DNA from: Aquisphaera giovannonii
GTDB taxonomy: Bacteria > Planctomycetota > Planctomycetia > Isosphaerales > Isosphaeraceae
Direction of reading: 5' to 3'
DNA length: 64,000 bases
Assembly (NCBI RefSeq): GCF_008087625.1
Contig: NZ_CP042997.1
Span: 5,766,001-5,830,000, forward strand
Positions 1-64,000 of this stretch are shown in pieces. The translations under genes and the position numbers were made by a program. Positions within the stretch are counted from its first letter, which is position 1, and each line of letters begins with the position of its first letter. Under the pieces are notes generated by a model. That model worked only from the letters and a program-made list of their open reading frames with translations, made no database searches and had not been told where the DNA came from.

Positions 1-1812
1 CCGGAACTGGAGATGGTCCCCCTCCGGCGTGCCCAGCCCGGCCAGCGGCGCGTACTTCTTCAGCCACTCCTCCGGCAGCAGGCCGAAGCTGCCGTCGCCC
101 AGCGGCACGAGGTCCTCGCCGCGCCGGAGGGCCGCGAGCAGGGCGGGGAGCGGCACCTCCTGGTCGCCGAAGGTCACCCCGCCGTGCAGCTCGAACCAGT
201 CGATCCCGGACGTCACCTCGATCCGGAAGTCGCCCGCCTGGCGGTACAGCTTCCCCTCGGCCTCGACGCGCCAGCCCTCCTTCAGGAGGGCCGCCGCGGC
301 CTTGGGCAGGTTGCGCGCGGGCATCTCCAGGGCCTCGCCCTGGCGGTAGTAGTCGATCCTGCGGTGGAAGCCCACCTCCTCGAGCCTGGCGTCGAAGGAC
401 CGCTCGGCCGCCGGGTCGCGCAGCAGCAGCCGGCGCGCCTCGGGCTCGAAGACGCTCCGGGCCGGGCTCCGCGCGGGCACGACGTGGCCGCCGTAGTCGA
501 AGGAGAGCTCGCCCACGACCCAGCTCGGATCCCGGTCGGACATCCGGCCCCGGTCGTCGCGGCGCTTGATCGTCAGGCAGGGCCGCGGCGCCGGAGTCAC
601 TTCCTCGTAGTGCAGGTCCTCCGGCAGGTCGAGCCGGGGCAGGTCCGGCATCCGGAGCAATTCCTCCAGGAATTCCTGCTCCTGCCCGGCCGGGACGCGC
701 ACCCCGCCCTGCTGCCGCAGCATCGTGATCCACGGGAAGGCGTCGAAGTCCCGGAGCGGCGCGACGCGGTCCTCCCAGAAGACGAGCCCGCCGCTCAGCA
801 GCAGGTGGGGGGCCCGCAGCGGCAGTCGCTCCTCGCCGCGCCGGAGCTCGCCGGCGATCGCGTAGGCCTTGCCGGCGCCGTCCGGGGCCGCCTTCAGCCA
901 GAACTCCCAGGGGCCGGCGTCATCCCAGCGGAGCGGCCGCATCGAGGGCTCCGCCTCCGATTCCCGCAGCAGGCACCGGCCCGTGGCGCAGAGCCTCGGC
1001 AGCAGCGCCTCGCTGAGCGCGTGCGGGAGGAGGAAGCGGGACGGCGCGCTGTCGTAGTAGCCGTAGCTGGTGTAATAGCTGTTCACCTGCTCGCGCCCGC
1101 CGGCCAGGATGGACAGCGCCTGGCGATCGTCGGGGTCCGGCAGTTGAGCGATCTCGCCCAGGCCGAAGCGCCGGCCCGAGGGCTTGCTCCATTCGCCGTC
1201 CTTCTTGCGACGGCGCGTCGCCACCTCGAGCACCAGCCCGCCGCCGGCCAGGGACGCCGGCACGTCCGCGACATAGACGATCTCGTGCCCGGGGGCCAGG
1301 GTCGCCTGGCGGATCGCCGGCGCCCGATCCCTCGGCGATCGCAGGCGAGATAAGGCCTGCTTCCATGCCTGGGCCGCCCGCCGAGGTTGGCCGGGCCGGG
1401 ATTTCGAACGGGCGCGCCTGGCCCGCGGGCGGGGCCTCGGGGCCGGTCCCGGGGGCTCGCCCCAATCCTCGTCCTCGAAGATGTCCTCGACGTCCGGGGC
1501 GGCCAGCTTCAGCCCCCGCGCCCGCTGCCTGCCGTCTCCCCGGAGATGCCCCTCGCCATCCGCGGCGAGGAGGGCGGCCCAGATGTGCTTGCAGACCTCG
1601 AGGTCATCCTCGCAGTACGGGCACGAGCACCAGGCCTCTATCGCGTCGCCTTCGCGGGAGAGGCTCACCTCGTACGGCCGGCTTCCCCGGACGGTCGCGT
1701 CCACGTGCCACGCGTCGCCGTCGACGACGGTCACCTTCCGCGAGAGGAAGTCGTCGCAGCCGAGCTCGCGCGTCCTCCTCGAAGCGTGATCTTGCAGGTC
1801 CGCGGACAGCAC
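1..1812 (-). CDS. SWIM zinc-finger / SNF2-helicase-associated protein, N-terminal part
   Basis: The gene runs off the left edge of the window, so only the first ~604 codons are visible. A SWIM zinc finger is seen at residues ~62-76 (C62-x-C64 ... C74-x-H76). It is followed by an Arg/Pro-rich linker and a long region resembling the bacterial SNF2-associated domain that precedes a DEAD/SNF2 ATPase in HepA/RapA-like proteins. The ATPase motifs are not in view and would lie beyond position 1, so the helicase assignment is inferred from architecture. I chose a GTG start at 1812 because the frame has a TGA just upstream and no better ATG. A TACAAT -10-like box lies at 1857-1862 on this strand. An antisense open frame of 446 aa over this gene is a shadow. 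Confidence 0.75.
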   Translation of the reverse strand, partial: MLSADLQDHASRRTRELGCDDFLSRKVTVVDGDAWHVDATVRGSRPYEVSLSREGDAIEAWCSCPYCEDDLEVCKHIWAALLAADGEGHLRGDGRQRARGLKLAAPDVEDIFEDEDWGEPPGPAPRPRPRARRARSKSRPGQPRRAAQAWKQALSRLRSPRDRAPAIRQATLAPGHEIVYVADVPASLAGGGLVLEVATRRRKKDGEWSKPSGRRFGLGEIAQLPDPDDRQALSILAGGREQVNSYYTSYGYYDSAPSRFLLPHALSEALLPRLCATGRCLLRESEAEPSMRPLRWDDAGPWEFWLKAAPDGAGKAYAIAGELRRGEERLPLRAPHLLLSGGLVFWEDRVAPLRDFDAFPWITMLRQQGGVRVPAGQEQEFLEELLRMPDLPRLDLPEDLHYEEVTPAPRPCLTIKRRDDRGRMSDRDPSWVVGELSFDYGGHVVPARSPARSVFEPEARRLLLRDPAAERSFDARLEEVGFHRRIDYYRQGEALEMPARNLPKAAAALLKEGWRVEAEGKLYRQAGDFRIEVTSGIDWFELHGGVTFGDQEVPLPALLAALRRGEDLVPLGDGSFGLLPEEWLKKYAPLAGLGTPEGDHLQFR

Positions 1813-2176
1813 GGTGCACTTCTCTGGGCCGGGTTGGGATTCCTCGCCTGATCATTATTGTACGGGAGGCGAGGGCCGTCGCACCACGCCGGCCTGCCCT
1901 GCCCGCGGGGGAGGGCGCCGTGGACCTCGTCGGGGGGGAGGCCCTCGCGGATCGGCCTGGGCTCGGCCCCCGGCGAGGCTCCCCGGCCTTGGCGCGGAGT
2001 TTGCTATAACCACGACGCACGGGTGAGGAAAGCGCTGGTAAAATGATCGGGGCCGCGGTCGTCGCTTGCGGGGGCGGGAGGCCCGTCGCGACGGCGGGCG
2101 GCCCTTCCCCTCGACGAGCCGGCCGGAGGGGAGTCGATGCGGCCCGGGCCGGTCCCGCCAGCGAGAGGATGCCTCC
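1813..2176. other. Divergent intergenic region between the SWIM/SNF2 gene and the kaiC-like gene
   Basis: About 360 bp hold the 5' ends of two divergent genes. A TACAAT-like box (minus strand, 1857-1862) and a TATAAC box (plus strand, 2005-2010) are candidate -10 elements, but neither has a convincing -35. No further gene is supported here. Confidence 0.4.
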
Positions 2177-3688
2177 ATGACGAGCACCGAGCCCCCGAAC
2201 GCTCCGCCCCTCTCCTCGACCGGCGTCTCCGGCCTGGATGACGTCCTGGGCGGCGGCCTGACCCCGTACCGGCTCTATCTGGTCGAAGGGAATCCGGGAT
2301 CCGGCAAGACGACGCTGGCGCTGCAGTACCTCCTGGAAGGCCTCCGGCGCCGCGAGCGGGGGGTGTACGTCACGCTCTCCGAGACGGAGCATGAGCTCCG
2401 GGCCATCGCGGCGTCCCACGGCTGGTCGCTCGACGGCCTGGAGATCGTGGAGCTGGTGGCCGGGGAGCAGGAGCTGGAGCCGGACAACCAGTACACGATG
2501 TTCCAGCCCGCGGAGGTCCAGCTCGGGGAGACGACCCGGACCATCCTCGCCCAGGTCGAGCGGGTCCGGGCGAAGCGGGTGGTGATCGATTCCCTGTCCG
2601 AGCTGCGGCTGCTGGCCCAGAGCCCCCTGAGATACCGGCGTCAGATCCTGGCGCTGAAGCAATTCTTCACGGGGCGGGAATGCACGGTGCTGCTGCTGGA
2701 CGACCGGACGTCGGAGGCGGACGACCTCCAGCTCCAGAGCATCGCCCACGGCGTGATCAGCCTGGAGCACCTCTCGCCGGAATACGGGGCCGAGCGTCGC
2801 CGGCTGCGGGTCATGAAGCTCCGCGGGCAGAGGTTCCGGGGCGGATTCCACGACTTCAACCTGGCCACCGGCGGCCTGGAGGTCTTCCCGCGGCTGGTCG
2901 CGGCCGAGCACGCGGAGCTGCGGGAGAGGTCCGCGCTCCGGGGTGACGTCGCCGGGCTGGACGAGATGCTGGGCGGGGGCATCGAGCTCGGGACGAGCAG
3001 CCTGCTCGTCGGCCCCGCCGGCAGCGGCAAGTCGTCGGTGGCGATCAGCTACGCCGTCTCCGCGGCGAATCAGGGGATGCGGGCGGCGCTGTTCATCTTC
3101 GACGAGCGGTTCGAGGTCCTGATCCGGCGGGCCGAGGGCCTCGGCCTGGACCTCCGGCCGCACCTCGATTCCGGCCTGCTGACGATCCAGCAGGTGGACC
3201 CGGCGGAGCTCTCCCCCGGGGAGCTCGGCCACATCGTCCGGGCGGCGGTGGAGGGGACCGACGGCCGCCCGCCGGCGCGGGTGATCGTGATCGACAGCCT
3301 CAACGGCTACCTGCATGCCATGCCGGAGGAACGCTTCCTCACCGTCCAGCTCCACGAGCTGCTGACCTTCCTGGGGCACAAGGGGGTGGCGACCTTCCTC
3401 GTCCTCGCCCAGCACGGCATGATCGGCCAGATGCAGTCGCCCATCGACACGACCTACCTGGCGGACACCGTCATCCTCTTCCGGTACTTCGAGGCCGCGG
3501 GCCTCATCCGCCAGGCCATCTCGGTGGTGAAGAAGCGGAGCGGCAAGCACGAGCGGGCCATCCGCGAGCTGCGGCTGGACGGCCGGATCGTCGTCGGCGA
3601 GCCCCTGACGGGCTTCCAGGGCGTCCTCACGGGGACGCCCGTGTACAAGGGCGAGTCCGGGATGCTGATGGGGTCGAATGATGCCTGA
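2177..3688 (+). CDS. KaiC-like (RAD55/RecA superfamily) double-domain ATPase
   Basis: The 503 aa protein has two tandem RecA-like domains, as in KaiC. The first Walker A (GNPGSGKT) is at residues 38-45 and the second (GPAGSGKS) at about 279-286. Each is preceded by the family signature of a glycine-rich stretch after 'GLDxxLGGG' or 'GLDEMLGGG', and Walker B-like hydrophobic strands end in VVIDS and VIVIDS. KaiC-family ATPases outside cyanobacteria usually act in signal transduction with histidine kinases. That fits here: the stop codon overlaps the start of a hybrid histidine kinase by 11 bp, suggesting translational coupling. The start ATG at 2177 has an AGAGGA ribosome site 7 nt upstream; an upstream in-frame extension to 2066 lacks family similarity. 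There is no KaiA or KaiB nearby, so a circadian role should not be assumed. Confidence 0.9.
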   Translation: MTSTEPPNAPPLSSTGVSGLDDVLGGGLTPYRLYLVEGNPGSGKTTLALQYLLEGLRRRERGVYVTLSETEHELRAIAASHGWSLDGLEIVELVAGEQELEPDNQYTMFQPAEVQLGETTRTILAQVERVRAKRVVIDSLSELRLLAQSPLRYRRQILALKQFFTGRECTVLLLDDRTSEADDLQLQSIAHGVISLEHLSPEYGAERRRLRVMKLRGQRFRGGFHDFNLATGGLEVFPRLVAAEHAELRERSALRGDVAGLDEMLGGGIELGTSSLLVGPAGSGKSSVAISYAVSAANQGMRAALFIFDERFEVLIRRAEGLGLDLRPHLDSGLLTIQQVDPAELSPGELGHIVRAAVEGTDGRPPARVIVIDSLNGYLHAMPEERFLTVQLHELLTFLGHKGVATFLVLAQHGMIGQMQSPIDTTYLADTVILFRYFEAAGLIRQAISVVKKRSGKHERAIRELRLDGRIVVGEPLTGFQGVLTGTPVYKGESGMLMGSNDA

Positions 3689-5597
3689 ACGCCCGCCGAA
3701 GGAGACGCGAGTCCTCCTGCTGGCCCCCACGACGAAGGACCTCTCGGCGAGCGCGGCCCTGCTCCGGGCGGGCGGGATCCCGTGCCACGCCTGCCGGGAC
3801 CTGGCCGATGCCTGCGGGGAGATCGCCGCGGGCGCCGGCGCCCTGGTCGTGCCCGAGGAGGCCGTCCTGGGCGGCCGGGGCAAGGCGCTGGCGCGAATCC
3901 TGGGGGAGCAGCCGGCCTGGTCCAGCCTCCCCACCATCGTCCTGACCGCGGCCGGGCCCGACTCCGCCGCGAAGGTGCGGAGCATCCTGGAGCTGGGCGA
4001 CGTCACCCTGCTGAAGCGGCCGCTGGAGGTGGTGACGTTCCTGAACGCCGTGCGGGCCGCCCTCCGCGACCGGGAGCGGCAGTACCAGGTCCGGGACCAC
4101 CTGGCCGAGCGGGAGGCGGTGGAGGCGACGCTCCGCGAGCAGGACGAGCGGCTGCGATTCGCCCTCGCGGCGGGGCGGCTCGGCTCGTGGGAGCTGGACC
4201 TGGAGACCGGCGCCCTGGCCTGCTCCGACATCTGCCGGGCCAACTACGGCCGCGCCCCGGGGGAGGCCCTCGCGTTCGACGACGTCCTCCGGGCGATCCA
4301 CCCCGAGGAGAGGCAGCGGGTGAGGGACGCCGTGGCGGAGGCGGGGGCGGGCCGGCGGGCCCTCGACGTCGAATACCGCACGGTCTGGCCCGACGGCTCC
4401 ACCCACTGGGTCCTGGCCCGGGGGCGGGTCGACGGGCGGGGGAGGATGAGCGGCGTCTCCCTCGACATCACGGAGCGGAAGGAGGCCGAGGAGGCCCTGC
4501 GCGACGCCGACCGCAAGAAGGACGACTTCATCGCGATGCTGGCGCACGAGCTGAGGAATCCGCTGGCCCCGATCCGCAACGGGCTCCAGGTGATGAGGCT
4601 GGCGGGGGGGGACGCCCACGCCGTCGCCCGGGCGCGGGCGATGATGGAGCGGCAGCTCGCCCACATGGTCCGCCTGGTGGACGACCTGCTGGACGTCTCG
4701 CGGCTCAGCCGCCAGAAGATGGAGCTGCGCAAGGAGCGGGTCCTGCTGGCCGACGCGGTGAACGCCGCCGTGGAGGCGACGCGCCCCCTGATGGAGGCGG
4801 CCGGGCACGAGCTCGAGGTCTCGCTGCCGCCCGGCCCCATCTTCCTGGACGCCGACCCCACCCGGCTCTCCCAGGTCTTCAGCAACCTCCTGTCCAACAG
4901 CGCCCGGTACACCGAGCCCGGCGGCCGCATCCGGCTGGCCGCGTCCCGCCGGGGCGGGGAGGTCGCGGTGTCGGTCCGGGACAACGGCATCGGCATCCCG
5001 CGGGAGGAGCTGGCCGGCATCTTCGAGATGTTCAGCCAGGTGGACCGGTCGCTCGAGCGGAGCCACGGCGGGCTGGGGATCGGCCTGGCCCTGGTCAAGG
5101 GGCTGGTCGAGATGCACGGCGGCACGGTGGCGGCCGAGAGCGAGGGCCGCGGCAGCACGTTCACGGTCCGCCTGCCGCTGGGCGAGGCGGCGGGGAAGGC
5201 GCCGGCCCAGGCCGTCGCCGACGGCGACCACGGCCCGCGCCGCGTCCTCATCGCCGACGACAGCCGCGACGGCGCGGAGAGCCTCGCGATGATGCTCCGC
5301 CTGCTGGGCGACGAGGTCCGCACCGCCCGCGACGGGATCGAGGCGGTCGAGCTCGCCGGCGAGTTCCGCCCCGAGGTCATCCTGATGGACGTCGGCATGC
5401 CCCGGCTCAACGGCCTGGACGCCACCCGCCGGATCCGGGAGCAGGACTGGGGCCGCGGCATCGCGATCATCGCCCTGACCGGCTGGGGCCAGGACGGGGA
5501 CCGCGACCGCTCCCGGGAGGCCGGCTGCGACGGCCACCTCGTCAAGCCCGTGGACCTCCCCGACCTCGAGCGGGCCCTGGCCGACGCCACGGGGTGA
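3678..5597 (+). CDS. Hybrid histidine kinase (degenerate receiver - PAS - HisKA - HATPase - receiver)
   Basis: A 639 aa cytoplasmic sensor kinase with no membrane segments. The first ~130 residues resemble a receiver fold but I see no phosphoacceptor Asp at the expected strand end, so it is probably degenerate. A PAS domain follows (~residues 150-270, ending in the PAC-like 'GVSLDITERK'). The HisKA H-box is HELRNP with His at ~290. The ATPase has DNGIGIP and a GLGIGLALV G-box. A C-terminal receiver carries the phosphoacceptor Asp at ~571 (ILMDVGMP) and the KPVD lysine. The ATG overlaps the end of the KaiC-like gene by 11 bp. The likely role is a phosphorelay linked to the KaiC-like ATPase; the partner and signal are unknown. 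Confidence 0.9.
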   Translation: MMPERPPKETRVLLLAPTTKDLSASAALLRAGGIPCHACRDLADACGEIAAGAGALVVPEEAVLGGRGKALARILGEQPAWSSLPTIVLTAAGPDSAAKVRSILELGDVTLLKRPLEVVTFLNAVRAALRDRERQYQVRDHLAEREAVEATLREQDERLRFALAAGRLGSWELDLETGALACSDICRANYGRAPGEALAFDDVLRAIHPEERQRVRDAVAEAGAGRRALDVEYRTVWPDGSTHWVLARGRVDGRGRMSGVSLDITERKEAEEALRDADRKKDDFIAMLAHELRNPLAPIRNGLQVMRLAGGDAHAVARARAMMERQLAHMVRLVDDLLDVSRLSRQKMELRKERVLLADAVNAAVEATRPLMEAAGHELEVSLPPGPIFLDADPTRLSQVFSNLLSNSARYTEPGGRIRLAASRRGGEVAVSVRDNGIGIPREELAGIFEMFSQVDRSLERSHGGLGIGLALVKGLVEMHGGTVAAESEGRGSTFTVRLPLGEAAGKAPAQAVADGDHGPRRVLIADDSRDGAESLAMMLRLLGDEVRTARDGIEAVELAGEFRPEVILMDVGMPRLNGLDATRRIREQDWGRGIAIIALTGWGQDGDRDRSREAGCDGHLVKPVDLPDLERALADATG

Positions 5598-5652
5598 CCC
5601 GACCCGGCCAGCGGCCGCTCTCGACCGGCAGCCTCGCGGCCCCCCGGTGCGG

Positions 5653-8600
5653 TCAGGAAGGTCCCGACGCATCTCCCAGCTTGATGACCACGGCCGTCAC
5701 GTCGTCCTTGAGGACTTCGGTCCCGGTGTGGCGGGTGACCGCGCGGTGGAGCTCCTCCAGGATCTCCCGCGCGGCCCGGCCCCGCGCCCCGCGGATGACC
5801 TCCAGCAGCCGCCCGCTCCCGAAGAACACCTCGTCCGGGGATGCGGCCTCCAGGATGCCGTCGGTCACCAGCACGACGAGCTCGCCCGGGCGCAGCGCGA
5901 TCGGCTCGCCGACCGGGAAGTCGGAGTGCTCCTCGAGCCCGAGGGGGAGGGAGGAGCTGCCCAGCTCGGCCCTCACCTCGCCCGCGGGGTCGAGGATGTA
6001 CCCCGGGGGGTGGCCGGCGTTGGCGTAGGTCAGCGACCGGGTCCTGGGGTCCCACCGGATCAGCAGCAGGGTGATGAAGCTCTCGCCCTCGGTCTCGCCG
6101 AACACGAACCGATTGATGCGGGTCATGATCTCGCCGAGCGTCGAGCAGGTCTGGGCGAGCCCGCGGAGGAAGGCCTGGGTGGAGGCCATCTCCAGCGCGG
6201 CGCCGATGCCGTGGCCGGCCACGTCCCCGATGACGATCCCGAGCCTCCCGTCGAGCATCGGCAGGTAATTGAACATGTCGCCCCCGGCATAGTCGGCGGG
6301 GTGGGAGACGCCGGCGATGTCGAGCCCGGCGATGGCCGGCGACTGGCGGGGCAGCATCGCCTGCTGGATCCGCTGGGCCACCTCGAGCTGGGCGAGGTTC
6401 TCGCTCAACTGCTCCGCCATCCGCCTCTGGGCCGTGATGTCGATGTGGGAGCCGACCATGCGGTACGGCCGGCCGTCGCCGTCGCGGACGGCGGCCCCGC
6501 GGGAGAGGATCCAGCGGTAGGTCCCGTCCTTGTGGCGGAGGCGGTGCTCCAGCTCGTACTCCGCGGTCCGGCCTTCCAGGTAGTCCTTGATGGCCCTGCT
6601 CGCGCGGTCGCGGTCGTCGGGATGCAGGCGGGACTCCCATTCGGCGAACGAGCTCGCGACCTCGTCCTCCGCGTGCCCGAGCATGCTCTTCCAGCGGGGC
6701 GAGAAGTAGATGGAGCCGGTCACGAGGTCCCAGTCCCAGATGCCGGCGTCGGTGCCGCGCACGGCCAGGTCGAACCGCTCCTCGCTCCGGCGGATCGCCT
6801 CGATCACCCGGCGCTTCTGGGTCACATCCTCGACGACCCCGACATAGCCGGTCAGCGCGTCGCCGATCCGGATCTCGGCCGACTTGGCGCTGGCCCAGGT
6901 CGTCCTGCCGTCGCGGTGCAGGATGCGATAGGTCGACTCGAACGGCGAGCGGTCGCGGGCCGACCGATCCCACTCGGCGCGCACGCGGTCGCGGTCCTCG
7001 GGGTGGATCGCCTCCCGCCAGTCCCCCCCCGGGGGCTCGCCGTCGCGACGCCCGGCCAGTTCCAGGTAGGCGCGGTTGGTGTAGAGGATGCCGCCCGCCG
7101 CGTCCGTGAGGAAAATGCCGAGCGGCGCCGTCTCGCTGATGGCCCGGAAGCGGGCCTCGCTCCCCCGCAGCGCGTCCTCGCCCCGCTTCCGCTCGATCGT
7201 GCCCGCGAGGATGCGGGCGACCGACGACAGGAACTCCTCCTCGTCGGGCCTCCTCGGGTGGGACTCGTCCAGGAGCACGATGAGGATGCCGTGGCGTTCG
7301 CCGTGGAAGATCGGGGCGCAGTAGAGGGGGAGGCGGGGCTCGCCGGATCCGCCGGGGCCGCCGGCGAACGCGACCTCGCGGTGCCGGTCGGGATCGCCGC
7401 AGGGGCATCGGCCGGGATGGGGCGCGGCGCAGCGGCCCAGGATCTCGGGGGGCAGGCCGCGCTGGGCCTTCGGCACGAGGGCGTCGCCTTCGCCCTCCGC
7501 GAGGAAGACCCCGCCCGCGGCCGGCGCGGCGAACCACGGCAGCGAGAGGACCAGGTCGAGCGACCGGCGCAGGAGCTCGTCCACGCCGGCCGGCTCGAGC
7601 GACATCCGGAGGACCTGGCTGATCACGCCCTGGCCCAGCAGGTGGGCCTGGACCTCGGCCGTCAATCGGCGGCGCTCGGTCATGTCGCGGACGTTGGCGA
7701 CCGCGAACGAGGCGCCGTTGAGCTCATACGAGTAGAGGGCGATGTCGGCGGGGAACTCGGTGCCGTCCTTGCGCCGGGCGAACAGGTCGCTGCCCCTGTT
7801 CATCGAACGCCGCCCATGCTCCGCGACGAATCGCTCGGCCAGGGCCCGGTGGCGGTCGCGGGCTCGCTCGGGCACGAGGATCCCCAGGGGCTGGCCGAGG
7901 AGCTCTTCCCGGGCGTAGCCGAACATCCGCTCCGCCTCCCGGTTCACCAGGACGATCCGGCCGCCCCGATCCACCGCGACGGTGCCGTCCGGCGAGAATT
8001 CCACGACCGACCGGACCAGGCCGGCGGCCCGCCTCTGCTCGGTGACGTCGAGGACGGAGGCGAGGACGAGGAGACGCCCGTCCTGGCGGATGGGGTTCAG
8101 GGCGACCAGGAGATGGATGATGCGCCCATCCTTGCCCAGGCCGCGGACGTCCCGGGAGGCGGCCATCGGGCGGGCCCGCGGATCCCGGAAATAGGCCTCC
8201 ATGTCCCGGCGATGGCCCTCGCGGGGTGGCTCCGGCATCAGGACCTCGATCGGCCGGCCGTGCAGCTCCTCCCGGTCGTAGCCGAAGATGACCTCGGCCT
8301 GCCGGTTCACCAGCACGATCCTGCCCGCCTCGTCGACCATCACGAACCCGGCCAGGGCCGATTCGATGACGGACCGGAGCCGGAGCTCCGCCTGCTTGCC
8401 CTCGGAGACGTCCCGGAAGACCGCCACCCCGCCGGCCGGCTCTCCCCCCGCCTCGTCCCGCAGCGGCACGGCGCTGTGCTGCAGCCAGAGGCCGTCCGGC
8501 CTGGAGGGGTTGCGCAGGAACATGTCCTCCGCCTGGACGGTCTCGCCCCGGATCGCCCGCGCCAGGGGAAACCGGCCCGCGGGGTAGGGGGTGATCCGGT

Positions 8601-9858
8601 CCGGCAGGAAGCAGCCGTAGTGCGACGGCCATCGACCCGGGGGGACGTCCCGGATGTCGACGCCGAGGAGCCGCTCCGCCGCGCGATTCCAGAGGATGAC
8701 CTCGCCCCGCCGGTCGGCGACGACGACCCCTTCCAGGATGCCGTCGAGGACCGAGCGGAGGGTTCGCCCCTTCTCCTGGCACGCCCGCTCCGACAGGGCC
8801 AGTTGCTCCGCACGCTGCTCGGCCAGGGCGCTGCGGTCCGCGACCCTCCGCTCCAAATCCCCATTGAGCTCGTCCAGCGCCCCGGCGACCCGCCGAAGCT
8901 CCTTGACCACGGTGGCCAGGGTCAGGCTCGACACGGCCAGGACGGACACGAAGGCCTGGAGCAGCAGGAGGCTGAGCTGGAGGCTGCCGCCCTGGAATGG
9001 CCCGGCCCCCCGGGCCGTGCCCCAACTGGCCATGGCGGCCACGAAGCAGATCGCGGCCGTGGCCCCCCGCCGTCCGAACCGGAAGGCCGCCCAGATCGAG
9101 ATCGGGAAGGCCAGGTAGGACGCCGAGGCCCCGGCCGGCAGCCAGCCCCCGAAGACGACCAGGGTCGTGAGCGTCGACAGCCCCAGGAAGGCCGCGGCCT
9201 CGGCGATCGCCCCGGCGTCCCGGCGGACCGGCGAGCGGCGGAGCCACACCATCAGCAGGGGGGCGTACACCAGCACGCCGGCGAGGTCCCCCAGGTACCA
9301 CGTCCTCCAGGCGAAGGGGTAGGCATCCCGGGCGACGAAGCCCCACGTCGCCAGGCTCGTGGCCCCGAAGGTCGAGCCGATCAGGCACATCAGCGCCGCC
9401 GCGGCCGCGAAGCGGAAGACCCCCCGGGGCTGATCGGGGAAGCCCCGGGCCCCGGTCAGCTTGAGGATCAGCCGACCCCCGGCCAGCGCCTGGAGCGTCG
9501 ACCCCGTCGCGATCCCGACCCCCGCCGCGAGGGAGGCGGCGAGCGACGGGGCGAGGCCGGGGGCGAACAGCGTCGGGACGTTGACGAGGAACGACCCGAC
9601 CCAGATGCCGGGCCAGAGGCGGTCGCCGCCCAGGAGGATCGCCGCGAGGGCGATGCCCGACGCCGGCCAGAGCAGCGTGACGTTCCCCGGCGGGATCGCC
9701 AGGAGCAGGCCCAGGCTCCCGGCGACGACGTAGGCAACGGCCAGGAGGCCGACCGCGATCAGGTGGCGCACATCGATTCGCTCCTCGCCGGTGCGTCGCC
9801 CGGAGGCGGCGAAGGACGGCCATTCGCCGGGATGGTGTCGCGATCTTCGAAAGGCCAT
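5653..9858 (-). CDS. MASE1 - multi-PAS - GAF - PP2C (SpoIIE/RsbU-type) phosphatase
   Basis: About 1400 aa. The N-terminal ~300 residues form several membrane helices and resemble the MASE1 sensory domain. Next come three PAS domains, a GAF-like region, two more PAS domains (each starting with a 'SEARF/SEERF' type helix), and a C-terminal PP2C/SpoIIE phosphatase with the acidic motifs GGDMF, GDVAGHG and TDG. Such proteins dephosphorylate anti-sigma-factor antagonists in partner-switching stress pathways; no antagonist or anti-sigma partner is encoded beside it. I chose the ATG at 9858 rather than the upstream GTG at 9972, because the intervening codons include an AT-rich patch (about 9890-9915) that looks like promoter DNA and lack domain similarity. 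It is convergent with the hybrid kinase gene, 55 bp apart. Confidence 0.88.
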   Translation of the reverse strand: MAFRRSRHHPGEWPSFAASGRRTGEERIDVRHLIAVGLLAVAYVVAGSLGLLLAIPPGNVTLLWPASGIALAAILLGGDRLWPGIWVGSFLVNVPTLFAPGLAPSLAASLAAGVGIATGSTLQALAGGRLILKLTGARGFPDQPRGVFRFAAAAALMCLIGSTFGATSLATWGFVARDAYPFAWRTWYLGDLAGVLVYAPLLMVWLRRSPVRRDAGAIAEAAAFLGLSTLTTLVVFGGWLPAGASASYLAFPISIWAAFRFGRRGATAAICFVAAMASWGTARGAGPFQGGSLQLSLLLLQAFVSVLAVSSLTLATVVKELRRVAGALDELNGDLERRVADRSALAEQRAEQLALSERACQEKGRTLRSVLDGILEGVVVADRRGEVILWNRAAERLLGVDIRDVPPGRWPSHYGCFLPDRITPYPAGRFPLARAIRGETVQAEDMFLRNPSRPDGLWLQHSAVPLRDEAGGEPAGGVAVFRDVSEGKQAELRLRSVIESALAGFVMVDEAGRIVLVNRQAEVIFGYDREELHGRPIEVLMPEPPREGHRRDMEAYFRDPRARPMAASRDVRGLGKDGRIIHLLVALNPIRQDGRLLVLASVLDVTEQRRAAGLVRSVVEFSPDGTVAVDRGGRIVLVNREAERMFGYAREELLGQPLGILVPERARDRHRALAERFVAEHGRRSMNRGSDLFARRKDGTEFPADIALYSYELNGASFAVANVRDMTERRRLTAEVQAHLLGQGVISQVLRMSLEPAGVDELLRRSLDLVLSLPWFAAPAAGGVFLAEGEGDALVPKAQRGLPPEILGRCAAPHPGRCPCGDPDRHREVAFAGGPGGSGEPRLPLYCAPIFHGERHGILIVLLDESHPRRPDEEEFLSSVARILAGTIERKRGEDALRGSEARFRAISETAPLGIFLTDAAGGILYTNRAYLELAGRRDGEPPGGDWREAIHPEDRDRVRAEWDRSARDRSPFESTYRILHRDGRTTWASAKSAEIRIGDALTGYVGVVEDVTQKRRVIEAIRRSEERFDLAVRGTDAGIWDWDLVTGSIYFSPRWKSMLGHAEDEVASSFAEWESRLHPDDRDRASRAIKDYLEGRTAEYELEHRLRHKDGTYRWILSRGAAVRDGDGRPYRMVGSHIDITAQRRMAEQLSENLAQLEVAQRIQQAMLPRQSPAIAGLDIAGVSHPADYAGGDMFNYLPMLDGRLGIVIGDVAGHGIGAALEMASTQAFLRGLAQTCSTLGEIMTRINRFVFGETEGESFITLLLIRWDPRTRSLTYANAGHPPGYILDPAGEVRAELGSSSLPLGLEEHSDFPVGEPIALRPGELVVLVTDGILEAASPDEVFFGSGRLLEVIRGARGRAAREILEELHRAVTRHTGTEVLKDDVTAVVIKLGDASGPS

Positions 9859-10673
9859 CGGGATGGTGTCGCTCGCAAACTTGGCGACGATATTGTTTAA
9901 ATAAAGGTGAAAACATTCTTGGTGGCCGTCCCCCGCGGGTCGAGGGGGGGCCGTTGCGAGCCATTTCCGCACGACGGATTCCGTTCCGATACGTGAACGT
10001 CAAGAATCCACGGGTTCCCCCGCACGGAATCTCGGGAGGATGATCCCGGGGGCTGCGAGGCTGGGGCTCTGTCCCATAAGCGACGTCTCCTGGAAAGCTT
10101 GTGAAGCAGGCCGGCCGATCCGGGTCTTCCCCCTCACGAAGGGGGAGTCGGAGGGGGTGTATCGGTCCAGCCGTGGCGATCGGACTCACCCCCCTCTATC
10201 CCCCCTTCGTGAGGGAGGAAGCGGATCCGGCCCTCCGCGATGACGGGGCACTCCGAGGGAGTCAGGGGCCCTCGGCGCGGGCTGATGAGGCAGTCACTCA
10301 GCGATCGGGCGGCAACACCCGTCCGGGTTGCCAACGAGGCGGGAAGTCCAGGGGCGGGGCTTTCGAGGCGGAAGGAATCGGTCCCCTCATAAACCACAGA
10401 TATGCTGACGCGAAGGGCGTGACAAGGGTGGTGCGGTCGATTTTCCCGGCGGTTATCGGGGCGATAACCGCGGGTATGCGTCCGGGATGGCGTCGATGCC
10501 GTCGGGCGCGGGCCCCGGACGATCCGGCCGACTCCCGGAAGGCATCCGCGTCGGTCCGCCCCGTCGGCGGACCGTGCCCTCATTGTCCTCGGGCTGCCGA
10601 CGGGCCATGATGATCGGGGAGTCCGTCGCGGCCGAGCGACGGCCGGCTACTCCGACGCGGAGGCGATCGACCG
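9859..10673. other. Long intergenic region with one palindromic repeat
   Basis: About 815 bp separate divergent genes. An AT-rich patch at ~9890-9915 is a likely promoter zone for the phosphatase gene on the minus strand. A ~112 bp inverted-repeat element lies at 10118-10229 and is listed separately. I see no supported gene in the remainder; the short ORFs across it have no recognisable features. Confidence 0.5.
10118..10229. repeat. MITE-like palindromic repeat, copy 1
   Basis: Arms of the form CCCCCTCACGAAGGGGGAG and its near reverse complement flank a short divergent centre, with outer ends containing GATCCGG. The same element recurs at 16372-16488 and 33626-33744. It encodes nothing and is intergenic. 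Three copies with variable centres but conserved arms suggest a non-autonomous mobile or structured-RNA repeat family. Confidence 0.75.
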
Positions 10674-12383
10674 ATGATTCGCGGGGACCTTCCGGGAGTC
10701 CGATTCGCCGCCTTGCTCCTCGTGCTGGCGACGACGGCCACGGCCACGGCTTCCGGGCCGGCCTCGCATGACGTCGTGATCTACGGCGGCACGAGCGCGG
10801 GGATTGCGGCGGCGGTGCAGGCGAGGCGGATGGGGAAGACGGTCGTCGTGGTCAGCCCCGACCGCCACCTCGGCGGACTCTCCAGCGGCGGCCTCGGCTT
10901 CACGGACACCGGCGACAAGGCGGCGATCGGCGGGCTCGCCCGCGAGTTCTACCATCGGGTCTGGCAACATTACCGGGACGACTCGGCCTGGCGATGGCAG
11001 AAGCGCGCCGAGTACGGCAACAAGGGGCAGGGGACCCCGGCCATCGACGGCTCCGAGCGCACGATGTGGATCTTCGAGCCGCACGTGGCCGAGGCCGTCT
11101 TCGAGGCCTGGGTCAGGGAGTACGACATACCCGTCTTCCGCGACGCCCGGCTCGATCGATCGCGGGGCGGCGTGACCCGGGAAGGGGGCCGGATCGTCTC
11201 GTTCCGGACCCTCGACGGCCGGACGTTCGCCGGCAAGGTGTTCCTCGACGCGACCTACGAGGGGGACCTCATGGCCGCGGCCGGCGTCTCGTACCACGTC
11301 GGCCGGGAGTCGAACGCGACGTACGGCGAGGCCTACAACGGCGCGCAGCCCGAGGCCCGCCACCACGGCCATTACTTCAAGGGGCCCGTCGATCCGTACC
11401 GCGTGCCGGGCGACCCCTCCAGCGGGCTCCTGCCCCGGATCGACCCCGACCCGCCGGGCAAGGCGGGCGAGGGGGACCGCAGGGTGCAGGCCTATTGCTA
11501 CCGGATGTGCCTCTCCTCCGCGCCGGAGAACCGCATCCCGTTCGCGAGGCCCGAGGGCTACGACCCGTCGCAGTACGAGCTGCTGCTCCGCGTCTTCGCC
11601 ACCGGCTGGCGCGAGACCTTCGAGAAGTTCGACCCGATCCCCAACCGCAAGACCGACACCAACAACCACGGGCCGTTCAGCACCGACGACATCGGGATGA
11701 GCTATGATTACCCCGAGGCCACCTACGGGCGCCGGCGGGAGATCCTGGCCGAGCACGAGCGCTACCAGAAGGGGCTGATGTACTTCCTCGCCAATGACCC
11801 CCGCGTGCCGGGGGAGGTCCGCGCGGAGATGTCGCGCTACGGGCTGCCGAGGGACGAGTTCCTGGACAACGGCGGCTGGCCCCACCAGATCTACGTCCGC
11901 GAGGCGCGCCGGATGGTCGGGGCCTACGTGATGACCGATCGCGACTGCCTGGACCGGAAGGAGACGCCCGAGCCGGTCGGCCTGGGCTCGTACTCGCTGG
12001 ACTCGCACAACGTCCGGCGCTACGTGACGGCCGAGGGCCGCGTGCAGAACGAGGGCGACATCGGCGTGGCCGCGCCCCGCCCCTACGAGATCGCCTACGG
12101 CTCGCTGACCCCGAGGCGCGAGGAGTGCGGGAACCTGCTCGTCCCCGTCTGCCTCTCGGCGTCGCACGCGGCGTATGGCTCGATCCGGATGGAGCCCGTG
12201 TTCATGATCCTGGGCCAGTCCGCCGCCACCGCCGCCTGCCTGGCCATCGACGCCGCCGGGCCCGTCCAGGACGTCCCCTACCCGGCGCTCCGCGCCCGCC
12301 TCCTGGCCGACCGGCAGGTGCTCGACGGCAAGGGCCTCGGGCGACCGGCCGCGAGGAGGCCGGTCGGGCGAGGGGACCGGTGA
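10674..12383 (+). CDS. Secreted FAD-dependent oxidoreductase (FAD_oxidored family)
   Basis: A 569 aa protein with an N-terminal signal sequence (basic start, hydrophobic stretch to ~residue 25). It is followed at once by a dinucleotide-binding Rossmann motif (VVIYGGTSAGIAAA) and the HLGGLSSGGLG segment typical of PF12831-type FAD-dependent oxidoreductases. These enzymes are abundant in planctomycetes and are often annotated as xanthan-lyase-related, though the substrate is unknown. The ATG at 10674 has GGAGG 10 nt upstream. The C-terminal part ends with a conserved-looking region around 'GQSAATAACLAID', typical of the family's second FAD contact. The gene is convergent with a DUF1559 gene and stands alone on its strand. 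Confidence 0.88.
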   Translation: MIRGDLPGVRFAALLLVLATTATATASGPASHDVVIYGGTSAGIAAAVQARRMGKTVVVVSPDRHLGGLSSGGLGFTDTGDKAAIGGLAREFYHRVWQHYRDDSAWRWQKRAEYGNKGQGTPAIDGSERTMWIFEPHVAEAVFEAWVREYDIPVFRDARLDRSRGGVTREGGRIVSFRTLDGRTFAGKVFLDATYEGDLMAAAGVSYHVGRESNATYGEAYNGAQPEARHHGHYFKGPVDPYRVPGDPSSGLLPRIDPDPPGKAGEGDRRVQAYCYRMCLSSAPENRIPFARPEGYDPSQYELLLRVFATGWRETFEKFDPIPNRKTDTNNHGPFSTDDIGMSYDYPEATYGRRREILAEHERYQKGLMYFLANDPRVPGEVRAEMSRYGLPRDEFLDNGGWPHQIYVREARRMVGAYVMTDRDCLDRKETPEPVGLGSYSLDSHNVRRYVTAEGRVQNEGDIGVAAPRPYEIAYGSLTPRREECGNLLVPVCLSASHAAYGSIRMEPVFMILGQSAATAACLAIDAAGPVQDVPYPALRARLLADRQVLDGKGLGRPAARRPVGRGDR

Positions 12384-12393
12384 CGCGACCGCG

Positions 12394-13638
12394 TCACGGC
12401 GCGATGTCGTCCTGGCCCAGGGGGAGCTGCCGGCAGTAGAGGGGCAGGCGGCTCCCCGCCGGGGTGATCGCCTTGGACCAGACGGTGCCGTCGATCCCCG
12501 AGGTGACGAATCGGGCCGAGCCGTCGCAGAAGGCGCAATTGATGCCGCCCGGATGCCCGCTGGTCGGGAACGTGGTCGAGCCTTCCGTCGTGAGCTTGTA
12601 GCCGAAATTGAGGCCCGACGGCGTCGAGGGCCTGTTCGCGGCCGCCCAGCCCGAGCCGTCGATCGTGCCGTTGCCGGTGGGCGTCAGGCCCCCGTCCGTG
12701 CAATCGTAGTATTGCGACGTCGGGGTGCAGACCCCGGCGGGGCCGGTGAACAGGCAGAAGTTCGGCAGCGGGCAGGCCCAGTTCGTGACCATGCCGCCGG
12801 ACAGGGCCGACCCGGTGGAGTAGCCCGCCAGCGTGTTCTCGGTGAGGAGCACCGTGGCGCTCGCGCCGTCGGCCAGGTCGGGATCCCGCGTCTTCACGTC
12901 CCAGGGGTACTTGGCCGCGGCCGTCCCGAGGAACATGACGCCGAGCTGCTTGGTGACGGCGGCGTTGGGCTGCCAGGGCAGCCCGGTGCTCCCGTCGACC
13001 ACCGGCGACCACTTGGCCATCAGGCCGTTCGCCCCCCCGGCGTCGCTCGCGCTGGCCTCCCAGCTCAGGGGCAGGGCGTGCCAGCGCGAGAAGCCGCCGT
13101 TGACCACGTAGCTGAGGTTGCCCTGCTGCGCGGCGATCGACCGGTCGTCCGGGCACGTCAGGATGCCCAGGCCCGTGGAGGAGATCTGCAGGTTCCCGGG
13201 GACCGCCGGGCTGACCGAGCTGGGATCGATGTACGTCTTGCTCGGGTCCCAGTACTTCATGAGCTCCTGGGAGTCGATGAACGGCAGGATGTCCACGACC
13301 CAGTTGGACAGGCACGGGAAGAAGTCGTGCCCGAGGTCCTGCGGCGTGTTGATCGACCGCCAGATCCATGACTGGTGGTTCTTGTCGGGGTCGCGAGGAT
13401 TCGCGACGTTCACCTCGGGGTTCTCGGCGAAGGTGCCGGCGTTGGGGAGATAGTGCCGGACGTTCTTGAACTCGAGCAGCCCCATGCCGAGTTGCCTGAC
13501 GTTGTTCTGGCATTGCGTCCGCCGCCCCGCCTCGCGGGCCGACTGCACGGCCGGCAGGAGCAGCCCCACCAGGACGCCTATGATCGAGATCACCACCAGC
13601 AGCTCGATGAGCGTGAACCCCCGCCTCGGACGCCCCAT
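12394..13638 (-). CDS. DUF1559 prepilin-like protein
   Basis: A 414 aa protein. Residues 5-30 carry the type IV prepilin/pseudopilin signature [19 protein letters not shown], cleaved before the Phe by a prepilin peptidase in this class. The C-terminus has the planctomycete DUF1559 hallmark H-x9-DG (His-Pro ... Asp-Gly near 12540). These proteins occur in dozens per planctomycete genome and are thought to be pseudopilin-like surface or secretion components. The start at 13638 is preceded by GGAGAGGAG; a longer frame to 13698 adds residues that would put the cleavage motif too far in. It ends 10 bp from the convergent oxidoreductase gene. Confidence 0.93.
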
Positions 13639-14107
13639 GATCCGACACTCCTCTCCGAGAGACCGGCGGGCCCGCGGAGCGCCGGCTCGTGCCAACAAAT
13701 CGATGGGATTCGCAAATGTAAATCAATGCGTGCGGGCGGGCCGCCCCGCGGGCGGTGCCCGCCTCATGCACGCCTGACTCTCGATTCGGGCTCGCCGGCC
13801 GGCGGTGCCATGGCCCTCGACGGCACACCCCCTTCTCGCCCCGCACTGGGTCATCGCGGACCCTTCGCGAGGGCATACCGGGGGCCGCCGGCGGGCCATG
13901 GGGGGTTCAACACCGGTGGGCCGGGGGCGGATCGCGCGATTTCCGGAAAACAGGAAGGATGCCCGGCCTGTCCGGAGCCTGTGAGGTTTGGGGGTTCGGG
14001 GAGGGGGTGGGGAGCGAGGGAAGCAAAGGCCTTGGGCGGTGACGAGGAACGGCCCGGCTCGGCCGCGAGGGCGAGCCGGGTCGGTCCTCAACGTTCGATG
14101 TCGCCGC
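13639..14107. other. Intergenic region, no gene seen
   Basis: About 470 bp between the DUF1559 start and the end of the next gene on the same strand. It includes a relatively AT-rich patch (13690-13730) that may hold the DUF1559 promoter. No repeat or RNA was recognised. Confidence 0.35.
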
Positions 14108-15718
14108 CTACTTCAGCGGGCGGAACAGGTCGTCGGGGATCGGCGTGCGGAAGTCGAGGTCGAAGCGGGAGGCCTGCTCCGACTTCGGGTTGGAGGTCAG
14201 CCTCCGGACCCGGGTCGGGTACCAGGCCCCGCCCGGGGCCCGGGCGAGGTCCTCGACGACGTGCGCGTCGATGTAGGCGACCTTCGGCGGGTTGAGGGAC
14301 TCCAGGATGGCCGTCTCCACCTTCATCGCCACGTATCCCTTCGCCGGGTCCACCCAGATCTTGTAGAGGTCGGGGCGTGCGGGGCCGGGGAAGCGGATGT
14401 CGCTCACGCGGACGCGGATGGTGCCGGCGGGCCCGTCGTCCGGCTTCGGCTCGACGGAGAAGGTCCTCTCCTCGGTCGGCAACCAGACGTTGGGATGGCT
14501 CAGGTGCTCCGGGAAGGAATCGGGCCAGGGCATGAATGGGTCGTCCGACGCGTTGATGGCCTGGGACATGTTCAGGCTCACGCGGGGCGGCTGGCCATCC
14601 CCCATCGAGAGGTCGCCCTCCAGGCGATAGTAATAGACCTTGTCGCCGTCGCAGATCGCCTGCACGACGCGCGTGAACTGGTCGAGATGCTCCGTCCACC
14701 AGGCGCCGTCGGCGTCGCGGGGGACGGGCTGCGGGCTCCTGGCGGTGGGGAACAGGGACTCGACCCGCCACTTCCGCCCCTTCCGCCAGATGGCCCTGAG
14801 CCCGACGCCGGGGACCTGGGTCATGACCCCCCGGTAGTCGTCGAATCCGACCCGGCCCGCCTTCAGCCCGGCCAGGATCGCCTCGAGGTCGGCGCCCGGC
14901 GTGCGATCGACGACCTTCGCCGTCCGCGGCGCGCCCAATTCGTAGACGTCGGCCGGGCCGCGGTCGGGGTAGTCGAAGAGGGTCGTCCGGGGCGGCCCGT
15001 CGGCGCCGGTCAGGGTGGCCGAGTGCGGCAGCCCGGTCGCGGGGTCGAGGCGGAATCGGAGCCGGAGCTGCCCGGGGCCGCCGACGAGCCGGAGCGTCAG
15101 CTCGACGTCTTCCCAGGTGCGGCCCCCGTCCTCGACCTTGCGCCGGACCTGCGAGGCCACCTCCGTCCCGGGGATCGGCGACCGAGTCGAGCCCGACGGG
15201 TCCATGAGGGCCCGGTAGAAGTCCATCGACGCGTTCACGAGCTCGCTCGATTCGGGCAGAAGGTAGATGGTCCCGTCGGCGGGCACGAACCGGGTGACGG
15301 TCCGGCGCGCCGGGTCGTGGTATTCGATGGCCCTGTCCGAGCGCGAGGCCATCGCCCGCGTCGGCGGGCTGAACCAGGCCTCGCTCAGGACCTTGCCGTC
15401 CGGCCCCACGTGCCGGCCGTGCAGCCAGCTCTGCTCGCGGATCGCCCGGGCGACCTGGGCCCAGGCGTTGGCCGGCCGGAGGAGCACGAAGGCGAGGGCC
15501 AGGCAGGCCGCGACCGACGCGGCCGCGAGCCCGGAGCCGATCAGCCAGGGCGTCGTCCGTCGCGTCCGTCGCGGGGGGCCCAGGCGGTCGAGGACCGTCC
15601 GGCGCAGGTCCGCGAGGTATTCCGGCCGCGCGGCGACCGATGGGTCGCCGGCCTCGACCACCAGGTCGCGGAGGCGGGCCTCGTCCTCATCGAGCGGGTC
15701 GGGTGCGGTTCGATTCAT
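14108..15718 (-). CDS. Membrane-anchored ECF-sigma partner (putative anti-sigma factor)
   Basis: A 536 aa protein with a ~75-residue cytoplasmic N-terminus, one membrane segment (TTPWLIGSGLAAASVAACLA onwards) and a large external domain. It begins inside the end of the ECF sigma gene (32 bp overlap), the usual arrangement for a sigma/anti-sigma pair. I see no zinc-binding HxxxCxxC motif in the N-terminus, so it is not a classical ZAS anti-sigma factor. The external part is rich in beta-type sequence and resembles LolA/outer-membrane-lipoprotein-sorting-like domains found in planctomycete anti-sigma-like proteins; this last point is weakly supported. The start at 15718 was chosen because upstream codons overlap the sigma gene and are low complexity. 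Confidence 0.7.
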   Translation of the reverse strand: MNRTAPDPLDEDEARLRDLVVEAGDPSVAARPEYLADLRRTVLDRLGPPRRTRRTTPWLIGSGLAAASVAACLALAFVLLRPANAWAQVARAIREQSWLHGRHVGPDGKVLSEAWFSPPTRAMASRSDRAIEYHDPARRTVTRFVPADGTIYLLPESSELVNASMDFYRALMDPSGSTRSPIPGTEVASQVRRKVEDGGRTWEDVELTLRLVGGPGQLRLRFRLDPATGLPHSATLTGADGPPRTTLFDYPDRGPADVYELGAPRTAKVVDRTPGADLEAILAGLKAGRVGFDDYRGVMTQVPGVGLRAIWRKGRKWRVESLFPTARSPQPVPRDADGAWWTEHLDQFTRVVQAICDGDKVYYYRLEGDLSMGDGQPPRVSLNMSQAINASDDPFMPWPDSFPEHLSHPNVWLPTEERTFSVEPKPDDGPAGTIRVRVSDIRFPGPARPDLYKIWVDPAKGYVAMKVETAILESLNPPKVAYIDAHVVEDLARAPGGAWYPTRVRRLTSNPKSEQASRFDLDFRTPIPDDLFRPLK

Positions 15719-16277
15719 GGTGTTCCCCCTCCGTCGGATTCGAGAAGTACGGTCGCAGCAGCGCCCGGAGCTGGGCCCGGGCCCGCGAGAGGAGCGACTC
15801 GACGGCCTTGTCCGACTTGCCGGACTTGGCGGCGATCTCGGCGACGGAGAGCCCGTGGACGTACTTGTCCAGGAGCACGCCACGCCGGTCGCCCTCCAGG
15901 CTGACGAGCGCCGCGCGGACCGCGTCCGCACGCTCGAGCGATTCCAGGCGATCCGGGGGGGCCAACTCTCCGGAGCACTCGCCGGCGCCGTCGTCCGGGG
16001 CGAGCCCGGCGAGCCGTCGGCGATGGCGGATCGCCCGATGCCGGGCGATCCCCAGGAGCCAGTCGCGGAACCGCCCGCGGCGGCCGTCGAACCGGTCGAA
16101 CCCCTCGATGGCGATCAGCCAGGCCTCCTGGCAGACCTCCTCCGCGGCGGCGGGATCGCCCCCCAGTAGGTGATGGCACAGCCCGAAGACGTCGCCGACG
16201 TGCCGGTCGTACATCACGCCCCACGCCGCGCGATCGCGCCTCGCCATCGCCCGAATCAGGCTGTGCTCGTCGTCCAT
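15687..16277 (-). CDS. ECF-type RNA polymerase sigma factor
   Basis: A 196 aa sigma-70 family protein of ECF size. Region 2 is visible around residues 10-80 (AAWGVMYDRHVGDVFGL, then EEVCQEAWLIAIEGFDRFDG and the region 2.4-like RFRDWLLGIARHRAIRHRRR). Region 4 is at ~115-175, with a helix-turn-helix (LSVAEIAAKSGKSDKAVESLLSRAR written in part). The last 32 bp overlap the start of the membrane-anchored partner, which probably controls its activity. The upstream region carries a palindromic repeat copy rather than an obvious autoregulated ECF promoter. Confidence 0.92.
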   Translation of the reverse strand: MDDEHSLIRAMARRDRAAWGVMYDRHVGDVFGLCHHLLGGDPAAAEEVCQEAWLIAIEGFDRFDGRRGRFRDWLLGIARHRAIRHRRRLAGLAPDDGAGECSGELAPPDRLESLERADAVRAALVSLEGDRRGVLLDKYVHGLSVAEIAAKSGKSDKAVESLLSRARAQLRALLRPYFSNPTEGEHHESNRTRPAR

Positions 16278-16371
16278 GGGCGGCCCGCTCCCGAAGTGTC
16301 TTGTCCCCGCAAGACCATTGCCTGGGCCGGGCGAAATCCTTCGCGGGGAGGGGCAGGGGGCTCAAAGGTGG

Positions 16372-16488
16372 AGCCAGATTGGGTTCTCCCCCTTACGAAG
16401 GGGGAGTTAGAGGGGGTGTATTGTGCAGGCCCAGGCGATTGGAACCACCCCCCTGTATCCCCCCTTCGTAAGGGGGGAAGCGGATCCG
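16372..16488. repeat. MITE-like palindromic repeat, copy 2
   Basis: The same family as the elements at 10118-10229 and 33626-33744. The arms contain CCCCCTTACGAAGGGGGAG and CCCCCCTTCGTAAGGGGGG; the left end shows GGAGCCAGATTGG. It sits between the ECF sigma gene and the nth gene, about 95 bp upstream of the sigma start. Confidence 0.75.
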
Positions 16489-16556
16489 GCTTCGCCGTCC
16501 TTCGGGGAGTCGGAGGCGGTCTCGAATTCGGGGGGGCGTGCTTATGGGACGAATTT

Positions 16557-17267
16557 TCAGCGCGACGACGTCACGCCGGCCCGGGGGCAGAGCTTCGCCA
16601 GGCCGCACTCGCTGCATCGGGGGTTGCGGGCGAAGCAGGTGCGGCGGCCGTGCTGGATCAGGCGGTGGCTGAGCTCCACCCACTCGCGGCGGGGGACCGC
16701 GGCCATCAGGTCCTTCTCGACCTTCTCCGGGAGCCTTTGGGCGGTGAGCCCCAGGCGGAACGCCAGGCGCTTGACGTGGGTGTCCACGACGACGCCGGAG
16801 GCGATGCCGTAGGCGGTGCCCAGGACCACGTTGGCCGTCTTGCGGCCGACGCCCGCGAGGCGGGTGAGGGCCTCGACGTCGCGCGGGATCTCGCCGGCGT
16901 GCTCGCCGGCCAGGCGCTCGGCCATCGCCTTCAGGTTCTTCGCCTTGGACCGGAAGAAGCCGGTCGTGCGGACAAGGGCCTCGAGCTCGGCCTGGTCGGC
17001 GGCCGCCATGGCGCGCGCGTCCGGGAAGCGGCGGAAGAGCTCCGGCGTGACCTGGTTCACGCGGGCGTCGGTGCACTGCGCCGAGAGGATCGTCGCGACG
17101 AGGAGCTGGAAGGGCGTCTCGTGGTGCAGGGCGCAGATCGCCTCGGGGTAGAGCCGCTTCAGGCCGCGGACGACGCCCCGGGCGTGGGCGACGGGGTCCC
17201 CGGCCGTTGCGTCCGCCGGGCGGGCGGCCGGCGCCTCGCCGTCCTTCCGGGCTCCTGGTCTGGGCAT
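16557..17267 (-). CDS. nth: Endonuclease III (DNA glycosylase/AP lyase)
   Basis: A 236 aa base-excision-repair enzyme that removes oxidised pyrimidines and cuts at abasic sites. The helix-hairpin-helix is LAGVGRKTANVVLG, containing the catalytic Lys, and it is followed by the catalytic Asp in VVDTHVKRLA. The C-terminal 4Fe-4S cluster ligands are complete as C-x6-C-x2-C-x5-C (CFARNPRCSECGLAKLC). Residues 1-25 are a variable basic extension. The ATG at 17267 fits the family length; the longer frame to 17429 overlaps the divergent promoter region. It is divergent from the Lon-N-domain gene. Confidence 0.96.
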   Translation of the reverse strand: MPRPGARKDGEAPAARPADATAGDPVAHARGVVRGLKRLYPEAICALHHETPFQLLVATILSAQCTDARVNQVTPELFRRFPDARAMAAADQAELEALVRTTGFFRSKAKNLKAMAERLAGEHAGEIPRDVEALTRLAGVGRKTANVVLGTAYGIASGVVVDTHVKRLAFRLGLTAQRLPEKVEKDLMAAVPRREWVELSHRLIQHGRRTCFARNPRCSECGLAKLCPRAGVTSSR

Positions 17268-17320
17268 CCTCGCGAGACTCCCCGGCTTGCCGCATCGCGT
17301 CGGCGCCGCGTCGAACAACC

Positions 17321-17348
17321 TTGCCGGTCCCCGGCGGGTTCCTACAAT
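17321..17348 (+). promoter_or_regulatory. Predicted sigma-70 promoter for the Lon-N-domain gene
   Basis: TTGCCG at 17321-17326 and TACAAT at 17343-17348 are separated by 16 bp. It lies ~130 bp upstream of the chosen GTG start, in a divergent intergenic region. The match is by eye only. Confidence 0.5.
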
Positions 17349-17476
17349 GCCCTCCGTCCGATCCCGTCCGATGTTTCGCCGGGGCGGGCCCGGTGTCAAG
17401 CATCGGGTCGATTGGGTGCGCCGCTCCACCCTTTCCGATGGCGTTTGGGCCCGGCCCGGCGAGGGGGAGAACGCCC

Positions 17477-18157
17477 GTGATCGTTCCCGGTTTCGACCCG
17501 CGCGACTTCTCCGGCCAGACCCGCCTGTTCCCGCTGCCGGGGGTGGTCGTGTTCCCGCACGCGGTCGTCCCGCTGCACATCTTCGAGCCGCGGTATCGCC
17601 AGATGACCGAAGATGCCCTGGAATCCGACCGCCTCATCACGCTCGTCCAGATCCGCCGCCCGCCCGCCGGCGAGGGCTGGAAGGAGCCGGTGCCGATCGA
17701 GGAGACCGGCTGCCTGGGCCAGATCCTCCAGCACGTCCGGCTCCCGGACGGGCGCTTCAACATGCTGCTCCTGGGCCTGAAGCGCGTCGCCATCCGGTCC
17801 GAGGTCGAGGGCCCGAAGCTCTACCGGACCGCGGAGGTGGACATCCTGGAGGACGACGAGCCGGAGGCCCGGGACGACCCGAGGCGCGAGGAGCTGGTCG
17901 ACCTCTTCCGCCGATTCCACGAGGAACGGGCCGAGCTCGGTGCCGAGCTCATCGAGCTCCTCGAGAAGCCCCTGCCGCTGGGCCCGCTGTCGGACATCAT
18001 GGCCCACGCCCTGGCCCTGCCCCCGGTGCTCAAGCAGGACCTGCTCGGCGAGACCGCCGTCGATCGCCGCGTGGCGATCCTCCTGAACGTCCTCCGGGAG
18101 CTCGTGCCCGGCGGCCGCCCGAAGCGCACCTTCCCGCCGCCATTCAGCCTGAACTGA
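17477..18157 (+). CDS. LON peptidase substrate-binding-domain protein
   Basis: A 226 aa protein resembling the isolated N-terminal domain of Lon protease (PUA-like fold): LFPLPGVVVFPHAVVPLHIFEPRY (residues ~16-39, quoted in part) is the family signature, followed by the LGQILQHVRLPDGRFNMLLLGLKR strand pair. No ATPase or protease domain follows. Stand-alone proteins of this family are common in bacteria but of unknown function, perhaps substrate recognition. The GTG at 17477 follows a GAGGGGGAG ribosome site; an ATG at 17438 is an alternative 13 codons upstream. The gene is followed by folE, with a separate promoter in between. Confidence 0.88.
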   Translation: MIVPGFDPRDFSGQTRLFPLPGVVVFPHAVVPLHIFEPRYRQMTEDALESDRLITLVQIRRPPAGEGWKEPVPIEETGCLGQILQHVRLPDGRFNMLLLGLKRVAIRSEVEGPKLYRTAEVDILEDDEPEARDDPRREELVDLFRRFHEERAELGAELIELLEKPLPLGPLSDIMAHALALPPVLKQDLLGETAVDRRVAILLNVLRELVPGGRPKRTFPPPFSLN

Positions 18158-18206
18158 CGGCCCCGGCGAGGGCACCGCGGCCACGCCCCGCGCGGAGGCC
18201 GCGTCC

Positions 18207-18235
18207 TTGATTTTCCGCGGGGGGAGCCCTAGAAT
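18207..18235 (+). promoter_or_regulatory. Predicted sigma-70 promoter of folE
   Basis: TTGATT (18207-18212), a 17 bp spacer and TAGAAT (18230-18235). This is the best housekeeping-type promoter match in the window. Transcription would begin near 18242, about 100 nt before the folE ATG. Confidence 0.6.
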
Positions 18236-18345
18236 ACCCCTTCGTGGCCGGAAGTTGTGTTCTGGCATTCACTTACAGGGAAGATAGGCCCGGGAGGCGG
18301 CCCGGCAGCGGGGCCGTCCCCGCTGCCCCGATCGATGGCGTGACC

Positions 18346-18972
18346 ATGGAACAGACAGCGGCGGGGGACTCCGGCACCGGGCGGGGCGAGCCGCGGGAGG
18401 CCGGCCGGGTCGACCTGGAGCGGATCCGCCGTGCGATCCGGGAGATCCTCCTGGCCGTCGGCGAGGACCCCGACCGCGAGGGCCTCCAGGAGACCCCCGA
18501 CCGCGTGGCCCGGATGTATGCCGAGGTCTTCCAGGGCCTCCACCAGGATCCCCGGGTCCACCTGAAGAAGCTGTTCACCCAGAAGTACGACGAGATGGTG
18601 CTGGTCCGGGACATCCGGCTCGTGAGCTTCTGCGAGCATCACCTGCTGCCGGTCATCGGCAGGGCCCACGTGGCCTACCTGCCCAACGGCCGGGTGGTCG
18701 GCCTCTCCAAGATCCCCCGCGTGATCGACGTCCTGGCCAAGCGCCCGCAATTGCAGGAGCGGCTGACCGAGGAGGTGGCCGAGCTGCTGATGAAGGAGCT
18801 GGACGCCAAGGGCGTCGCCGTGGTGATCGAGGCGAGCCACAGCTGCATGACGATCCGGGGGGTGAACAAGCCGGACAGCTCGTTCGTCACCAGCGCCGTC
18901 CGCGGGGCGTTCAAGGAGAGGTCGGCCACGCGGGCCGAGGTCATGTCGCTGATCTTCGGGTCGAAGGTCTGA
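18346..18972 (+). CDS. folE: GTP cyclohydrolase I
   Basis: A 208 aa enzyme converting GTP to 7,8-dihydroneopterin triphosphate, the first step of tetrahydrofolate (and queuosine/biopterin) synthesis. The family motifs are complete: [22 protein letters not shown] with the zinc Cys and the two His, [12 protein letters not shown], and [10 protein letters not shown] with the second zinc Cys. The presence of both Cys ligands marks it as the zinc type IA enzyme. The ATG at 18346 gives the usual short Gly/Glu-rich leader; a longer frame starting at 18244 begins where transcription is predicted to start. Confidence 0.97.
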
Positions 18973-19068
18973 GGGGCCGAGGCGACGCGGCGGGCGGTTT
19001 ACAGGCCGGCCCCGCCGCGCGATACTGGATCGGCCCACGCCGCGACGCGGCGCGGCTCGACCCCCCCG

Positions 19069-19875
19069 ATGGCAGGCCCGCCGATGCCCCTCGACGTGAC
19101 GCCCCACGACGCATCGATGATCGCCGACGCCGCGGCCCGCCTGGCGTCCGGGATGGCCGTGATGCTCCTGGCCACCTCGTGGCGCGAGGTGCCGCTGCGA
19201 TTCCTCCGGACGCATTGCGTCGTGATCCTCGGGCTCCTCGTCCTGGCGGCGCTGGACGACTCGCGGGCCGGGGGCACGCGGGCCGGGGTGTCGCTGCTGG
19301 GGGCGGGGGCCTTCCTGGCCTACGTCGGCGCGACGGCGTGGGGGCTCGGCCTGCCGCGGGTCGCGATCCCGGCGACCTGGCTGCTCGCCGGGGCGGCCGC
19401 CGCGTGGCTGGCGATGGCATCCGGGGGGGGCGGGCCGGCGGCCCTGGCCCTCGCCGCGGCCGGCCGGTATGCCTCCGGGTTCGTGCTGGGGGCCACGCTC
19501 ACCGCGATGCTCCTGGGCCACCACTACCTGACCGCGCCGGCGATGTCGATCGAGCCGCTGAAGCGATACGTGAAGGCGATGGGCTGGGGGCTCCTGGCCC
19601 GCGGCCTGGTCGGCGTCGCGGCGATGGCGCTGGCCCACCGGGGTGTGCTGCCCTCGCCGGCCGCCGCCGGGCATCTGGGCCCGCCGCTGCTCCTGCTGAT
19701 GCGATGGGGCATGGGCTTCGCCGCGCCCGCGCTGGCGACGGCCCTCGCCTGGAAGACGGCGCAGATCCGGTCCACGCAATCCGCGACGGGGATCCTCTAC
19801 GTCGCGATGACGCTCCTCCTCGTCGGCGAGCTGACCGCGATGATCGCCGCGAGGGCCGGGGCGGCCGTCGGGTGA
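19069..19875 (+). CDS. Hypothetical polytopic membrane protein
   Basis: A 268 aa protein with about seven hydrophobic segments and little else. Conserved-looking polar spots are HHYL with the following SIEPLKRYVKAM loop, and the loop AWKTAQIRSTQSATGILY, which could be functional sites inside or near the membrane. I do not recognise the family. It starts 96 bp after folE on the same strand and precedes another small membrane protein, but the gaps argue against tight coupling. The ATG at 19069 could equally be the one at 19084. Confidence 0.7.
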   Translation: MAGPPMPLDVTPHDASMIADAAARLASGMAVMLLATSWREVPLRFLRTHCVVILGLLVLAALDDSRAGGTRAGVSLLGAGAFLAYVGATAWGLGLPRVAIPATWLLAGAAAAWLAMASGGGGPAALALAAAGRYASGFVLGATLTAMLLGHHYLTAPAMSIEPLKRYVKAMGWGLLARGLVGVAAMALAHRGVLPSPAAAGHLGPPLLLLMRWGMGFAAPALATALAWKTAQIRSTQSATGILYVAMTLLLVGELTAMIAARAGAAVG

Positions 19876-20037
19876 GGCCTCCCGGCCAGGCCGCGGGCCG
19901 TGCTTCGCTCGGCCGCGGGCGACATCGGGCCGGGTCGCTGTTCGCCCGGCGCATCCGCGGTTAGAATCGTAGGGGTCGCGGGCCGAGCGGTCGGCGGCCT
20001 CGTGACCCGCCGCGACGATCGGAGCGACCAGGCCCCC

Positions 20038-20568
20038 ATGGAACTGACCTTCTCGTGCCCGCGGTGCCAGGCGGTCGGCCACGTCCCCGGGGTGGAGCGG
20101 GCCGGCGTCGGGCCCTGCAAGGCCTGCGGGGCGGAGCGGGCGCTGCACGGCGAGGCGTTCGAGGAAGGGCGGCTCGCGGCCTGCCCCTGGTGCGGGACGG
20201 CCGACCTGTACATCCAGAAGGACTTCCCCCAGGCGCTCGGCCTGGCCATCGTCCTCGTCGGCTTCGCCATCAGCACCGTCTTCTGGTACCTGGAGCGGCC
20301 GATCGTCACCTACCTGATCCTGCTGGCCTCGGCCCTCCTCGACATGATCCTCTACTACCGCGTGCCCGACGTGACGATCTGCTATCGCTGCCTGGCCCAG
20401 GTCCGCGGCGAGGGCTCCAACCCCGGCGGCCGGTTCCGCCCGTTCGACCTGGCGGTCGGCGAGCGATACCGCCAGGAGCGGCTCCGCGTCGACGAGCTGC
20501 GGCGGCGCGACGCCCCATCCCTGCCCGGGGCGTCCGGCGTCCCCGACGAGGCCATCCCCCGCACCTGA
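20038..20568 (+). CDS. Small zinc-ribbon membrane protein
   Basis: A 176 aa protein with an N-terminal zinc ribbon built from CPRC, CKAC and CPWC pairs in the first ~60 residues, then two adjacent hydrophobic helices (LGLAIVLVGFAISTVFWYL and VTYLILLASALLDMILYY). A further CYRC pair lies just after them, and the tail is charged. The function is unknown. The ATG at 20038 places the first Cys pair at residues 7-10. A TAGAAT -10-like box at 19962-19967 is upstream. It precedes the large dehydrogenase gene by 92 bp. Confidence 0.75.
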   Translation: MELTFSCPRCQAVGHVPGVERAGVGPCKACGAERALHGEAFEEGRLAACPWCGTADLYIQKDFPQALGLAIVLVGFAISTVFWYLERPIVTYLILLASALLDMILYYRVPDVTICYRCLAQVRGEGSNPGGRFRPFDLAVGERYRQERLRVDELRRRDAPSLPGASGVPDEAIPRT

Positions 20569-20660
20569 GATGAGAGCCCGGCCGGGCCGCCGGCCCTCGC
20601 CGCGGGGCGCCCCGATCGTCCCGTCTCCCCCCCATCTCCCTTTGAGGCCTGCCCCGACCC

Positions 20661-23600
20661 GTGGATGAGCGTCGTGCGAGGATCTTCGATGACCTGCGCG
20701 GGGTGCTCGACGGCGAGCTCGAGTTCGAGCCGTCGGCGAGGGCCTCGTACGCGTTCGGGGCGAGCCTCTACGAGGTCGAGCCCCTGGGCGTGGTCGCGCC
20801 CCGCACGGAGCACGACGTGGTGGCGGTGGTCCGCTACGCGGCCGAGCACCGCCTGCCGCTGCACGCCCGCGGGGCGGCGACGGACTCCGGGGGCGGGGCG
20901 CTGGGGCCGGGGCTGGTCATCGACTTCAGCCGGCACCTCCGCAAGGTCGTCCACGACGCCGGCGACCACGTGGTCGTGGAGCCGGGAATCACCCCGGACG
21001 CCCTCAACGCGCACCTCGCCCCGCTGGGCCGCCGCGTGGAGCCGGTCCCGGTCAACGCCGCGGTCGGCACCGTGGGCGGGATGATCGCCGTGGACGCGGC
21101 CGGCGAGCGCTCGCCGCGGTTCGGGTCGATGGCCGACCAGGTGGAGCGGCTCCGGGTCGTCTTCGCGCAGGGGGAGACGGCCGACGTCGGGTTCTCGCCC
21201 TGGCCGTCCTCCGACGACGACGCGACGACCCTGGCCGACTCGATCGTCCGCAAGCTGCACAACATCCGCCGGATGGCCCTCCGCCGGCCCGCCCCGCCCT
21301 CCGCCGCCCTGCCCAGGAACCGTGCCGGCTACGCCCTCTCCCGGGCCTGCACCGACGACGGGATCGACCTGGCCCGCCTGATCTGCGGCTCGGAGGGGAC
21401 GCTGGCGCTGGTGCTCCAGGCGGCTCTCAGGACGGTGCCGCTGCCGGGCGCGCAGGGCGTGGCGCTGCTCCCCTTCGGCCGGATCGCCGACGCCGCCGAC
21501 GCCGCCCGCCGGTGCCTGGAGGCGGGCCTGGCGCCCTCGGCCTGCGACCTCTACGACTGGCGGCTGCTGAGCCTGGCGCGGGACGTGGATCCGGCCCTCC
21601 ACTCGTGGATCCCGGAGGCCGCCCGCTCGGCGCTGGTGGTGGAGTTCGAGGCCGATTCGGCCGACGAGGTCGCCGGGGCCCTGCGGCGGCTGGCCGGGCG
21701 GCTGGCCCGCGACGGGCGGTTCGTCGGCGAGCCCGCGACGGCGACTCGCCGCGCCGACTGCGAGCGGCTGGTGGGCCTCCGCCGGCTGGCCGAGCCTCTG
21801 CTCATGAAGGCCGGCGCGGCGGCGCGGCCGATCTCCGCGATGGACGACGTCGCCGTGCCCCCGGAGCAGCTCGGCCCCGTGATCGCCCGGTTCCAGGAGG
21901 TCATGAAGCGCCTGGGGATCATGTGGACCCTGAGCGCCGGCGCCGCCGACGGGCGGATCCGCCTGCGGCCGTTCCTGGACCCGGCCGACCCGGGCGACCG
22001 GTCGCGGATCGAGCCCCTGGCCGCGGAGCTGTACGAGATCGTCCTGGAGGCCGGGGGCACCGTCTCGGCGTCGTCGGGATGCGGCCTGGCCCGGACGCAG
22101 TTCCTGCCCCGGCAGTACGGCGACCTCGTGCAGACCTTCCGCGACATCAAGGACGCGTTCGACCCGGCGGGCCTGCTGAACCCCGGCAAGGTGATCGGCG
22201 ACGACCCGCACCAGATGTCCCGCGACCTGAAGCGGTTCCCGGCGGCCGCCCCCGCGGCGGCGGCCGACTCCGTGCTCCTCGCCGCGGCCGGCTCCGGCAC
22301 CCACCGGGTGGTGCCCGCGGAGGGCCGGGCCGAGGCCCCGACGCCGGGGCCCGAGGTCATCCTGCCGGTGCTCCGCTGGCCGGAGCCGGGGGCGGTCGGC
22401 ATCGCGTCGGCCTGCCACGGCTGCGGCGCCTGCCGCGGCCTGGAGCCGGCGATGCGGATGTGCCCGAGCTACCGGGCCCACCGCCGGGAGGAGGCGACCC
22501 CGCGGTCGCAGGCGAACCTGCTCCGCCAGGTCGCCTCCGGGGCGGCGGACCCGAAGCTCTGGGGCAGCGAGGAATCCCGGCAGCTCGCCTCGCTCTGCAT
22601 CCACTGCAAGCTCTGCAAGACCGAATGCCCCGCGGAGATCGACGTCTCCGGCCTGATGCTCGAGGCCAAGGCCGCCTACGTGGAGCTGCACGGCCTGCCG
22701 CCGGGCGACTGGGTCTTCTCCCGCCTGGAGATGTGGGCCCGGCTGGCCAGCCGGTTCCCCATCCTCTCCAACTTCCTGCTCTCGCGGCGGTCCGCCCGCT
22801 GGGTCATCGAGCGGCTCCTGGGCGTGTCCCGCCATCGCGTCCTGCCGCCGGTGCGGCGGACGCCCTTCACCCGGCGGGCCGCCCGCATGGGCCTGACCAA
22901 GGCCCGCCCCCACGAGCCGGGCCCCCGGGCGGCCTACTTCGTGGACGTCTACGCCAACTACTACGACCACGAGCTGGCCGAGGCCGTCGTGGACGTCCTC
23001 CGCCGGGCCGAGGTGAACGTCTTCGTCCCGCCCCGCCAGCGCAGCTCCGGCATGGCGCCCCTGATCGTCGGCGACGTGGACTACGCCCGCGACCTCGCCG
23101 TCAGCAACCTCCGCGTCCTGGGCAACGCCGTCCGCGACGGCTACACGATCGTCTGCTCCGAGCCCACCGCCGCGCTCATGATCCGCCACGAGTACGTCAA
23201 GCTCACCGGCGACCTGGATGCGGAGCTCGTCGCCCAGAACACGATGGACCTGGGCCAGTACCTGCGGGGGCTCGACGCCCGCGGCCAGCTCCCGACGCCC
23301 AGCGACCCGCTCCACGCCCGCGTCGGCTACCACCAGCCCTGCCACCTGCGCGCCCTCGGCGTCGGCACGCCGGGCCTGGAGCTGATCCGCAAGATCCCGG
23401 AGCTGGACGTGGAGTTCATCGACCGCGGCTGCTCCGGCATGGGCGGCACCTACGGCCTGGCCCGCGGCCAGTTCCGCACCTCCCTCCGCGCCGGCCGCCA
23501 GCTCGTCCGCCGCCTCCGCGACGACGACATCGAGATCGGCTCCACCGAGTGCGGCGCCTGCCGCATCCAGATGGAGCAGGGCCAGACCAAGCGCACCCTC

Positions 23601-23693
23601 CACCCGATCAAGCTCCTGAGCCTCGCCTACGGCCTGAACCCCTCGCTCCGGCGACACTTCAAGGATCCCAAGCCCAGGCATGTGATGTTCTGA
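20661..23693 (+). CDS. Fused FAD-linked oxidase / iron-sulfur (GlcD-GlcF-like) dehydrogenase
   Basis: A 1010 aa protein. Residues ~1-520 are a FAD-binding type-4 oxidase (PF01565/PF02913) like GlcD or D-lactate/D-2-hydroxyglutarate dehydrogenase, with the C-terminal signature DIKDAFDPAGLLNPGKV. Residues ~580-660 hold two ferredoxin-type 4Fe-4S motifs (CHGCGACRG...CP and CIHCKLCKTECP). Residues ~730-1000 are a CCG-type heterodisulfide-reductase-like region with HQPCHLRAL and STECGACRIQ. This is the architecture of YdiJ-like membrane-associated dehydrogenases that pass electrons from 2-hydroxyacids to the quinone pool. The substrate cannot be read from sequence. The start is GTG at 20661. Confidence 0.9.
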   Translation: MDERRARIFDDLRGVLDGELEFEPSARASYAFGASLYEVEPLGVVAPRTEHDVVAVVRYAAEHRLPLHARGAATDSGGGALGPGLVIDFSRHLRKVVHDAGDHVVVEPGITPDALNAHLAPLGRRVEPVPVNAAVGTVGGMIAVDAAGERSPRFGSMADQVERLRVVFAQGETADVGFSPWPSSDDDATTLADSIVRKLHNIRRMALRRPAPPSAALPRNRAGYALSRACTDDGIDLARLICGSEGTLALVLQAALRTVPLPGAQGVALLPFGRIADAADAARRCLEAGLAPSACDLYDWRLLSLARDVDPALHSWIPEAARSALVVEFEADSADEVAGALRRLAGRLARDGRFVGEPATATRRADCERLVGLRRLAEPLLMKAGAAARPISAMDDVAVPPEQLGPVIARFQEVMKRLGIMWTLSAGAADGRIRLRPFLDPADPGDRSRIEPLAAELYEIVLEAGGTVSASSGCGLARTQFLPRQYGDLVQTFRDIKDAFDPAGLLNPGKVIGDDPHQMSRDLKRFPAAAPAAAADSVLLAAAGSGTHRVVPAEGRAEAPTPGPEVILPVLRWPEPGAVGIASACHGCGACRGLEPAMRMCPSYRAHRREEATPRSQANLLRQVASGAADPKLWGSEESRQLASLCIHCKLCKTECPAEIDVSGLMLEAKAAYVELHGLPPGDWVFSRLEMWARLASRFPILSNFLLSRRSARWVIERLLGVSRHRVLPPVRRTPFTRRAARMGLTKARPHEPGPRAAYFVDVYANYYDHELAEAVVDVLRRAEVNVFVPPRQRSSGMAPLIVGDVDYARDLAVSNLRVLGNAVRDGYTIVCSEPTAALMIRHEYVKLTGDLDAELVAQNTMDLGQYLRGLDARGQLPTPSDPLHARVGYHQPCHLRALGVGTPGLELIRKIPELDVEFIDRGCSGMGGTYGLARGQFRTSLRAGRQLVRRLRDDDIEIGSTECGACRIQMEQGQTKRTLHPIKLLSLAYGLNPSLRRHFKDPKPRHVMF

Positions 23694-24362
23694 GGCGGCG
23701 GTTGCCTGTGGCCTTAGCCGGGGCAAGGCCTGGTCCTCCGGCGGCGGCAGGGCGCCGTCCTCGACGCCGTCTTTCAGCTTCCCTAGGTCAAATTCATAAC
23801 GAGCACGGATGGCCCACCAATCGCGGTAGAGGAAGATATTGACCTCTCGTCGCGGGCCCGAATGGGCCCGATCCGCGATGGCCTTGACCGCGTCGCGATA
23901 GTGGCCCGAGAGGTGGTCGGGCAGGCCGTCGAGCCGGCAGCAATAGTAGAAGCGGTCCTGCTGGCGCGCGACGAAACGCTCCGACGCCCTCCCCTGAATC
24001 TCTCCCGCGCGATTCAGGCGTTCCCAGCTACCGACGCGACGCTCCGTGTCGTCGTAGATGACCGGATCGACGAGGGCAAGGTCCAGGTCCGACTTGACGT
24101 CGTATCCCTGCCAGAGCTTGTCCTTGCGCGGCGTGATGCTGAATCCGATGAGGCAACTGCCCCTCAGGACGATGCTCTGGGGCGGGACGTTGAAGCGCGA
24201 CGCAACGTCCTCCAGGAAGTCGTAATAAGCCTCATAGTTCGGGAAGGCACGCGGCGTCGCGCGGAGGAGGTACTGATTGATCAGCCGTCTCGGTTCCTCG
24301 GCGGCCAGCTTGAGGAATTCGGATGGTGACCAGTGGATCCTCCAGTGTTCGTCGAGCCGCAT
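23694..24362 (-). CDS. Nucleotidyltransferase-like protein with no in-frame stop before the convergent gene
   Basis: The recognisable protein is about 220 aa. It has a polymerase-beta-type nucleotidyltransferase signature: RGSCLIGFSITPRK, then YDVKSDLDLALVDP with the DxD acidic pair. Tyr/Trp-rich segments (DRFYYCC, YRDWWAIRARYEFDL) follow. The ATG at 24362 overlaps the TGA of the upstream gene (TGATG) behind a GGAGG, so the two are translationally coupled. The frame stays open past 23693 into the antisense strand of the dehydrogenase gene (no stop until ~20382). The true C-terminus is therefore not visible here; I end it at the convergent stop. It may be truncated by rearrangement or hold a frameshift near 23720, where a neighbouring frame has TAA. 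Confidence 0.6.
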
Positions 24363-24892
24363 CAGTCCTCCGCCGGGCTGACGATCACGAGCGGCTGTCG
24401 AAAGGAGCCGTCGCGCTCGAACAACGGCTCGTTGAACGTGAGCCGGACGTGGTGATAGTGACCGTTGATGGCGGTTGGGCAGGTGAATATCGGCCCGCTC
24501 CTGCGATAATCCCGGCGAGAGACCTCGTTGCCGCAGATGGGGCAGGGGTCGATATCCCGGAAGCCGCAGTTCGGGCAGACCGTCGGAAGCGTGGGGCCTG
24601 CGACATTGCCGCAGTTGACGCATGCTTCTCCAAGCCGTTCCGTCGCCTCAGTGACCACGATCCCGTGCCCCGCATCGTGATCGGCCAGGAACCTCCGCAC
24701 GGCGTCGAAGTCGTCGGCGTTGAACTCGAAGTAGGGTTGACCGTCCCTGTTGCGATGGACGCCATTCAGCGGGTTCTCGGGATCGAGCCGCGGCCTCAAG
24801 GCCTCCACGGCCTGGGTGCGAATCCGCGAGGCCACCCGCAACTGCTCTCGCCGGTCGGCTACGTTGGTGATCGTGACCCGGGTCCGAGGCAT
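24362..24892 (-). CDS. Hypothetical protein with a two-part zinc ribbon
   Basis: A 176 aa protein. The N-terminal ~100 residues are charged and contain a hydrophilic alpha/beta stretch (QPYFEFNADDFDAVRRFLAD). The C-terminal half holds three Cys pairs, CVNC, CPNC and CPIC, typical of zinc-ribbon folds, then a segment ending in VRLTFNEPLFERDGSF. I do not recognise the family. It is the first gene of a two-gene unit, its TGA overlapping the ATG of a nucleotidyltransferase-like gene. The start at 24892 was chosen because the 84-residue extension upstream is low-complexity Arg/Pro sequence. The pair looks like an acquired cassette, possibly defence or RNA related, but that is inference. Confidence 0.65.
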   Translation of the reverse strand: MPRTRVTITNVADRREQLRVASRIRTQAVEALRPRLDPENPLNGVHRNRDGQPYFEFNADDFDAVRRFLADHDAGHGIVVTEATERLGEACVNCGNVAGPTLPTVCPNCGFRDIDPCPICGNEVSRRDYRRSGPIFTCPTAINGHYHHVRLTFNEPLFERDGSFRQPLVIVSPAED

Positions 24893-25427
24893 GGCGATAC
24901 TCCGGGGGCATGGTTGTGGTCGATGCCCCGTGATGGTGTCAATCTCTGTCCCCTGGATTATATCCGGACGCCGTCCCCTCCCCCAGCGGATCTCATCCGC
25001 CGAGCATCCGGCCCGACGTCTCGGCCGGGGTTGTCCCGCGCGGCGGGGGTTCGATGCGGGGCGCCGAGGCGATTGAAGGCGGAAGGGGTCGTCTATGCAT
25101 TTCCGCGCGCGTCGTCGCGATTGATCCGCGTTCCGACTTGCCACCGGGGGGGACTTGGGGTAAAAGGCCCGAGCCTGTCATATCTTTGATCGGCGACGGC
25201 CGGGCCGACGCGTGAGCGGGACCAGGGAAGGGTCCCGAGCCGCGGCGCCGGGAGGCCCAATTCGGGCCCGGGCTCGTCGCCATGGCGATGGGGGGGGCGA
25301 TCGTCGCCCCCCGGGACATGGACCCGGAAGATCGGCCCGTCCGCAGGGGCATGCCGGCCGGCCGCGATCGCGACGATCGCCGGCCGGGGGGCGACCGCGG
25401 GCCGGGACGGTCCAGGAAAGATCGCTC
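24893..25427. other. Divergent intergenic region upstream of the bamA-like gene
   Basis: About 535 bp. It must hold the promoters of the zinc-ribbon gene (minus) and the BamA-type gene (plus). No -35/-10 pair stands out, and I found no repeat or small gene. Arg/Pro-rich open frames across it are compositional. Confidence 0.35.
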
Positions 25428-28292
25428 ATGGGACGATCCGGAAATCGACGCTCCGACGGGCCACGGACGGCCCGCGCGGGGGCACGGATGAGCGGCGCGT
25501 GGCCATGGCGCGTGCTCGCCCCTCTGGCCCTGCTGGCGATGGCCGCCGGCGACCCGTCGGGGCGGTGGACGCTCCCCGCGGCCCGCGCCGGGGACCAGCT
25601 CCCGGAAGGGATCGTGACCGAGGTCCGGATCGAGGGCAACACGACGATCCCCGCGGAGAAGCTCCGCGCGCACCTCCTGAGCCGGGCCGGGCAGCCGCTC
25701 GACCAGCAGAAGGTGGAGGCCGACATCAAGAGCCTCATCGCCAAGGGGGGGCTCTCCGACGTCTCGCCGTACTACGACGAGTCGCCGCCGAAGAGCGGCA
25801 AGTTCATCCTCATCTTCCGCGTCCGCGAGATGCCGGTCCTCAGGGTCGTCGAGTTCCGGGGGCGGAAGGCCGTCTCCCAGAAGGAGATCGAGGAGGCCAC
25901 CGACCTGAAGGTCGGCAACCGGGCCGACTCCACCAAGACCCGGCTGGCCCTCGGGCAGATCCAGCGCCTCTACCAGGAGAAGGGCTACGACCTCGCCGAG
26001 GTGCGCCTCCTGGAGGGGGGCAACATGGGCGACACGAAGGCCATCTTCCAGATCTTCGAGGGGCCCAAGTTCAAGGTCCACAGCATCGACTTCAAGGGGA
26101 ACGTCTTCGCCACCGACGCCCGGCTGCGGACGATGGTCGCCAGCCGGCCCCCGATCCTGGGCGTGGTCGGCGGCAAGTACCACCGGGACCTGCTCGACGA
26201 GGACGTGCGGAAGCTCAAGGAGTACTACCAGTCGCAGGGCTTCTACGAGGTCAAGGTCACGCCCGTCACGCGGCCCGGGTCCAGCCTCGGCGACATCAAC
26301 CTCACGTTCGTGATCTCCGAGGGGACGCGGTACAGCGTCCGCAACCTGCTCTTCGAGGGGAACGAGAAGATCAAGACCGCGGAGCTCCGCGAGGGGCTCC
26401 AGCTCCACTCCGGCAAGCCCTTCCTGGAGGCGGTGAAGGAGGCCGACCTGAAGCTCCTGAAGTCCCGCTACTACGCCCTCGGCTGCGCGGACGTCAGCGT
26501 CACCTTCGAGCCGCGGTTCACCAACCAGCTCGGCGTGGTGGACCTGGTCTACAAGATCGAGGAGGGCCAGGCGTACCTCGTCGGCGAGATGCCCGTCTAC
26601 GGCAACACGCGGACCAGGGACAAGGTGATCCGCCGCGAGGCGGCGATGGCCGGGGTGCTCCCCGGCGAGATCCTCGACATGAACCGCGTGGAGGTCTACA
26701 AGCAGCGGCTCAACGCCCTGGGCTACTTCCACGGCAACATGCCCCAGCAGGGGGGCCAGGACCTGGGGGGCAAGCCGCTGGAGGTCCGGGTCCTCAACAA
26801 GCGGCCCGGCGACAAGCCGTACGGCGACCTGATGCTGCCCCTGATGGGCGAGGGCGTGACCCAGGCCCGCATGCAGGACCCCGGCTCGGGCGTGGAGCTC
26901 GTCCCGGCCCCCGAGGGCCTGGACGCCGGCGGCGCCGCCGCGGGCTCAGGGGCCGGCGCCGGCGCGGCCGGCGGCACGCCCGGGGCCGGCGGCTTCGGCG
27001 CGGGGAACCTGTTCGCGCCCCCGGCCGACGCCACGCCGCCCTTGACCGTGCCCCCGGCGCGGGCCGGCCGCAGGGCCGCCGCCAACGCCGCGGCCAACGG
27101 CGCCGCGCCCGGCGGGACGCCGCCGCCGCTGGGCAGCGGCGAGCTGCCGAACACCTACCCGAGCCTCCCCGGCACCAACATGACGAGCGTCGGCCCGGAC
27201 CTGAACGACCCGTTCCGCAACCGGTCGTATGCCGACATCCTCACGAGCGTGGACGAGGCACCCACCGGCCGGTTCATGGTCGGCGTCGCGGCCAGCAGCT
27301 ACCAGGGGCTCTTCGGCAACGTGACGGTCTACGAGAAGAACTTCGACATCTTCAACGTCCCGCGGTCGTTCAATGACATCTTCAACGGCACGGCGTTCCG
27401 CGGGGGCGGCCAGGAGTTCCGGCTGAACATCCAGCCGGGCACGCTGATCAACAAGTTCGAGGCCAGCCTCCGCGAGCCGTACCTCTTCGACCTGCCCATC
27501 GGGGCGGGCGTCGCCGGCTACTGGTTCAGCCGCTTCTACCCCGACTGGGACGAGCGCCGGGGCGGCGGCCGGTTCTCGCTAGGCCGCCAGTTCGGCACGA
27601 GCACGTACGCCGACGTGGCCGTCCGCGTCGAGGACATCAACTTCTTCGGCTTCCGCAGCCCGGCCCCCGCCGAGTACCTGGCCGTGGCCGGCGAGTCGTT
27701 CCTGGCGTCGATCCGGCCGAGCCTCCGCTTCGACAACCGCAACAACCCGTTCATGCCCAACAAGGGGCAGTACGCCGAGTTCTCCGTCGAGCAGGGCTGG
27801 GGCTCCTTCACCTGGACCAAGGCCGACGCCGAGGGCCGGGCCTACTTCCCCACCGGCAGCCGGCCCGACGGCAGCGGCAAGCGGTTCTTCACCCTCCGCG
27901 GCCACTTCGGCATCGCGACCCAGGGCATCCCGGTCTACGAGAGCTACTTCGCCGGCAACTTCGGCAGCCTCCGCGGCTTCCAGTACCGCACGATCAGCCC
28001 GCACGCCCTGGGCGTCCCCGTCGGCGGCGTCATGATGGCGCTCGGCTCGCTGGAGTACCAGTTCCCGCTGACCGCGAGCGACACCTTCCACCAGGTCGTC
28101 TTCTGCGACTTCGGCACCGTCGAGGGGGACTACAACTTCCACAAGATCCGGGCCTCCGTGGGCACCGGCCTGCGGATGCTCATCCCCCAGATGGGCCCGG
28201 TCCCCCTGGGCTTCGACCTCGCCTTCCCGATCTCCTACGCCGACGGCGACCGCCTCCGCTACTTCAACTTCAGCATGGGGGCGATGTACTGA
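25428..28292 (+). CDS. bamA: BamA/Omp85-type outer-membrane assembly protein
   Basis: A 954 aa protein of the family that folds beta-barrels into the outer membrane. After a long basic leader and signal peptide, repeated POTRA-type units are seen from residue ~60 to ~460; each has a 'V..I.f.GN..i....l' strand-turn and a 'Y...GY/GF' helix (for example YQEKGYDLAEV and YYQSQGFYEVKV). A Gly/Ala/Pro-rich low-complexity insert of ~80 residues (about 26910-27150) comes next, then a C-terminal barrel with the conserved SLRGFQYR (R-G-F/Y signature) and a terminal Tyr. The ATG at 25428 follows AGGAAAG at good spacing; an ATG at 25488 would give a shorter signal peptide. Confidence 0.92.
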   Translation: MGRSGNRRSDGPRTARAGARMSGAWPWRVLAPLALLAMAAGDPSGRWTLPAARAGDQLPEGIVTEVRIEGNTTIPAEKLRAHLLSRAGQPLDQQKVEADIKSLIAKGGLSDVSPYYDESPPKSGKFILIFRVREMPVLRVVEFRGRKAVSQKEIEEATDLKVGNRADSTKTRLALGQIQRLYQEKGYDLAEVRLLEGGNMGDTKAIFQIFEGPKFKVHSIDFKGNVFATDARLRTMVASRPPILGVVGGKYHRDLLDEDVRKLKEYYQSQGFYEVKVTPVTRPGSSLGDINLTFVISEGTRYSVRNLLFEGNEKIKTAELREGLQLHSGKPFLEAVKEADLKLLKSRYYALGCADVSVTFEPRFTNQLGVVDLVYKIEEGQAYLVGEMPVYGNTRTRDKVIRREAAMAGVLPGEILDMNRVEVYKQRLNALGYFHGNMPQQGGQDLGGKPLEVRVLNKRPGDKPYGDLMLPLMGEGVTQARMQDPGSGVELVPAPEGLDAGGAAAGSGAGAGAAGGTPGAGGFGAGNLFAPPADATPPLTVPPARAGRRAAANAAANGAAPGGTPPPLGSGELPNTYPSLPGTNMTSVGPDLNDPFRNRSYADILTSVDEAPTGRFMVGVAASSYQGLFGNVTVYEKNFDIFNVPRSFNDIFNGTAFRGGGQEFRLNIQPGTLINKFEASLREPYLFDLPIGAGVAGYWFSRFYPDWDERRGGGRFSLGRQFGTSTYADVAVRVEDINFFGFRSPAPAEYLAVAGESFLASIRPSLRFDNRNNPFMPNKGQYAEFSVEQGWGSFTWTKADAEGRAYFPTGSRPDGSGKRFFTLRGHFGIATQGIPVYESYFAGNFGSLRGFQYRTISPHALGVPVGGVMMALGSLEYQFPLTASDTFHQVVFCDFGTVEGDYNFHKIRASVGTGLRMLIPQMGPVPLGFDLAFPISYADGDRLRYFNFSMGAMY

Positions 28293-28791
28293 TCCGGCCG
28301 GCGACCGCGGGGCGTCCTCGCCGCGGCGCGGGACGTCCGGCCGACCGTGGTGAGACGGCCGCATGCAGGCCGGGCCGGAGACGCCGCGACTCGACCTCTC
28401 ATCCCCGGGATCGTGGCGAGGTGACCACACGCGTGAGCGTGTGGTCCGGACGGGCGAAGCCCCCAGCCTCCGGCGTGAGCCGGACCGGCATGCGGCGACG
28501 ACGTCTCGCCAGCCGGAGAGGCCTCGCCGCCCGGGCCCGGATCGCACTGACTTCCGAGGCTGGAGGACTGCGCCGCGTCCGGACCACGGGCTCACGCCTC
28601 GTGGTGACCCGGGCATGCGATGCCGCGCCGACGGCCAATCCCGTCGAGGCCTTGTCTCACGCCATCGCGACGAGAGCGCCCTGCCGTCACCGCGCGCCGA
28701 AGATCCTCTCCGGGTCTTGCCCGGCTCTCGCAGCCTGGGTGGCCGGGTCGGAGCCGAAGGCGACGCCCCGGGACGCCGGGGTGCCGGGCGT
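28293..28791. other. Intergenic region dominated by a long inverted repeat
   Basis: About 500 bp downstream of two convergent genes. It holds the ~190 bp inverted repeat listed at 28419-28609. No gene is supported; open frames here are imposed by the repeat and by GC content. Confidence 0.5.
28419..28609. repeat. Long imperfect inverted repeat (possible large hairpin)
   Basis: The left arm begins with GACCACACGCGTGAGCGTGT followed by GGTCCGGACG. The right arm, read on the other strand, runs CACCACGAGGCGTGAGCCCG then TGGTCCGGACG. The match continues inward through CCCCAGCCTCCGG versus CCTCCAGCCTCGG. The arms are ~60 nt with roughly three quarters identity, around a ~60-70 nt centre. A smaller perfect stem (CCACACGC/GCGTGTGG) lies inside the left arm. 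It could be a MITE remnant or a structured transcript end shared by the two convergent genes. Confidence 0.65.
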
Positions 28792-29565
28792 TCACGGCCG
28801 GATGTTCGCCCGCTGCGGTGCCTCCGCGGCGGGGGGCTGCCGGGGCTCGGCCATCGAGCCCTTCCCGATGAGCCCCAGGACTTCCAGCAGCCTGGCGGGG
28901 TCGACCCGGTAAGGCGTGCCCTTGCCTTCATAGAAGCCGTACCGCTCGACCATGAACGGGACGAGGAGGCTGAACTCGATCTGCTTCCCGCTGTCCAGGT
29001 TCCGCACGGTCACTTCCTTGTTCGATTTGGTCCCATCGTGAAAGGGCGAGGGCTGATCTCCCCTGTAGGCGACGACCGTCACGCGGAACCGCTGCCCGTG
29101 ATAGCGGAACGGCTCCTCCTGCATCCGCTCGCCGATCGCCCCGAGGGCGTGCATGTGCCGGGCAACCTCCTGGTGCGTGAGGCCCAGTCGCCCGACGACC
29201 TCGTCGTTGTCGGCCGCCATCACTTCCAGCAGGCTCTCCCGCTTCCCGAGGAATCCCCCGTCCGACCCGACCGGCGATTTGGCCCCCGGCCTCATGTCGG
29301 CCTCGAGGTCGGCGATCGCGCGGCCGTTGATCTCCGCGAGCGTGCGGAGCAGTTTCGTCGAGTTCTTGCCGCCGACGACGAACCCGGTCTTCGGGTCCTT
29401 CCGAGGCTGGACGAGCCTCACCCCCAATGACGCGGGGTCGGTGTTCGTAAAATCACGAATGGTCGGATGCGGCCCGGGGGCCTGGGAGGCCCCGGGAGCA
29501 TCCGCCCGGACCACCGGGAGGATGGCGAGGGCGAGCACGAGCACAGCGGCCACTCCGATCTTCAT
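28792..29565 (-). CDS. Hypothetical exported protein
   Basis: A 257 aa protein with a clear signal peptide (MKIGVAAVLVLALAILPVVRA). The mature part is mostly soluble, mixed alpha/beta, with the segment LGLTHQEVARHMHALGA and a C-terminal region ending in a Pro/Ala tail. I do not recognise a family. The ATG at 29565 begins directly at the signal peptide; the longer frame to 29691 does not. It is convergent with the BamA-type gene across the inverted repeat. Confidence 0.72.
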   Translation of the reverse strand: MKIGVAAVLVLALAILPVVRADAPGASQAPGPHPTIRDFTNTDPASLGVRLVQPRKDPKTGFVVGGKNSTKLLRTLAEINGRAIADLEADMRPGAKSPVGSDGGFLGKRESLLEVMAADNDEVVGRLGLTHQEVARHMHALGAIGERMQEEPFRYHGQRFRVTVVAYRGDQPSPFHDGTKSNKEVTVRNLDSGKQIEFSLLVPFMVERYGFYEGKGTPYRVDPARLLEVLGLIGKGSMAEPRQPPAAEAPQRANIRP

Positions 29566-29750
29566 GTCCGGCTTCCTTATGGCGTCTCGACCGGTCCCAC
29601 CGGCCCCGACCAGGGATCCCCGGGCAGGTGCGGACCTTGGAGTTCCGGACCTCGGCGGGATCCCTGCATGGACATTCGACGCACGCCGCATTTTCGCGAC
29701 AAATGGCGTGCCCCCCGACTGTGAGGACGACCCCGGGGCGGAGCTTCCGC

Positions 29751-30308
29751 TCAGGGGAAGAGCTCGTCCGTCGGGATCGGCTCGAAGTCGATGTCGTCGA
29801 GGCGAAGCGGGATCGGCCCGTGCTCGGCGATCGTCGCATGCAAGCCGAGCCCCTGAGCGCCGGCGATGTGGATCTCGACGACCCGACGAGCGAGGTCGAT
29901 GATCCAGTACTCCCGGATGCCGGCCCGGGAATACGCGCGGCGTTTGGGGCCGGAGTCCTTGGGGTAGGTCGTGTCGGACACCTCGACGACCAGGGCGACG
30001 TCGTGCCGGTCCGGGGTGCGCCGGGCGTATCGGGCCCGGGGGCCCCGGAGGACGACGAGATCCGGGATGGGTTTCCAGTGGCGGGAGAGCACGAGGGGCT
30101 TCTCCTCGCGGACCGTCCAGTCGTCCTTCGGGAGCAGTCCCTCCAGCAGGTCGCCCAGCACCGTGACGGCGTTGTCGTGGGCGGGGCCGGTCGTCATCAT
30201 GACGAGCAATCCATTCAGGAGCTCAACCCTGCGATCCGCGAACGTCCCCGCGGCGTCCAGGGCGTCATACCCGGCCACATCGAGCCGAAAGGGGACGATC
30301 TTGCGCAT
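29751..30308 (-). CDS. Uma2-family (DUF820) endonuclease-like protein
   Basis: A 185 aa protein of the Uma2/DUF820 family, which has a PD-(D/E)xK nuclease fold. Visible motifs are the N-terminal RRVELLNGLLVMM strand, KPIPDLVVLRG (the PD of the core), VALVVEVSDTTY (the E-x-S core), then the Lys in KRRAYSRAGIREYWIIDL. The family is strongly expanded in planctomycetes and cyanobacteria, is of unknown biological role, and is often near mobile or accessory DNA. The ATG at 30308 gives a standard-length protein. Confidence 0.9.
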   Translation of the reverse strand: MRKIVPFRLDVAGYDALDAAGTFADRRVELLNGLLVMMTTGPAHDNAVTVLGDLLEGLLPKDDWTVREEKPLVLSRHWKPIPDLVVLRGPRARYARRTPDRHDVALVVEVSDTTYPKDSGPKRRAYSRAGIREYWIIDLARRVVEIHIAGAQGLGLHATIAEHGPIPLRLDDIDFEPIPTDELFP

Positions 30309-30544
30309 GCGTGTTCCGCCGAAAGAGGCCTCGGGTCGGTTCCATCCTACCGGGGGAACCCGTCTTTCCACACCCTCCGCTTGGGCCGGGAGCACGGCGA
30401 TGTGGCAGGCCCATGGGCGACGTCACCGGGCGACGCGGCCGTGGATGAGGGGCGGCGACAGGGGGGAGGCCGAGGTGGTCGGCGGCGTAATCGTCGGGCC
30501 GCCTGGCTTTCGGGGCGGCCCGGCAAGATGGGCTGGCTCCTTCC

Positions 30545-31213
30545 TCAGGCGGACAGGGCCTTCCTCAGCGGGCAATCCTCCCCGATCGGATCACCCCGGC
30601 GATACCGCTGCAACAGCTCCTGGGACCGCCGGGCCAGCATCCGGCGCACCTCCCGCCGCTTCCCCTTGACCCTGGCGATGACCATGTTGTCGTATCCAGT
30701 CGTCTGGTGCCGCATCCAGGCGATCACCGCGGCCTCGGCCCGCTCCTGGATGGGGATGCGTTCCGTCCGGGCGACCGTCCCGCTGCCGACCGGCGTGGCG
30801 TGCTCGGTGACGGCACGGGCCAGTCGGTCGGCCAGGTCGGCGTGGCCGGGGTGGAAGGCGAGGAACGACAGGATCGCCCCGTGGAAGTCCTCCACGTACT
30901 CACCCTGGAGCCGATCGCGGCGACGGGCCGCCGCCTCCTGCTTCCTGGCATAGCTTTCGGTGGACCGCTCGGCGTCGAGCCCGGCCCGGAGCCGCTCGAT
31001 GGTCGCCGACGGTGCCCAGACGCCCCTGGAGAAGGTCCTGCGGCCCACCTTCTCCTGGACCACCCAGTGCTCCCCGGCGGCCTTGACCCGACGGGTCAGG
31101 CCGGCGTCACCCGGCGGCAAGAGGGCCCAGCCCTCCGGGGCGGACCTGACCGTGCCATCGGCGGCTCGGACGGTGTTCGAGGTCGGGCCGGGGGCGAAGC
31201 GGTTGTCGTCCAT
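30545..31213 (-). CDS. DUF2293 domain-containing protein
   Basis: A 222 aa protein. The C-terminal ~90 residues match the DUF2293 pattern: AVIAWMRHQTTGYDNM, then RVKGKRREVRRMLARRSQELL and a final YRRG. The N-terminal part contains a WALLPPGDAGLTRRVKAAG segment typical of the family's variable front. The function is unknown, although the basic C-terminus suggests nucleic-acid contact. The start is the ATG at 31213. It lies 127 bp downstream of a small hypothetical gene on the same strand. Confidence 0.85.
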   Translation of the reverse strand: MDDNRFAPGPTSNTVRAADGTVRSAPEGWALLPPGDAGLTRRVKAAGEHWVVQEKVGRRTFSRGVWAPSATIERLRAGLDAERSTESYARKQEAAARRRDRLQGEYVEDFHGAILSFLAFHPGHADLADRLARAVTEHATPVGSGTVARTERIPIQERAEAAVIAWMRHQTTGYDNMVIARVKGKRREVRRMLARRSQELLQRYRRGDPIGEDCPLRKALSA

Positions 31214-31340
31214 GACTCCTCCTCTCGCTGGATGGTGCGCCCGGAGTTCCATCGTTTATGGCCGCTCCATCGCCCCTCGCAGGGACACCGGCGCGGCCGC
31301 CATGGGGCCGTCCCGGGCGGGATCTGGCCGGGGTGGGACG

Positions 31341-31730
31341 CTACGAGACCCGCACGATCCCGTGCGTGGAGCAGATGACTTCCAGGCCCTCGGGTCGATC
31401 GACGTGGGTCATGACCGGCGACACGAACACCGCCTGGCCGTCGGACGGGATCGCCGCCCGGATGTCATTCCAGAGCTGGCGGAGCTCGTGCCGGATGCGG
31501 TCACCCTCGTCGGCGGCCCCGTCGAGCAGCCGGCGGTACGTCACCCGCATGAGAGTCGGCCCGCCCTGCGGCGTGAGCACCTCGACGCCCGGGAAGGGCT
31601 GGTCCCAGGCGGCCCCGGCCTGCCCCAGGATAGCCTCCTGGTACTCGGCGTCGAGGTCAGCCTCGCGGGGGACGATCTCGTCCCGGAACAGTTCCAGCAC
31701 GCCATCGGGGGTGGGGGTCTCGATCGACAT
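31341..31730 (-). CDS. Small hypothetical protein
   Basis: A 129 aa acidic, soluble protein with no membrane segments or Cys pairs. It has a plausible ATG at 31730 and a regular predicted alpha/beta pattern (VLELFRDEIVPREADLDAEY; VFVSPVMTHVDRPEGLEVI). Not recognised. It may form a unit with the DUF2293 gene downstream. Confidence 0.6.
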   Translation of the reverse strand: MSIETPTPDGVLELFRDEIVPREADLDAEYQEAILGQAGAAWDQPFPGVEVLTPQGGPTLMRVTYRRLLDGAADEGDRIRHELRQLWNDIRAAIPSDGQAVFVSPVMTHVDRPEGLEVICSTHGIVRVS

Positions 31731-32079
31731 GACTCATGCCTCGTTCGGGGTCCGAGAGCGGAGGATCGTGGGGCAGGTGGGGTGGGCCGATAAGCTCGTC
31801 CGCGGCCCGCGGCAGCCGCCCCCCGGTCGCTTGGTCGCTCCCCCACGATACATCGACCCGTGCGTCCGGGGCACCCGATCGACCACGAACCGCCCGACGG
31901 CCACGTCCCGGCAAGGTCGCTGGAGCAGGCCGCCGCTTTCGGGCCGGACGAGGGCGTGCGGGAGCGGAGGCGGAAGTTGCCGAGGGGTGAGCCGATCTCC
32001 TCGGTGACGCGGGCCGGAGGGGGCTGATACCATCGAGGACCGGATCGCCCGACCGATCGGGGACCGCGGAGGACGGGGC
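31731..32079. other. Divergent intergenic region
   Basis: About 350 bp between a hypothetical gene (minus) and the SprT-like gene (plus). No convincing promoter pair, repeat or RNA was found by eye. Confidence 0.3.
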
Positions 32080-32694
32080 ATGGACCTGGACCGACTGGAA
32101 GGGATCGCACGCGAGGAGTTGGCGAGGCACGGCCTGCACGCCTGGACCTTCGGCCTCTCGAAGGCCAGGCGAAGGCTGGGCGTCTGCAAGTACCACCGGA
32201 AGCGGATCGAGATCGCCGAGTATTACGCCCGCAACAGCCCCGAGGCGTCGGTCCTCGACACCCTGCTCCACGAGATCGCCCACGCCATCGCCGGGCCCGC
32301 CGCCAGGCACGGCCCGAGGTGGAAGGCCGTCGCCGTCCGGCTCGGCGCCACGCCCCGGTCCTGCGAGACCTCGGGGGATGCAGTCCTGGAGCCCGGCGAC
32401 TGGCGGGCGACCTGCCCGGCGTGCGAGAACGTCGTCCACCTCTATCGCCGGCCGAGGAGCCTGACCGGCTATCGCTGCAAGTGCGAGGCCCGCTCGCCCC
32501 TGACCTTCGAGTACGCGGGCGACCCGCGCCGCAAGCCCGTCGTGCCGCTGACGATCCAGGAATCGGCCCGGTGGGAGGCGACGTGCGTGGGCTGCGGGAC
32601 CGTGCATCTGCGGCTCCGCAGGCCCAGGGCGGGACGCTGGTACTGCAAGTGCCCCCACCGGAGCGAGATCGCCTGGCGGCCCCGGATCGGATGA
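32080..32694 (+). CDS. SprT-like zinc metalloprotein
   Basis: A 204 aa protein with the SprT-like zincin motif H64-E65-I-A-H68 and a third candidate ligand His77 (LLHEIAHAIAGPAARHGPRW). This is followed by two zinc-ribbon Cys clusters (CPAC ... CKC and CVGC ... CKC). SprT/Spartan-like proteins in eukaryotes act on DNA-protein crosslinks; bacterial members are poorly characterised. The double zinc ribbon at the C-terminus is longer than in E. coli SprT. The ATG at 32080 gives a complete zincin domain. Confidence 0.88.
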   Translation: MDLDRLEGIAREELARHGLHAWTFGLSKARRRLGVCKYHRKRIEIAEYYARNSPEASVLDTLLHEIAHAIAGPAARHGPRWKAVAVRLGATPRSCETSGDAVLEPGDWRATCPACENVVHLYRRPRSLTGYRCKCEARSPLTFEYAGDPRRKPVVPLTIQESARWEATCVGCGTVHLRLRRPRAGRWYCKCPHRSEIAWRPRIG

Positions 32695-32932
32695 GACGCC
32701 CGGTCGAGAGGGGCCCCCGCATCGCAGGAGACGTGCCCGACCGCACGACCTTCGAGCGGCCTGCGGCGGGAAGGCTTGACGGACCTGCTCGAGCCGAGGA
32801 TGCCGAGTTCCGTGCCGGGGCCGCCGACCGGCATGACCTGTGCGGGCCTGACGCGTCGCCGACGTGGCGGGGGCGAACGGCTGAGGCCGCCTTCGCGAAG
32901 TAATCGTCATCATTCAGCTTCGGAGCCAGACC

Positions 32933-33409
32933 ATGCGACCCGACTTCGCCGACGAGATCGTCGAGCAATTCGAGCGGGGCCAGATTTCCCGCCGCCAGCT
33001 TGCCTCCCGGCTGATGGGCCTGGGGGCGGTCCTGGCCGCCGTGCCGGCCGCCGCCCGGGCGGGCCAGGAGAAGGAGAGCACCTTCCGGGCGACCGGGCTG
33101 GATCACGTCGCCCTGAACGTCCGGGACGTGCCCCGGTCCCGCGATTGGTACGTCAAGCACCTGGGCCTGGAGGTCATCACGGACGGCGGCGAGGACAACT
33201 GCTTCCTCGGCTCCGGCGGCGGCTTCTTCCTGACGCTGTTCCGCGGGGACAGGCCCGGCCTGAACCACTACTGCTACGCCATCAAGGACTTCGACGTCGA
33301 TCGCGCCGAGGCGAAGCTCAAGGCCGCCGGGCTGAAGCTCCGCCGGGAGTCTGGCCGGATCTACTTCGAAGACCCGGACGGCATCGAGGTCCAGGTCAGC
33401 GGCTCGTGA
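32933..33409 (+). CDS. VOC (glyoxalase/bleomycin-resistance superfamily) protein with a Tat-like leader
   Basis: A 158 aa protein. Residues 15-45 resemble a twin-arginine leader (ISRRQLASRLMGLG, then AAVPAAARA). The mature part is one VOC module: GLDHVALNVRDVPRSRDWYV with a metal-ligand His, LNHYCYAIKDFDVDRAEAKL, and EDPDGIEVQV with the terminal Glu ligand. Substrates of this fold vary (glyoxalase, dioxygenase, resistance proteins), so no reaction is assigned. An exported VOC protein is unusual and the leader should be tested. Confidence 0.82.
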   Translation: MRPDFADEIVEQFERGQISRRQLASRLMGLGAVLAAVPAAARAGQEKESTFRATGLDHVALNVRDVPRSRDWYVKHLGLEVITDGGEDNCFLGSGGGFFLTLFRGDRPGLNHYCYAIKDFDVDRAEAKLKAAGLKLRRESGRIYFEDPDGIEVQVSGS

Positions 33410-33625
33410 GGCGAGGGACCTCGCGGATCGCCCCAGGGCCCCTGCGGGATCGGGATCGAAGCTGTTCTTGCGTCAGCCGATCACTGGGTCATCCGCCGAA
33501 ATCTCGGCCCTCACGGCGAGCGGGATCGACATCGCCGCCGTGGCGGCTGTGCCTATTACCCCGGCGAGGAAGAAGATCACGTTGTGCGGGTCCTGAGGCT
33601 CTCATACCCCTCGGTGAGGGGCGGG

Positions 33626-33744
33626 CCGGATTCGATTCCCCCCTTACGAAGGGGGGATACAGGGGGGTGTATTCGACCGCCTCGGCCTGGGGAATCCACC
33701 CCCTCCCACTCCCCCTTCGTGAGGGGGAGAGCCGGATTGGCTCC
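33626..33744. repeat. MITE-like palindromic repeat, copy 3
   Basis: Arms CCCCCCTTACGAAGGGGGGA and CCCCCTTCGTGAGGGGGAG, with outer ends GCCGGATT and its complement. In this copy the end resembling the left end of copy 2 (GGAGCCA...) is on the right, so the two are in opposite orientation. It lies ~150 bp from the IS701-type remnant. Confidence 0.75.
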
Positions 33745-33889
33745 CCCTGCCGGGGGATGAACAGCACTTCCGGTAGCCGGAGCCTGACCTCCTTTCTCGC
33801 CGGAGTAATAATGACCACCAAGGCTCCTGGTCGCGGCAGCGGGCCGCGTCGTCGGTCCGTGACTTCGGCAAGTTGAGCGTGCGGTCGAG

Positions 33890-34318
33890 TCAGGCCGCCC
33901 GCGGCCGGAGCGGTCGGCAGGGAAATCGGCGATCTGGCCATCTTCGACCGGCCCGGCCGTGCCGGAGCACCGCTGCTGGACGCCCACCGACTTGTGTCCC
34001 TTCTTGAGGAACCCAGCCTGATCGACGACCTCGACGTGATCGGGGTCGCCGAGGCGGTCGACGACGAAGGTTCGGGGATCGTCGCGGACGGCGTCGGACC
34101 CCCGGCTGGCGCGGCCCTGCCGCCGCCGGACGCCGCGCGGTAAGGCCTCGACGAGGTCCTCGGCCGCTGACAGGAGGTCTTGCACTCGAGGCGGACCGGG
34201 GGCCGCGGAGGGACGCCGCGGCCCGAGGCCTGACGGCCTTGCGGCCGGACCGCGAGGCGAGCCATGCCGTCCGTTCCTCGAATCGTTCAGGCCGGTCGGC
34301 CGGGGCGGCAGTGGTCAT
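33890..34318 (-). pseudogene. IS701-family transposase remnant
   Basis: In one frame (34185 to ~33890) the translation reads MQDLLSAAEDLVEAL ... DAVRDDPRTFVVDRLGDPDH, then VDQAGFLKKGHKSVGVQQ and SGTAGPVEDGQIADF. These are the hallmark blocks of IS701-type transposases, including the first catalytic Asp region. In another frame, from an ATG at 34318, the N-terminal part (ADRPERFEERTAWLASRSGR) is recognisable. The catalytic core downstream is missing and at least one frameshift and an internal insertion separate the blocks, so it is inactive. No clear terminal inverted repeats were found. Confidence 0.75.
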
Positions 34319-34515
34319 CGGGAGCTCCGCGAAGGAGGGCCCAGGCTTAACACGGCACGAGGCGCCGCTGGGATGCCAGGCCGATTCGGGCAGGCTGACG
34401 GGCCCACCCTCGGGTGACGTCGGCATGATGATTCACGGGGGATCGCGAAGTAAAATGCGCTCATGATTTGAATGCGAGTAGCCGATGGATCGGACCTCAC
34501 GGAGCTCGTGTGGCC

Positions 34516-35352
34516 ATGAATCAAGGCAACGAAGCGATCCCAATTGGCGCCTGGATACGAATGAGCATGGTGGTGCCGCGGGGTGTCCCCACTCTCGTCG
34601 GCTTCACCTACGTGGATCACCAAGAGGGGCCGTCAGCGAAAGGGAGCCGTCCGGACGATCCCAACCTCGCTGAGAGGCCCGAGGTGACCGTTCGCCTCGC
34701 CGGACCGAACCCCGGGTTGACGTGGGAAGCGTTGAGCCAGGAAGAGGTTCGTCGTCTCCATCTTCCCAGGGCGCCGGGATGGCTGCACCTATACGGCGAG
34801 CAGCCCCGGCCCACGACCGGATGGGGGGAGTGGCGGCGTCATCCTGCCCTGGCCGGACGGTTCCGACCCGAGCACCCGGATGACCTCCAGGTCGTCGTCC
34901 ACGATGGTGGCCCGAAGCTATCGAGGGAACGGCCCGAAGTTGTCTGGGTCAGGATGACGGGGATGGACGGCGACCGATTTCGGGGGCTGATGCTGAATCA
35001 ACCCAGCAAGCTGAAGACGGTCCGACTGTGGGACGAGATCACGTTCGTCGTCGCTCAGGGCCTTCCATTCCCGTTGCTGGTCACGGGGAAATATCTCCAG
35101 GAACGCGGCAATTGGACGATCCGCCCTTGCGACAAGTGCGGCCTATCCGAATTGCTGGACGCGCCTTCGGACCTGATCCGGGCGACGTTCCCGCAGCATC
35201 CCAATGCGCATCTTACAGAGGTGTTCACGCAATTCTGCCCACTATGCGGCGGTGTGCTGTCTTTGAAGTCTGTGAATCGGCCGGAGGAGGATCATGAGCC
35301 GGAAACAGCACCGGTACCCGCTCCACGAGCTTGGTGGCAGTTCTGGAGATGA
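34516..35352 (+). CDS. Hypothetical protein with a C-terminal zinc ribbon
   Basis: A 278 aa soluble protein. The middle contains VWVRMTGMDGDRFRGLMLNQ followed by a Leu/Asp segment ending in WDEITFVV, which resembles the DUF2314/DUF2185-type fold; this is a weak visual match. The C-terminus has CDKC and CPLC pairs, a likely zinc ribbon, then a Pro/Ala tail ending in WWQFWR. The codon usage is visibly less GC-biased than its neighbours, consistent with acquired DNA. The ATG at 34516 was chosen over an upstream TTG at 34468. Confidence 0.7.
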   Translation: MNQGNEAIPIGAWIRMSMVVPRGVPTLVGFTYVDHQEGPSAKGSRPDDPNLAERPEVTVRLAGPNPGLTWEALSQEEVRRLHLPRAPGWLHLYGEQPRPTTGWGEWRRHPALAGRFRPEHPDDLQVVVHDGGPKLSRERPEVVWVRMTGMDGDRFRGLMLNQPSKLKTVRLWDEITFVVAQGLPFPLLVTGKYLQERGNWTIRPCDKCGLSELLDAPSDLIRATFPQHPNAHLTEVFTQFCPLCGGVLSLKSVNRPEEDHEPETAPVPAPRAWWQFWR

Positions 35353-35731
35353 GGGCCGCTTCACGCATGCGGTGGGGACTCCGGCTCAGCATTGGAGGCC
35401 GTGTGGCGAACTTGCGGTGATCGGACGGTCGCGGCGCGCCATTCCGAGGGATGGGGTCGGGCCGCTCCCGCGACGAAGATGAGCGGCCTGGAGGCCGCGA
35501 GATCGGCCCCGCGAGGTGCGCGCCGGACTCGCATCGAGTTGACCGGTCCGCGGACATAAGTCGATGAAATGGCGCGACGGAAGAGGCCCGAGCCCTGCCT
35601 CGCCGCCGGCATCAGGGGCGATCCCCGCAAGCAGCGGGCGGCCCGCGGTGCGGCCGGGAAGGGCCCCCCGCCGCTGGGACGGGTCGGAAAGGCGCCGGCG
35701 CCGTCCCGACCGCACTCGCCGTCGCCGCGGC
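35353..35731. other. Intergenic region, no gene seen
   Basis: About 380 bp between convergent genes. No terminator hairpin, repeat or RNA gene was recognised. Confidence 0.3.
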
Positions 35732-37435
35732 TCAGGAGGCGGCGGAGGCCCGCCGGCCTGCCCCGGCCTTGGCGCCGTCGCGGGCGTCCTCGTCCCTGGG
35801 CTTGAGCCGCCGCGTGAGCGCGGCGAAGGGGCTGTCGACCTCCTGGCGCTTGAGGCGGGCGTAGAGGTAGTCGTCGTAGCCGCACGGGTAGACCGTCAGC
35901 TTGCCCGACTCGACCTCGATGACCTTGTTCGCCACGGCGCGGATGAAGTGCTCGTCGTGCGAGATGAAGCAGAGCGAGCCCGCATATTCGTCCAGGGCCT
36001 CCTCGAGCACGTCGCGGCTGGCGATGTCGAGGTGGTTGGTCGGCTCGTCCATCATGATGAAGTTGTGGGCGACGGTGAGGATCTTCGCCAGGCAGAGGCG
36101 GGTCTTCTCGCCGCCGGAGAGCGACCCGACGGCCTTCTCGACGGAGTCGCCCGAGAAGAGGAAGGCGCCGAGCATCTGCCTCAACGCGCCCTCGCTGGCA
36201 CCCGGATGGACGTCCCGCAGGTTGGCGATCACGGTCGACTTCATGTTGAGCGCCTCGACCCGGTGCTGCGCGAAGTAGGTGGCGTGGACGTTGCTGCCGA
36301 ACGCCACCTCGCCTCGCGTCGGCGCGTGGACGCCCGCCAGCAGCTTCATGAGCGTCGTCTTGCCGGCGCCGTTGGGCCCGACGAGCACCACCTTGTCGCC
36401 CCGCTCGATCTCCAGGTCCAGGCCGCTGTAGACCACCTTGGTGCCGTAGGCGAAGGAGACGCCGTCGAACCGGGCGACGACCTGGCCGCTCCGGGGCGGC
36501 TCGGGCAGGCGGATCCGGACGGAGGAGCCGTCGGCCCGGGGCGCGTCGATCCGCTCCATCTTGTCGATCGCCTTGAGCCGGCTCTGGGCCCGCGCGGCGG
36601 TCGCCGCGTTGGCGCGGTTGCGGTCGACGAAGTCCTGCATCTGGCGGATCTTCTTCTGCTGCGTGTCGAACGACGCCTGGTGGACCGCCAGCCGATGCTC
36701 CTTTTGCGGGAGGTAGGCCGAATAGTTGCCGCTGTAGGAATAGAGCTTGCCCAGCTCCAGCTCGAACGTCTTGGTGATGACGCGGTCGAGGAAGTCGCGG
36801 TCGTGGCAGGTGATCAGGATCGCGCCGGGGTAGGAGCGGAGGAACTCCTCGAACCACTTGACGCTCAGGAGGTCCAGGTGGTTGGTGGGCTCGTCCAGCA
36901 GCAGGAGGTCGTGCTCGAAGGCGAGCAGCCCGCCGAGCGCCAGCCGCATCGCCCAGCCGCCGGAGAGGGTCGCCACCGGCGCGTCGAGCTGCGCGACCGA
37001 GAAGCCCAGCCCCAGCAGGATCGCCTTGGCGCGGGCCTCCATCTCGTAGCCGCCGGCGGCGACGAACGCCTCCATCGCGTCGTCGTAGTCGTCCAGGGCC
37101 TGCGGGTCGCCCTCCTCCAGCCCCTTCATGACCGCCTTGAGCTTCACGTCGGCCTCGGTCCAGGGGCCGAGGTGGTTCAGCATGTTCTCGAAGACCGTCC
37201 CCTCGCGGAGCGGGTGGATCTCCTGCGAGAGGTAGCCGATCGAGCACTTGCGGTCGCGGAGCAGCTCGCCGGAGTCCAGCGACTCCTGCCCCATCAGCAC
37301 CTTGAACAGCGTGGACTTGCCCGCGCCATTCTTCCCGAGCAGGCCGACCCGGTCGCCGCGGACGATCGAGGCGTCGATGCCGTCGTAAATCGTCTGATTG
37401 CCGAACTTCTTGATGGCGTTGATCAAACGGATCAT
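35732..37435 (-). CDS. ABC-F family ATPase (ribosome-associated type)
   Basis: A 567 aa protein with two ABC domains in one chain and no membrane segments, as in EttA/Uup/ABC-F proteins that act on the ribosome. The first Walker A is GKNGAGKS at residues 34-41 with signature LSGGWAMR and Walker [13 protein letters not shown]. The second Walker A is GPNGAGKT, with signature LSGGEKTR and [12 protein letters not shown]. The inter-domain linker is rich in Lys/Arg/Gln ([20 protein letters not shown]), typical of the P-site tRNA interaction motif. The subfamily was not determined. The ATG at 37435 starts directly at the first ABC strand. Confidence 0.95.
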
Positions 37436-37761
37436 CGGGGATTCGTCTCGCGGTTCGGGCGGGGAGGGGTGTGAGTCGGGACGCCGCATCGGCGCCCGGC
37501 CGGGCCCGCCATCGCGAACGGGCGGGGAGAGTGGAAAGCGAAGAAGTTTAGCCGAATTCATGGTCGTCGGCAAGGCCCACCCGCCGCCGATGCACCTCTG
37601 AGCAGCCCAGGCCCGGCCGGCGGGGCGAGGCCCCGGATCATCCCGAAGCCGGTGCGCCGGCCCATCATCGAGACGGTCCCAGGGCGGTCGTGGAGGGGCC
37701 CCCCCGATTCCTCGCGGCCGGGATGGCTGGGCCATCGGCGCCACGGGGCGGGGGGCGAGGA
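37436..37761. other. Intergenic region, no gene seen
   Basis: About 325 bp upstream of the ABC-F gene on the same strand as the next gene. A short AT-richer patch at ~37540-37560 may contain promoter sequence. Nothing else is recognised. Confidence 0.3.
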
Positions 37762-38589
37762 TCAGTATGGGGCCGCGATCGCCTCGAACTCCATGCCGTT
37801 GAAGTCGTGCAGCTCGGCCGACGCGGCGATCCCACCTTCGCCCGGCCGGCCGCCGAACAGCTTGCCGGCGGCCGCCCAGGCCAGGCGGTCGCCGTCCACC
37901 TCCGCCCATTCCCAGTCCGGGCAAGAGATCCTCCCGCCAGGCCCGTCGAGCTCGTGCTCGTCCCAGTAGCAGCCCTTGCCGGGCGGGGCGCCGACCTCCT
38001 CGTGGGCGAGCTTCCGGAGCGTCCAGCCCCCGGGAGCGGGCTTCTCGAAGACGCTCATGGCCTTCCATCGGCCGATCGCTTCCCGTCGGATCAGCGTCCA
38101 GCCGTCCCGGAGGAGTCGCGCGTAGTAGACGCCCGGGCATTCGCCGCCGAAATGGCGATCGGGTTGATACTTGAGGTCCCGGACCACCTCATGCGACTCG
38201 CGGATCGACGCGTGCCCGCATCCGTCGTTGAGCCAGTATCGGCCGCCGCCGGTGAACAGGCCTCCGCCGTGCCAGCAGTCCCCCTTGGCCAGCAGGGTCA
38301 GGGCTTTCAGGTACGGCACCCGCGAGATCGCCGTCCACGACCCCCCGGCCTCCCCGTCCCAGTGGCCGTCCATGGCGAAGTAGATCAGGTGCGTCCCGTC
38401 CGGAGACACGTCGCTGCGACGCTCGTAGACCCGCCCGTGGAGCCACTGGCCGAGCCGGAACGCGTCCGCCGTCCGGTCCCAGAGCACCGTGCAAACCCGC
38501 TTGCTCGGCCCGCGCCGGATGACGACGCCCACCGGAGCGCGGCGGGCCAGCAGGACGTGGATGCGGGCGGGAAACGCGGTCGGCGTCAT
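37762..38589 (-). CDS. Hypothetical protein, conserved-looking WD-rich repeats
   Basis: A 275 aa soluble protein rich in Trp, Gly and Asp. It begins with a segment about strands and Arg ([20 protein letters not shown]), then [32 protein letters not shown] and a final [10 protein letters not shown]. The pattern suggests a beta-propeller-like or beta-rich fold, but no family is recognised. The ATG at 38589 gives the full frame. It lies 130 bp downstream of the AarF/UbiB-like gene. Confidence 0.65.
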
Positions 38590-38719
38590 CGGGATTCCCT
38601 CGCTCGGTCCGTCCCGCGGGAGGAGGACGATGGGAGCGGACCAACGGGCCCGGTGATGTGGATCGCCCGGGCCGCGCCGCCCCGGACCGGCGCCCGCCCC
38701 GGGGAGGCGGATCGGCGCC

Positions 38720-40384
38720 TCAGGCGTCGTTCTTCATCTCCGCCTTGCGAATGGCCCGTTGGAGTCGGATCGCCAGGACCACGGCGGCCACCAGGAAGGC
38801 GACGCCGATCGCCTTCGCCCCGTCCCAGTCCTTCTCCCGGGACGCGCGGCCCAGAAGCTGGGCGGCGCCCAGGAAGAGCGAGGCGGAAAGGACCCCGTTG
38901 GCCAGCCGGTCCACCGCCCCTCCCAGGTGCCGGTCGGAATGCTGGAATTCCAGGGTCCCGCCCCGGAGGCCCGACAGGACGTCGGCCAGGGACGTCGGCA
39001 GGACCTTCGCCAGCCGCTCCCACTCCCGGTACGAGCGCTCCATCTTTCGCAGCCAGACCTGCGGGTCCGCGAGGGCGCGGGCGGACCTGGCCTGGTGGCG
39101 CTCGAGCACCTCCGCCAGGCTGAAATGCGGGCTCAGCTCGCGGGCCGTCCCCTCCAGCATCACCAGGGTCTTCAGCAGCCGCGACACGGGAGGGGGCATC
39201 AGGAGGCCGTAGCGGTGCATGATCTCGGTCATCCGCTCGATCGCCCCCGAGATGTCCATGTCCCCGATCGATTGCCCGACGACCTCCGCGGCGAGGCCCC
39301 CGACCTCGCCCTGGAGGCCCGCCCGATCCGAGTCGCTCAGGCTCCCCCCGAGGTTCAGGGTCCACTCCATCAATCGCTCGGAATCGCCGCGGCCCACGGC
39401 CAGCAGCAGGGCGTCCAATTGTTCCCTCAGCCGGGCGTCCATGCGGCCGACCATGCCGAAATCCAGGATGCCGACGACGCCGCCGGGCAGGACGATGAAG
39501 TTCCCCGGGTGGGGGTCGGCATGATAGAACCCGTCGCGGAAGATCATCTCCAGGTACACGTCGGCGGCGCGGAGGGCGACCTCGTTCAGGTCGATTCCGG
39601 AGGCGTGCAGCTCCTCGCGGCTCGTCACCTTGATCCCCTCGAGCTGCTCCATGGTCAGGACGCGCCGGCTGCAGAGTTCCGGGTGGATCGCCGGGAAGTG
39701 CACGGCCTGGTCGTCGGCGAAATTCCGGGCGAACGCCTCGAGGTTGCGGCGCTCCGAGGAGAAGTCGAGCTCGCACAGCAGGGAGCGGCGAAGCTCCCTC
39801 ATCGTGACCGCGGGCTGGTAGCTCCTGAGCTGGGGCGCGTGCTTCTGGAGCAGTTCCGCCAGGCCCATCAGCAGGTCCAGGTCGCAGTGGACCTTCCCCT
39901 CGATGCCGGCGTGCTGCACCTTGACGATGACGCGCCGGCCGTCCCGCAGCCGCGCCCTGTGCACCTGGGCGACCGACGCGGAGCCGAACGCCTCCGCGTC
40001 GAACACCTCGAACAGGTCCTCCGGCGGCCTGCCCAACTCCGCCGACACGGTCTCGCGGATGACCTCGGGGGGATCGGGAGGGACCCTGTCCGCGAGCTGC
40101 TTCAGCTCGGCCGCGAGCCCCGGCCCCACGAGATCCTGGCGGGTGCTGAGGATCTGCCCCAGCTTGACGAAGGTCGTCCCCAGCTCGATCAGGGCGAGGC
40201 GGATCCTCGTCTCCCTCGTCAGGCCCCCCAGCCGCTGCCCGTCGAAGGCCACCAGGCGATTCTGGATCCAGTCGTACGGCATGCCGCCGAACCAATCCGC
40301 CAGGCCATACCGGCCGAGGACCGACAGGATCTCGCTCAGTCGGCGCGCGTTCTTCTCGAGGCGTATGAGCGAAGCGAGGATCAT
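38720..40384 (-). CDS. ABC1/AarF/UbiB-family atypical kinase
   Basis: A 554 aa protein. The kinase-like core is clear: the KxGQ motif in FVKLGQILSTRQDL, the Ala-rich nucleotide loop EAFGSASVAQVHRA, the catalytic-like HADPHPGNFIV, and the DFG in ILDFGMVGRMD. Two hydrophobic helices lie near the C-terminus (ASLFLGAAQLL and AIGVAFLVAAVVLAI). UbiB-type proteins are needed for ubiquinone biosynthesis or lipid handling, and plancto-type members are uncharacterised. The ATG at 40384 begins at the conserved N-terminal helix. The upstream region is unremarkable. Confidence 0.93.
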   Translation of the reverse strand: MILASLIRLEKNARRLSEILSVLGRYGLADWFGGMPYDWIQNRLVAFDGQRLGGLTRETRIRLALIELGTTFVKLGQILSTRQDLVGPGLAAELKQLADRVPPDPPEVIRETVSAELGRPPEDLFEVFDAEAFGSASVAQVHRARLRDGRRVIVKVQHAGIEGKVHCDLDLLMGLAELLQKHAPQLRSYQPAVTMRELRRSLLCELDFSSERRNLEAFARNFADDQAVHFPAIHPELCSRRVLTMEQLEGIKVTSREELHASGIDLNEVALRAADVYLEMIFRDGFYHADPHPGNFIVLPGGVVGILDFGMVGRMDARLREQLDALLLAVGRGDSERLMEWTLNLGGSLSDSDRAGLQGEVGGLAAEVVGQSIGDMDISGAIERMTEIMHRYGLLMPPPVSRLLKTLVMLEGTARELSPHFSLAEVLERHQARSARALADPQVWLRKMERSYREWERLAKVLPTSLADVLSGLRGGTLEFQHSDRHLGGAVDRLANGVLSASLFLGAAQLLGRASREKDWDGAKAIGVAFLVAAVVLAIRLQRAIRKAEMKNDA

Positions 40385-40763
40385 CGATCTCTCCGGCCGA
40401 ATGTCCCCCGCCCATCATGGGGAGTCGCGAGGCGGTCCTGCACTCTCCGCGATCCACGCCGCAGAAGCGCCGAGGGGGATGGTGGACGAATGCCGGTCCG
40501 ACCGGGGCGATGGCGGCTGCCACGCCGGGGCACCGGGCCGGACGGGGCCGGCCATGACATCCTCGCACCCCGGGCCCGTCCCCCGCCAGTCGTCCCCCCG
40601 CCTCGCCCCGGCGCCTCCCCCGGGACGTCGATATGGTAAGGTTAATATGAGAACGTGACGAGGTCCCCGAGGCTCATCTGGTCCATCCCCGCGTCGCCGG
40701 GCGTGACGGGCGACCTCAGCGGGCGTGGCCACCCATCCTGCGGGCCCGGCGTGCCCCGCCCGC
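40385..40763. other. Intergenic region, no gene seen
   Basis: About 380 bp. It contains a small AT-richer segment near 40635-40655 (GGTAAGGTTAATATGAG) in an otherwise GC-rich context, possibly a promoter. No gene or repeat is supported. Confidence 0.3.
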
Positions 40764-41423
40764 TCAGCCGCAGCCCGTGATCCAGTCCGCGACCTTCCGG
40801 GCCAGGCAGCCCGCCAGGTAACCCCTCCGGCGGCTCGCCGCGACATCGGCGCGGCTCTCCAGGTAATGCGACCATCGCGGGTCGAAGTCGTAACCGGCCT
40901 CTCGGAATTGCGCGAGGCGTCGCCGCCGCCTTTCCCGCACGGGCGACTCCTCGAGAACGTAACGGGCGGGCAGCTCGATCAGGTATTTCCCGGGCCGGCC
41001 CAGGTGATCGACGTTCCGCCAGGTCCCGATCTCGAACGCCCGTGCCGACCCGGGGCCGATCGGGCCGACCTCGTACTCGCAGGCCGGCTTCGCCGGGTCG
41101 ATTCCGAGCATCGGCTGCGTATCCTCCGAGTTGTGGAACTCGAAGATCAGGGCATGCGGATGGCGCCGGCGGAGGTCCTCGTCCAGGCCGTCCAGGTCCG
41201 CGTCCAGCCGTCGCCCCCCGGCCGGCATCGAGTAGTCGGTCGCCGCGGTCGAGGGGGAATCCACCAGGGCGAGCAAGGTGTACCGGTAGGGGATCTCGTG
41301 GAGGGCGGCCCGCCGTCCCCGCTCGCGGAGCCGGAGGAAGACCTCACGCGCCATCAACGGCGCGCACGCCTCATTCGGATGCGTCCCGCTGACCAGGAGG
41401 ATCTCGGCTCGTGGCGTCGGCAC
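40764..41423 (-). CDS. Zinc-dependent deacylase/carboxypeptidase-like protein (AstE/AspA-like)
   Basis: A 219 aa protein starting with LLVSGTHPNEACAPLMAREV, which resembles the GxHGNE zinc-site motif of succinylglutamate desuccinylase/aspartoacylase (peptidase M14-related) enzymes. A second block, ALIFEFHNSEDTQPM, could supply the third ligand His. The rest diverges and the protein is shorter than AstE (~320 aa). Tentative: the zinc fold is suggested, not the substrate. It has no close neighbours on its strand. Confidence 0.55.
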   Translation of the reverse strand: MPTPRAEILLVSGTHPNEACAPLMAREVFLRLRERGRRAALHEIPYRYTLLALVDSPSTAATDYSMPAGGRRLDADLDGLDEDLRRRHPHALIFEFHNSEDTQPMLGIDPAKPACEYEVGPIGPGSARAFEIGTWRNVDHLGRPGKYLIELPARYVLEESPVRERRRRRLAQFREAGYDFDPRWSHYLESRADVAASRRRGYLAGCLARKVADWITGCG

Positions 41424-41871
41424 CTGCGCCCCAGATGGTCAAGTGGACACGGGTTGATCCCGCCGGATGGGCGGAACCCGCTGGGTTCAACTCAAGTTCA
41501 GGGCATCAGTTCCATCATCCCCCGTGGAGGCGAGGGCGGCAACCGCGGCCGTCGCGCCGAGGCGTCGGGGGCCGGCGTCGGTGGCCCTGTCCGTCTCGCC
41601 ATGACGACCGCCGGCCTCGTCCGCCTCTCGGAGACCCGTGCGAGGAACTCTCGGTCGCGAGGGAGGGCGCCGCGTCCCGCAAGCCGACGCCGCGGGCCGT
41701 TCCCGGGCATCTGCCGGGGTTTCCCCCCCTCGGCCCGCTAAAATCGCTTTCATGATAAGGGGAATCCCGACGGGATGGTCCGCGAATTGCCTTGTTGAAC
41801 CGAACCTCTGGAATGAGCTTCATCGAGAAAGACAGGGAGGGGTGCGGCTCCCAACCCGCGCCGAGAGCGGC
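41424..41871. other. Intergenic region upstream of the response regulator
   Basis: About 450 bp between divergent genes. A TAAAAT -10-like box at 41739-41744 lies ~130 bp upstream of the response regulator ATG, but no good -35 is present. Nothing else is recognised. Confidence 0.4.
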
Positions 41872-42240
41872 ATGCGCGTCCTACTCGTTGATGACATGGA
41901 CGACCTCCGCGAGTCATCCGCGTGGCTACTCCGGTTGGCCGGGTGTGAGGTGCGGACGGCCCCGTGCGGGGACAAGGCACTCGCCGACCTCAACGGGTTC
42001 CAGCCCGAGCTGGTCCTGACGGACTTCATGATGCCGCAGATGGACGGCATCGAGTTGATCCGCCGGCTCCGCTCGATCCCGGAGCTGGATCATGTGCCGA
42101 TGCTCATGGTGACCGCCGCCGACGACCGGACCGTCGAGGAGCAGGCGAAAGCCGCCGGGGCCGCGGGCATCGTCACGAAGCCGGTGGACATCCTGGAGGT
42201 GCTGGGCCGCGTCGAGCGGGGCGAGTTCCACGTGGCCTGA
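41872..42240 (+). CDS. Stand-alone response regulator receiver
   Basis: A 122 aa CheY-like receiver with no output domain. It has the acidic pair D7-D8 (VLLVDDMDDL), phosphoacceptor D51 (LVLTDFMMPQMDG), and the conserved Thr in MVTAADD and Lys in VTKPVDI. The ATG at 41872 gives a standard domain; an upstream ATG at 41752 would add ~40 residues with no similarity. No histidine kinase is adjacent, so it may serve the hybrid kinase at 3.7 kb or another cellular kinase. Confidence 0.92.
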   Translation: MRVLLVDDMDDLRESSAWLLRLAGCEVRTAPCGDKALADLNGFQPELVLTDFMMPQMDGIELIRRLRSIPELDHVPMLMVTAADDRTVEEQAKAAGAAGIVTKPVDILEVLGRVERGEFHVA

Positions 42241-42431
42241 CGGGGAAGGGCCGGGGGGCAGGGCGGGGACGCGAGACGGACGGGCATCGGGCCTCCGGGC
42301 TGCGGCACGGGTCCGGGGGCACGTCCCGCGGCCCCGGCCATTCCGCGGAACCTCGCCCGGCGGGGGGCGTCCAAAGGTGAGTCGGGCGCCCCTCGGCCCG
42401 GTCCCGATTGCCCCCCGGATGGAGATGGCCC

Positions 42432-42704
42432 ATGGCGACGCGGTGGTGGTGGTTCCCGGCGGTCCTGGCCCTGGCTCTCCTCGCGTCCCTGGCGTGCTGG
42501 CCGGAGGCCGGCGCCCAGCCGGGCGTCACCGTGCCGGGGCGGTATCAGATCGCGACGTTCCCCGGCAGGGCGGCGCAGTTCGGCCTCGAACAGAACGCGA
42601 CCGGCTGCTACCTGCTCGACACGGCGACCGGACAGCTCCGCACCCTCGTGCTGGACGGCGAGGGCAGGGGCTCGTGGAAGGAAGTCTGCGGGCCCGTCCG
42701 TTGA
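42432..42704 (+). CDS. Small exported hypothetical protein
   Basis: A 90 aa protein with an N-terminal signal sequence ([19 protein letters not shown]). The mature part is ~60 residues with [10 protein letters not shown] and [14 protein letters not shown], a beta-rich pattern. The C of the leader could be a lipobox Cys, but the context is not canonical. Not recognised. The ATG at 42432 begins at the signal peptide. Confidence 0.65.
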
Positions 42705-42891
42705 GGCGAGAGATGACTCGCGGGCTCCAGGCGGACGGGAAGGTGGCCGCGGCCAGGCCCGCCCGGGAGGGATCGAGGCGGATGCCGAGCGCGGCGAGGC
42801 ACCGGGCCATCGCACGTCCTCCGGTCCCCCTCCCCTGGCCGACCGGTTACAATGCTCGAGGTTGCCCGGTCCGCCCACCAGGAGTCGTTTC

Positions 42892-43497
42892 ATGCCCCGA
42901 ACAGCCCGATGGCGATGGGCGTCCGCGTGGACCTGCCTCGCCCTCGCCGGATGTGCCGACACAACCACCGGCCCGTCCGCCGGTGCCGCCGGCTCGGCCG
43001 CCGCCAGCCCGACCACTGGCGTCGCCGGCCCGGCCGCCGAAGGAACACCCACCCATCGCCCCGCCGGAGGAGCCGAGATGCCGAAGAATGAGAATCTGGC
43101 CGCGTCGGGCCCGGAGTACAACCCGCTCTCGGCCGAGGAGGCGCGTGTCATCCTCGGGAAGGGGACGGAGAGGCCCTTCATCGGCGAGTACACCGACCTG
43201 AAGGAGCCCGGGACTTACGTCTGCCGCCGCTGCAACGCGCCGCTCTATCGCTCCGACGACAAGTTCGCCAGCGAATGCGGATGGCCCAGCTTCGACGACG
43301 AGATCGCCGGGGCGGTCAAGAAGGTCCCCGACAGCGACGGCTCCCGCACCGAGATCCTCTGCCAGAATTGCGGCGGCCACCTCGGCCACGTCTTCCTGGG
43401 GGAGGGCTTCACCGCGAAGAACACGCGCCACTGCGTGAACTCCGTCTCGATGAAGTTCTATCCCAAGGGCAAGGAACTCCCCGCCGTGATCAAGTAG
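42892..43497 (+). CDS. msrB: Peptide-methionine (R)-S-oxide reductase MsrB, predicted lipoprotein
   Basis: A 201 aa protein. The MsrB core is complete: zinc pairs CRRC and CQNC, the GWPSF motif, GHLGHVF, and the catalytic Cys in [11 protein letters not shown]. The N-terminus has a signal peptide ending in a lipobox-like LALAGC followed by a Thr/Ala/Gly-rich spacer, so it is predicted to be an exported lipoprotein, unlike the usual cytoplasmic MsrB. This would repair oxidised methionines of envelope proteins. The ATG at 42892 has AGGAG upstream; a TACAAT box at 42848-42853 is a candidate -10. Confidence 0.93.
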
Positions 43498-43607
43498 CGG
43501 CTTCAATATGCTCGCTCCGTCGTCGAACTGGCCTTTGATGAGGCCACGATTCGCGGGGCATTGCCTTGGGCTCGCCATACCCGCAGTCGCCGCCGGAGGG
43601 TATCGAG

Positions 43608-43943
43608 ATGCACCGGGGCTGGTGGGTCGTCCCGCGCCTCTTCTCCGTGGCGCTCGGCACCGGCGTCCGGCGGCGTCGGCTGCGGTCGGGCGGTAGGGCG
43701 ACGCCGCGCGACGTCGCCCTGGTCATGGGTTGCGCATGGGCGTCCGGCTGGTTCTGCCTCGGCCTGACGGCGTGGGCGGACTGGCGTCGACACGTACCGT
43801 GGCCCGACGCGGTCATCGCGCTGCTGTCCCTGTCCATGATCGCTTTCGTCCCGGCCGCCCTCTGCCTGGCCGCCGCCTGGCTGTCACGTCTGGCTCACTC
43901 CGGCGACGGCAAGAAGGCGGGGGGCCCGCATCCGCTCGATTAG
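43608..43943 (+). CDS. Small hypothetical membrane protein
   Basis: A 111 aa protein with two hydrophobic helices (ALVMGCAWASGWFCLGLTAW and ALLSLSMIAFVPAALCLAAA). The first ~40 residues are basic. No family recognised. The ATG at 43608 is the first Met close to the helices; the true start may be 43566. Support is from hydrophobic pattern only. Confidence 0.5.
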   Translation: MHRGWWVVPRLFSVALGTGVRRRRLRSGGRATPRDVALVMGCAWASGWFCLGLTAWADWRRHVPWPDAVIALLSLSMIAFVPAALCLAAAWLSRLAHSGDGKKAGGPHPLD

Positions 43944-44237
43944 GGTCGACGAGGCCTGGGCCGATGAAAGAGGCCCCTCTTCGCGCCCCGAGCCGCCTAT
44001 TCGCACCGGTAACTCGGCCGCCGTGAGCGGCACGGGCCCGGGATTCGGCCTCGGCCCGCGCGGCTCGCGGCCGAAGACCTCCGGAGGGGACGCCAGGACC
44101 CGGGTGAGGCCGATCCCGCCATCCCGGGGACCCATCGTGAACCGGAATGACCGCTCCCCGGGCCCCTCCCGATGGGCGGTGTCGTCCCGATCCCTTGCGC
44201 GTTTGGCCTTATCGGGGAAGAAAAATTCTTTTCAGGC

Positions 44238-44266
44238 TTGATTCCGCGAAACGCACATATTAGACT
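44238..44266 (+). promoter_or_regulatory. Predicted promoter of the sigma-70 factor gene
   Basis: TTGATT (44238-44243), a 17 bp spacer and TAGACT (44261-44266). The transcript would begin near 44273 and have a ~210 nt untranslated leader. By-eye match only. Confidence 0.45.
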
Positions 44267-44283
44267 TGATCAGGTTGGCCAGG

Positions 44284-44307
44284 ATAAGAGATGACGAAGT
44301 CTCTTAT
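44284..44307 (+). promoter_or_regulatory. Stem-loop in the sigma factor 5' leader
   Basis: A perfect 8 bp inverted repeat, ATAAGAGA ... TCTCTTAT, around an 8 nt loop (TGACGAAG), followed by TATA. It lies ~175 nt before the sigma gene ATG. It could be an RNA hairpin or a protein-binding palindrome. It is not a terminator, since no gene upstream on this strand needs one so far away and no U-run follows. Confidence 0.45.
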
Positions 44308-44483
44308 ATACGCCGGCGCATCTTTTCGTGAAAGCCGACTCGGGCTCGGTCGGGGTTGACGGCCTCGGGACGCTCCGTCCCGTTATCCTCCCCGACGCGG
44401 GCCTCGCCTCAACGGCCGGGGCGATGCCGTCCCATGTCCCGTCCGTTCCACGTGCGTGACGAGCACCCACACGGAGTACGCCG

Positions 44484-45329
44484 ATGTACTGCGCAGGGAC
44501 GAGGACCGATGTCGACCCGGGACGCATCTACGACCGCGACATGAGGAGGATGGACCTCCTCTCGGAGGAGGAGGAGCGCCGGCTGGGTGCGGCCGCCGCC
44601 CGCGGCGATCGCGAGGCCCGCCGCCGGCTGGTCGAGGCCAACCTCCGCCTGGTGGGCCGGATCGCGGCCCAATTCCGGGGCCGGGGCGTGGATTACGAGG
44701 ACCTGATCGGCGAGGGGAACCTCGGCCTGATCCGGGCCGCGGAAGGGTACGACCCGCGTTTCGGCACCCGCTTCGGCACCTACGCGAGCTACTGGATCAA
44801 GCAGGCGATCCGCCACGCCCTGAGCAGCAAGGCGGCGACGATCCGGCTCCCGCTGCACATGTACAGGCTGCTTTCGGCGTGGCGACGGGCCGAGCGGCTG
44901 CTGGGCCGCGACCTGGGGCACGCCCCGAGCTTCGACGAGGTCGCGGCGCACCTGGGGCTGACCGAGGCCAGGAAGCGGATGGTGGAGGAGGCGCGGCGGG
45001 CCTGCCGGATCAGGTCGGGGAGCGGCCGCGGGGGCGAGGGCGGCGAGTGGTCGCACGACGAGGCCGTGGACGCCTCAGACGCCCCGGAGGCCGATCTCGA
45101 GCGGGCTGACGAGCATGCCGAGGTCCTGCGGCGGATGGGCCGCCTGGACCCCCGCGAGCGGATGGTCCTCGCGCTGCGGTTCGGGCTCGACGGCGACCCC
45201 CCGCGGTCGCCCCGGGAGATCGGCCTGCGGCTGGGCGTGTCCCGCCAGTGGGTCCGCACGATCCAGCTCGGCGCCGTCCGCAAGCTGCTGCCCGAGGCGC
45301 CGAGGGCGGCGCTCAGGGCCCGCGCATGA
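44484..45329 (+). CDS. Sigma-70 family RNA polymerase sigma factor (RpoD/RpoH-like, group 2/3)
   Basis: A 281 aa sigma factor of non-ECF type. Region 1.2 is partial (DLLSEEEERRLGAAAARGD). Region 2 is clear: ARRRLVEANLRLVGRIAAQF, DLIGEGNLGLIRAAEGYDP and TRFGTYASYWIKQAIRHAL. Region 3 is at ~residues 130-170. Region 4 carries LDPRERMVLALRFGLDGDPP and a helix-turn-helix. It is smaller than RpoD and lacks region 1.1, so it is probably an alternative sigma. The leader before it is long and AT-rich, suggesting regulated expression. The ATG at 44484 is preceded by GGAG. Confidence 0.92.
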   Translation: MYCAGTRTDVDPGRIYDRDMRRMDLLSEEEERRLGAAAARGDREARRRLVEANLRLVGRIAAQFRGRGVDYEDLIGEGNLGLIRAAEGYDPRFGTRFGTYASYWIKQAIRHALSSKAATIRLPLHMYRLLSAWRRAERLLGRDLGHAPSFDEVAAHLGLTEARKRMVEEARRACRIRSGSGRGGEGGEWSHDEAVDASDAPEADLERADEHAEVLRRMGRLDPRERMVLALRFGLDGDPPRSPREIGLRLGVSRQWVRTIQLGAVRKLLPEAPRAALRARA

Positions 45330-45425
45330 GGCCGGTCCCGGGCGGGCCGTCCGCGCGCCGTCGCGGAGGCCCGTCGAACCCGGCGGGGCTGGGCGGGAGG
45401 CTTCGAGGCCCGGATTCCCCCGCGA

Positions 45426-46178
45426 TCACCGAGGGGCCTCGCGGCGCAGCCAGTCGTCGAATCGCGTCGGGCCGAGTAGCGGGACGCCGGCGGGGGTGAG
45501 GCTCCGGTCGTCCGGGATGGCGCCGAAGTAGCGGGCGCCGGCGTCCGTGACGACCTCCCGGGCGTCGCCCCTGGCGAGCAGGTATCGGCGGACGAAGTCG
45601 TCCTGGCGGATCGGCTCGGGGCCGGCGATCTCGACCGTGCCGTCCCGCGGCCCGGCGGTCGCGACGTCCGCGAGGGCGGCCGCGACGTCGTCCGACGCGA
45701 TCGGCTGCATGAGGGCCGGCGGCAGGCGGATCGTCCGGCCCTTGGCGGCCGACTCGGCGATGGCGCCGACGAATTCGAAGAACTGCGTCGCCCGGACGAT
45801 CGTGTGCGGGATCCCGCCGGACTTGATGAGCCCTTCCTGCGCGACCTTGGCCCGCATGTAGCCGCTGTCGGGCAGCCGATCCGCCCCGACCACCGACAGC
45901 GCCACGTGGTGCCGCACCCCGCCGGCCCTCTCCGCCGCCAGCAGGTGGCGCGTAGAGGCGGAGAAGAACTCCATCACCGCGTCGTCCGCGAACGACGGCG
46001 AGTTCGACACGTCCACCACGACGTCCGCGCCGGCCATCGCCGCGGACAGGCCCTCGCCGGTCAGGGCGTTGACGCCCGACGAGGGGGAAGCCGGGACCGC
46101 CTCGTGCCCCCTCCCGCGAAGGATCGCCACCAGCTTCTTGCCGATCAGGCCGCTCCCGCCGATCACGATGATTCTCAC
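45426..46178 (-). CDS. NAD(P)-binding NmrA/SDR-type protein
   Basis: A 250 aa protein of the atypical short-chain dehydrogenase/NmrA group. The dinucleotide-binding motif GGSGLIG is at residues 7-13, and the family pattern continues with ADVVVDVSNSPSF, VALSVVGADRLPDSGYMRAK and IVRATQFFEF. Such proteins are often redox sensors or oxidoreductases of unknown substrate. The start is GTG at 46178 behind a perfect AGGAGG. It is divergent from a general-stress-type gene. Confidence 0.88.
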   Translation of the reverse strand: MRIIVIGGSGLIGKKLVAILRGRGHEAVPASPSSGVNALTGEGLSAAMAGADVVVDVSNSPSFADDAVMEFFSASTRHLLAAERAGGVRHHVALSVVGADRLPDSGYMRAKVAQEGLIKSGGIPHTIVRATQFFEFVGAIAESAAKGRTIRLPPALMQPIASDDVAAALADVATAGPRDGTVEIAGPEPIRQDDFVRRYLLARGDAREVVTDAGARYFGAIPDDRSLTPAGVPLLGPTRFDDWLRREAPR

Positions 46179-46533
46179 GATGAACCCTCCTTCGATACGG
46201 TCATTGTCCGTCCAGGCTGCCCCTCGCCCCGCGGCTTGAACCGCCTCCGGGCCCCCGCCGCGGGAGGGCCGGAGACGCCGCAATCTTCCGAGGCCAGGCT
46301 TTACGCCGAGCAGGACGGGGCGGCACTCCGGTCCCTTTCCGCGGGGTGTGCAAGGGGATCGGAAACGCCGCTCGGCTCGACTTTCTCGACATCATGGACG
46401 GCCGGAGCGGGGCGATTTGTGACGGCCCGGCCGCTTTCGCACGCGATGCACGATACCCGCCCGAGGCGCGGACCGGTCTGGAATTTGCAGAATGGAGTGG
46501 ATTCACGGCCCTGAAAACCATCGCGAGGTCCCC
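46179..46533. other. Divergent intergenic region, no gene seen
   Basis: About 355 bp between the NmrA-like gene and the PNPOx-like gene. No promoter pair or repeat stood out. Confidence 0.3.
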
Positions 46534-47028
46534 ATGCCGACGTCACCCGACAAGAAGTTCCACGACCTGCTCCAGGATTTTGGCAATGCGATGCTGGTCA
46601 CACGGACCGCCGAGGGCAAGCTCCGCGGCAGGCCCATGGCGCTCGCCGAGGCCGAGCCGGACGGGACGCTCTGGTTCGCGACGGACCGGGACTCCGCCAA
46701 GATCGACGAGCTCGAGAAGGACGACCAGGTGGTCGTGACCATGCAGTCCGGGATGAAGTACCTGTCGCTCACCGGGCGCGCGAAGGTCGTCGACGACCGC
46801 GCCAAGGCCGCCCAGCTCTGGAAGGCGGAGTGGAAGGTCTGGTATCCCGGCGGGAAGGACGACCCGGCCCTCGTGCTCCTGCGGATCGACGGCGAGACGG
46901 GCGAGTACTGGGACAACAGCGGCACCGGCGGCGTCAAGTACCTGATCGAGGCGGGCAAGGCCCTCCTGACCGGCTCCCGCCCCGACGTCCAGGACGACGC
47001 GAAGGTCCACGCCAAGGTCGAGCTGTAG
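46534..47028 (+). CDS. Pyridoxamine 5'-phosphate-oxidase-related protein (general stress protein 26-like)
   Basis: A 164 aa protein of the FMN-binding split-barrel fold. Residues ~20-60 show AMLVTRTAEGKLRGRPMALA followed by LWFATDRDSAKIDELEKDDQ, the typical general stress protein 26 pattern; WKVWYPGGKDDPALVLLRI is the C-terminal signature. It is expected to bind FMN or related flavin; the reaction is unknown. The ATG at 46534 fits the fold start. Confidence 0.9.
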   Translation: MPTSPDKKFHDLLQDFGNAMLVTRTAEGKLRGRPMALAEAEPDGTLWFATDRDSAKIDELEKDDQVVVTMQSGMKYLSLTGRAKVVDDRAKAAQLWKAEWKVWYPGGKDDPALVLLRIDGETGEYWDNSGTGGVKYLIEAGKALLTGSRPDVQDDAKVHAKVEL

Positions 47029-47082
47029 GCCCGCGCGACGCCCGTCGCTCGCAGCCCTCGGGACGAGGCCCGCGCCGGGTCG

Positions 47083-48210
47083 TCACGGCCGCAGGGAGCG
47101 ATAGGCTCGGCCCATGCGCTCGACCTTGTCCCAATCCTTCGAGAGCGGGCCCCAGGCGAAGGCGGTGAGGCCGGTGGCCGGGGGGCGGGCCCCCCGGGCG
47201 ATCACGTCGGGGACCTGCCCAGCGGGGACCGGCTCGCCCCAGTCGGAGAGCTGGACGATGGGCCAGATCCGGATCCGCTCGCCGGGGACGCCCCGGACGC
47301 CCAGGTGGCGGCCCAGCCAGGTGACCTGGCGGCCGATCCAGTCCGGGTCGGCCGCGTGGCCGAAGCGGGCGTGGTAGGGCATCGGGCTGAACACGTCGAC
47401 GTACTCCGCCTGCGCCTTCAGGTCGATCGCCAGCTTCGCGCGCAGGGCCCCGCCGCGGTCGTCCTCCGACCACGGGCAGTGGAACGTGCCGAGGAGGGCG
47501 CCGGGGCGGACCTCGTCGCGGATGGCGCGGAACTCGCGCACCCAGTCCGTGAACACGCCGCAGCGCCAGCCCACCCAACGGGCCTTGAGCGGCCCGAGGA
47601 GCAGGCGGGCGGCCTCCGGCGCCGGGCGGTCGGCCAGGTCGACGCCGGCCTCCCGGGCGAACCGGGCCAGGCATCGGGCGCAGAAGCAGGTGTCGGGCAG
47701 GGCCGGCTCGGCCTGCTCCCAGCTCGCGTGGGCGTGGTGGTAGTCCAGCCAGATTCCGTCGACGTCGAAGTCGCGGAGGACCCGCCGGAACTCCGCCATC
47801 CGCGCCGCGCGGTAGCCCGGGTGGGTCGGGCAGACCCCCTGCCAGCCGTCGGGCGGCGGGCAGGGCTTGCCGTCGGCGCCGACGGGCGCGGCGTCGGGGT
47901 GGTCCTTGAGATAGGACGCCTCGTGCATCGTGTTGAACTCGGCGAAGACCTTCGCGCCCTGCCGCTTCAGCTCCGCCACGGCGTCGCGGTTGAGCCCCCC
48001 GGAGCCGATCCAGACGGCGTTGATGCCGTAATCGGATGGCGAACGGCCCCGGTCGAGGATCTCCCGCGGCACGCCGCCGTAGATGCCCCGGACCTCGACC
48101 GCTCGCCGGGCCTCGTCGCCGGCGGCCTCGGCCCGCCTCGTCGCCATCGCGTCCACGGCGATGGCGAGGAGCAGGGCGACCCCGACACGCCCCATCCCGC
48201 GTCTCGGCAT
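47083..48210 (-). CDS. Exported glycoside-hydrolase-like (alpha/beta-barrel) protein
   Basis: A 375 aa protein with a signal peptide (VGVALLLAIAVDAM). The mature part resembles putative glycoside hydrolases of the TIM-barrel type: YGINAVWIGSGGLNRDAVAE, FAEFNTMHEASYL, the acidic strand end VDGIWLDYHHAHAS, CFCARCLARFAREAG and FAWGPLSKDWDKV. The LDYHH strand suggests a catalytic Asp. No CAZy family is assigned by eye. The start at 48210 has GGAGGAG 6 nt upstream. It begins 17 bp after the ceramidase-like gene, so the two are probably co-transcribed. Confidence 0.75.
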   Translation of the reverse strand: MPRRGMGRVGVALLLAIAVDAMATRRAEAAGDEARRAVEVRGIYGGVPREILDRGRSPSDYGINAVWIGSGGLNRDAVAELKRQGAKVFAEFNTMHEASYLKDHPDAAPVGADGKPCPPPDGWQGVCPTHPGYRAARMAEFRRVLRDFDVDGIWLDYHHAHASWEQAEPALPDTCFCARCLARFAREAGVDLADRPAPEAARLLLGPLKARWVGWRCGVFTDWVREFRAIRDEVRPGALLGTFHCPWSEDDRGGALRAKLAIDLKAQAEYVDVFSPMPYHARFGHAADPDWIGRQVTWLGRHLGVRGVPGERIRIWPIVQLSDWGEPVPAGQVPDVIARGARPPATGLTAFAWGPLSKDWDKVERMGRAYRSLRP

Positions 48211-48227
48211 CCGGATCTCCTCCATCC

Positions 48228-49670
48228 TCATCTTCGGCGCAGGGCCGCCGCGATGGCGCGGGCCATCCGCGCCTCGGAACCGCGGGCGACCCAGCACCAG
48301 TCGATCAGGTTCGTGTCGCCCTCGTCGAAATGACGGTCGGTCGGGATGTAGCCCGTGCCGGCCTCGCCGTAGCCGAGCGTCACGACGAAGGAGTCGGGGC
48401 GCGTCTGCTGGGCCAGGAGCTGGTATTCGACGTACGACTCGCCGGGCAGGAGCAGCAACTGCGCCCGGCCGAGGTCCAGGGCCGGCACGTCGATCGCGTG
48501 CCCGGCGTCGGCCCGGGCCCGCCAGGCCAGGCCCATCGCGGCGAGGCACCGGCCGAAGGGTTTCGGGTCGGTCTCCAATCGTTTCCGGAGGTCCGCGACG
48601 GTGAAGCCGGGGCCGTCGCGCGGCTCCAGCCGCAGGGGCACGGCGCGGAAGTCCAGCCGCTCGACCGGGGACCGCTCGGTCGCCGCCCAGGCCTCGACCA
48701 TGGCGCGGTGGACCCGCCCAGCGAGCACCTCGCGGTTGGCTGGTGAGCCGTCGTTGTACTTGCCGGCAGTGACGTTGCCGCCGCACCCGGTGGCGTAGAC
48801 CTGGAAGACGCCGGGCTGCTCGTCCTGCCGGCGACGGCGGGCCATGCCGATGAAGTCGGCCGAGACGCCGCCGCGGCCGTAGTGGCTCATCGGGTGGGTC
48901 GCGTAGACGCTCAGGGCCAGCACCGGCCGGTCGCCGTCCCAGAAGCTCAACGTCCGGAGCCAGGGATCGATGAGCCCCTCCGGCCGGTCGCGGATCACTG
49001 GATCCCGGGTGGCGCTCATGCGGCCGAACGCGGGCCGGCCGTCGTCCCCGAGGTAGCGGCGGTTCGACGCGACCCCCTCCACCCTGGCCCGCCCGGCGCC
49101 GACGTGGGTCACCCGCCTCGCTTCCTTCAGCCCGTCGCGGACGGCCCGGGCGACCTCGCGGACGGCCCGCCCGTGGAACTCGGGCTCGCAGATCCCCGCG
49201 GGCGCGTGGGCCGCGTCGAGCAGGCGCTGGGCGGCGAGGTCGGAGATGGGGGCGTCGTGCTGGTGCAGGGCCGCGACCAGGACGCGGCGAGGCTCCGTGC
49301 CGGCGGCCTCGGCCAGGGCCTCTCGCCAGCGGTCGAAGGCGTCGTTGCGGATCTCGCACCAGTCGATCGCGGCCAGGACGACCGGCTTCCCGTCGCCCGA
49401 GAGGACGAACCCCCTGGCGGACAGCCGGTCCACCACCTCCCGGGCCGGCTCTATCCCGCCGCCCATCAGGGGGTGCCCCATCGGCGGGGTGACGTCCGCC
49501 GAGAAGGTCGCGATCCGGAACCCGGCCTCCGCCGAGCCGGCGACGGCGCGGCCGCCGGCCAGGCAGGCGGCGAGCGTCCCCAGTGCCTCGCGCCGGCCGA
49601 TCCGGCGGTCAGGTAGAGGCAGCGTCGTCGCCGGAATCGGCTCGTCCTCGATGTTCATCGGCGACCCCAT
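48228..49670 (-). CDS. Neutral/alkaline ceramidase-like exported protein
   Basis: A 480 aa protein with a twin-arginine-type leader (RRIGRREALGTLAACLAGG). The mature part matches the N-terminal domain of neutral/alkaline non-lysosomal ceramidase (PF04734): FRIATFSADVTPPMGHPLMG, VVLAAIDWCEIRNDAF and VAALHQHDAPISD with candidate zinc His. Planctomycete members of this family are numerous and their substrates are unknown. The ATG at 49670 (or 49658) begins just before the leader. The reading frame is open further upstream into the alpha/beta hydrolase gene, see that entry. Confidence 0.82.
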   Translation of the reverse strand: MGSPMNIEDEPIPATTLPLPDRRIGRREALGTLAACLAGGRAVAGSAEAGFRIATFSADVTPPMGHPLMGGGIEPAREVVDRLSARGFVLSGDGKPVVLAAIDWCEIRNDAFDRWREALAEAAGTEPRRVLVAALHQHDAPISDLAAQRLLDAAHAPAGICEPEFHGRAVREVARAVRDGLKEARRVTHVGAGRARVEGVASNRRYLGDDGRPAFGRMSATRDPVIRDRPEGLIDPWLRTLSFWDGDRPVLALSVYATHPMSHYGRGGVSADFIGMARRRRQDEQPGVFQVYATGCGGNVTAGKYNDGSPANREVLAGRVHRAMVEAWAATERSPVERLDFRAVPLRLEPRDGPGFTVADLRKRLETDPKPFGRCLAAMGLAWRARADAGHAIDVPALDLGRAQLLLLPGESYVEYQLLAQQTRPDSFVVTLGYGEAGTGYIPTDRHFDEGDTNLIDWCWVARGSEARMARAIAAALRRR

Positions 49671-49844
49671 GGAACCCGCCTCGCGGTCCGCGCGGCCCGG
49701 GCAAGACCCCCCTCCGCGAGGGGCGCATGCCGCCGGCTCGATGACGCGGATTGTCGTGCCGGCCCGCACCGTGGTCAACCGGCCATCGCCGGGCCGCGAG
49801 GATCCGCCCGGGCGGCCCCGGGGTGTTGGAGAGGGGGCGTTGGA

Positions 49845-50217
49845 AAGCGGTCGATTGTTGGATCGGATCATCCCTCGGATTTTCTTGCGCGGCCGGGCCG
49901 AACCTCCTCTCCCTCTCCCGCTCGGCGGGAGAGAGGGGTGGGGTGAGGGTCTTCGATCGGCTCGACCTTCGCGGGGCTGTATCAATCCCGGGCTCGCCGT
50001 GGCGGCGGCGGAGGCGTCGGCCATCGCGTGAAGGCTCATTCCGCCCTCACCCCATCCCTCTCCCGCCGAGCGGGAGCGGGAGATATCTTCGCTCCTCTTT
50101 CGCTCGCGGAATACGAAGATGTCTTCGCTTGTCGTATTATTTAAAATAAAGAATAAGTAGATATATAAAAAATAAGATTTCGGAAGGCTCGTTGAAAACC
50201 GCCGATTTTCAACAGCC
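49845..50217. repeat. Composite palindromic element between the ceramidase-like and hydrolase genes
   Basis: About 370 bp. The ends carry related palindromes: GTTGGAAAGCGGTCGATTGT near 49847 and GTTGAAAACCGCCGATTTTC near 50192. Inside are inverted copies of a CTCTCCCGCTCGGCGGGAGA type repeat (49905-49945 and 50040-50085). An unusually AT-rich run with ATACGAAG/TCTTCG half-sites lies at 50105-50190. The AT island stands out in this GC-rich window. No transposase lies inside. It is probably a MITE-like or REP-type insertion. Confidence 0.65.
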
Positions 50218-50239
50218 AGGGCCGCCCCGTCGGGCGAGT

Positions 50240-51224
50240 GCTCCCGTGCTGGTGTCGCTCCGCGATCGCGGTCCCGAGTGGGGCGAGGGCGCCCCGGCCC
50301 GACGGCGCGGAGGAAATCCCCGATCGCCCGGCGATAGCGCCCGGGGTCGGCCTCCGGGAAATTCAGGTGCCCCGCGTGAGGGAAGAGGACCAGCCTCCCG
50401 TGGGATCGGACCCGATCCAGGATCGCCCGCGCCTCCTCGGGCCGGGCGACCGGATCCTCGGCGCCCGAGAGGATCAGGACCGGGGCGTCGGCGGGGATGT
50501 GCCCGGCCGCCCGGACCGTCGAGGTCTCGTCCAGGTCGGGCAGCACCAGCGGGGCGACGATCCGGAGGCCGGCGTAGGCGATGCGGTCGAGGACCGGCGG
50601 TAGGGCCTCCTCGGTGCGGTTCCGCACGGCCGTCTCCAGGTCCCGGTACGGGCTCTCCAGGATGTAGCCGCCCACCCGATCGCCGAGCGTCCGCGAGGCG
50701 AACGCCGCGGCCGCGGCGCCCATCGACAGCCCGTGGACGACGATCGGGCTCCCGGGTGTCGCCCGCTCGAGGAACTCGACCCCGGCGACGACGTCGTGCC
50801 GGGCGCCGTAGCCCATGTCGTTGAACGAGCCGGTCGAATCGCCGTGCGCCCGCAGGCTGATCATCAGGACCGAGCACCCCTGTTCCGCCAGGAGCTTCGC
50901 CCGGCCCAGCGTCGCCGACCGGTCCGCCCCGATCCCGTGGACGAGGAGGACGGAGCAGAAATCTCGGGCCCCCGGCACGAACCAGGTGCCGATCTCCTCG
51001 CCGTCGAGGGTCCTCAGCCGGTGGGGTTCCGGGCGGCCCCACTCGACGGACGGCACCGGCTCGGGGTACGGCGGCCGGGCCCGCCTGGTAAGCCGGTGGG
51101 CGACGGCCAGGGAGATCAGCAGCCAGAGGGCCACGAGCGCCGCGGAGAGCGACAGGGCCAGCCTGAGCCGCCGCCGGCGTCGCGACGCCGGCCGGCCATC
51201 GGCGATCGATCCGGCGGGGGGCAT
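50240..51224 (-). CDS. Membrane-anchored alpha/beta hydrolase, frame continues into the next gene
   Basis: The recognisable protein is about 325 aa: an N-terminal membrane helix (ALSLSAALVALWLLISLAVA), then the hydrolase core with HGIGADRS (oxyanion), the nucleophile elbow HGLSMGAA, the acid in LSGAEDPVARP and the His in PHAGHLNFPEAD. No stop occurs after the domain ends near 50300. The frame runs through the palindromic element and into the ceramidase-like gene to 48228, as one 1000-codon frame. I end it here at the visible domain boundary, as an inference. The ATG at 51224 has GGAGG upstream. Confidence 0.7.
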
Positions 51225-51397
51225 GCGGCAGCCTCCGGGGCGAGGCCGCCGGCGCAACGCGACGGAGGGGCACGGGAGGCCCGCCCCGGAAGCTACCCGA
51301 GGTCATGGCCATCGGTTTCGAGGGAGCCGTCGGACTGGGGACCGACGAGGAGGCCCCGCGCGAGCCGGCTCGCGCGGGGCGGACCGTCCGCGAGCCC

Positions 51398-53116
51398 TCA
51401 GGAGGCCTGGTAGGTGCCGAAGATGTTGTCGTTGGACGTGCTGGCGCGGTTGCCGATCACGCGGGTCTTGCCCTTCAGCGTGGTCGCCCCCGACGCGATG
51501 TACAGGCCGCCGCCGACGCCGGTGCCGGGGGCCCCTCCGTCCTCGGCGGCGTTCGCCAGCACGAGCGTGTCGGCGATCGTCGTGGCGGCGGACGTGTAGA
51601 GGCCGCCCCCGAAGCCGTTCCCTCCGCCCGACCCGCCGCGTGCCATGTTGCCCACGAGCCTGCTCCCGGACAGCACCAGGTTCCCCTGGTTCATGATGGC
51701 GCCCCCCACGCCGTCGCCCGCCGTGGCGCCGCCCGCGCCGGAGCCGCCCTCGGCCTGGTTGAGCAGGAAGAATCCGCCCGTGATGGACAGGCCCCCGTCG
51801 TTGTTGTGGATGGCCCCTCCGATCGCGGACCCCCCCGCGCCGCCGGTGTCCGACGCCCCGCCCCCGACCGCCCGATTCCCGAGGAACCCCGTGTTCGCGA
51901 TCGTGGCGGGTTGCGCGAAGAGCAGGTCGATCGCGCCGCCGGCCGCGAGGCCGCCGAAGCCGCCGGAGCTCGACCCGCCCTGGGCACGATTGCCGATGAG
52001 CATGTCCCCTGACAGGGCGAGGGGTCCACCCCCCTGGACGGCGATCGCGCCGCCGACCCCGAGCCCGCCCCCAACGCTGCCGATCGCGGCGTTGCCGGTG
52101 AGGGTGCTGTTGCTCACGGTGAGGTCGGCGGAATCCTGGATGGCGCCGCCCGATCCGGATCCGCCGAAGAGGCCGCTCTGGCCGCCGATCGCCTGATTCC
52201 CGTCGAAGAGGCTGCCCGTCACCGTCACGGTCGTGGCCGGGCCGAAGAACCCGCCGCCGAGGAGGTCCAGGGCGCCGCCCTGCGCGTTCCCGGTGGCGAC
52301 GGCGACGTTGCCGCGGAAGGTCGTGCCCGCGATCGTCACGACGGCGCCGCCATCGACGTGGATGGCACCGCCGTCGGCGCCGCCGCCCCCTCCCAGGGCT
52401 TTGTTCCCGACGAACGTGCTCGAGGAGATGTCGAGAACCGTGTTGTACGTCGAGAGGATGCCGGCGCCGACCGCCGTGGTCCCCTGGCTCGTGTTGCGGG
52501 AGACGTCGCTGCGGACGACGGTCAGGGTGCCCTCGTTGAAGACGCCCGCCGCCAGGCTGAGGCCGGCCGACGGCCCGCCCGCGGTGTTGGCCGACACGGA
52601 GGAGTCGGTGATGGTCATGGTCCCGCCGTTGGTGATGCCCCCGCCCTGGTTCCCGGTCACGACGACGTGGTCCAGGGTCGCGGTCGCGAAGTTGAGGATC
52701 CCGGGATCATTGGCGTCGCCCCCCGCGATCGTGAGGCCGGAGAGGGAGGCCGAGATCGGCGGCGGCATGGGGTCGCCGTACGGGGTCTCGATCAGGAAGA
52801 CGCCGCTCGTGCCGCCGCCGCTGATCGTCAGCTTGCCGGCGCCCGGGCCCCGGATCGACACGCCGGTGTCCACGACGAGCGGCCCGCTCGTCAGCGTGAG
52901 CGTCCCCGACAAGCTGCCGGCGAACTTGATCGTGTCGCCGGTCCGCGCCGCCGCGAGGTCCGCGCGGAGCGATCCGACTCCGTCGTCGTTCAGGTTCTGG
53001 ACGACCAGGGTGCTCAGCAGCGCCCGGCCTTCCATCGCGTCGAGCCGGGGGCGGAGTCTCCGAGCCTGGCGCCGGATGCGGGCGGCGCGGGGCCTCATCC
53101 TCGGATTCAAAATCAT
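51398..53116 (-). CDS. Exported right-handed beta-helix surface protein
   Basis: A 572 aa protein. The first ~35 residues include the planctomycete N-terminal export motif (RLDAMEGRALLST). The rest is a Gly/Ala/Ser/Thr-rich array of short repeats of the type GGGAIxxxGG...xxNxAxGG, typical of parallel beta-helix or polymorphic-membrane-protein-like folds. Single repeats include GGAIHVDGG, GGAIQDSAD and GGAIHNNDG. It probably lies on the cell surface or is secreted. The ATG at 53116 follows AAGGAG. No catalytic motif is seen, and Gly-rich repeats make domain boundaries uncertain. Confidence 0.85.
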   Translation of the reverse strand: MILNPRMRPRAARIRRQARRLRPRLDAMEGRALLSTLVVQNLNDDGVGSLRADLAAARTGDTIKFAGSLSGTLTLTSGPLVVDTGVSIRGPGAGKLTISGGGTSGVFLIETPYGDPMPPPISASLSGLTIAGGDANDPGILNFATATLDHVVVTGNQGGGITNGGTMTITDSSVSANTAGGPSAGLSLAAGVFNEGTLTVVRSDVSRNTSQGTTAVGAGILSTYNTVLDISSSTFVGNKALGGGGGADGGAIHVDGGAVVTIAGTTFRGNVAVATGNAQGGALDLLGGGFFGPATTVTVTGSLFDGNQAIGGQSGLFGGSGSGGAIQDSADLTVSNSTLTGNAAIGSVGGGLGVGGAIAVQGGGPLALSGDMLIGNRAQGGSSSGGFGGLAAGGAIDLLFAQPATIANTGFLGNRAVGGGASDTGGAGGSAIGGAIHNNDGGLSITGGFFLLNQAEGGSGAGGATAGDGVGGAIMNQGNLVLSGSRLVGNMARGGSGGGNGFGGGLYTSAATTIADTLVLANAAEDGGAPGTGVGGGLYIASGATTLKGKTRVIGNRASTSNDNIFGTYQAS

Positions 53117-53286
53117 GGGGACGCTCCTTTGAGAATGGGTGGGCGACGGGCGACGCGTGGGCGGCGCGCACCCCGAACGGGCCGTCCCGGCGCGAGTCGG
53201 CCGGGCGGCGAGCGGGGGCGAGCCCTATCGGAGGCGAACTACGGGTGCACGACCGCGAAGCGACGTGACGGACGAGGCCCGGGCGA

Positions 53287-55440
53287 TCAGAAAAGTGGCC
53301 GATTGGCCAGCAGCCAGAGCCTCTGGAGCCGCTGCCTGAGTGCCGTCACCTCCTTCCTCCAGGGACGATCGAGGGCACGCCTGCCCCCGAGCGAATGGAA
53401 ACCGGTGAACGCCAGCCCGCACGCGGCCGAGCCGATGGCGAGCAGGACCAACTGGCTCGGCTCGGGGACGGGAGTGAGGACGAACCCGTGCGGAGAAGCG
53501 AGAGTGAGGACCTCGCCGAAGGCCATGCCGCACCGGTCTCTCATGCCCGTCAACTCGGAGACCACCTCTCGCCGGATATAGCCCCGCTCTTCCATGTCCG
53601 CCGGGCTGGCCCGTCGCAGCACGCGCAGGCCGGTGCCGACGATCTGGCCCCGGTCGTTGATGTCGGTCGCGGCGAGCAGGTACCAGCCCGCACCCTCGGG
53701 GATGAACGCGTTCAGGTCCACCATCCGCGTCCCGTCATGAAGGAAGGGACGCCAACCTTCGGACACGAACTCGTCATGTCCCGGGAGCCTGCGGGCGATC
53801 TGTGCCCGGCCGACGACCTGGCCCATGTTGTTGATGCCGGCCCCTTGCGATTGTCTCCCCCCCAGGGTGCCGAGGTCGTCGGTCGACGGGTCGATCGGCC
53901 GGTTCGGCGCCGCCCGAAAGGCGTGGCGAGCGGGCTGGAGCATGCCGGGCAAGTCGGGGATGGGCAGGCGCAGGTCCAGGTCGCCGACGGCCTCACCCGC
54001 GTCGTTGACGTCCCTCACCCTGGTGGCATCATCGTCCCATGGCGCGTCGCCGCGGGCGATGAGGCCCCTCCTCGCGATGGGCATGCCGGCCCGGACTTCC
54101 CCGCGCTCGTCGAGGTCCATGTCCAGGGCATCCGTCCTCAATTCCGTCCGGGGAAATATCCCGTAGTGGTCGGTCGCGTATTCCGGCTCACGGACTCGGC
54201 CCCCCACGACGTCCGTCGCCCGATCGATCGGACGGCCCGGGGCGGTCCGGAACATGCGGAACGCGCCCGATGGTGTCATCGAATATCCCGCAACCTGCCC
54301 CCGGTCATTGATCCGCATGGGATACGTCGCCGGGCCTCCGAGAGACCCCAGGTCGGTGATTCGATAGGTCCGCGCGTGATAATCCGGCGACCGGAGCGGG
54401 ATCACCGCGGCCGCCACGCAGGCCATCGCACCGACGCCCAGGCGCGACAGGACTCGCGGCGTCCCCCCGCGCATGATCGCGGCCAGGCGGCTCCGGATCC
54501 GTCCCACCTCGCCGAGGCCACTGGCCCCCGCGGGCAGCGGCCCCGACTCGGACAGGAAATCGACGGCGTCCAGCAGCGCGGCGGAGTAGGCGCGAGAGGA
54601 GCCGGGGAGGGCCCAGAGAACCCAGGCGTCGCAGCAATGCTCCTCCGCGTCGTGCAGCTCGCGGCGAGCCCACCAGACCGCGGGGCACCACCAGTAGAGG
54701 GTCGTGACCGCCAGCTCCAGCAGGCGCACGAGGTGGTCGCGCCGGCGGAAGTGGGCCAGCTCATGGACGAGCAGGGCATCCTGCTTGGGCTCGTCGAGCA
54801 GGCCCCAGAAGTCGGACGGGATGAGGATCCGGGGCCGGCCTCCGGCGGCCCAGAGCAGCGGCGAGACCGCGCCGGGGATGAGCCGGATGCCCGGCGCCTG
54901 GTCGGGGCGGATGCCGAGTTTTTCGGCCAGTTGCCTCGCCCGCTCCTGGAGCGGCTGGGGCGCCTGGCGGGCGTCCTTCAGCCGGGCCGAGGCGCCCGCC
55001 AGTCGGGCCAGGACGATCGCCAGCCAGGCCGCCGAGATCGCGCCCCAGGCGGCCGCGACGATCGTCGGCCAGCGATCGGGGGCCCACTGGGCCGCGCTCA
55101 GGATCGCGGGCCGGACGGCCCTGGGATAGGCTCTTGCCTCTTCCTCGGCCGCGCCGGAAGCCTGCCCGCCGGCCCCCGGCGCGGGCGAGGCGGTCTCGTC
55201 CGGATGCCGCGGCACGCCCCGGCCCCCCGGCGAGGAATCCACGCCGGGCCATCGCGGAGACAGGCGCGGGGCCAGCCAGTCGGTCGACAAGGGGGGCAGC
55301 AGGAGCTTCAGGAGGAGCAGGACCCAGATCGCATGCGTCAGGGCGGGCCGGCGTACTACCATGTCCACGACGAGGACCGCCGGGGCCAGCAGCGTCACCA
55401 GGATCGCGTTCGCCAGGAGGGCGCGAAGCAGGGCATCCAA
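53287..55440 (-). CDS. M56 (BlaR1-type) peptidase fused to HAF repeats and a PEP-CTERM tail
   Basis: A 717 aa protein. The N-terminal ~340 residues are a BlaR1/MecR1-type M56 metalloprotease with several membrane helices and the zinc motif H226-E227-L-A-H230 (VHELAHFRRRD), then CCDAW. From about residue 350 the protein does not carry a penicillin sensor. Instead it has HAF-type repeats (TDLGSLGGPATYPMRINDRG, GINNMGQVVGRA, TDINDRGQIVGTG). Near the end is a PEP-CTERM-like sorting motif (VPEPSQLVLLAIGSAACGLA at ~658-677, then RR), followed by a 30-residue basic tail. It lies just downstream of a BlaI-type regulator gene (12 bp gap), so it belongs to that operon. Confidence 0.85.
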   Translation of the reverse strand: MDALLRALLANAILVTLLAPAVLVVDMVVRRPALTHAIWVLLLLKLLLPPLSTDWLAPRLSPRWPGVDSSPGGRGVPRHPDETASPAPGAGGQASGAAEEEARAYPRAVRPAILSAAQWAPDRWPTIVAAAWGAISAAWLAIVLARLAGASARLKDARQAPQPLQERARQLAEKLGIRPDQAPGIRLIPGAVSPLLWAAGGRPRILIPSDFWGLLDEPKQDALLVHELAHFRRRDHLVRLLELAVTTLYWWCPAVWWARRELHDAEEHCCDAWVLWALPGSSRAYSAALLDAVDFLSESGPLPAGASGLGEVGRIRSRLAAIMRGGTPRVLSRLGVGAMACVAAAVIPLRSPDYHARTYRITDLGSLGGPATYPMRINDRGQVAGYSMTPSGAFRMFRTAPGRPIDRATDVVGGRVREPEYATDHYGIFPRTELRTDALDMDLDERGEVRAGMPIARRGLIARGDAPWDDDATRVRDVNDAGEAVGDLDLRLPIPDLPGMLQPARHAFRAAPNRPIDPSTDDLGTLGGRQSQGAGINNMGQVVGRAQIARRLPGHDEFVSEGWRPFLHDGTRMVDLNAFIPEGAGWYLLAATDINDRGQIVGTGLRVLRRASPADMEERGYIRREVVSELTGMRDRCGMAFGEVLTLASPHGFVLTPVPEPSQLVLLAIGSAACGLAFTGFHSLGGRRALDRPWRKEVTALRQRLQRLWLLANRPLF

Positions 55441-55452
55441 GGCCGCCTCCTC

Positions 55453-55863
55453 TCAGGTCTCCCCCTCGCCCCCGTGGTCCTTCGCCCCCTCGTCGAGCGT
55501 CTCGAGGAAGTCCCGAAGGACCTTCCGGTCCCGGGCGGGCATCCGCCGGCCCCGGACGAGGTGGCTGAATAGCGCCCCCAGCGAGCCGCCGCAGAGCTGG
55601 TCGGCGAGGCGCCGCAGCCTCCGGTCCACCAGGTCGTCGCGGCCGATCGCGGCCTCGAAGACCTGCACGGGGCCGGTGCGGTCGCGCCGGATGCACCCCT
55701 TCGCCTCCAGCCGGTCGAGCAGCTTCTGCACCGTCGGATGGGCCAGCGACCTGCCCTCCGGATAGAGGCGATCGATCAACTGCCTCGCCGTGCTGGGCCC
55801 GCCCTCCCAGAGCAGCCGCAGGATCGCGAGCTCGGCCTCGGTGACGTCCCCCGCAACTCCCAT
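55453..55863 (-). CDS. BlaI/MecI-family transcriptional regulator
   Basis: A 136 aa winged-helix repressor. The family pattern is clear: DVTEAELAILRLLWEGGPST, LYPEGRSLAHPTVQKLLDRL and EAKGCIRRDRTGPVQVFEAA. These proteins bind palindromes containing TACA/TGTA and are cleaved or released by the partner M56 protease. The ATG at 55863 is preceded by GGAGAG; a frame start at 55887 is possible but lies at the predicted transcript start. It precedes the M56 gene as in bla operons. Confidence 0.93.
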   Translation of the reverse strand: MGVAGDVTEAELAILRLLWEGGPSTARQLIDRLYPEGRSLAHPTVQKLLDRLEAKGCIRRDRTGPVQVFEAAIGRDDLVDRRLRRLADQLCGGSLGALFSHLVRGRRMPARDRKVLRDFLETLDEGAKDHGGEGET

Positions 55864-55897
55864 GGAGCTCTCCGGATCAATAGACATGCTGTCAATT

Positions 55898-55930
55898 GGT
55901 GTATTACACCGCCGGTGGCCGGCGAGTCAA
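55898..55930 (-). promoter_or_regulatory. BlaI-type operator palindrome overlapping the predicted promoter
   Basis: On the minus strand, TTGACT (55925-55930), an 18 bp spacer and TAATAC (55901-55906) form a good promoter. The -10 lies inside the perfect palindrome GGTGTATTACACC (55898-55910), the known BlaI-type TGTA/TACA operator shape. Binding here would block the promoter, consistent with autorepression of the blaI/M56 pair. Confidence 0.75.
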
Positions 55931-55999
55931 GGAGTCGGCCGGGAAATCCGGAGGAGGGGGCGATGCGGGCGGCCCGCCGCGCGGGGCGGCCCGTCATCA

Positions 56000-56028
56000 T
56001 TGTGCGCGGCGCCTCTGCCCATCAGAAT
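56000..56028 (+). promoter_or_regulatory. Predicted sigma-70 promoter of the sulfatase gene
   Basis: TTGTGC (56000-56005), a 17 bp spacer and CAGAAT (56023-56028). This would start a transcript near 56035, 40 nt before the sulfatase ATG at 56076. By-eye match only. Confidence 0.4.
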
Positions 56029-56075
56029 ACCGGTGGGCAACGACCTCGATGCAACCGGATGGGGGACTCGCCGCG

Positions 56076-57491
56076 ATGAGATCGTTCTGCGCCGCCTTCC
56101 TGGTCCTTCTCGCCTCGGGAGATGCCGACGCCGCGAATGCCACCGAGCGGCCCAGCGTGCTCTGGCTCATCGCCGAGGACCTCGGGCCCGAGCTCGGCTG
56201 CTACGGGACGCCGCAGGTGCGGACGCCGAACCTGGACCGCCTCGCGGCCGAGGGGATGAGGTTCACGAGGGCGTACACGACGGCTCCGGTCTGCTCGGCC
56301 AGCCGCTCGGCGTTCATGACCGGGATGTACCAGACGACGATCGGCGCCCACAACCACCGCTCGCACCGCGACGACGGATACCGCCTGCCCGCGGGCGTCC
56401 GGGTGCTGCCGGACTGGCTCCGCGACGCGGGATACTTCACGGCCAACGTCGTGACCCTGCCTCCGTCCGTCGGCTTCAAGGGGACGGGCAAGACGGACTG
56501 GAACTTCACGTACGACGGGAGGCCCTTCGACTCCGACCGCTGGGCCGACCTGGAGACACATCAGCCCTTCTACGCGCAGGTGAACTTCCAGGAGACGCAC
56601 CGGCCCTACCAGGCCCCGCCGCGCGCGGACCCGGCGAAGGTCGCCATCCCGCCGTACTACCCCGACCATCCCGTGACGCGCGGGGACTGGGCGCAGTACC
56701 TCGACGCGGCCGGCGAGCTGGACCGCAAGGTCGGGGCCGTGCTGCGGCAGCTGGAGGCCGACGGCCTGGCGGGGAAGACGGTGGTTGTCTTCCTCGGCGA
56801 CCACGGGCAGTCGCACGTGCGGGGCAAGCAGTTCTGCTACGAGGAGGGGCTGCACATCCCGCTGATCGTCCGCTGGCCGAAGGGGCTGCCGGCCCCCGCC
56901 GGGTATCGGCCGGGGGCCGTGGACGACCGGCTCGTCGAGGCGATCGACCTCGCGCCGACGACCCTGGACCTCGCCGGAGCGGGGAAGCCCCCGTCGATGC
57001 AGGGCCGGATCCTCTTCGGCGACCACGCCGACCCGCCCCGCACCTACGCCTTCGGCGCCCGCGACCGCTGCGACGAGACGGTCTTCCGCCTGCGGACCGC
57101 CCGCGACGCCCGCTACCGCTACATCCGCAACTTCACGCCCGACCGCCCGTTCCTCCAGCCGAACCGCTACAAGGAGCGGAGCTACCCGGTCTGGAACCTC
57201 CTGAAGGAGCTGGATACGCAGGGCAAGCTGACGCCCGCTCAGAAGGCACTCACCGCGCCGACCATGCCGGCCGAGGAGCTCTACGACCTCGAGGCGGACC
57301 CGCACGAGGTCCGCAACCTGACCGTGTCCGATCAGCCCGCGCACCGCGAGGCCCTCGGGCGCCTGCGGGGCGTGCTCGACCGCTGGATCGAGGAGACCGA
57401 CGACCAGGGCCGGACCTTCGAGCCCGCGGGCGTCGCCGCGGCCGAGGGTGCGACGCGGCCGGCTTCGAAGGCCCGCGCGGGGGCGCGGTGA
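56076..57491 (+). CDS. Exported sulfatase (formylglycine-dependent)
   Basis: A 471 aa sulfatase. The signal peptide is MRSFCAAFLVLLASG... and the active-site Cys for formylglycine formation is at ~73 in PVCSASRSAF, matching C-x-(A/P)-S-R. Other sulfatase metal-site parts are LWLIAEDLGPELG and VFLGDHGQSH. The target sulfated glycan or lipid is unknown; planctomycetes carry many such genes. The ATG at 56076 begins at the signal peptide. It is divergent from the BlaI gene and convergent with the metallopeptidase. Confidence 0.93.
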   Translation: MRSFCAAFLVLLASGDADAANATERPSVLWLIAEDLGPELGCYGTPQVRTPNLDRLAAEGMRFTRAYTTAPVCSASRSAFMTGMYQTTIGAHNHRSHRDDGYRLPAGVRVLPDWLRDAGYFTANVVTLPPSVGFKGTGKTDWNFTYDGRPFDSDRWADLETHQPFYAQVNFQETHRPYQAPPRADPAKVAIPPYYPDHPVTRGDWAQYLDAAGELDRKVGAVLRQLEADGLAGKTVVVFLGDHGQSHVRGKQFCYEEGLHIPLIVRWPKGLPAPAGYRPGAVDDRLVEAIDLAPTTLDLAGAGKPPSMQGRILFGDHADPPRTYAFGARDRCDETVFRLRTARDARYRYIRNFTPDRPFLQPNRYKERSYPVWNLLKELDTQGKLTPAQKALTAPTMPAEELYDLEADPHEVRNLTVSDQPAHREALGRLRGVLDRWIEETDDQGRTFEPAGVAAAEGATRPASKARAGAR

Positions 57492-57508
57492 CGAGGCAAG
57501 GCGACCAT

Positions 57509-59470
57509 TCAACGGCCTCCGGGACGGGGAGGTGTCGATCTTGCACCGGGCCTCCGTGTGCCGGGGCGGGCCGGTGAGCCCTTCGCGTCCGTCCCGCCGT
57601 CGAGGGCGATCGGCCGGCCGTCGGGGTGGGCGAGGCGGACGGAGAAGCCCCAGCCGCCGACGCCCTGGATCGACTGGACGAGGATCTCGTTGCGGCCCTT
57701 CGCGAGGCGGACGGCGGCCTCGGACGAGTCGGCCGGGGTCGCGGTGGCGCCGGGGCGGTCGAGGACGAGCTTGCCGTTGAGCCAGACGCGGAATCCGTCG
57801 TCGCCGCCGGCGAGGAGCTTCGCCTCGCGCGCCTGCTCCGACGTGAACTCGCGGAGGGCGTAGGCGGCGACGCGGGACGACGCGCCGAAGACGGCCTTCA
57901 GGTCGGCGGAGTAGGTGCCGTCGTCGAGGTTGACCGGCTGCCTGTCCCGGGGCCGATCGCGGAGCGTCGCGCGGATCGCCTCGAGCTGCGCGGGGGTCGG
58001 GGCCGGGGCGTCGGCGTCGGGGTACTCGATGGGATGTTCGACGAGGCGCCAGGAGGTCAGGAACTGGGCGGGGTCCTTCAGCCTCGAGGTGTCGAGGTCG
58101 GCCTGATTGAGCTCGGTGTCGTAGGCGGTCAGGTACAGGGTGCCCTCGTCGCCGAGTTCGGCCCGCAGCGACTTGAGGGCGAGGGAGAACGTGCGGGGCG
58201 TGCCCTTGATCGGCCTGAAGACGCCCTTCTGGACGTCGCTGTGGCCGACGTGGGCGAAGACCGACTCGATTCCGCGGGCCGCCTCGATCTCGAACCGCTG
58301 GCGTTTGTGGTCGAACCGGATGCGCGGCGGGCTCGACTCGTCGTAGGCGCGGGCGTCGGGCTGGAACCATCGGCTGCGGGCGAGCTTCGCGGCCATGTAG
58401 GGGCTGAACCAGGCCGTATGCTCGGGCCGGACCGGCTCCGGTCCCCTGTCGGCCTGGTCGGCGGCGAGGAAGTTGAGGCGGAAGTTGTCGAAGCCGCGCG
58501 ACATGATGCACCGGGGGTCGCTCGTGTGGGGAAGGCCGAAGGCGTGGCCCATCTCGTGGAGCGTGGCGCCGAGGGTGGTGGACGCGAGGCGGTCGAGCGT
58601 GGGCAGGCCCACGTCGTGGAAGACCTTGTCGCGGTCCACGGGCGTGCGATCCAGGAAGGCCCGCGTCACGTCGGCCGGGGAGTCGGGCCAGCAGAAGAGG
58701 AAGAGGTTCGAGAAGAGCCCCTGGCCTCCGCCGCCGAGCGCCGTGTGGGCCTTCGCCTCCTTCGTGGCGGGGTCGTAGCCGGAGAAGCCCATGAGGACCA
58801 TGTCCTTGGACCGATTCATGGGGAACCGCTCGTCGATCCAGCCATACAGCATCCCGTAGAGCTCGTTGCCGCTCTTGCCCCGCAGGACGTCGCCGGCCTC
58901 CGGGTAGCGCTCGGTGTGGACGACGACCTTGCCCCGGTCGTCCAGCTCCAGTGCGAACGTCCTGCGGCCCAGCCCCTGGTCATGCAGGCTCTCCGCGGTG
59001 AAGGTCTGGAGGAGCTTGGCGGCGGTGTCCAGCCGCTCGGCGTAGTTCTGCGGGTCGTCCGGGCGCTGGGTGATGTAGCGGGTGTTGCCGTCGCGGTCGG
59101 TGACGTAGACGACCTTGAGGCGGTACTCGGTGGTCGGCGGCTTGAAGGTGAGCGTGAGCTTGCGCGCCGGCCGCTCGCCGCAGTCGAGCGTCAGGCGGTT
59201 CGCGCCGGGCCGGAGCTCGACGAGGGCGACGAAGCGGCCTGCGACGATCGGGGCCTCCGCCCGCCCGGCGGGAAATCGGTTGTCCGAGTTCACGACGCGC
59301 AAGGGGCCGGGGCCGGTGGCCTCGCCGCGGAGGAGCATCAGGGGATGGCGGACCGTCTCGCCGTCCTTCACGTTCTCGAGGTTGATGTCGGCGAGGGCGG
59401 CACCTGAGGCGAAAATGAGGAAGCAGGCCGCGAACGCGAGAGGTGTCAGATGCGAAGGGAGGGATCTCAT
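57509..59470 (-). CDS. Exported zinc metallopeptidase (Metallopep/YIL108W-like)
   Basis: A 653 aa protein with a signal peptide (MRSLPSHLTPLAFAACFLIF). The zinc site is H305-E-M-G-H309 followed by GLPH (HEMGHAFGLPHTSDPRCIM), of the type seen in the fungal YIL108W-like Metallopep family. The preceding YVTDRDGNTRYITQR block fits this family. The C-terminal ~150 residues resemble a carbohydrate-binding or beta-sandwich unit (VWLNGKLVLDRPG). Substrate unknown. The ATG at 59470 begins at the signal peptide. Only 17 bp separate it from the convergent sulfatase gene. Confidence 0.85.
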   Translation of the reverse strand: MRSLPSHLTPLAFAACFLIFASGAALADINLENVKDGETVRHPLMLLRGEATGPGPLRVVNSDNRFPAGRAEAPIVAGRFVALVELRPGANRLTLDCGERPARKLTLTFKPPTTEYRLKVVYVTDRDGNTRYITQRPDDPQNYAERLDTAAKLLQTFTAESLHDQGLGRRTFALELDDRGKVVVHTERYPEAGDVLRGKSGNELYGMLYGWIDERFPMNRSKDMVLMGFSGYDPATKEAKAHTALGGGGQGLFSNLFLFCWPDSPADVTRAFLDRTPVDRDKVFHDVGLPTLDRLASTTLGATLHEMGHAFGLPHTSDPRCIMSRGFDNFRLNFLAADQADRGPEPVRPEHTAWFSPYMAAKLARSRWFQPDARAYDESSPPRIRFDHKRQRFEIEAARGIESVFAHVGHSDVQKGVFRPIKGTPRTFSLALKSLRAELGDEGTLYLTAYDTELNQADLDTSRLKDPAQFLTSWRLVEHPIEYPDADAPAPTPAQLEAIRATLRDRPRDRQPVNLDDGTYSADLKAVFGASSRVAAYALREFTSEQAREAKLLAGGDDGFRVWLNGKLVLDRPGATATPADSSEAAVRLAKGRNEILVQSIQGVGGWGFSVRLAHPDGRPIALDGGTDAKGSPARPGTRRPGARSTPPRPGGR

Positions 59471-59914
59471 GGTGCGGGCCGTTTCCTCCGATGCAGGTCG
59501 CTCGGGCCGATGCGGGCACGTGGACGTTCATCGTACTTCACTCCGGTCGGTGCCGTTAGGGCAGAGCACAGGGGCATGGCGCACGCCCCTCGTGGGGGCC
59601 GGCTCCGTCCGGCGACCGCGCCGGCCGAGGCTCACGCGGTCGCCGGACGGAGCCGGCTCCCACGACTGCTCGTCTGTCTCAGCTCTCTCGGCTTTCCCCC
59701 CTTGCCGAATCGCCGGCCGAGGCTCACCCGGTCGCCGGACGGAGCCGGCCCCCACGACTCTTCGCTTCCTGTCTCCCGGAAGCTTCTCCTCTTCCTCGGC
59801 CCGACGGTGGCCGGTTGCCAGGAAACGGGCGGGTGGCATAGGCTAGAGGCCGCGGCATGCCCGGCGGGTCGCCGACCATCCGCGACGCTCGTCAGGCTGC
59901 CCTCGGAAGACCCG
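59471..59914. other. Intergenic region with GC-rich repeats
   Basis: About 445 bp between the divergent metallopeptidase and small membrane protein genes. It contains three copies of the GC-rich repeat listed at 59592-59758. No gene is supported. Confidence 0.5.
59592..59758. repeat. GC-rich dispersed repeat, three copies (one inverted)
   Basis: The unit reads GAGGCTCACCCGGTCGCCGG then ACGGAGCCGGCTCCCACGACT, with small variations. Copies lie at 59592-59618 (inverse orientation), 59619-59666 and 59712-59758. A fourth, inverse, copy is at 61779-61812. The copies share the CCGGACGGAGCCGGC core. Confidence 0.7.
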
Positions 59915-60481
59915 ATGATCCGCACATTCCTCGTTCTGGCCGTCACCGGGACCTCGTTGCTGGCGGCGAACTTCGTGCTCGGGCTGCTCGCCTCGGGGGA
60001 GCCGAGGGGGCCGCACGCGGTCTGGCACGCGGTCCACCTGCTGTTCTCGCTGGCGACGGTGATCGGCCTGCTGGGCATCCACTCGATCGTCTACACGTAC
60101 TTCATGGCGACGGTGAAGTGGGCGAAGGAGGTGGTCCGCGTCTACGGGCTGCCGGAGTGGTTCGTGGCGCACGCGACGCGGAACAAGCGGCGGGCGATGC
60201 GGTTCATCATGGGCTCGATGGCGGCGATCGCCGTCGCCGCCTGGTTGGGCGCGGCGGCCGACACGAGGGGCCCGGCGTACGCGCCGTGGCACCTCGGCGT
60301 GGCGGCCCTGACGTTCGCCTTCAACCTGGGCTCGTTCGCCGTCGAGTACGCCGGGATCGTCGCGCACGCCCGGCTGCTGCTGGAGCTGAAGGCGCGGGCG
60401 GACGCCCTCCGCGAGGCCCGCTACGGGAAGGCGGGCGTCGACGCCGATGCCGCCGGCGCCGCCGGCATCCCCGCCATCTGA
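59915..60481 (+). CDS. Small hypothetical membrane protein
   Basis: A 188 aa protein with four hydrophobic segments: TFLVLAVTGTSLLAANFVLG, VHLLFSLATVIGLLGIHSIV, MGSMAAIAVAAWLGAAA and LGVAALTFAFNLGSFAV. A loop between the second and third carries YFMATVKWAKEVVRVYGL. No family recognised. The ATG at 59915 starts directly at the first helix. It precedes the MFS gene by 29 bp and is probably co-transcribed. Confidence 0.7.
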   Translation: MIRTFLVLAVTGTSLLAANFVLGLLASGEPRGPHAVWHAVHLLFSLATVIGLLGIHSIVYTYFMATVKWAKEVVRVYGLPEWFVAHATRNKRRAMRFIMGSMAAIAVAAWLGAAADTRGPAYAPWHLGVAALTFAFNLGSFAVEYAGIVAHARLLLELKARADALREARYGKAGVDADAAGAAGIPAI

Positions 60482-60510
60482 ACGAAGGATCGAGGAGCAG
60501 AACCCCGCCG

Positions 60511-61719
60511 ATGTCGCCGCTCGCCGTGATCGTGCTGATCGTCCTGATCGACCTGCTGGGCTTCTCCGTGGTCATGCCCCTGCTGGCGCCGTTCGCGGAG
60601 CAGTACGGGTTCGCCGACTGGCAGATCGGGCTCCTCTTCTCCGCCTATCCGCTCTGCCAGCTCGTGGCCGGGCCGATCCTCGGGCGGCTGAGCGACCGCT
60701 ACGGGCGGCGTCCGCTGCTGATCTACTCGCAGGCCGGGACGGCGATTTCGTTCCTGATCCTGGGGCTGTCGCGGGACTTCACGGTGATGCTCCTGGCGAG
60801 GATGCTCGACGGGGCCTCGGGCGGGAACATCCTGGTGGCGCAGGCGTACGTCGCGGACGTGACGAAGCCGGCGGACCGCGCGCGGGGCATGGGGCTGATC
60901 GGCATGGCGTTCGGGCTCGGGTTCGTGCTCGGCCCGCTGCTCGGCGGCCTGCTCGTGGGCCTGCACGCGGCGGGCGAGTGGCGGCTGCGGCTGCCGTTCC
61001 TGGTCGCGGCGGGGTTCTCCACGATCGCCTGGATCCTGGTCCTCGCCCGGCTTCCGGAGTCGCTGCCGGAAGGCTCGGGGGCCCGCGAGGCGGCCCGGGT
61101 GCTGAGCTGGCGGGGCGTGCTGGACGCGGTGCGGCTGCCGGCGATCGGCTCCCTGATCGGGATCGGCTCGCTGTCGGTGCTCGCGTTCGCGGCCCTGGAG
61201 GGGACGCTGGCGCTCTTCGTCCGCCGCCGGTTCGGCTGGGACGCCCGGGGCGCGGCGTTCGCGTTCGCGGGCCTCGGGCTCCTGACGGCGGTGGTGCAGG
61301 GGGGGCTGATCCGCCGGCTCGTGCCGCGGTTCGGCGAGGCGAACCTCATCCGGGCCGGGATCTTCAGCGCCCTGGCGGGCTTCGCGGCGATCGCCCTCGC
61401 GACGGGCTGGCCGATGCTGATCCCGGCCTTCGTCCTGGTGGGCGTCGGCCAGGGGATCTCGGGCCCGTCGGTCAGCGGCCTGCTCTCCCGGCTGACGCCG
61501 ACGAGCGAGCAGGGGGCCGTCTTCGGGACCTTCTCCTCCACGCAGACCCTGGCGCGGATGATCAGCTACTCGGCCGCGAACGTCCTCCTGGGCCGGCTCT
61601 CCGAGGCCGCGCCGTACTGGTTCGGCTGCGCCGTGTACGCCGCGGCCGGCGTCACGGCCCTGGCGCTCCTGCCTCGCGTGCCCGTCCAGCAGCCGGCCGA
61701 GCCGGCAGTGATGGACTGA
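60511..61719 (+). CDS. MFS transporter (TetA/DHA1-like)
   Basis: A 402 aa protein with 12 predicted helices. Between the second and third helix is the MFS signature GRLSDRYGRRPLL, the loop motif A of the DHA1 (H+ antiporter) subgroup, close to TetA-type exporters. Motif C-like GMAFGLGFVLGPLLGG is present too. The drug or metabolite exported is unknown. The ATG at 60511 has GAGGAG upstream. It follows the small membrane protein gene. Confidence 0.92.
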   Translation: MSPLAVIVLIVLIDLLGFSVVMPLLAPFAEQYGFADWQIGLLFSAYPLCQLVAGPILGRLSDRYGRRPLLIYSQAGTAISFLILGLSRDFTVMLLARMLDGASGGNILVAQAYVADVTKPADRARGMGLIGMAFGLGFVLGPLLGGLLVGLHAAGEWRLRLPFLVAAGFSTIAWILVLARLPESLPEGSGAREAARVLSWRGVLDAVRLPAIGSLIGIGSLSVLAFAALEGTLALFVRRRFGWDARGAAFAFAGLGLLTAVVQGGLIRRLVPRFGEANLIRAGIFSALAGFAAIALATGWPMLIPAFVLVGVGQGISGPSVSGLLSRLTPTSEQGAVFGTFSSTQTLARMISYSAANVLLGRLSEAAPYWFGCAVYAAAGVTALALLPRVPVQQPAEPAVMD

Positions 61720-61778
61720 CCACGGAGGCACAGAAGGCACGGGGAGGAAGAGGGCGGGCGCAAGCGGAAGTCGTCCCG

Positions 61779-61812
61779 TGGGAGCCGGCTCCGCCCGGCG
61801 ACCGGGTGAGCC
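61779..61812. repeat. GC-rich dispersed repeat, fourth copy
   Basis: GTGGGAGCCGGCTCCGCCCG followed by GCGACCGGGTGAGCCG, the inverse orientation of the repeats at 59619-59758. It lies in the 145 bp gap between the convergent MFS and glycosyltransferase genes. Confidence 0.65.
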
Positions 61813-61864
61813 GTCGCCGACCGGGCATGTCGCCGCGAGGGCGCGCCTCCCTCGACGTCATGGC

Positions 61865-64000
61865 TCAACTCCCGGGCGGCAGGTCCCGGTCCAGGTAGCC
61901 GCCGATCCACTCCGGGTCGGTGTAGCCGTAGCGGGTCATGACTTCGACGATGGCGTCGGGGCGGTCGACGAGCATCCGCACGCCCTCGGCCAGCGCCCGG
62001 GGGCGGGCCTTGAGGAGGCGGGTGAGGAGGAACCGGCGGACCTCGGACTCCCTCTGGTTGCGGCGGTCGGTCATCTGGTGCATGAGCCTGGACGCGGCGG
62101 GGGCGTTCGCGGCCTCGCCGCCGGCGGCCAGGGCCTTCGCGGCGTCCTCCAGGCCCTTCGGATCCTCGCGGGCCCAGCGGAGGACGGCCTGGTTGGCCAT
62201 CGGCCTCGCCAGCTTCGGCCTCGACGGGGGAAGCGGATCGGGCGCATCCATCAGGAGCTCGAGCGCCCAGGCCCGGGTGACGGCCACCGTGTCGGCGACC
62301 GTCGCCGCGCGGAGGCCGTCGAGCTGCCGGGGCTCGGACGCGTACCACGGCCTCATCGCGAAGAGGAGCCGGGTGAAGGGGGTCGCCTTCGAGTCCTGGG
62401 TCTGGAGCCAGGCGTAGCCGATCCGCTCGTAAGTGCCCCCGTGCTCACGGACGTCGGGGCCGAGGCGGATGTCGGCGCGCAGGGCCCCCAGGTCCTGGAG
62501 CTCCTTCATGGTCATCGGGTTGGTGAGCTTGTTCGGGTCGTCCACCTCCACGCCGGTGGGGAGCCTCGCGTTCAGCTCGTCGAGGACCGGCCCGTTGAAG
62601 GCGTCCAGCCAGTACGTCAGCTCGAACCCCCGATGCCAGGCCCCCCGCGGGCCGCCCACGAGCGCGTTGTAATAGGAGAGCTCGTAGGGGTGGATCCGCG
62701 CGGTGGCGACCGCCCCGGGGATCACCACCGCCGCGGCCGTCGCCGCGCCGGCCAGCCGGTAGGGCAGCCGCGCGACCCGGGCCAGGCCCCTCGCCGCGGC
62801 GTCGGCCCCCCATCCGGCGAAGGCGGACAGGAAGAAGAAGGTGGGGAGGAAGAGCCGGACGCCGTCGTGCGCGGGGACCGGCAGCATCCGCAGCGCCGGG
62901 AGGGTCAGGAATTGGAGCAGGAAGTAGAGCGGCAGGCGGTCGCGGCGGGCCCCGGCCAGGCCCCGGGCGACGCCGACGGCGGCGGCGGCCAGGACCGGGA
63001 TCGGCACCGTGATCGCCATCAGGACCCAGGCGTTGTGCCAGGGGAGCGTGAACTCGTACCCCTGGCCGAAGTAGATGTTGTGGATGTCCGGCAGCGCGCC
63101 CTCGCGGTCGGCGTTGAGGGCGTAGTAGTGGGCCAGCCTCGGGAGCGTCTCGCGCCACCAGGCGGGGTTGCCCAGCCAGCCGATGACCGGGCCGAAGGCG
63201 AGCGCGGCGGTCCAGGTCTCCAGGCCGGGCCGCTCCGCGCCCCAGAGCGGGCTCCTGCCGAAGATCCGGCCGAGGAGCCGGCGGACCACCCAGACCCCCA
63301 GCGGCACGGCGAGGATCCAGCCCGGGAGGTCGGCGGCCGGCCGCTGGAGGAAGAGGTCGGCGTCCTTCGGCGGCAGGAGCTGCCGCTGGAGGGACTGGAT
63401 CTCCAGGAAGGCCATCCCCAGGGGCACGAGCATCGGGCCCGCCGTGACCAGGGCGTCGAGCCAGGCGAGCCGGGCGCCGCGGCCGACGAGGGCCTTCGGC
63501 AGCCGGGTCGCGGCCAGCCAGGCGATCAGCGGGAGGATCACGGTGACGGCCGACATCTTCTCGATGAACGCCAGGCCCGTCAGGATCCCGACCAGGACCC
63601 GCCAGCGCCGGCCCTCCTCCTCGTACAGTCCGTTCCAGAACGCGAGCGACGCGGCCGCCCAGAGCAGGAGCCCGGGGATGTCCGTGTCGATCAGGTGGGC
63701 CTGGCCGTAGAGCCTGGGCAGGGACAGGAGCGATCCCGCCATCGTCAGGGCGGGGAGCATGCCGTATCGCCGGGCCAGGAAGTGGAACCCGACGGCGATC
63801 GTCAGCGCGAACTCGATCACCGAGGCCATCCGCCGCGAGGGGATGTCCTTCATGAAGCCGCCGAAGGCCGCGTGGGCCGCCAGGTTGAGCTGGCCGGCCA
63901 GCGGGGGATGGAAGTTGATCCCGTACCGGCCGTAGGGCCAGTAGAAGAGGAGGGCGTCCGGGTCCAGGAGCGCCCGCAGGTCGTCCCGCGACCGGACGCG
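61865..64000 (-). CDS. GT39/PMT-type membrane glycosyltransferase-like protein, N-terminus missing
   Basis: The gene runs off the right edge; about 711 codons are visible. The protein has repeated hydrophobic helices through ~residue 420, then a soluble C-terminal part. Features of the dolichyl-phosphate-mannose/arabinosyl transferase (GT-C) fold include DTDIPGLLLWAAASLAFWNG, and LPWHNAWVLMAITVPI after an external loop. Upstream codons (from the edge) include WPYGRYGINFHPPLAGQLNL, which belongs to the first luminal loop with an HPP motif. The exact donor and acceptor cannot be read from the sequence. The stop is at 61865. Confidence 0.82.
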   Translation of the reverse strand, partial: RVRSRDDLRALLDPDALLFYWPYGRYGINFHPPLAGQLNLAAHAAFGGFMKDIPSRRMASVIEFALTIAVGFHFLARRYGMLPALTMAGSLLSLPRLYGQAHLIDTDIPGLLLWAAASLAFWNGLYEEEGRRWRVLVGILTGLAFIEKMSAVTVILPLIAWLAATRLPKALVGRGARLAWLDALVTAGPMLVPLGMAFLEIQSLQRQLLPPKDADLFLQRPAADLPGWILAVPLGVWVVRRLLGRIFGRSPLWGAERPGLETWTAALAFGPVIGWLGNPAWWRETLPRLAHYYALNADREGALPDIHNIYFGQGYEFTLPWHNAWVLMAITVPIPVLAAAAVGVARGLAGARRDRLPLYFLLQFLTLPALRMLPVPAHDGVRLFLPTFFFLSAFAGWGADAAARGLARVARLPYRLAGAATAAAVVIPGAVATARIHPYELSYYNALVGGPRGAWHRGFELTYWLDAFNGPVLDELNARLPTGVEVDDPNKLTNPMTMKELQDLGALRADIRLGPDVREHGGTYERIGYAWLQTQDSKATPFTRLLFAMRPWYASEPRQLDGLRAATVADTVAVTRAWALELLMDAPDPLPPSRPKLARPMANQAVLRWAREDPKGLEDAAKALAAGGEAANAPAASRLMHQMTDRRNQRESEVRRFLLTRLLKARPRALAEGVRMLVDRPDAIVEVMTRYGYTDPEWIGGYLDRDLPPGS

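Follow-up and report, generated by a model that had tools for sequence, protein, structure and literature searches.

The BlaR1/BlaI pair is known above all as an antibiotic switch. A one-protein membrane receptor with an extracytoplasmic β-propeller is represented by PknD of Mycobacterium tuberculosis, the output of which is a Ser/Thr kinase. For BlaR1 of B. licheniformis, the residues reported to matter are H212, E213, H216, D221, E253, D257 and Y272, and the L2 loop of this receptor comprises 63 residues (PMC3356374). BlaI of S. aureus is described as being cut directly by BlaR1 at Asn101-Phe102 (PMC9834060). Here we describe a locus of Aquisphaera giovannonii in which an M56 protease is joined to HAF repeats in a single protein. 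The window, i.e. the whole stretch of DNA analysed, comprises 64,000 nucleotides of contig NZ_CP042997.1; the genes and protein features given with coordinates below all lie on the minus strand.

The fusion protein of 717 aa (53287..55440) is encoded by one unbroken frame without internal stops, and its TTG start has GAGGAGG ahead of it. The N-terminal half is made up of Peptidase_M56 (Pfam; residues 8-321, 54478..55419; E 6.4e-25, 88.4 bits versus a cut-off of 31), which takes in TM1-TM3 and the greater part of the cytoplasmic zinc domain. HAF repeats form the C-terminal half, where the NCBIfam profile HAF_rpt TIGR02913 matches three stretches (E 5.8e-14, 51.8 bits versus a cut-off of 22.65) and the ectodomain spans residues 357-657 (53470..54372). 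The end consists of PVPEPSQLVLLAIG, a transmembrane (TM) segment and a 35-residue tail. The PVPEP motif and this fifth TM segment (residues 657-682, 53395..53472) are PEP-CTERM-like according to profile scans and hydropathy; the extra 35 residues behind them (53290..53394) are net basic and, as judged from hydropathy and a comparison of tails, unusual for PEP-CTERM. A preliminary description of this DNA had placed an M56 protease, HAF repeats and a PEP-CTERM-like tail in one ORF, and both the frame and the profile scans confirm it.

Two further M56-HAF proteins were found within the genus: copy 2 in the same genome (G000:C1:6201851 onwards; 762 aa, 38% identical to the window copy) and one in A. 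insulae (genome G001, NZ_JAALJH010000020.1; 785 aa, 42% identical). In both, the junction between M56 and HAF falls at the same place as in the window, and hence it is due neither to chance nor to a frameshift in one strain. A frameshift or assembly junction fusing two genes in this strain only, the case that the preliminary description had set against itself, is therefore a negligible explanation. The reading that we favour, with moderate confidence, is that of a BlaR1-like receptor with a HAF propeller as ectodomain, which would inactivate BlaI and derepress its own cassette.

The protease half carries the equipment expected for such a receptor. By motif and spacing, H226, E227, H230, D235, E267, D271 and Y285 of the fusion correspond to the functional residues reported for B. 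licheniformis BlaR1 in PMC3356374; they include the HELAH zinc motif (H226, E227 and H230; 54751..54765) and an ExxxD motif with the third zinc ligand and its partner, assigned by spacing (E267 and D271; 54628..54642). The spacing of Y285 is one residue off that of Y272, yet in the alignment it stands over a tyrosine of S. aureus BlaR1. The one-residue gap of that alignment falls beside E267. Hydropathy predicts TM segments at residues 7-25, 33-51, 127-145, 330-348 and 664-682, with a loop of about 75 residues on the outside at the position of L2 of BlaR1, and these positions agree with the BlaR1 topology as given in PMC3356374. Two points count against our reading: the same hydropathy threshold is not reached by TM4 in copy 2 or by TM3 in the A. 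insulae protein, and the full-length model scores low (pLDDT 66) and is poor in the zinc domain. Residues 4-280 of this model align to the BlaR1 cryo-EM chains 8exp/8exs/8ext (Z 10.3, rmsd 4.3-8.2). Among the Pfam matches listed at E <= 1, none of the transpeptidase type that would indicate a penicillin-binding domain was found in the fusion, and the NCBIfam profile blaR1_generic stays below its cut-off (43.1 bits versus 400). The proposal that HAF repeats replace the beta-lactam sensor in a BlaI-linked M56 protein with its catalytic residues kept is thus supported. Altogether, this genome yields 18 M56 matches.

The gene for a BlaI-type repressor (55453..55863) ends 12 bp upstream of the fusion gene on the same strand. 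It matches Penicillinase_R (E 5.9e-22, 78.6 bits versus a cut-off of 22.6) and has its likely start, MGVAGDVTEAEL, at 55863, in agreement with the start positions of its two nearest relatives; the mechanical ORF reaches to 55887. A candidate BlaI operator, TAGACATGCTGTCAA, is situated 17 bp before this start (55881..55895). Upstream of the A. insulae BlaI gene, TAGACA-N3-TGTCTA occurs twice, 26 bp apart, and with at most one mismatch this pattern has a single site in the 10.5 Mb of the A. giovannonii genome, namely the one at 55881-55895 of the window, against no site for the reversed-pattern control. The candidate operator of copy 2, CAGACAGGTCGTCTT, differs from the 15-mer by three mismatches and from the 13-mer by one.

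The same palindrome marks the wider M56 clade. Allowing one mismatch, AGACA-N3-TGTCT was found in 20 of the 27 BlaI upstream regions of the clade (9 of them exact; mean of letter shuffles 0.055) and in none of 14 other BlaI regions, whereas CTACA-N3-TGTAG at the same tolerance occurs in 4/14 of the latter and 0/27 of the former. The count dropped four of the 31 clade members, in which no BlaI domain was found beside the M56 gene (L037, L038, L044 and L063), as well as loci with fewer than 100 bases upstream; in L037, L038 and L044 the palindrome stands ahead of the M56 gene itself. In seven of the 27 clade regions the pattern is absent at one mismatch, which counts against the favoured reading. 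The 27 stretches (283 kb) hold 40 sites with at most one mismatch, all at or near the starts of BlaI or M56 genes; they are spread over 21 stretches, 18 of which have two or more sites, 21-27 bp apart. When up to three mismatches were allowed in the window, L064 and L065, sites were found only at BlaI promoters. In the window this search gave one site, with 2.53 expected by chance, so that the weight of the site there and in L064 rests on its position and on the genome-wide and clade counts. No exact AGACANNNTGTCT occurs in the A. giovannonii genome, since its scored clade sites (L001, L002 and L009) each carry a mismatch, and consequently no further target genes of BlaI can be named from it. 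The strongest indication of autoregulation by the BlaI next to the fusion is the conservation of the operator, with the binding site as a candidate. One observation counts against the proposed output: in a gapless alignment, His-Leu occupies the position at which S. aureus BlaI is reported to be cut, and cleavage of this BlaI, if it is made, would thus have other preferences.

The favoured reading can be put as a sequence of steps. The protein would be an inner-membrane receptor protease, in which four TM helices hold the cytoplasmic gluzincin domain, the HAF β-propeller stands after TM4 in place of a penicillin-binding domain and the fifth TM segment ties the propeller back to the membrane. 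Binding of a periplasmic ligand to the propeller, or its loss, would shift the TM helices and free the protease, which would then inactivate BlaI. On departure of BlaI from its AGACA-N3-TGTCT-type operator, the BlaI/M56-HAF operon would be derepressed, and read-through may derepress the gene of an exported repeat protein behind the fusion along with it.

The HAF ectodomain is predicted to be a β-propeller. The HAF part of the A. insulae protein, modelled alone from 40 sequences, reached pLDDT 83 and pTM 0.85. Foldseek gave 72 matches to this model at E <= 0.001, the best 50 of which are mostly β-propellers. The best VIA-align match is the C-terminal part of CylK (Z 28.3, 299 residues, 3.4 Å), followed by integrin alpha headpieces (Z 22-23). 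The HAF part of the window copy fits the same propeller fold (Z 12.9, 206 residues, 3.7 Å); its full-length model retrieved no Foldseek match below E 0.1. Among solved structures, no sequence relative of HAF was found (best E 0.77), and thus a repeat without such relatives gains a predicted fold. The shared propeller fold reveals no ligand.

With 301 residues against 374 and 387 in its relatives, the HAF part of the window copy is short, which counts against the favoured reading, and its three recognisable repeats are fewer than theirs. This reduction would suit an alternative in which HAF is a neutral passenger and the ectodomain is dispensable, the signal coming from elsewhere, such as the state of the membrane or muropeptides acting on BlaI. 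The ectodomains of the M56 clade, as read by eye, vary freely, and in B. licheniformis a peptidoglycan fragment is reported to be able to inactivate BlaI (PMC3305447). Nevertheless, the fusion is present in two M56 lineages far apart from each other, and three diverged copies of it persist in Aquisphaera, both of which speak against a passenger; we regard this alternative as improbable.

The spread of the fusion was followed at several scales. In 45 Isosphaeraceae genomes, with up to 23 candidates scored per genome, matches at E <= 1e-40 extended into HAF in two genomes only, those of A. giovannonii and A. insulae. The third Aquisphaera genome (G002) showed no M56-HAF protein, which counts against the favoured reading, the genus being represented by three genomes; an M56 match in G013 is slightly longer but lacks HAF. 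When a collection of 84,980 species was scanned, 196 HAF relatives were confirmed, and among the 80 loci kept from these a single ORF with both M56 and HAF was found in two: that of A. insulae and one on a Pirellulales contig (L108). The preliminary description had called for a search for the same domain order in other planctomycetes, and it is present there. The Pirellulales fusion likewise comes after a BlaI gene and has seven HAF stretches with a further C-terminal stretch; it has neither a PEP-like tail nor the last TM segment. Its M56 part is placed in a distant region of the M56 tree, and one origin for all four fusions was rejected (AU p 0.011, with long branches and for a group named after the tree had been seen), which makes at least two origins of the fusion probable. 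A single clade of the three Aquisphaera proteins was not rejected (p 0.53), nor was it positively supported.

Among 392 sampled genomes of the phylum, the HAF profile matched five and no further M56-HAF protein was found with five candidates scored per genome, a depth at which rare cases could be missed; in four of the five, the HAF ORFs (325-523 aa) lack M56. With the Pirellulales protein as query, 11 of the 392 genomes matched and no row contained both halves, here with two candidates scored per genome and with the same chance of missing rare cases. Three plasmid records gave weak M56 matches. M56-HAF therefore appears to be rare, kept in two species of the genus Aquisphaera and probably invented again elsewhere. 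In the literature searched, which leaves most subscription journals outside its coverage, we found no paper on an M56-HAF protein and none combining 'HAF repeat' with 'planctomycet'; among the 10 best of 251 matching papers, none brings PEP-CTERM together with BlaR1 or BlaI.

The C-terminus of the fusion deserves special attention. Two protein scans placed the PEP-CTERM profile, from residue 657, below the cut-off (16.4 versus 20.7 and 15.2 versus 16), and a genome scan placed it just above (21.0 versus 20.7). The motif of the window copy is canonical. The distance from motif to stop is 61 residues, against a genome median of 31 for the 39 other PEP-CTERM matches with a stop. Among all 40 other matches above the cut-off, 38 span 26-42 residues, one spans 79 and the remaining one continues for more than 120 residues, the stretch read containing no stop. 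The short basic C-terminal cluster of PEP-CTERM substrates is not seen in the window tail. Proteins of this class are reported to have, almost always, a signal peptide and no TM segment in between (PMC1569441), whereas four TM segments precede the motif in the fusion. In the two nearest copies the motif itself is altered, to VPDP in copy 2 and to TPES in A. insulae, and the C-terminal TM segment has been kept in all three Aquisphaera HAF members, against none of the 28 other members of the M56 clade.

An exosortase, on the presence of which the preliminary description had staked the idea of sorting, is encoded: the genome has four exosortase matches, two of them strong (> 190 bits), and exosortases are present in 3/3 Aquisphaera genomes. 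The sorting motif ascribed to the fusion stands only in part, in that the motif and the TM segment are there, but the tail is atypical and the motif has changed in the two nearest copies. Exosortase sorting of the window copy is for this reason doubtful, and what had been called a cell-surface sensor is better read as a periplasmic, membrane-tethered one.

The same features bear on a polyprotein, in which TM4 would be an export signal, the propeller would be cut free by signal peptidase after TM4 and by exosortase at PEP, and regulation of BlaI by the M56 half would be independent of it. The exosortases agree with this possibility, as does the recurrence of HAF with a PEP-CTERM-like tail in free-standing form: of the 89 HAF ORFs that have a true end, 17 terminate in this way (by regular expression, and some from one contig), and the window contains such a unit. 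Furthermore, a PTWAQ-like site of the signal-peptidase type follows TM4 in 25 of the 28 clade members without HAF (22 by expression, 3 by eye), which suggests that clade members may normally release their ectodomain, and S. aureus BlaR1 is likewise reported to be clipped after TM4 (PMC9834060). Against a polyprotein, the PTWAQ-like site is missing in 3/3 Aquisphaera HAF members, in which signal-peptidase sites of other types are possible; Pro-Glu-Pro is missing in two of the three; the C-terminal TM segment is, within the clade, confined to the HAF members; and the Pirellulales fusion does without both tail and last TM segment. We consider the polyprotein unlikely, if the strongest of the alternatives. 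The loss of the site together with the retention of the TM segment suggests that it is the tether that has been retained, and the HAF members seem, from their sequences, to hold an ectodomain that other members of the clade may shed. In the simplest history, an M56 gene would have captured a HAF/PEP-CTERM protein in its entirety except for the signal peptide, and the PEP-CTERM-like tail may now serve as a second membrane anchor.

The M56-HAF genes of Aquisphaera belong to a cassette of three genes. The order BlaI, M56-HAF and exported-looking repeat protein, all on the same strand, was found in 3/3 Aquisphaera copies. In the window the third gene (51398..53116) encodes a protein of 572 aa with the N-terminal motif LDAMEGRALLS, 47% identical to the product of the gene after copy 2. 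The N-termini of the third-gene products share an LExxExRxLLS-like motif, for which we coined the name 'LLS'. The proteins of the window and copy 2 are beta-helix-like, with no family found for either; that of A. insulae is a delta-60 repeat protein (478 bits). It is unrelated to the window protein beyond the LLS motif, which counts against the favoured reading. Behind other M56 genes of the clade, an LLS gene on the same strand was found in none of 25 stretches, a rough comparison in that the expression used misses the copy 2 variant, recognised by alignment, and may miss looser variants. L069 has one LLS gene, divergently placed. An LLS hit in L070 was disregarded, since its frame shadows a longer gene on the opposite strand.

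The fusion and the third gene are separated by 170 bp in the window, by at least 166 bp in A. insulae and by 15 to about 270 bp at copy 2, where the start is unsure. No copy of the operator with up to three mismatches precedes the third gene in the three cassettes, which counts against joint control. In the same sense, a small terminator-like hairpin (2 found versus 0.2 in shuffles) overlaps the last codons and the stop of the fusion gene, so that co-transcription of the third gene is no more than a possibility. On the other side of BlaI, the divergent gene is a sulfatase in the window and a PEP-CTERM protein near copy 2, and a metal-sensor-like frame and a P-type ATPase were read by eye in A. 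insulae; the divergent gene is not the conserved partner. A more elaborate scheme would make the window copy an envelope-assembly switch, in which the propeller monitors export or assembly of the third-gene protein and an exosortase cut at the PEP anchor sets the state of the receptor. We think this highly improbable; if true, a protein-sorting enzyme would feed directly into BlaI-controlled transcription.

The favoured reading of a tethered propeller receptor has consequences beyond this locus. Since a repressor, a candidate for its operator and a candidate target gene are all available, experiments can address directly which signals non-antibiotic M56 receptors respond to. The rule for operators, AGACA-N3-TGTCT in the clade and a CTACA-N3-TGTAG-like pattern in 4/14 other regions, offers an entry to reading the BlaI regulons of planctomycetes. 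The preliminary description had spoken of a new signalling arrangement. The HAF sensor on a BlaI-linked M56 protein bears this out in part; however, exchanged sensors are commonplace in the M56 family, in which the ectodomains of other members, as read by eye, are coiled-coil, carboxypeptidase-regulatory-like, membrane-fusion-like or other, and the fusion is therefore a variant and no new class.

Compared with BlaR1/MecR1 and their repressors BlaI/MecI, the fusion has the M56 gluzincin domain between TM3 and TM4, the catalytic residues, an ectodomain after TM4, a gene beside BlaI and a palindromic operator candidate at the blaI promoter in common. It differs in the predicted HAF propeller and fifth TM segment, with no penicillin-binding domain found, in the AGACA-N3-TGTCT type of the operator candidate and in the His-Leu at the cut position reported for S. 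aureus BlaI. The Isosphaeraceae M56/BlaI pairs with coiled-coil or other ectodomains are closer, sharing the M56 clade, the operator type and usually the BlaI-M56 order; unlike the fusion, they have another ectodomain (by eye), mostly a signal-peptidase-type site after TM4, no C-terminal TM segment (0/28) and no same-strand LLS gene behind (0/25 stretches). HAF-repeat PEP-CTERM exported proteins resemble the fusion in HAF running into a (L/V)LTPVPEP-TM-like end, but they begin with a signal peptide where the fusion has a polytopic protease, and in this genome PEP-CTERM proteins have a median of 31 residues from motif to stop against its 61. The propeller of M. tuberculosis PknD is among the fold matches of HAF, a match of fold that does not include a sequence relation, and the output of PknD-type receptors, unlike that proposed here, is not a repressor-directed protease. 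A double-anchored propeller receptor on a BlaR1 engine is thus most likely a new form of a known signalling design.

A PTWAQ-like site lies downstream of TM4 in 25 of the 28 non-HAF M56 proteins compared and suggests that the ectodomains of these proteins are removed by signal peptidase. The ectodomain of another M56 protein of the A. giovannonii genome (locus L007) resembles, by eye, the membrane-fusion (HlyD-type) adaptor of efflux pumps.

The BlaI palindrome also precedes M56 genes of the same clade at three further loci (L068, L069 and L192). No BlaI gene was found within the 10–11 kb read around these M56 genes, and their BlaI may be encoded elsewhere. A Pirellulales contig carries two tandem BlaI-M56 cassettes (L108, 1619-9245), with HAF repeats in one M56 protein and a carboxypeptidase-regulatory-like ectodomain in the other; the latter ectodomain and the BlaI of its cassette were assigned by eye.

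Elsewhere in the A. giovannonii genome, the 132-kb contig C2 bears an exosortase (near 30636) and a PEP-CTERM protein (near 52890), the second of which is followed at a distance of approximately 1 kb by an M56 gene with BlaI (near 54064). The same genome encodes a free-standing HAF protein with the N-terminal LLS motif (L066, 5962-9075), the gene of which is split by a transposase-like frame on the minus strand (6667-8148, recognised by eye).

In the window, a second perfect palindrome, GGTGTATTACACC (55898-55910), is located beside the candidate operator, between BlaI and a divergent sulfatase gene (55896-57491; 149 bits). The sulfatase gene, transcribed divergently from BlaI across the candidate operator, has a position resembling that of blaZ in the bla divergon.
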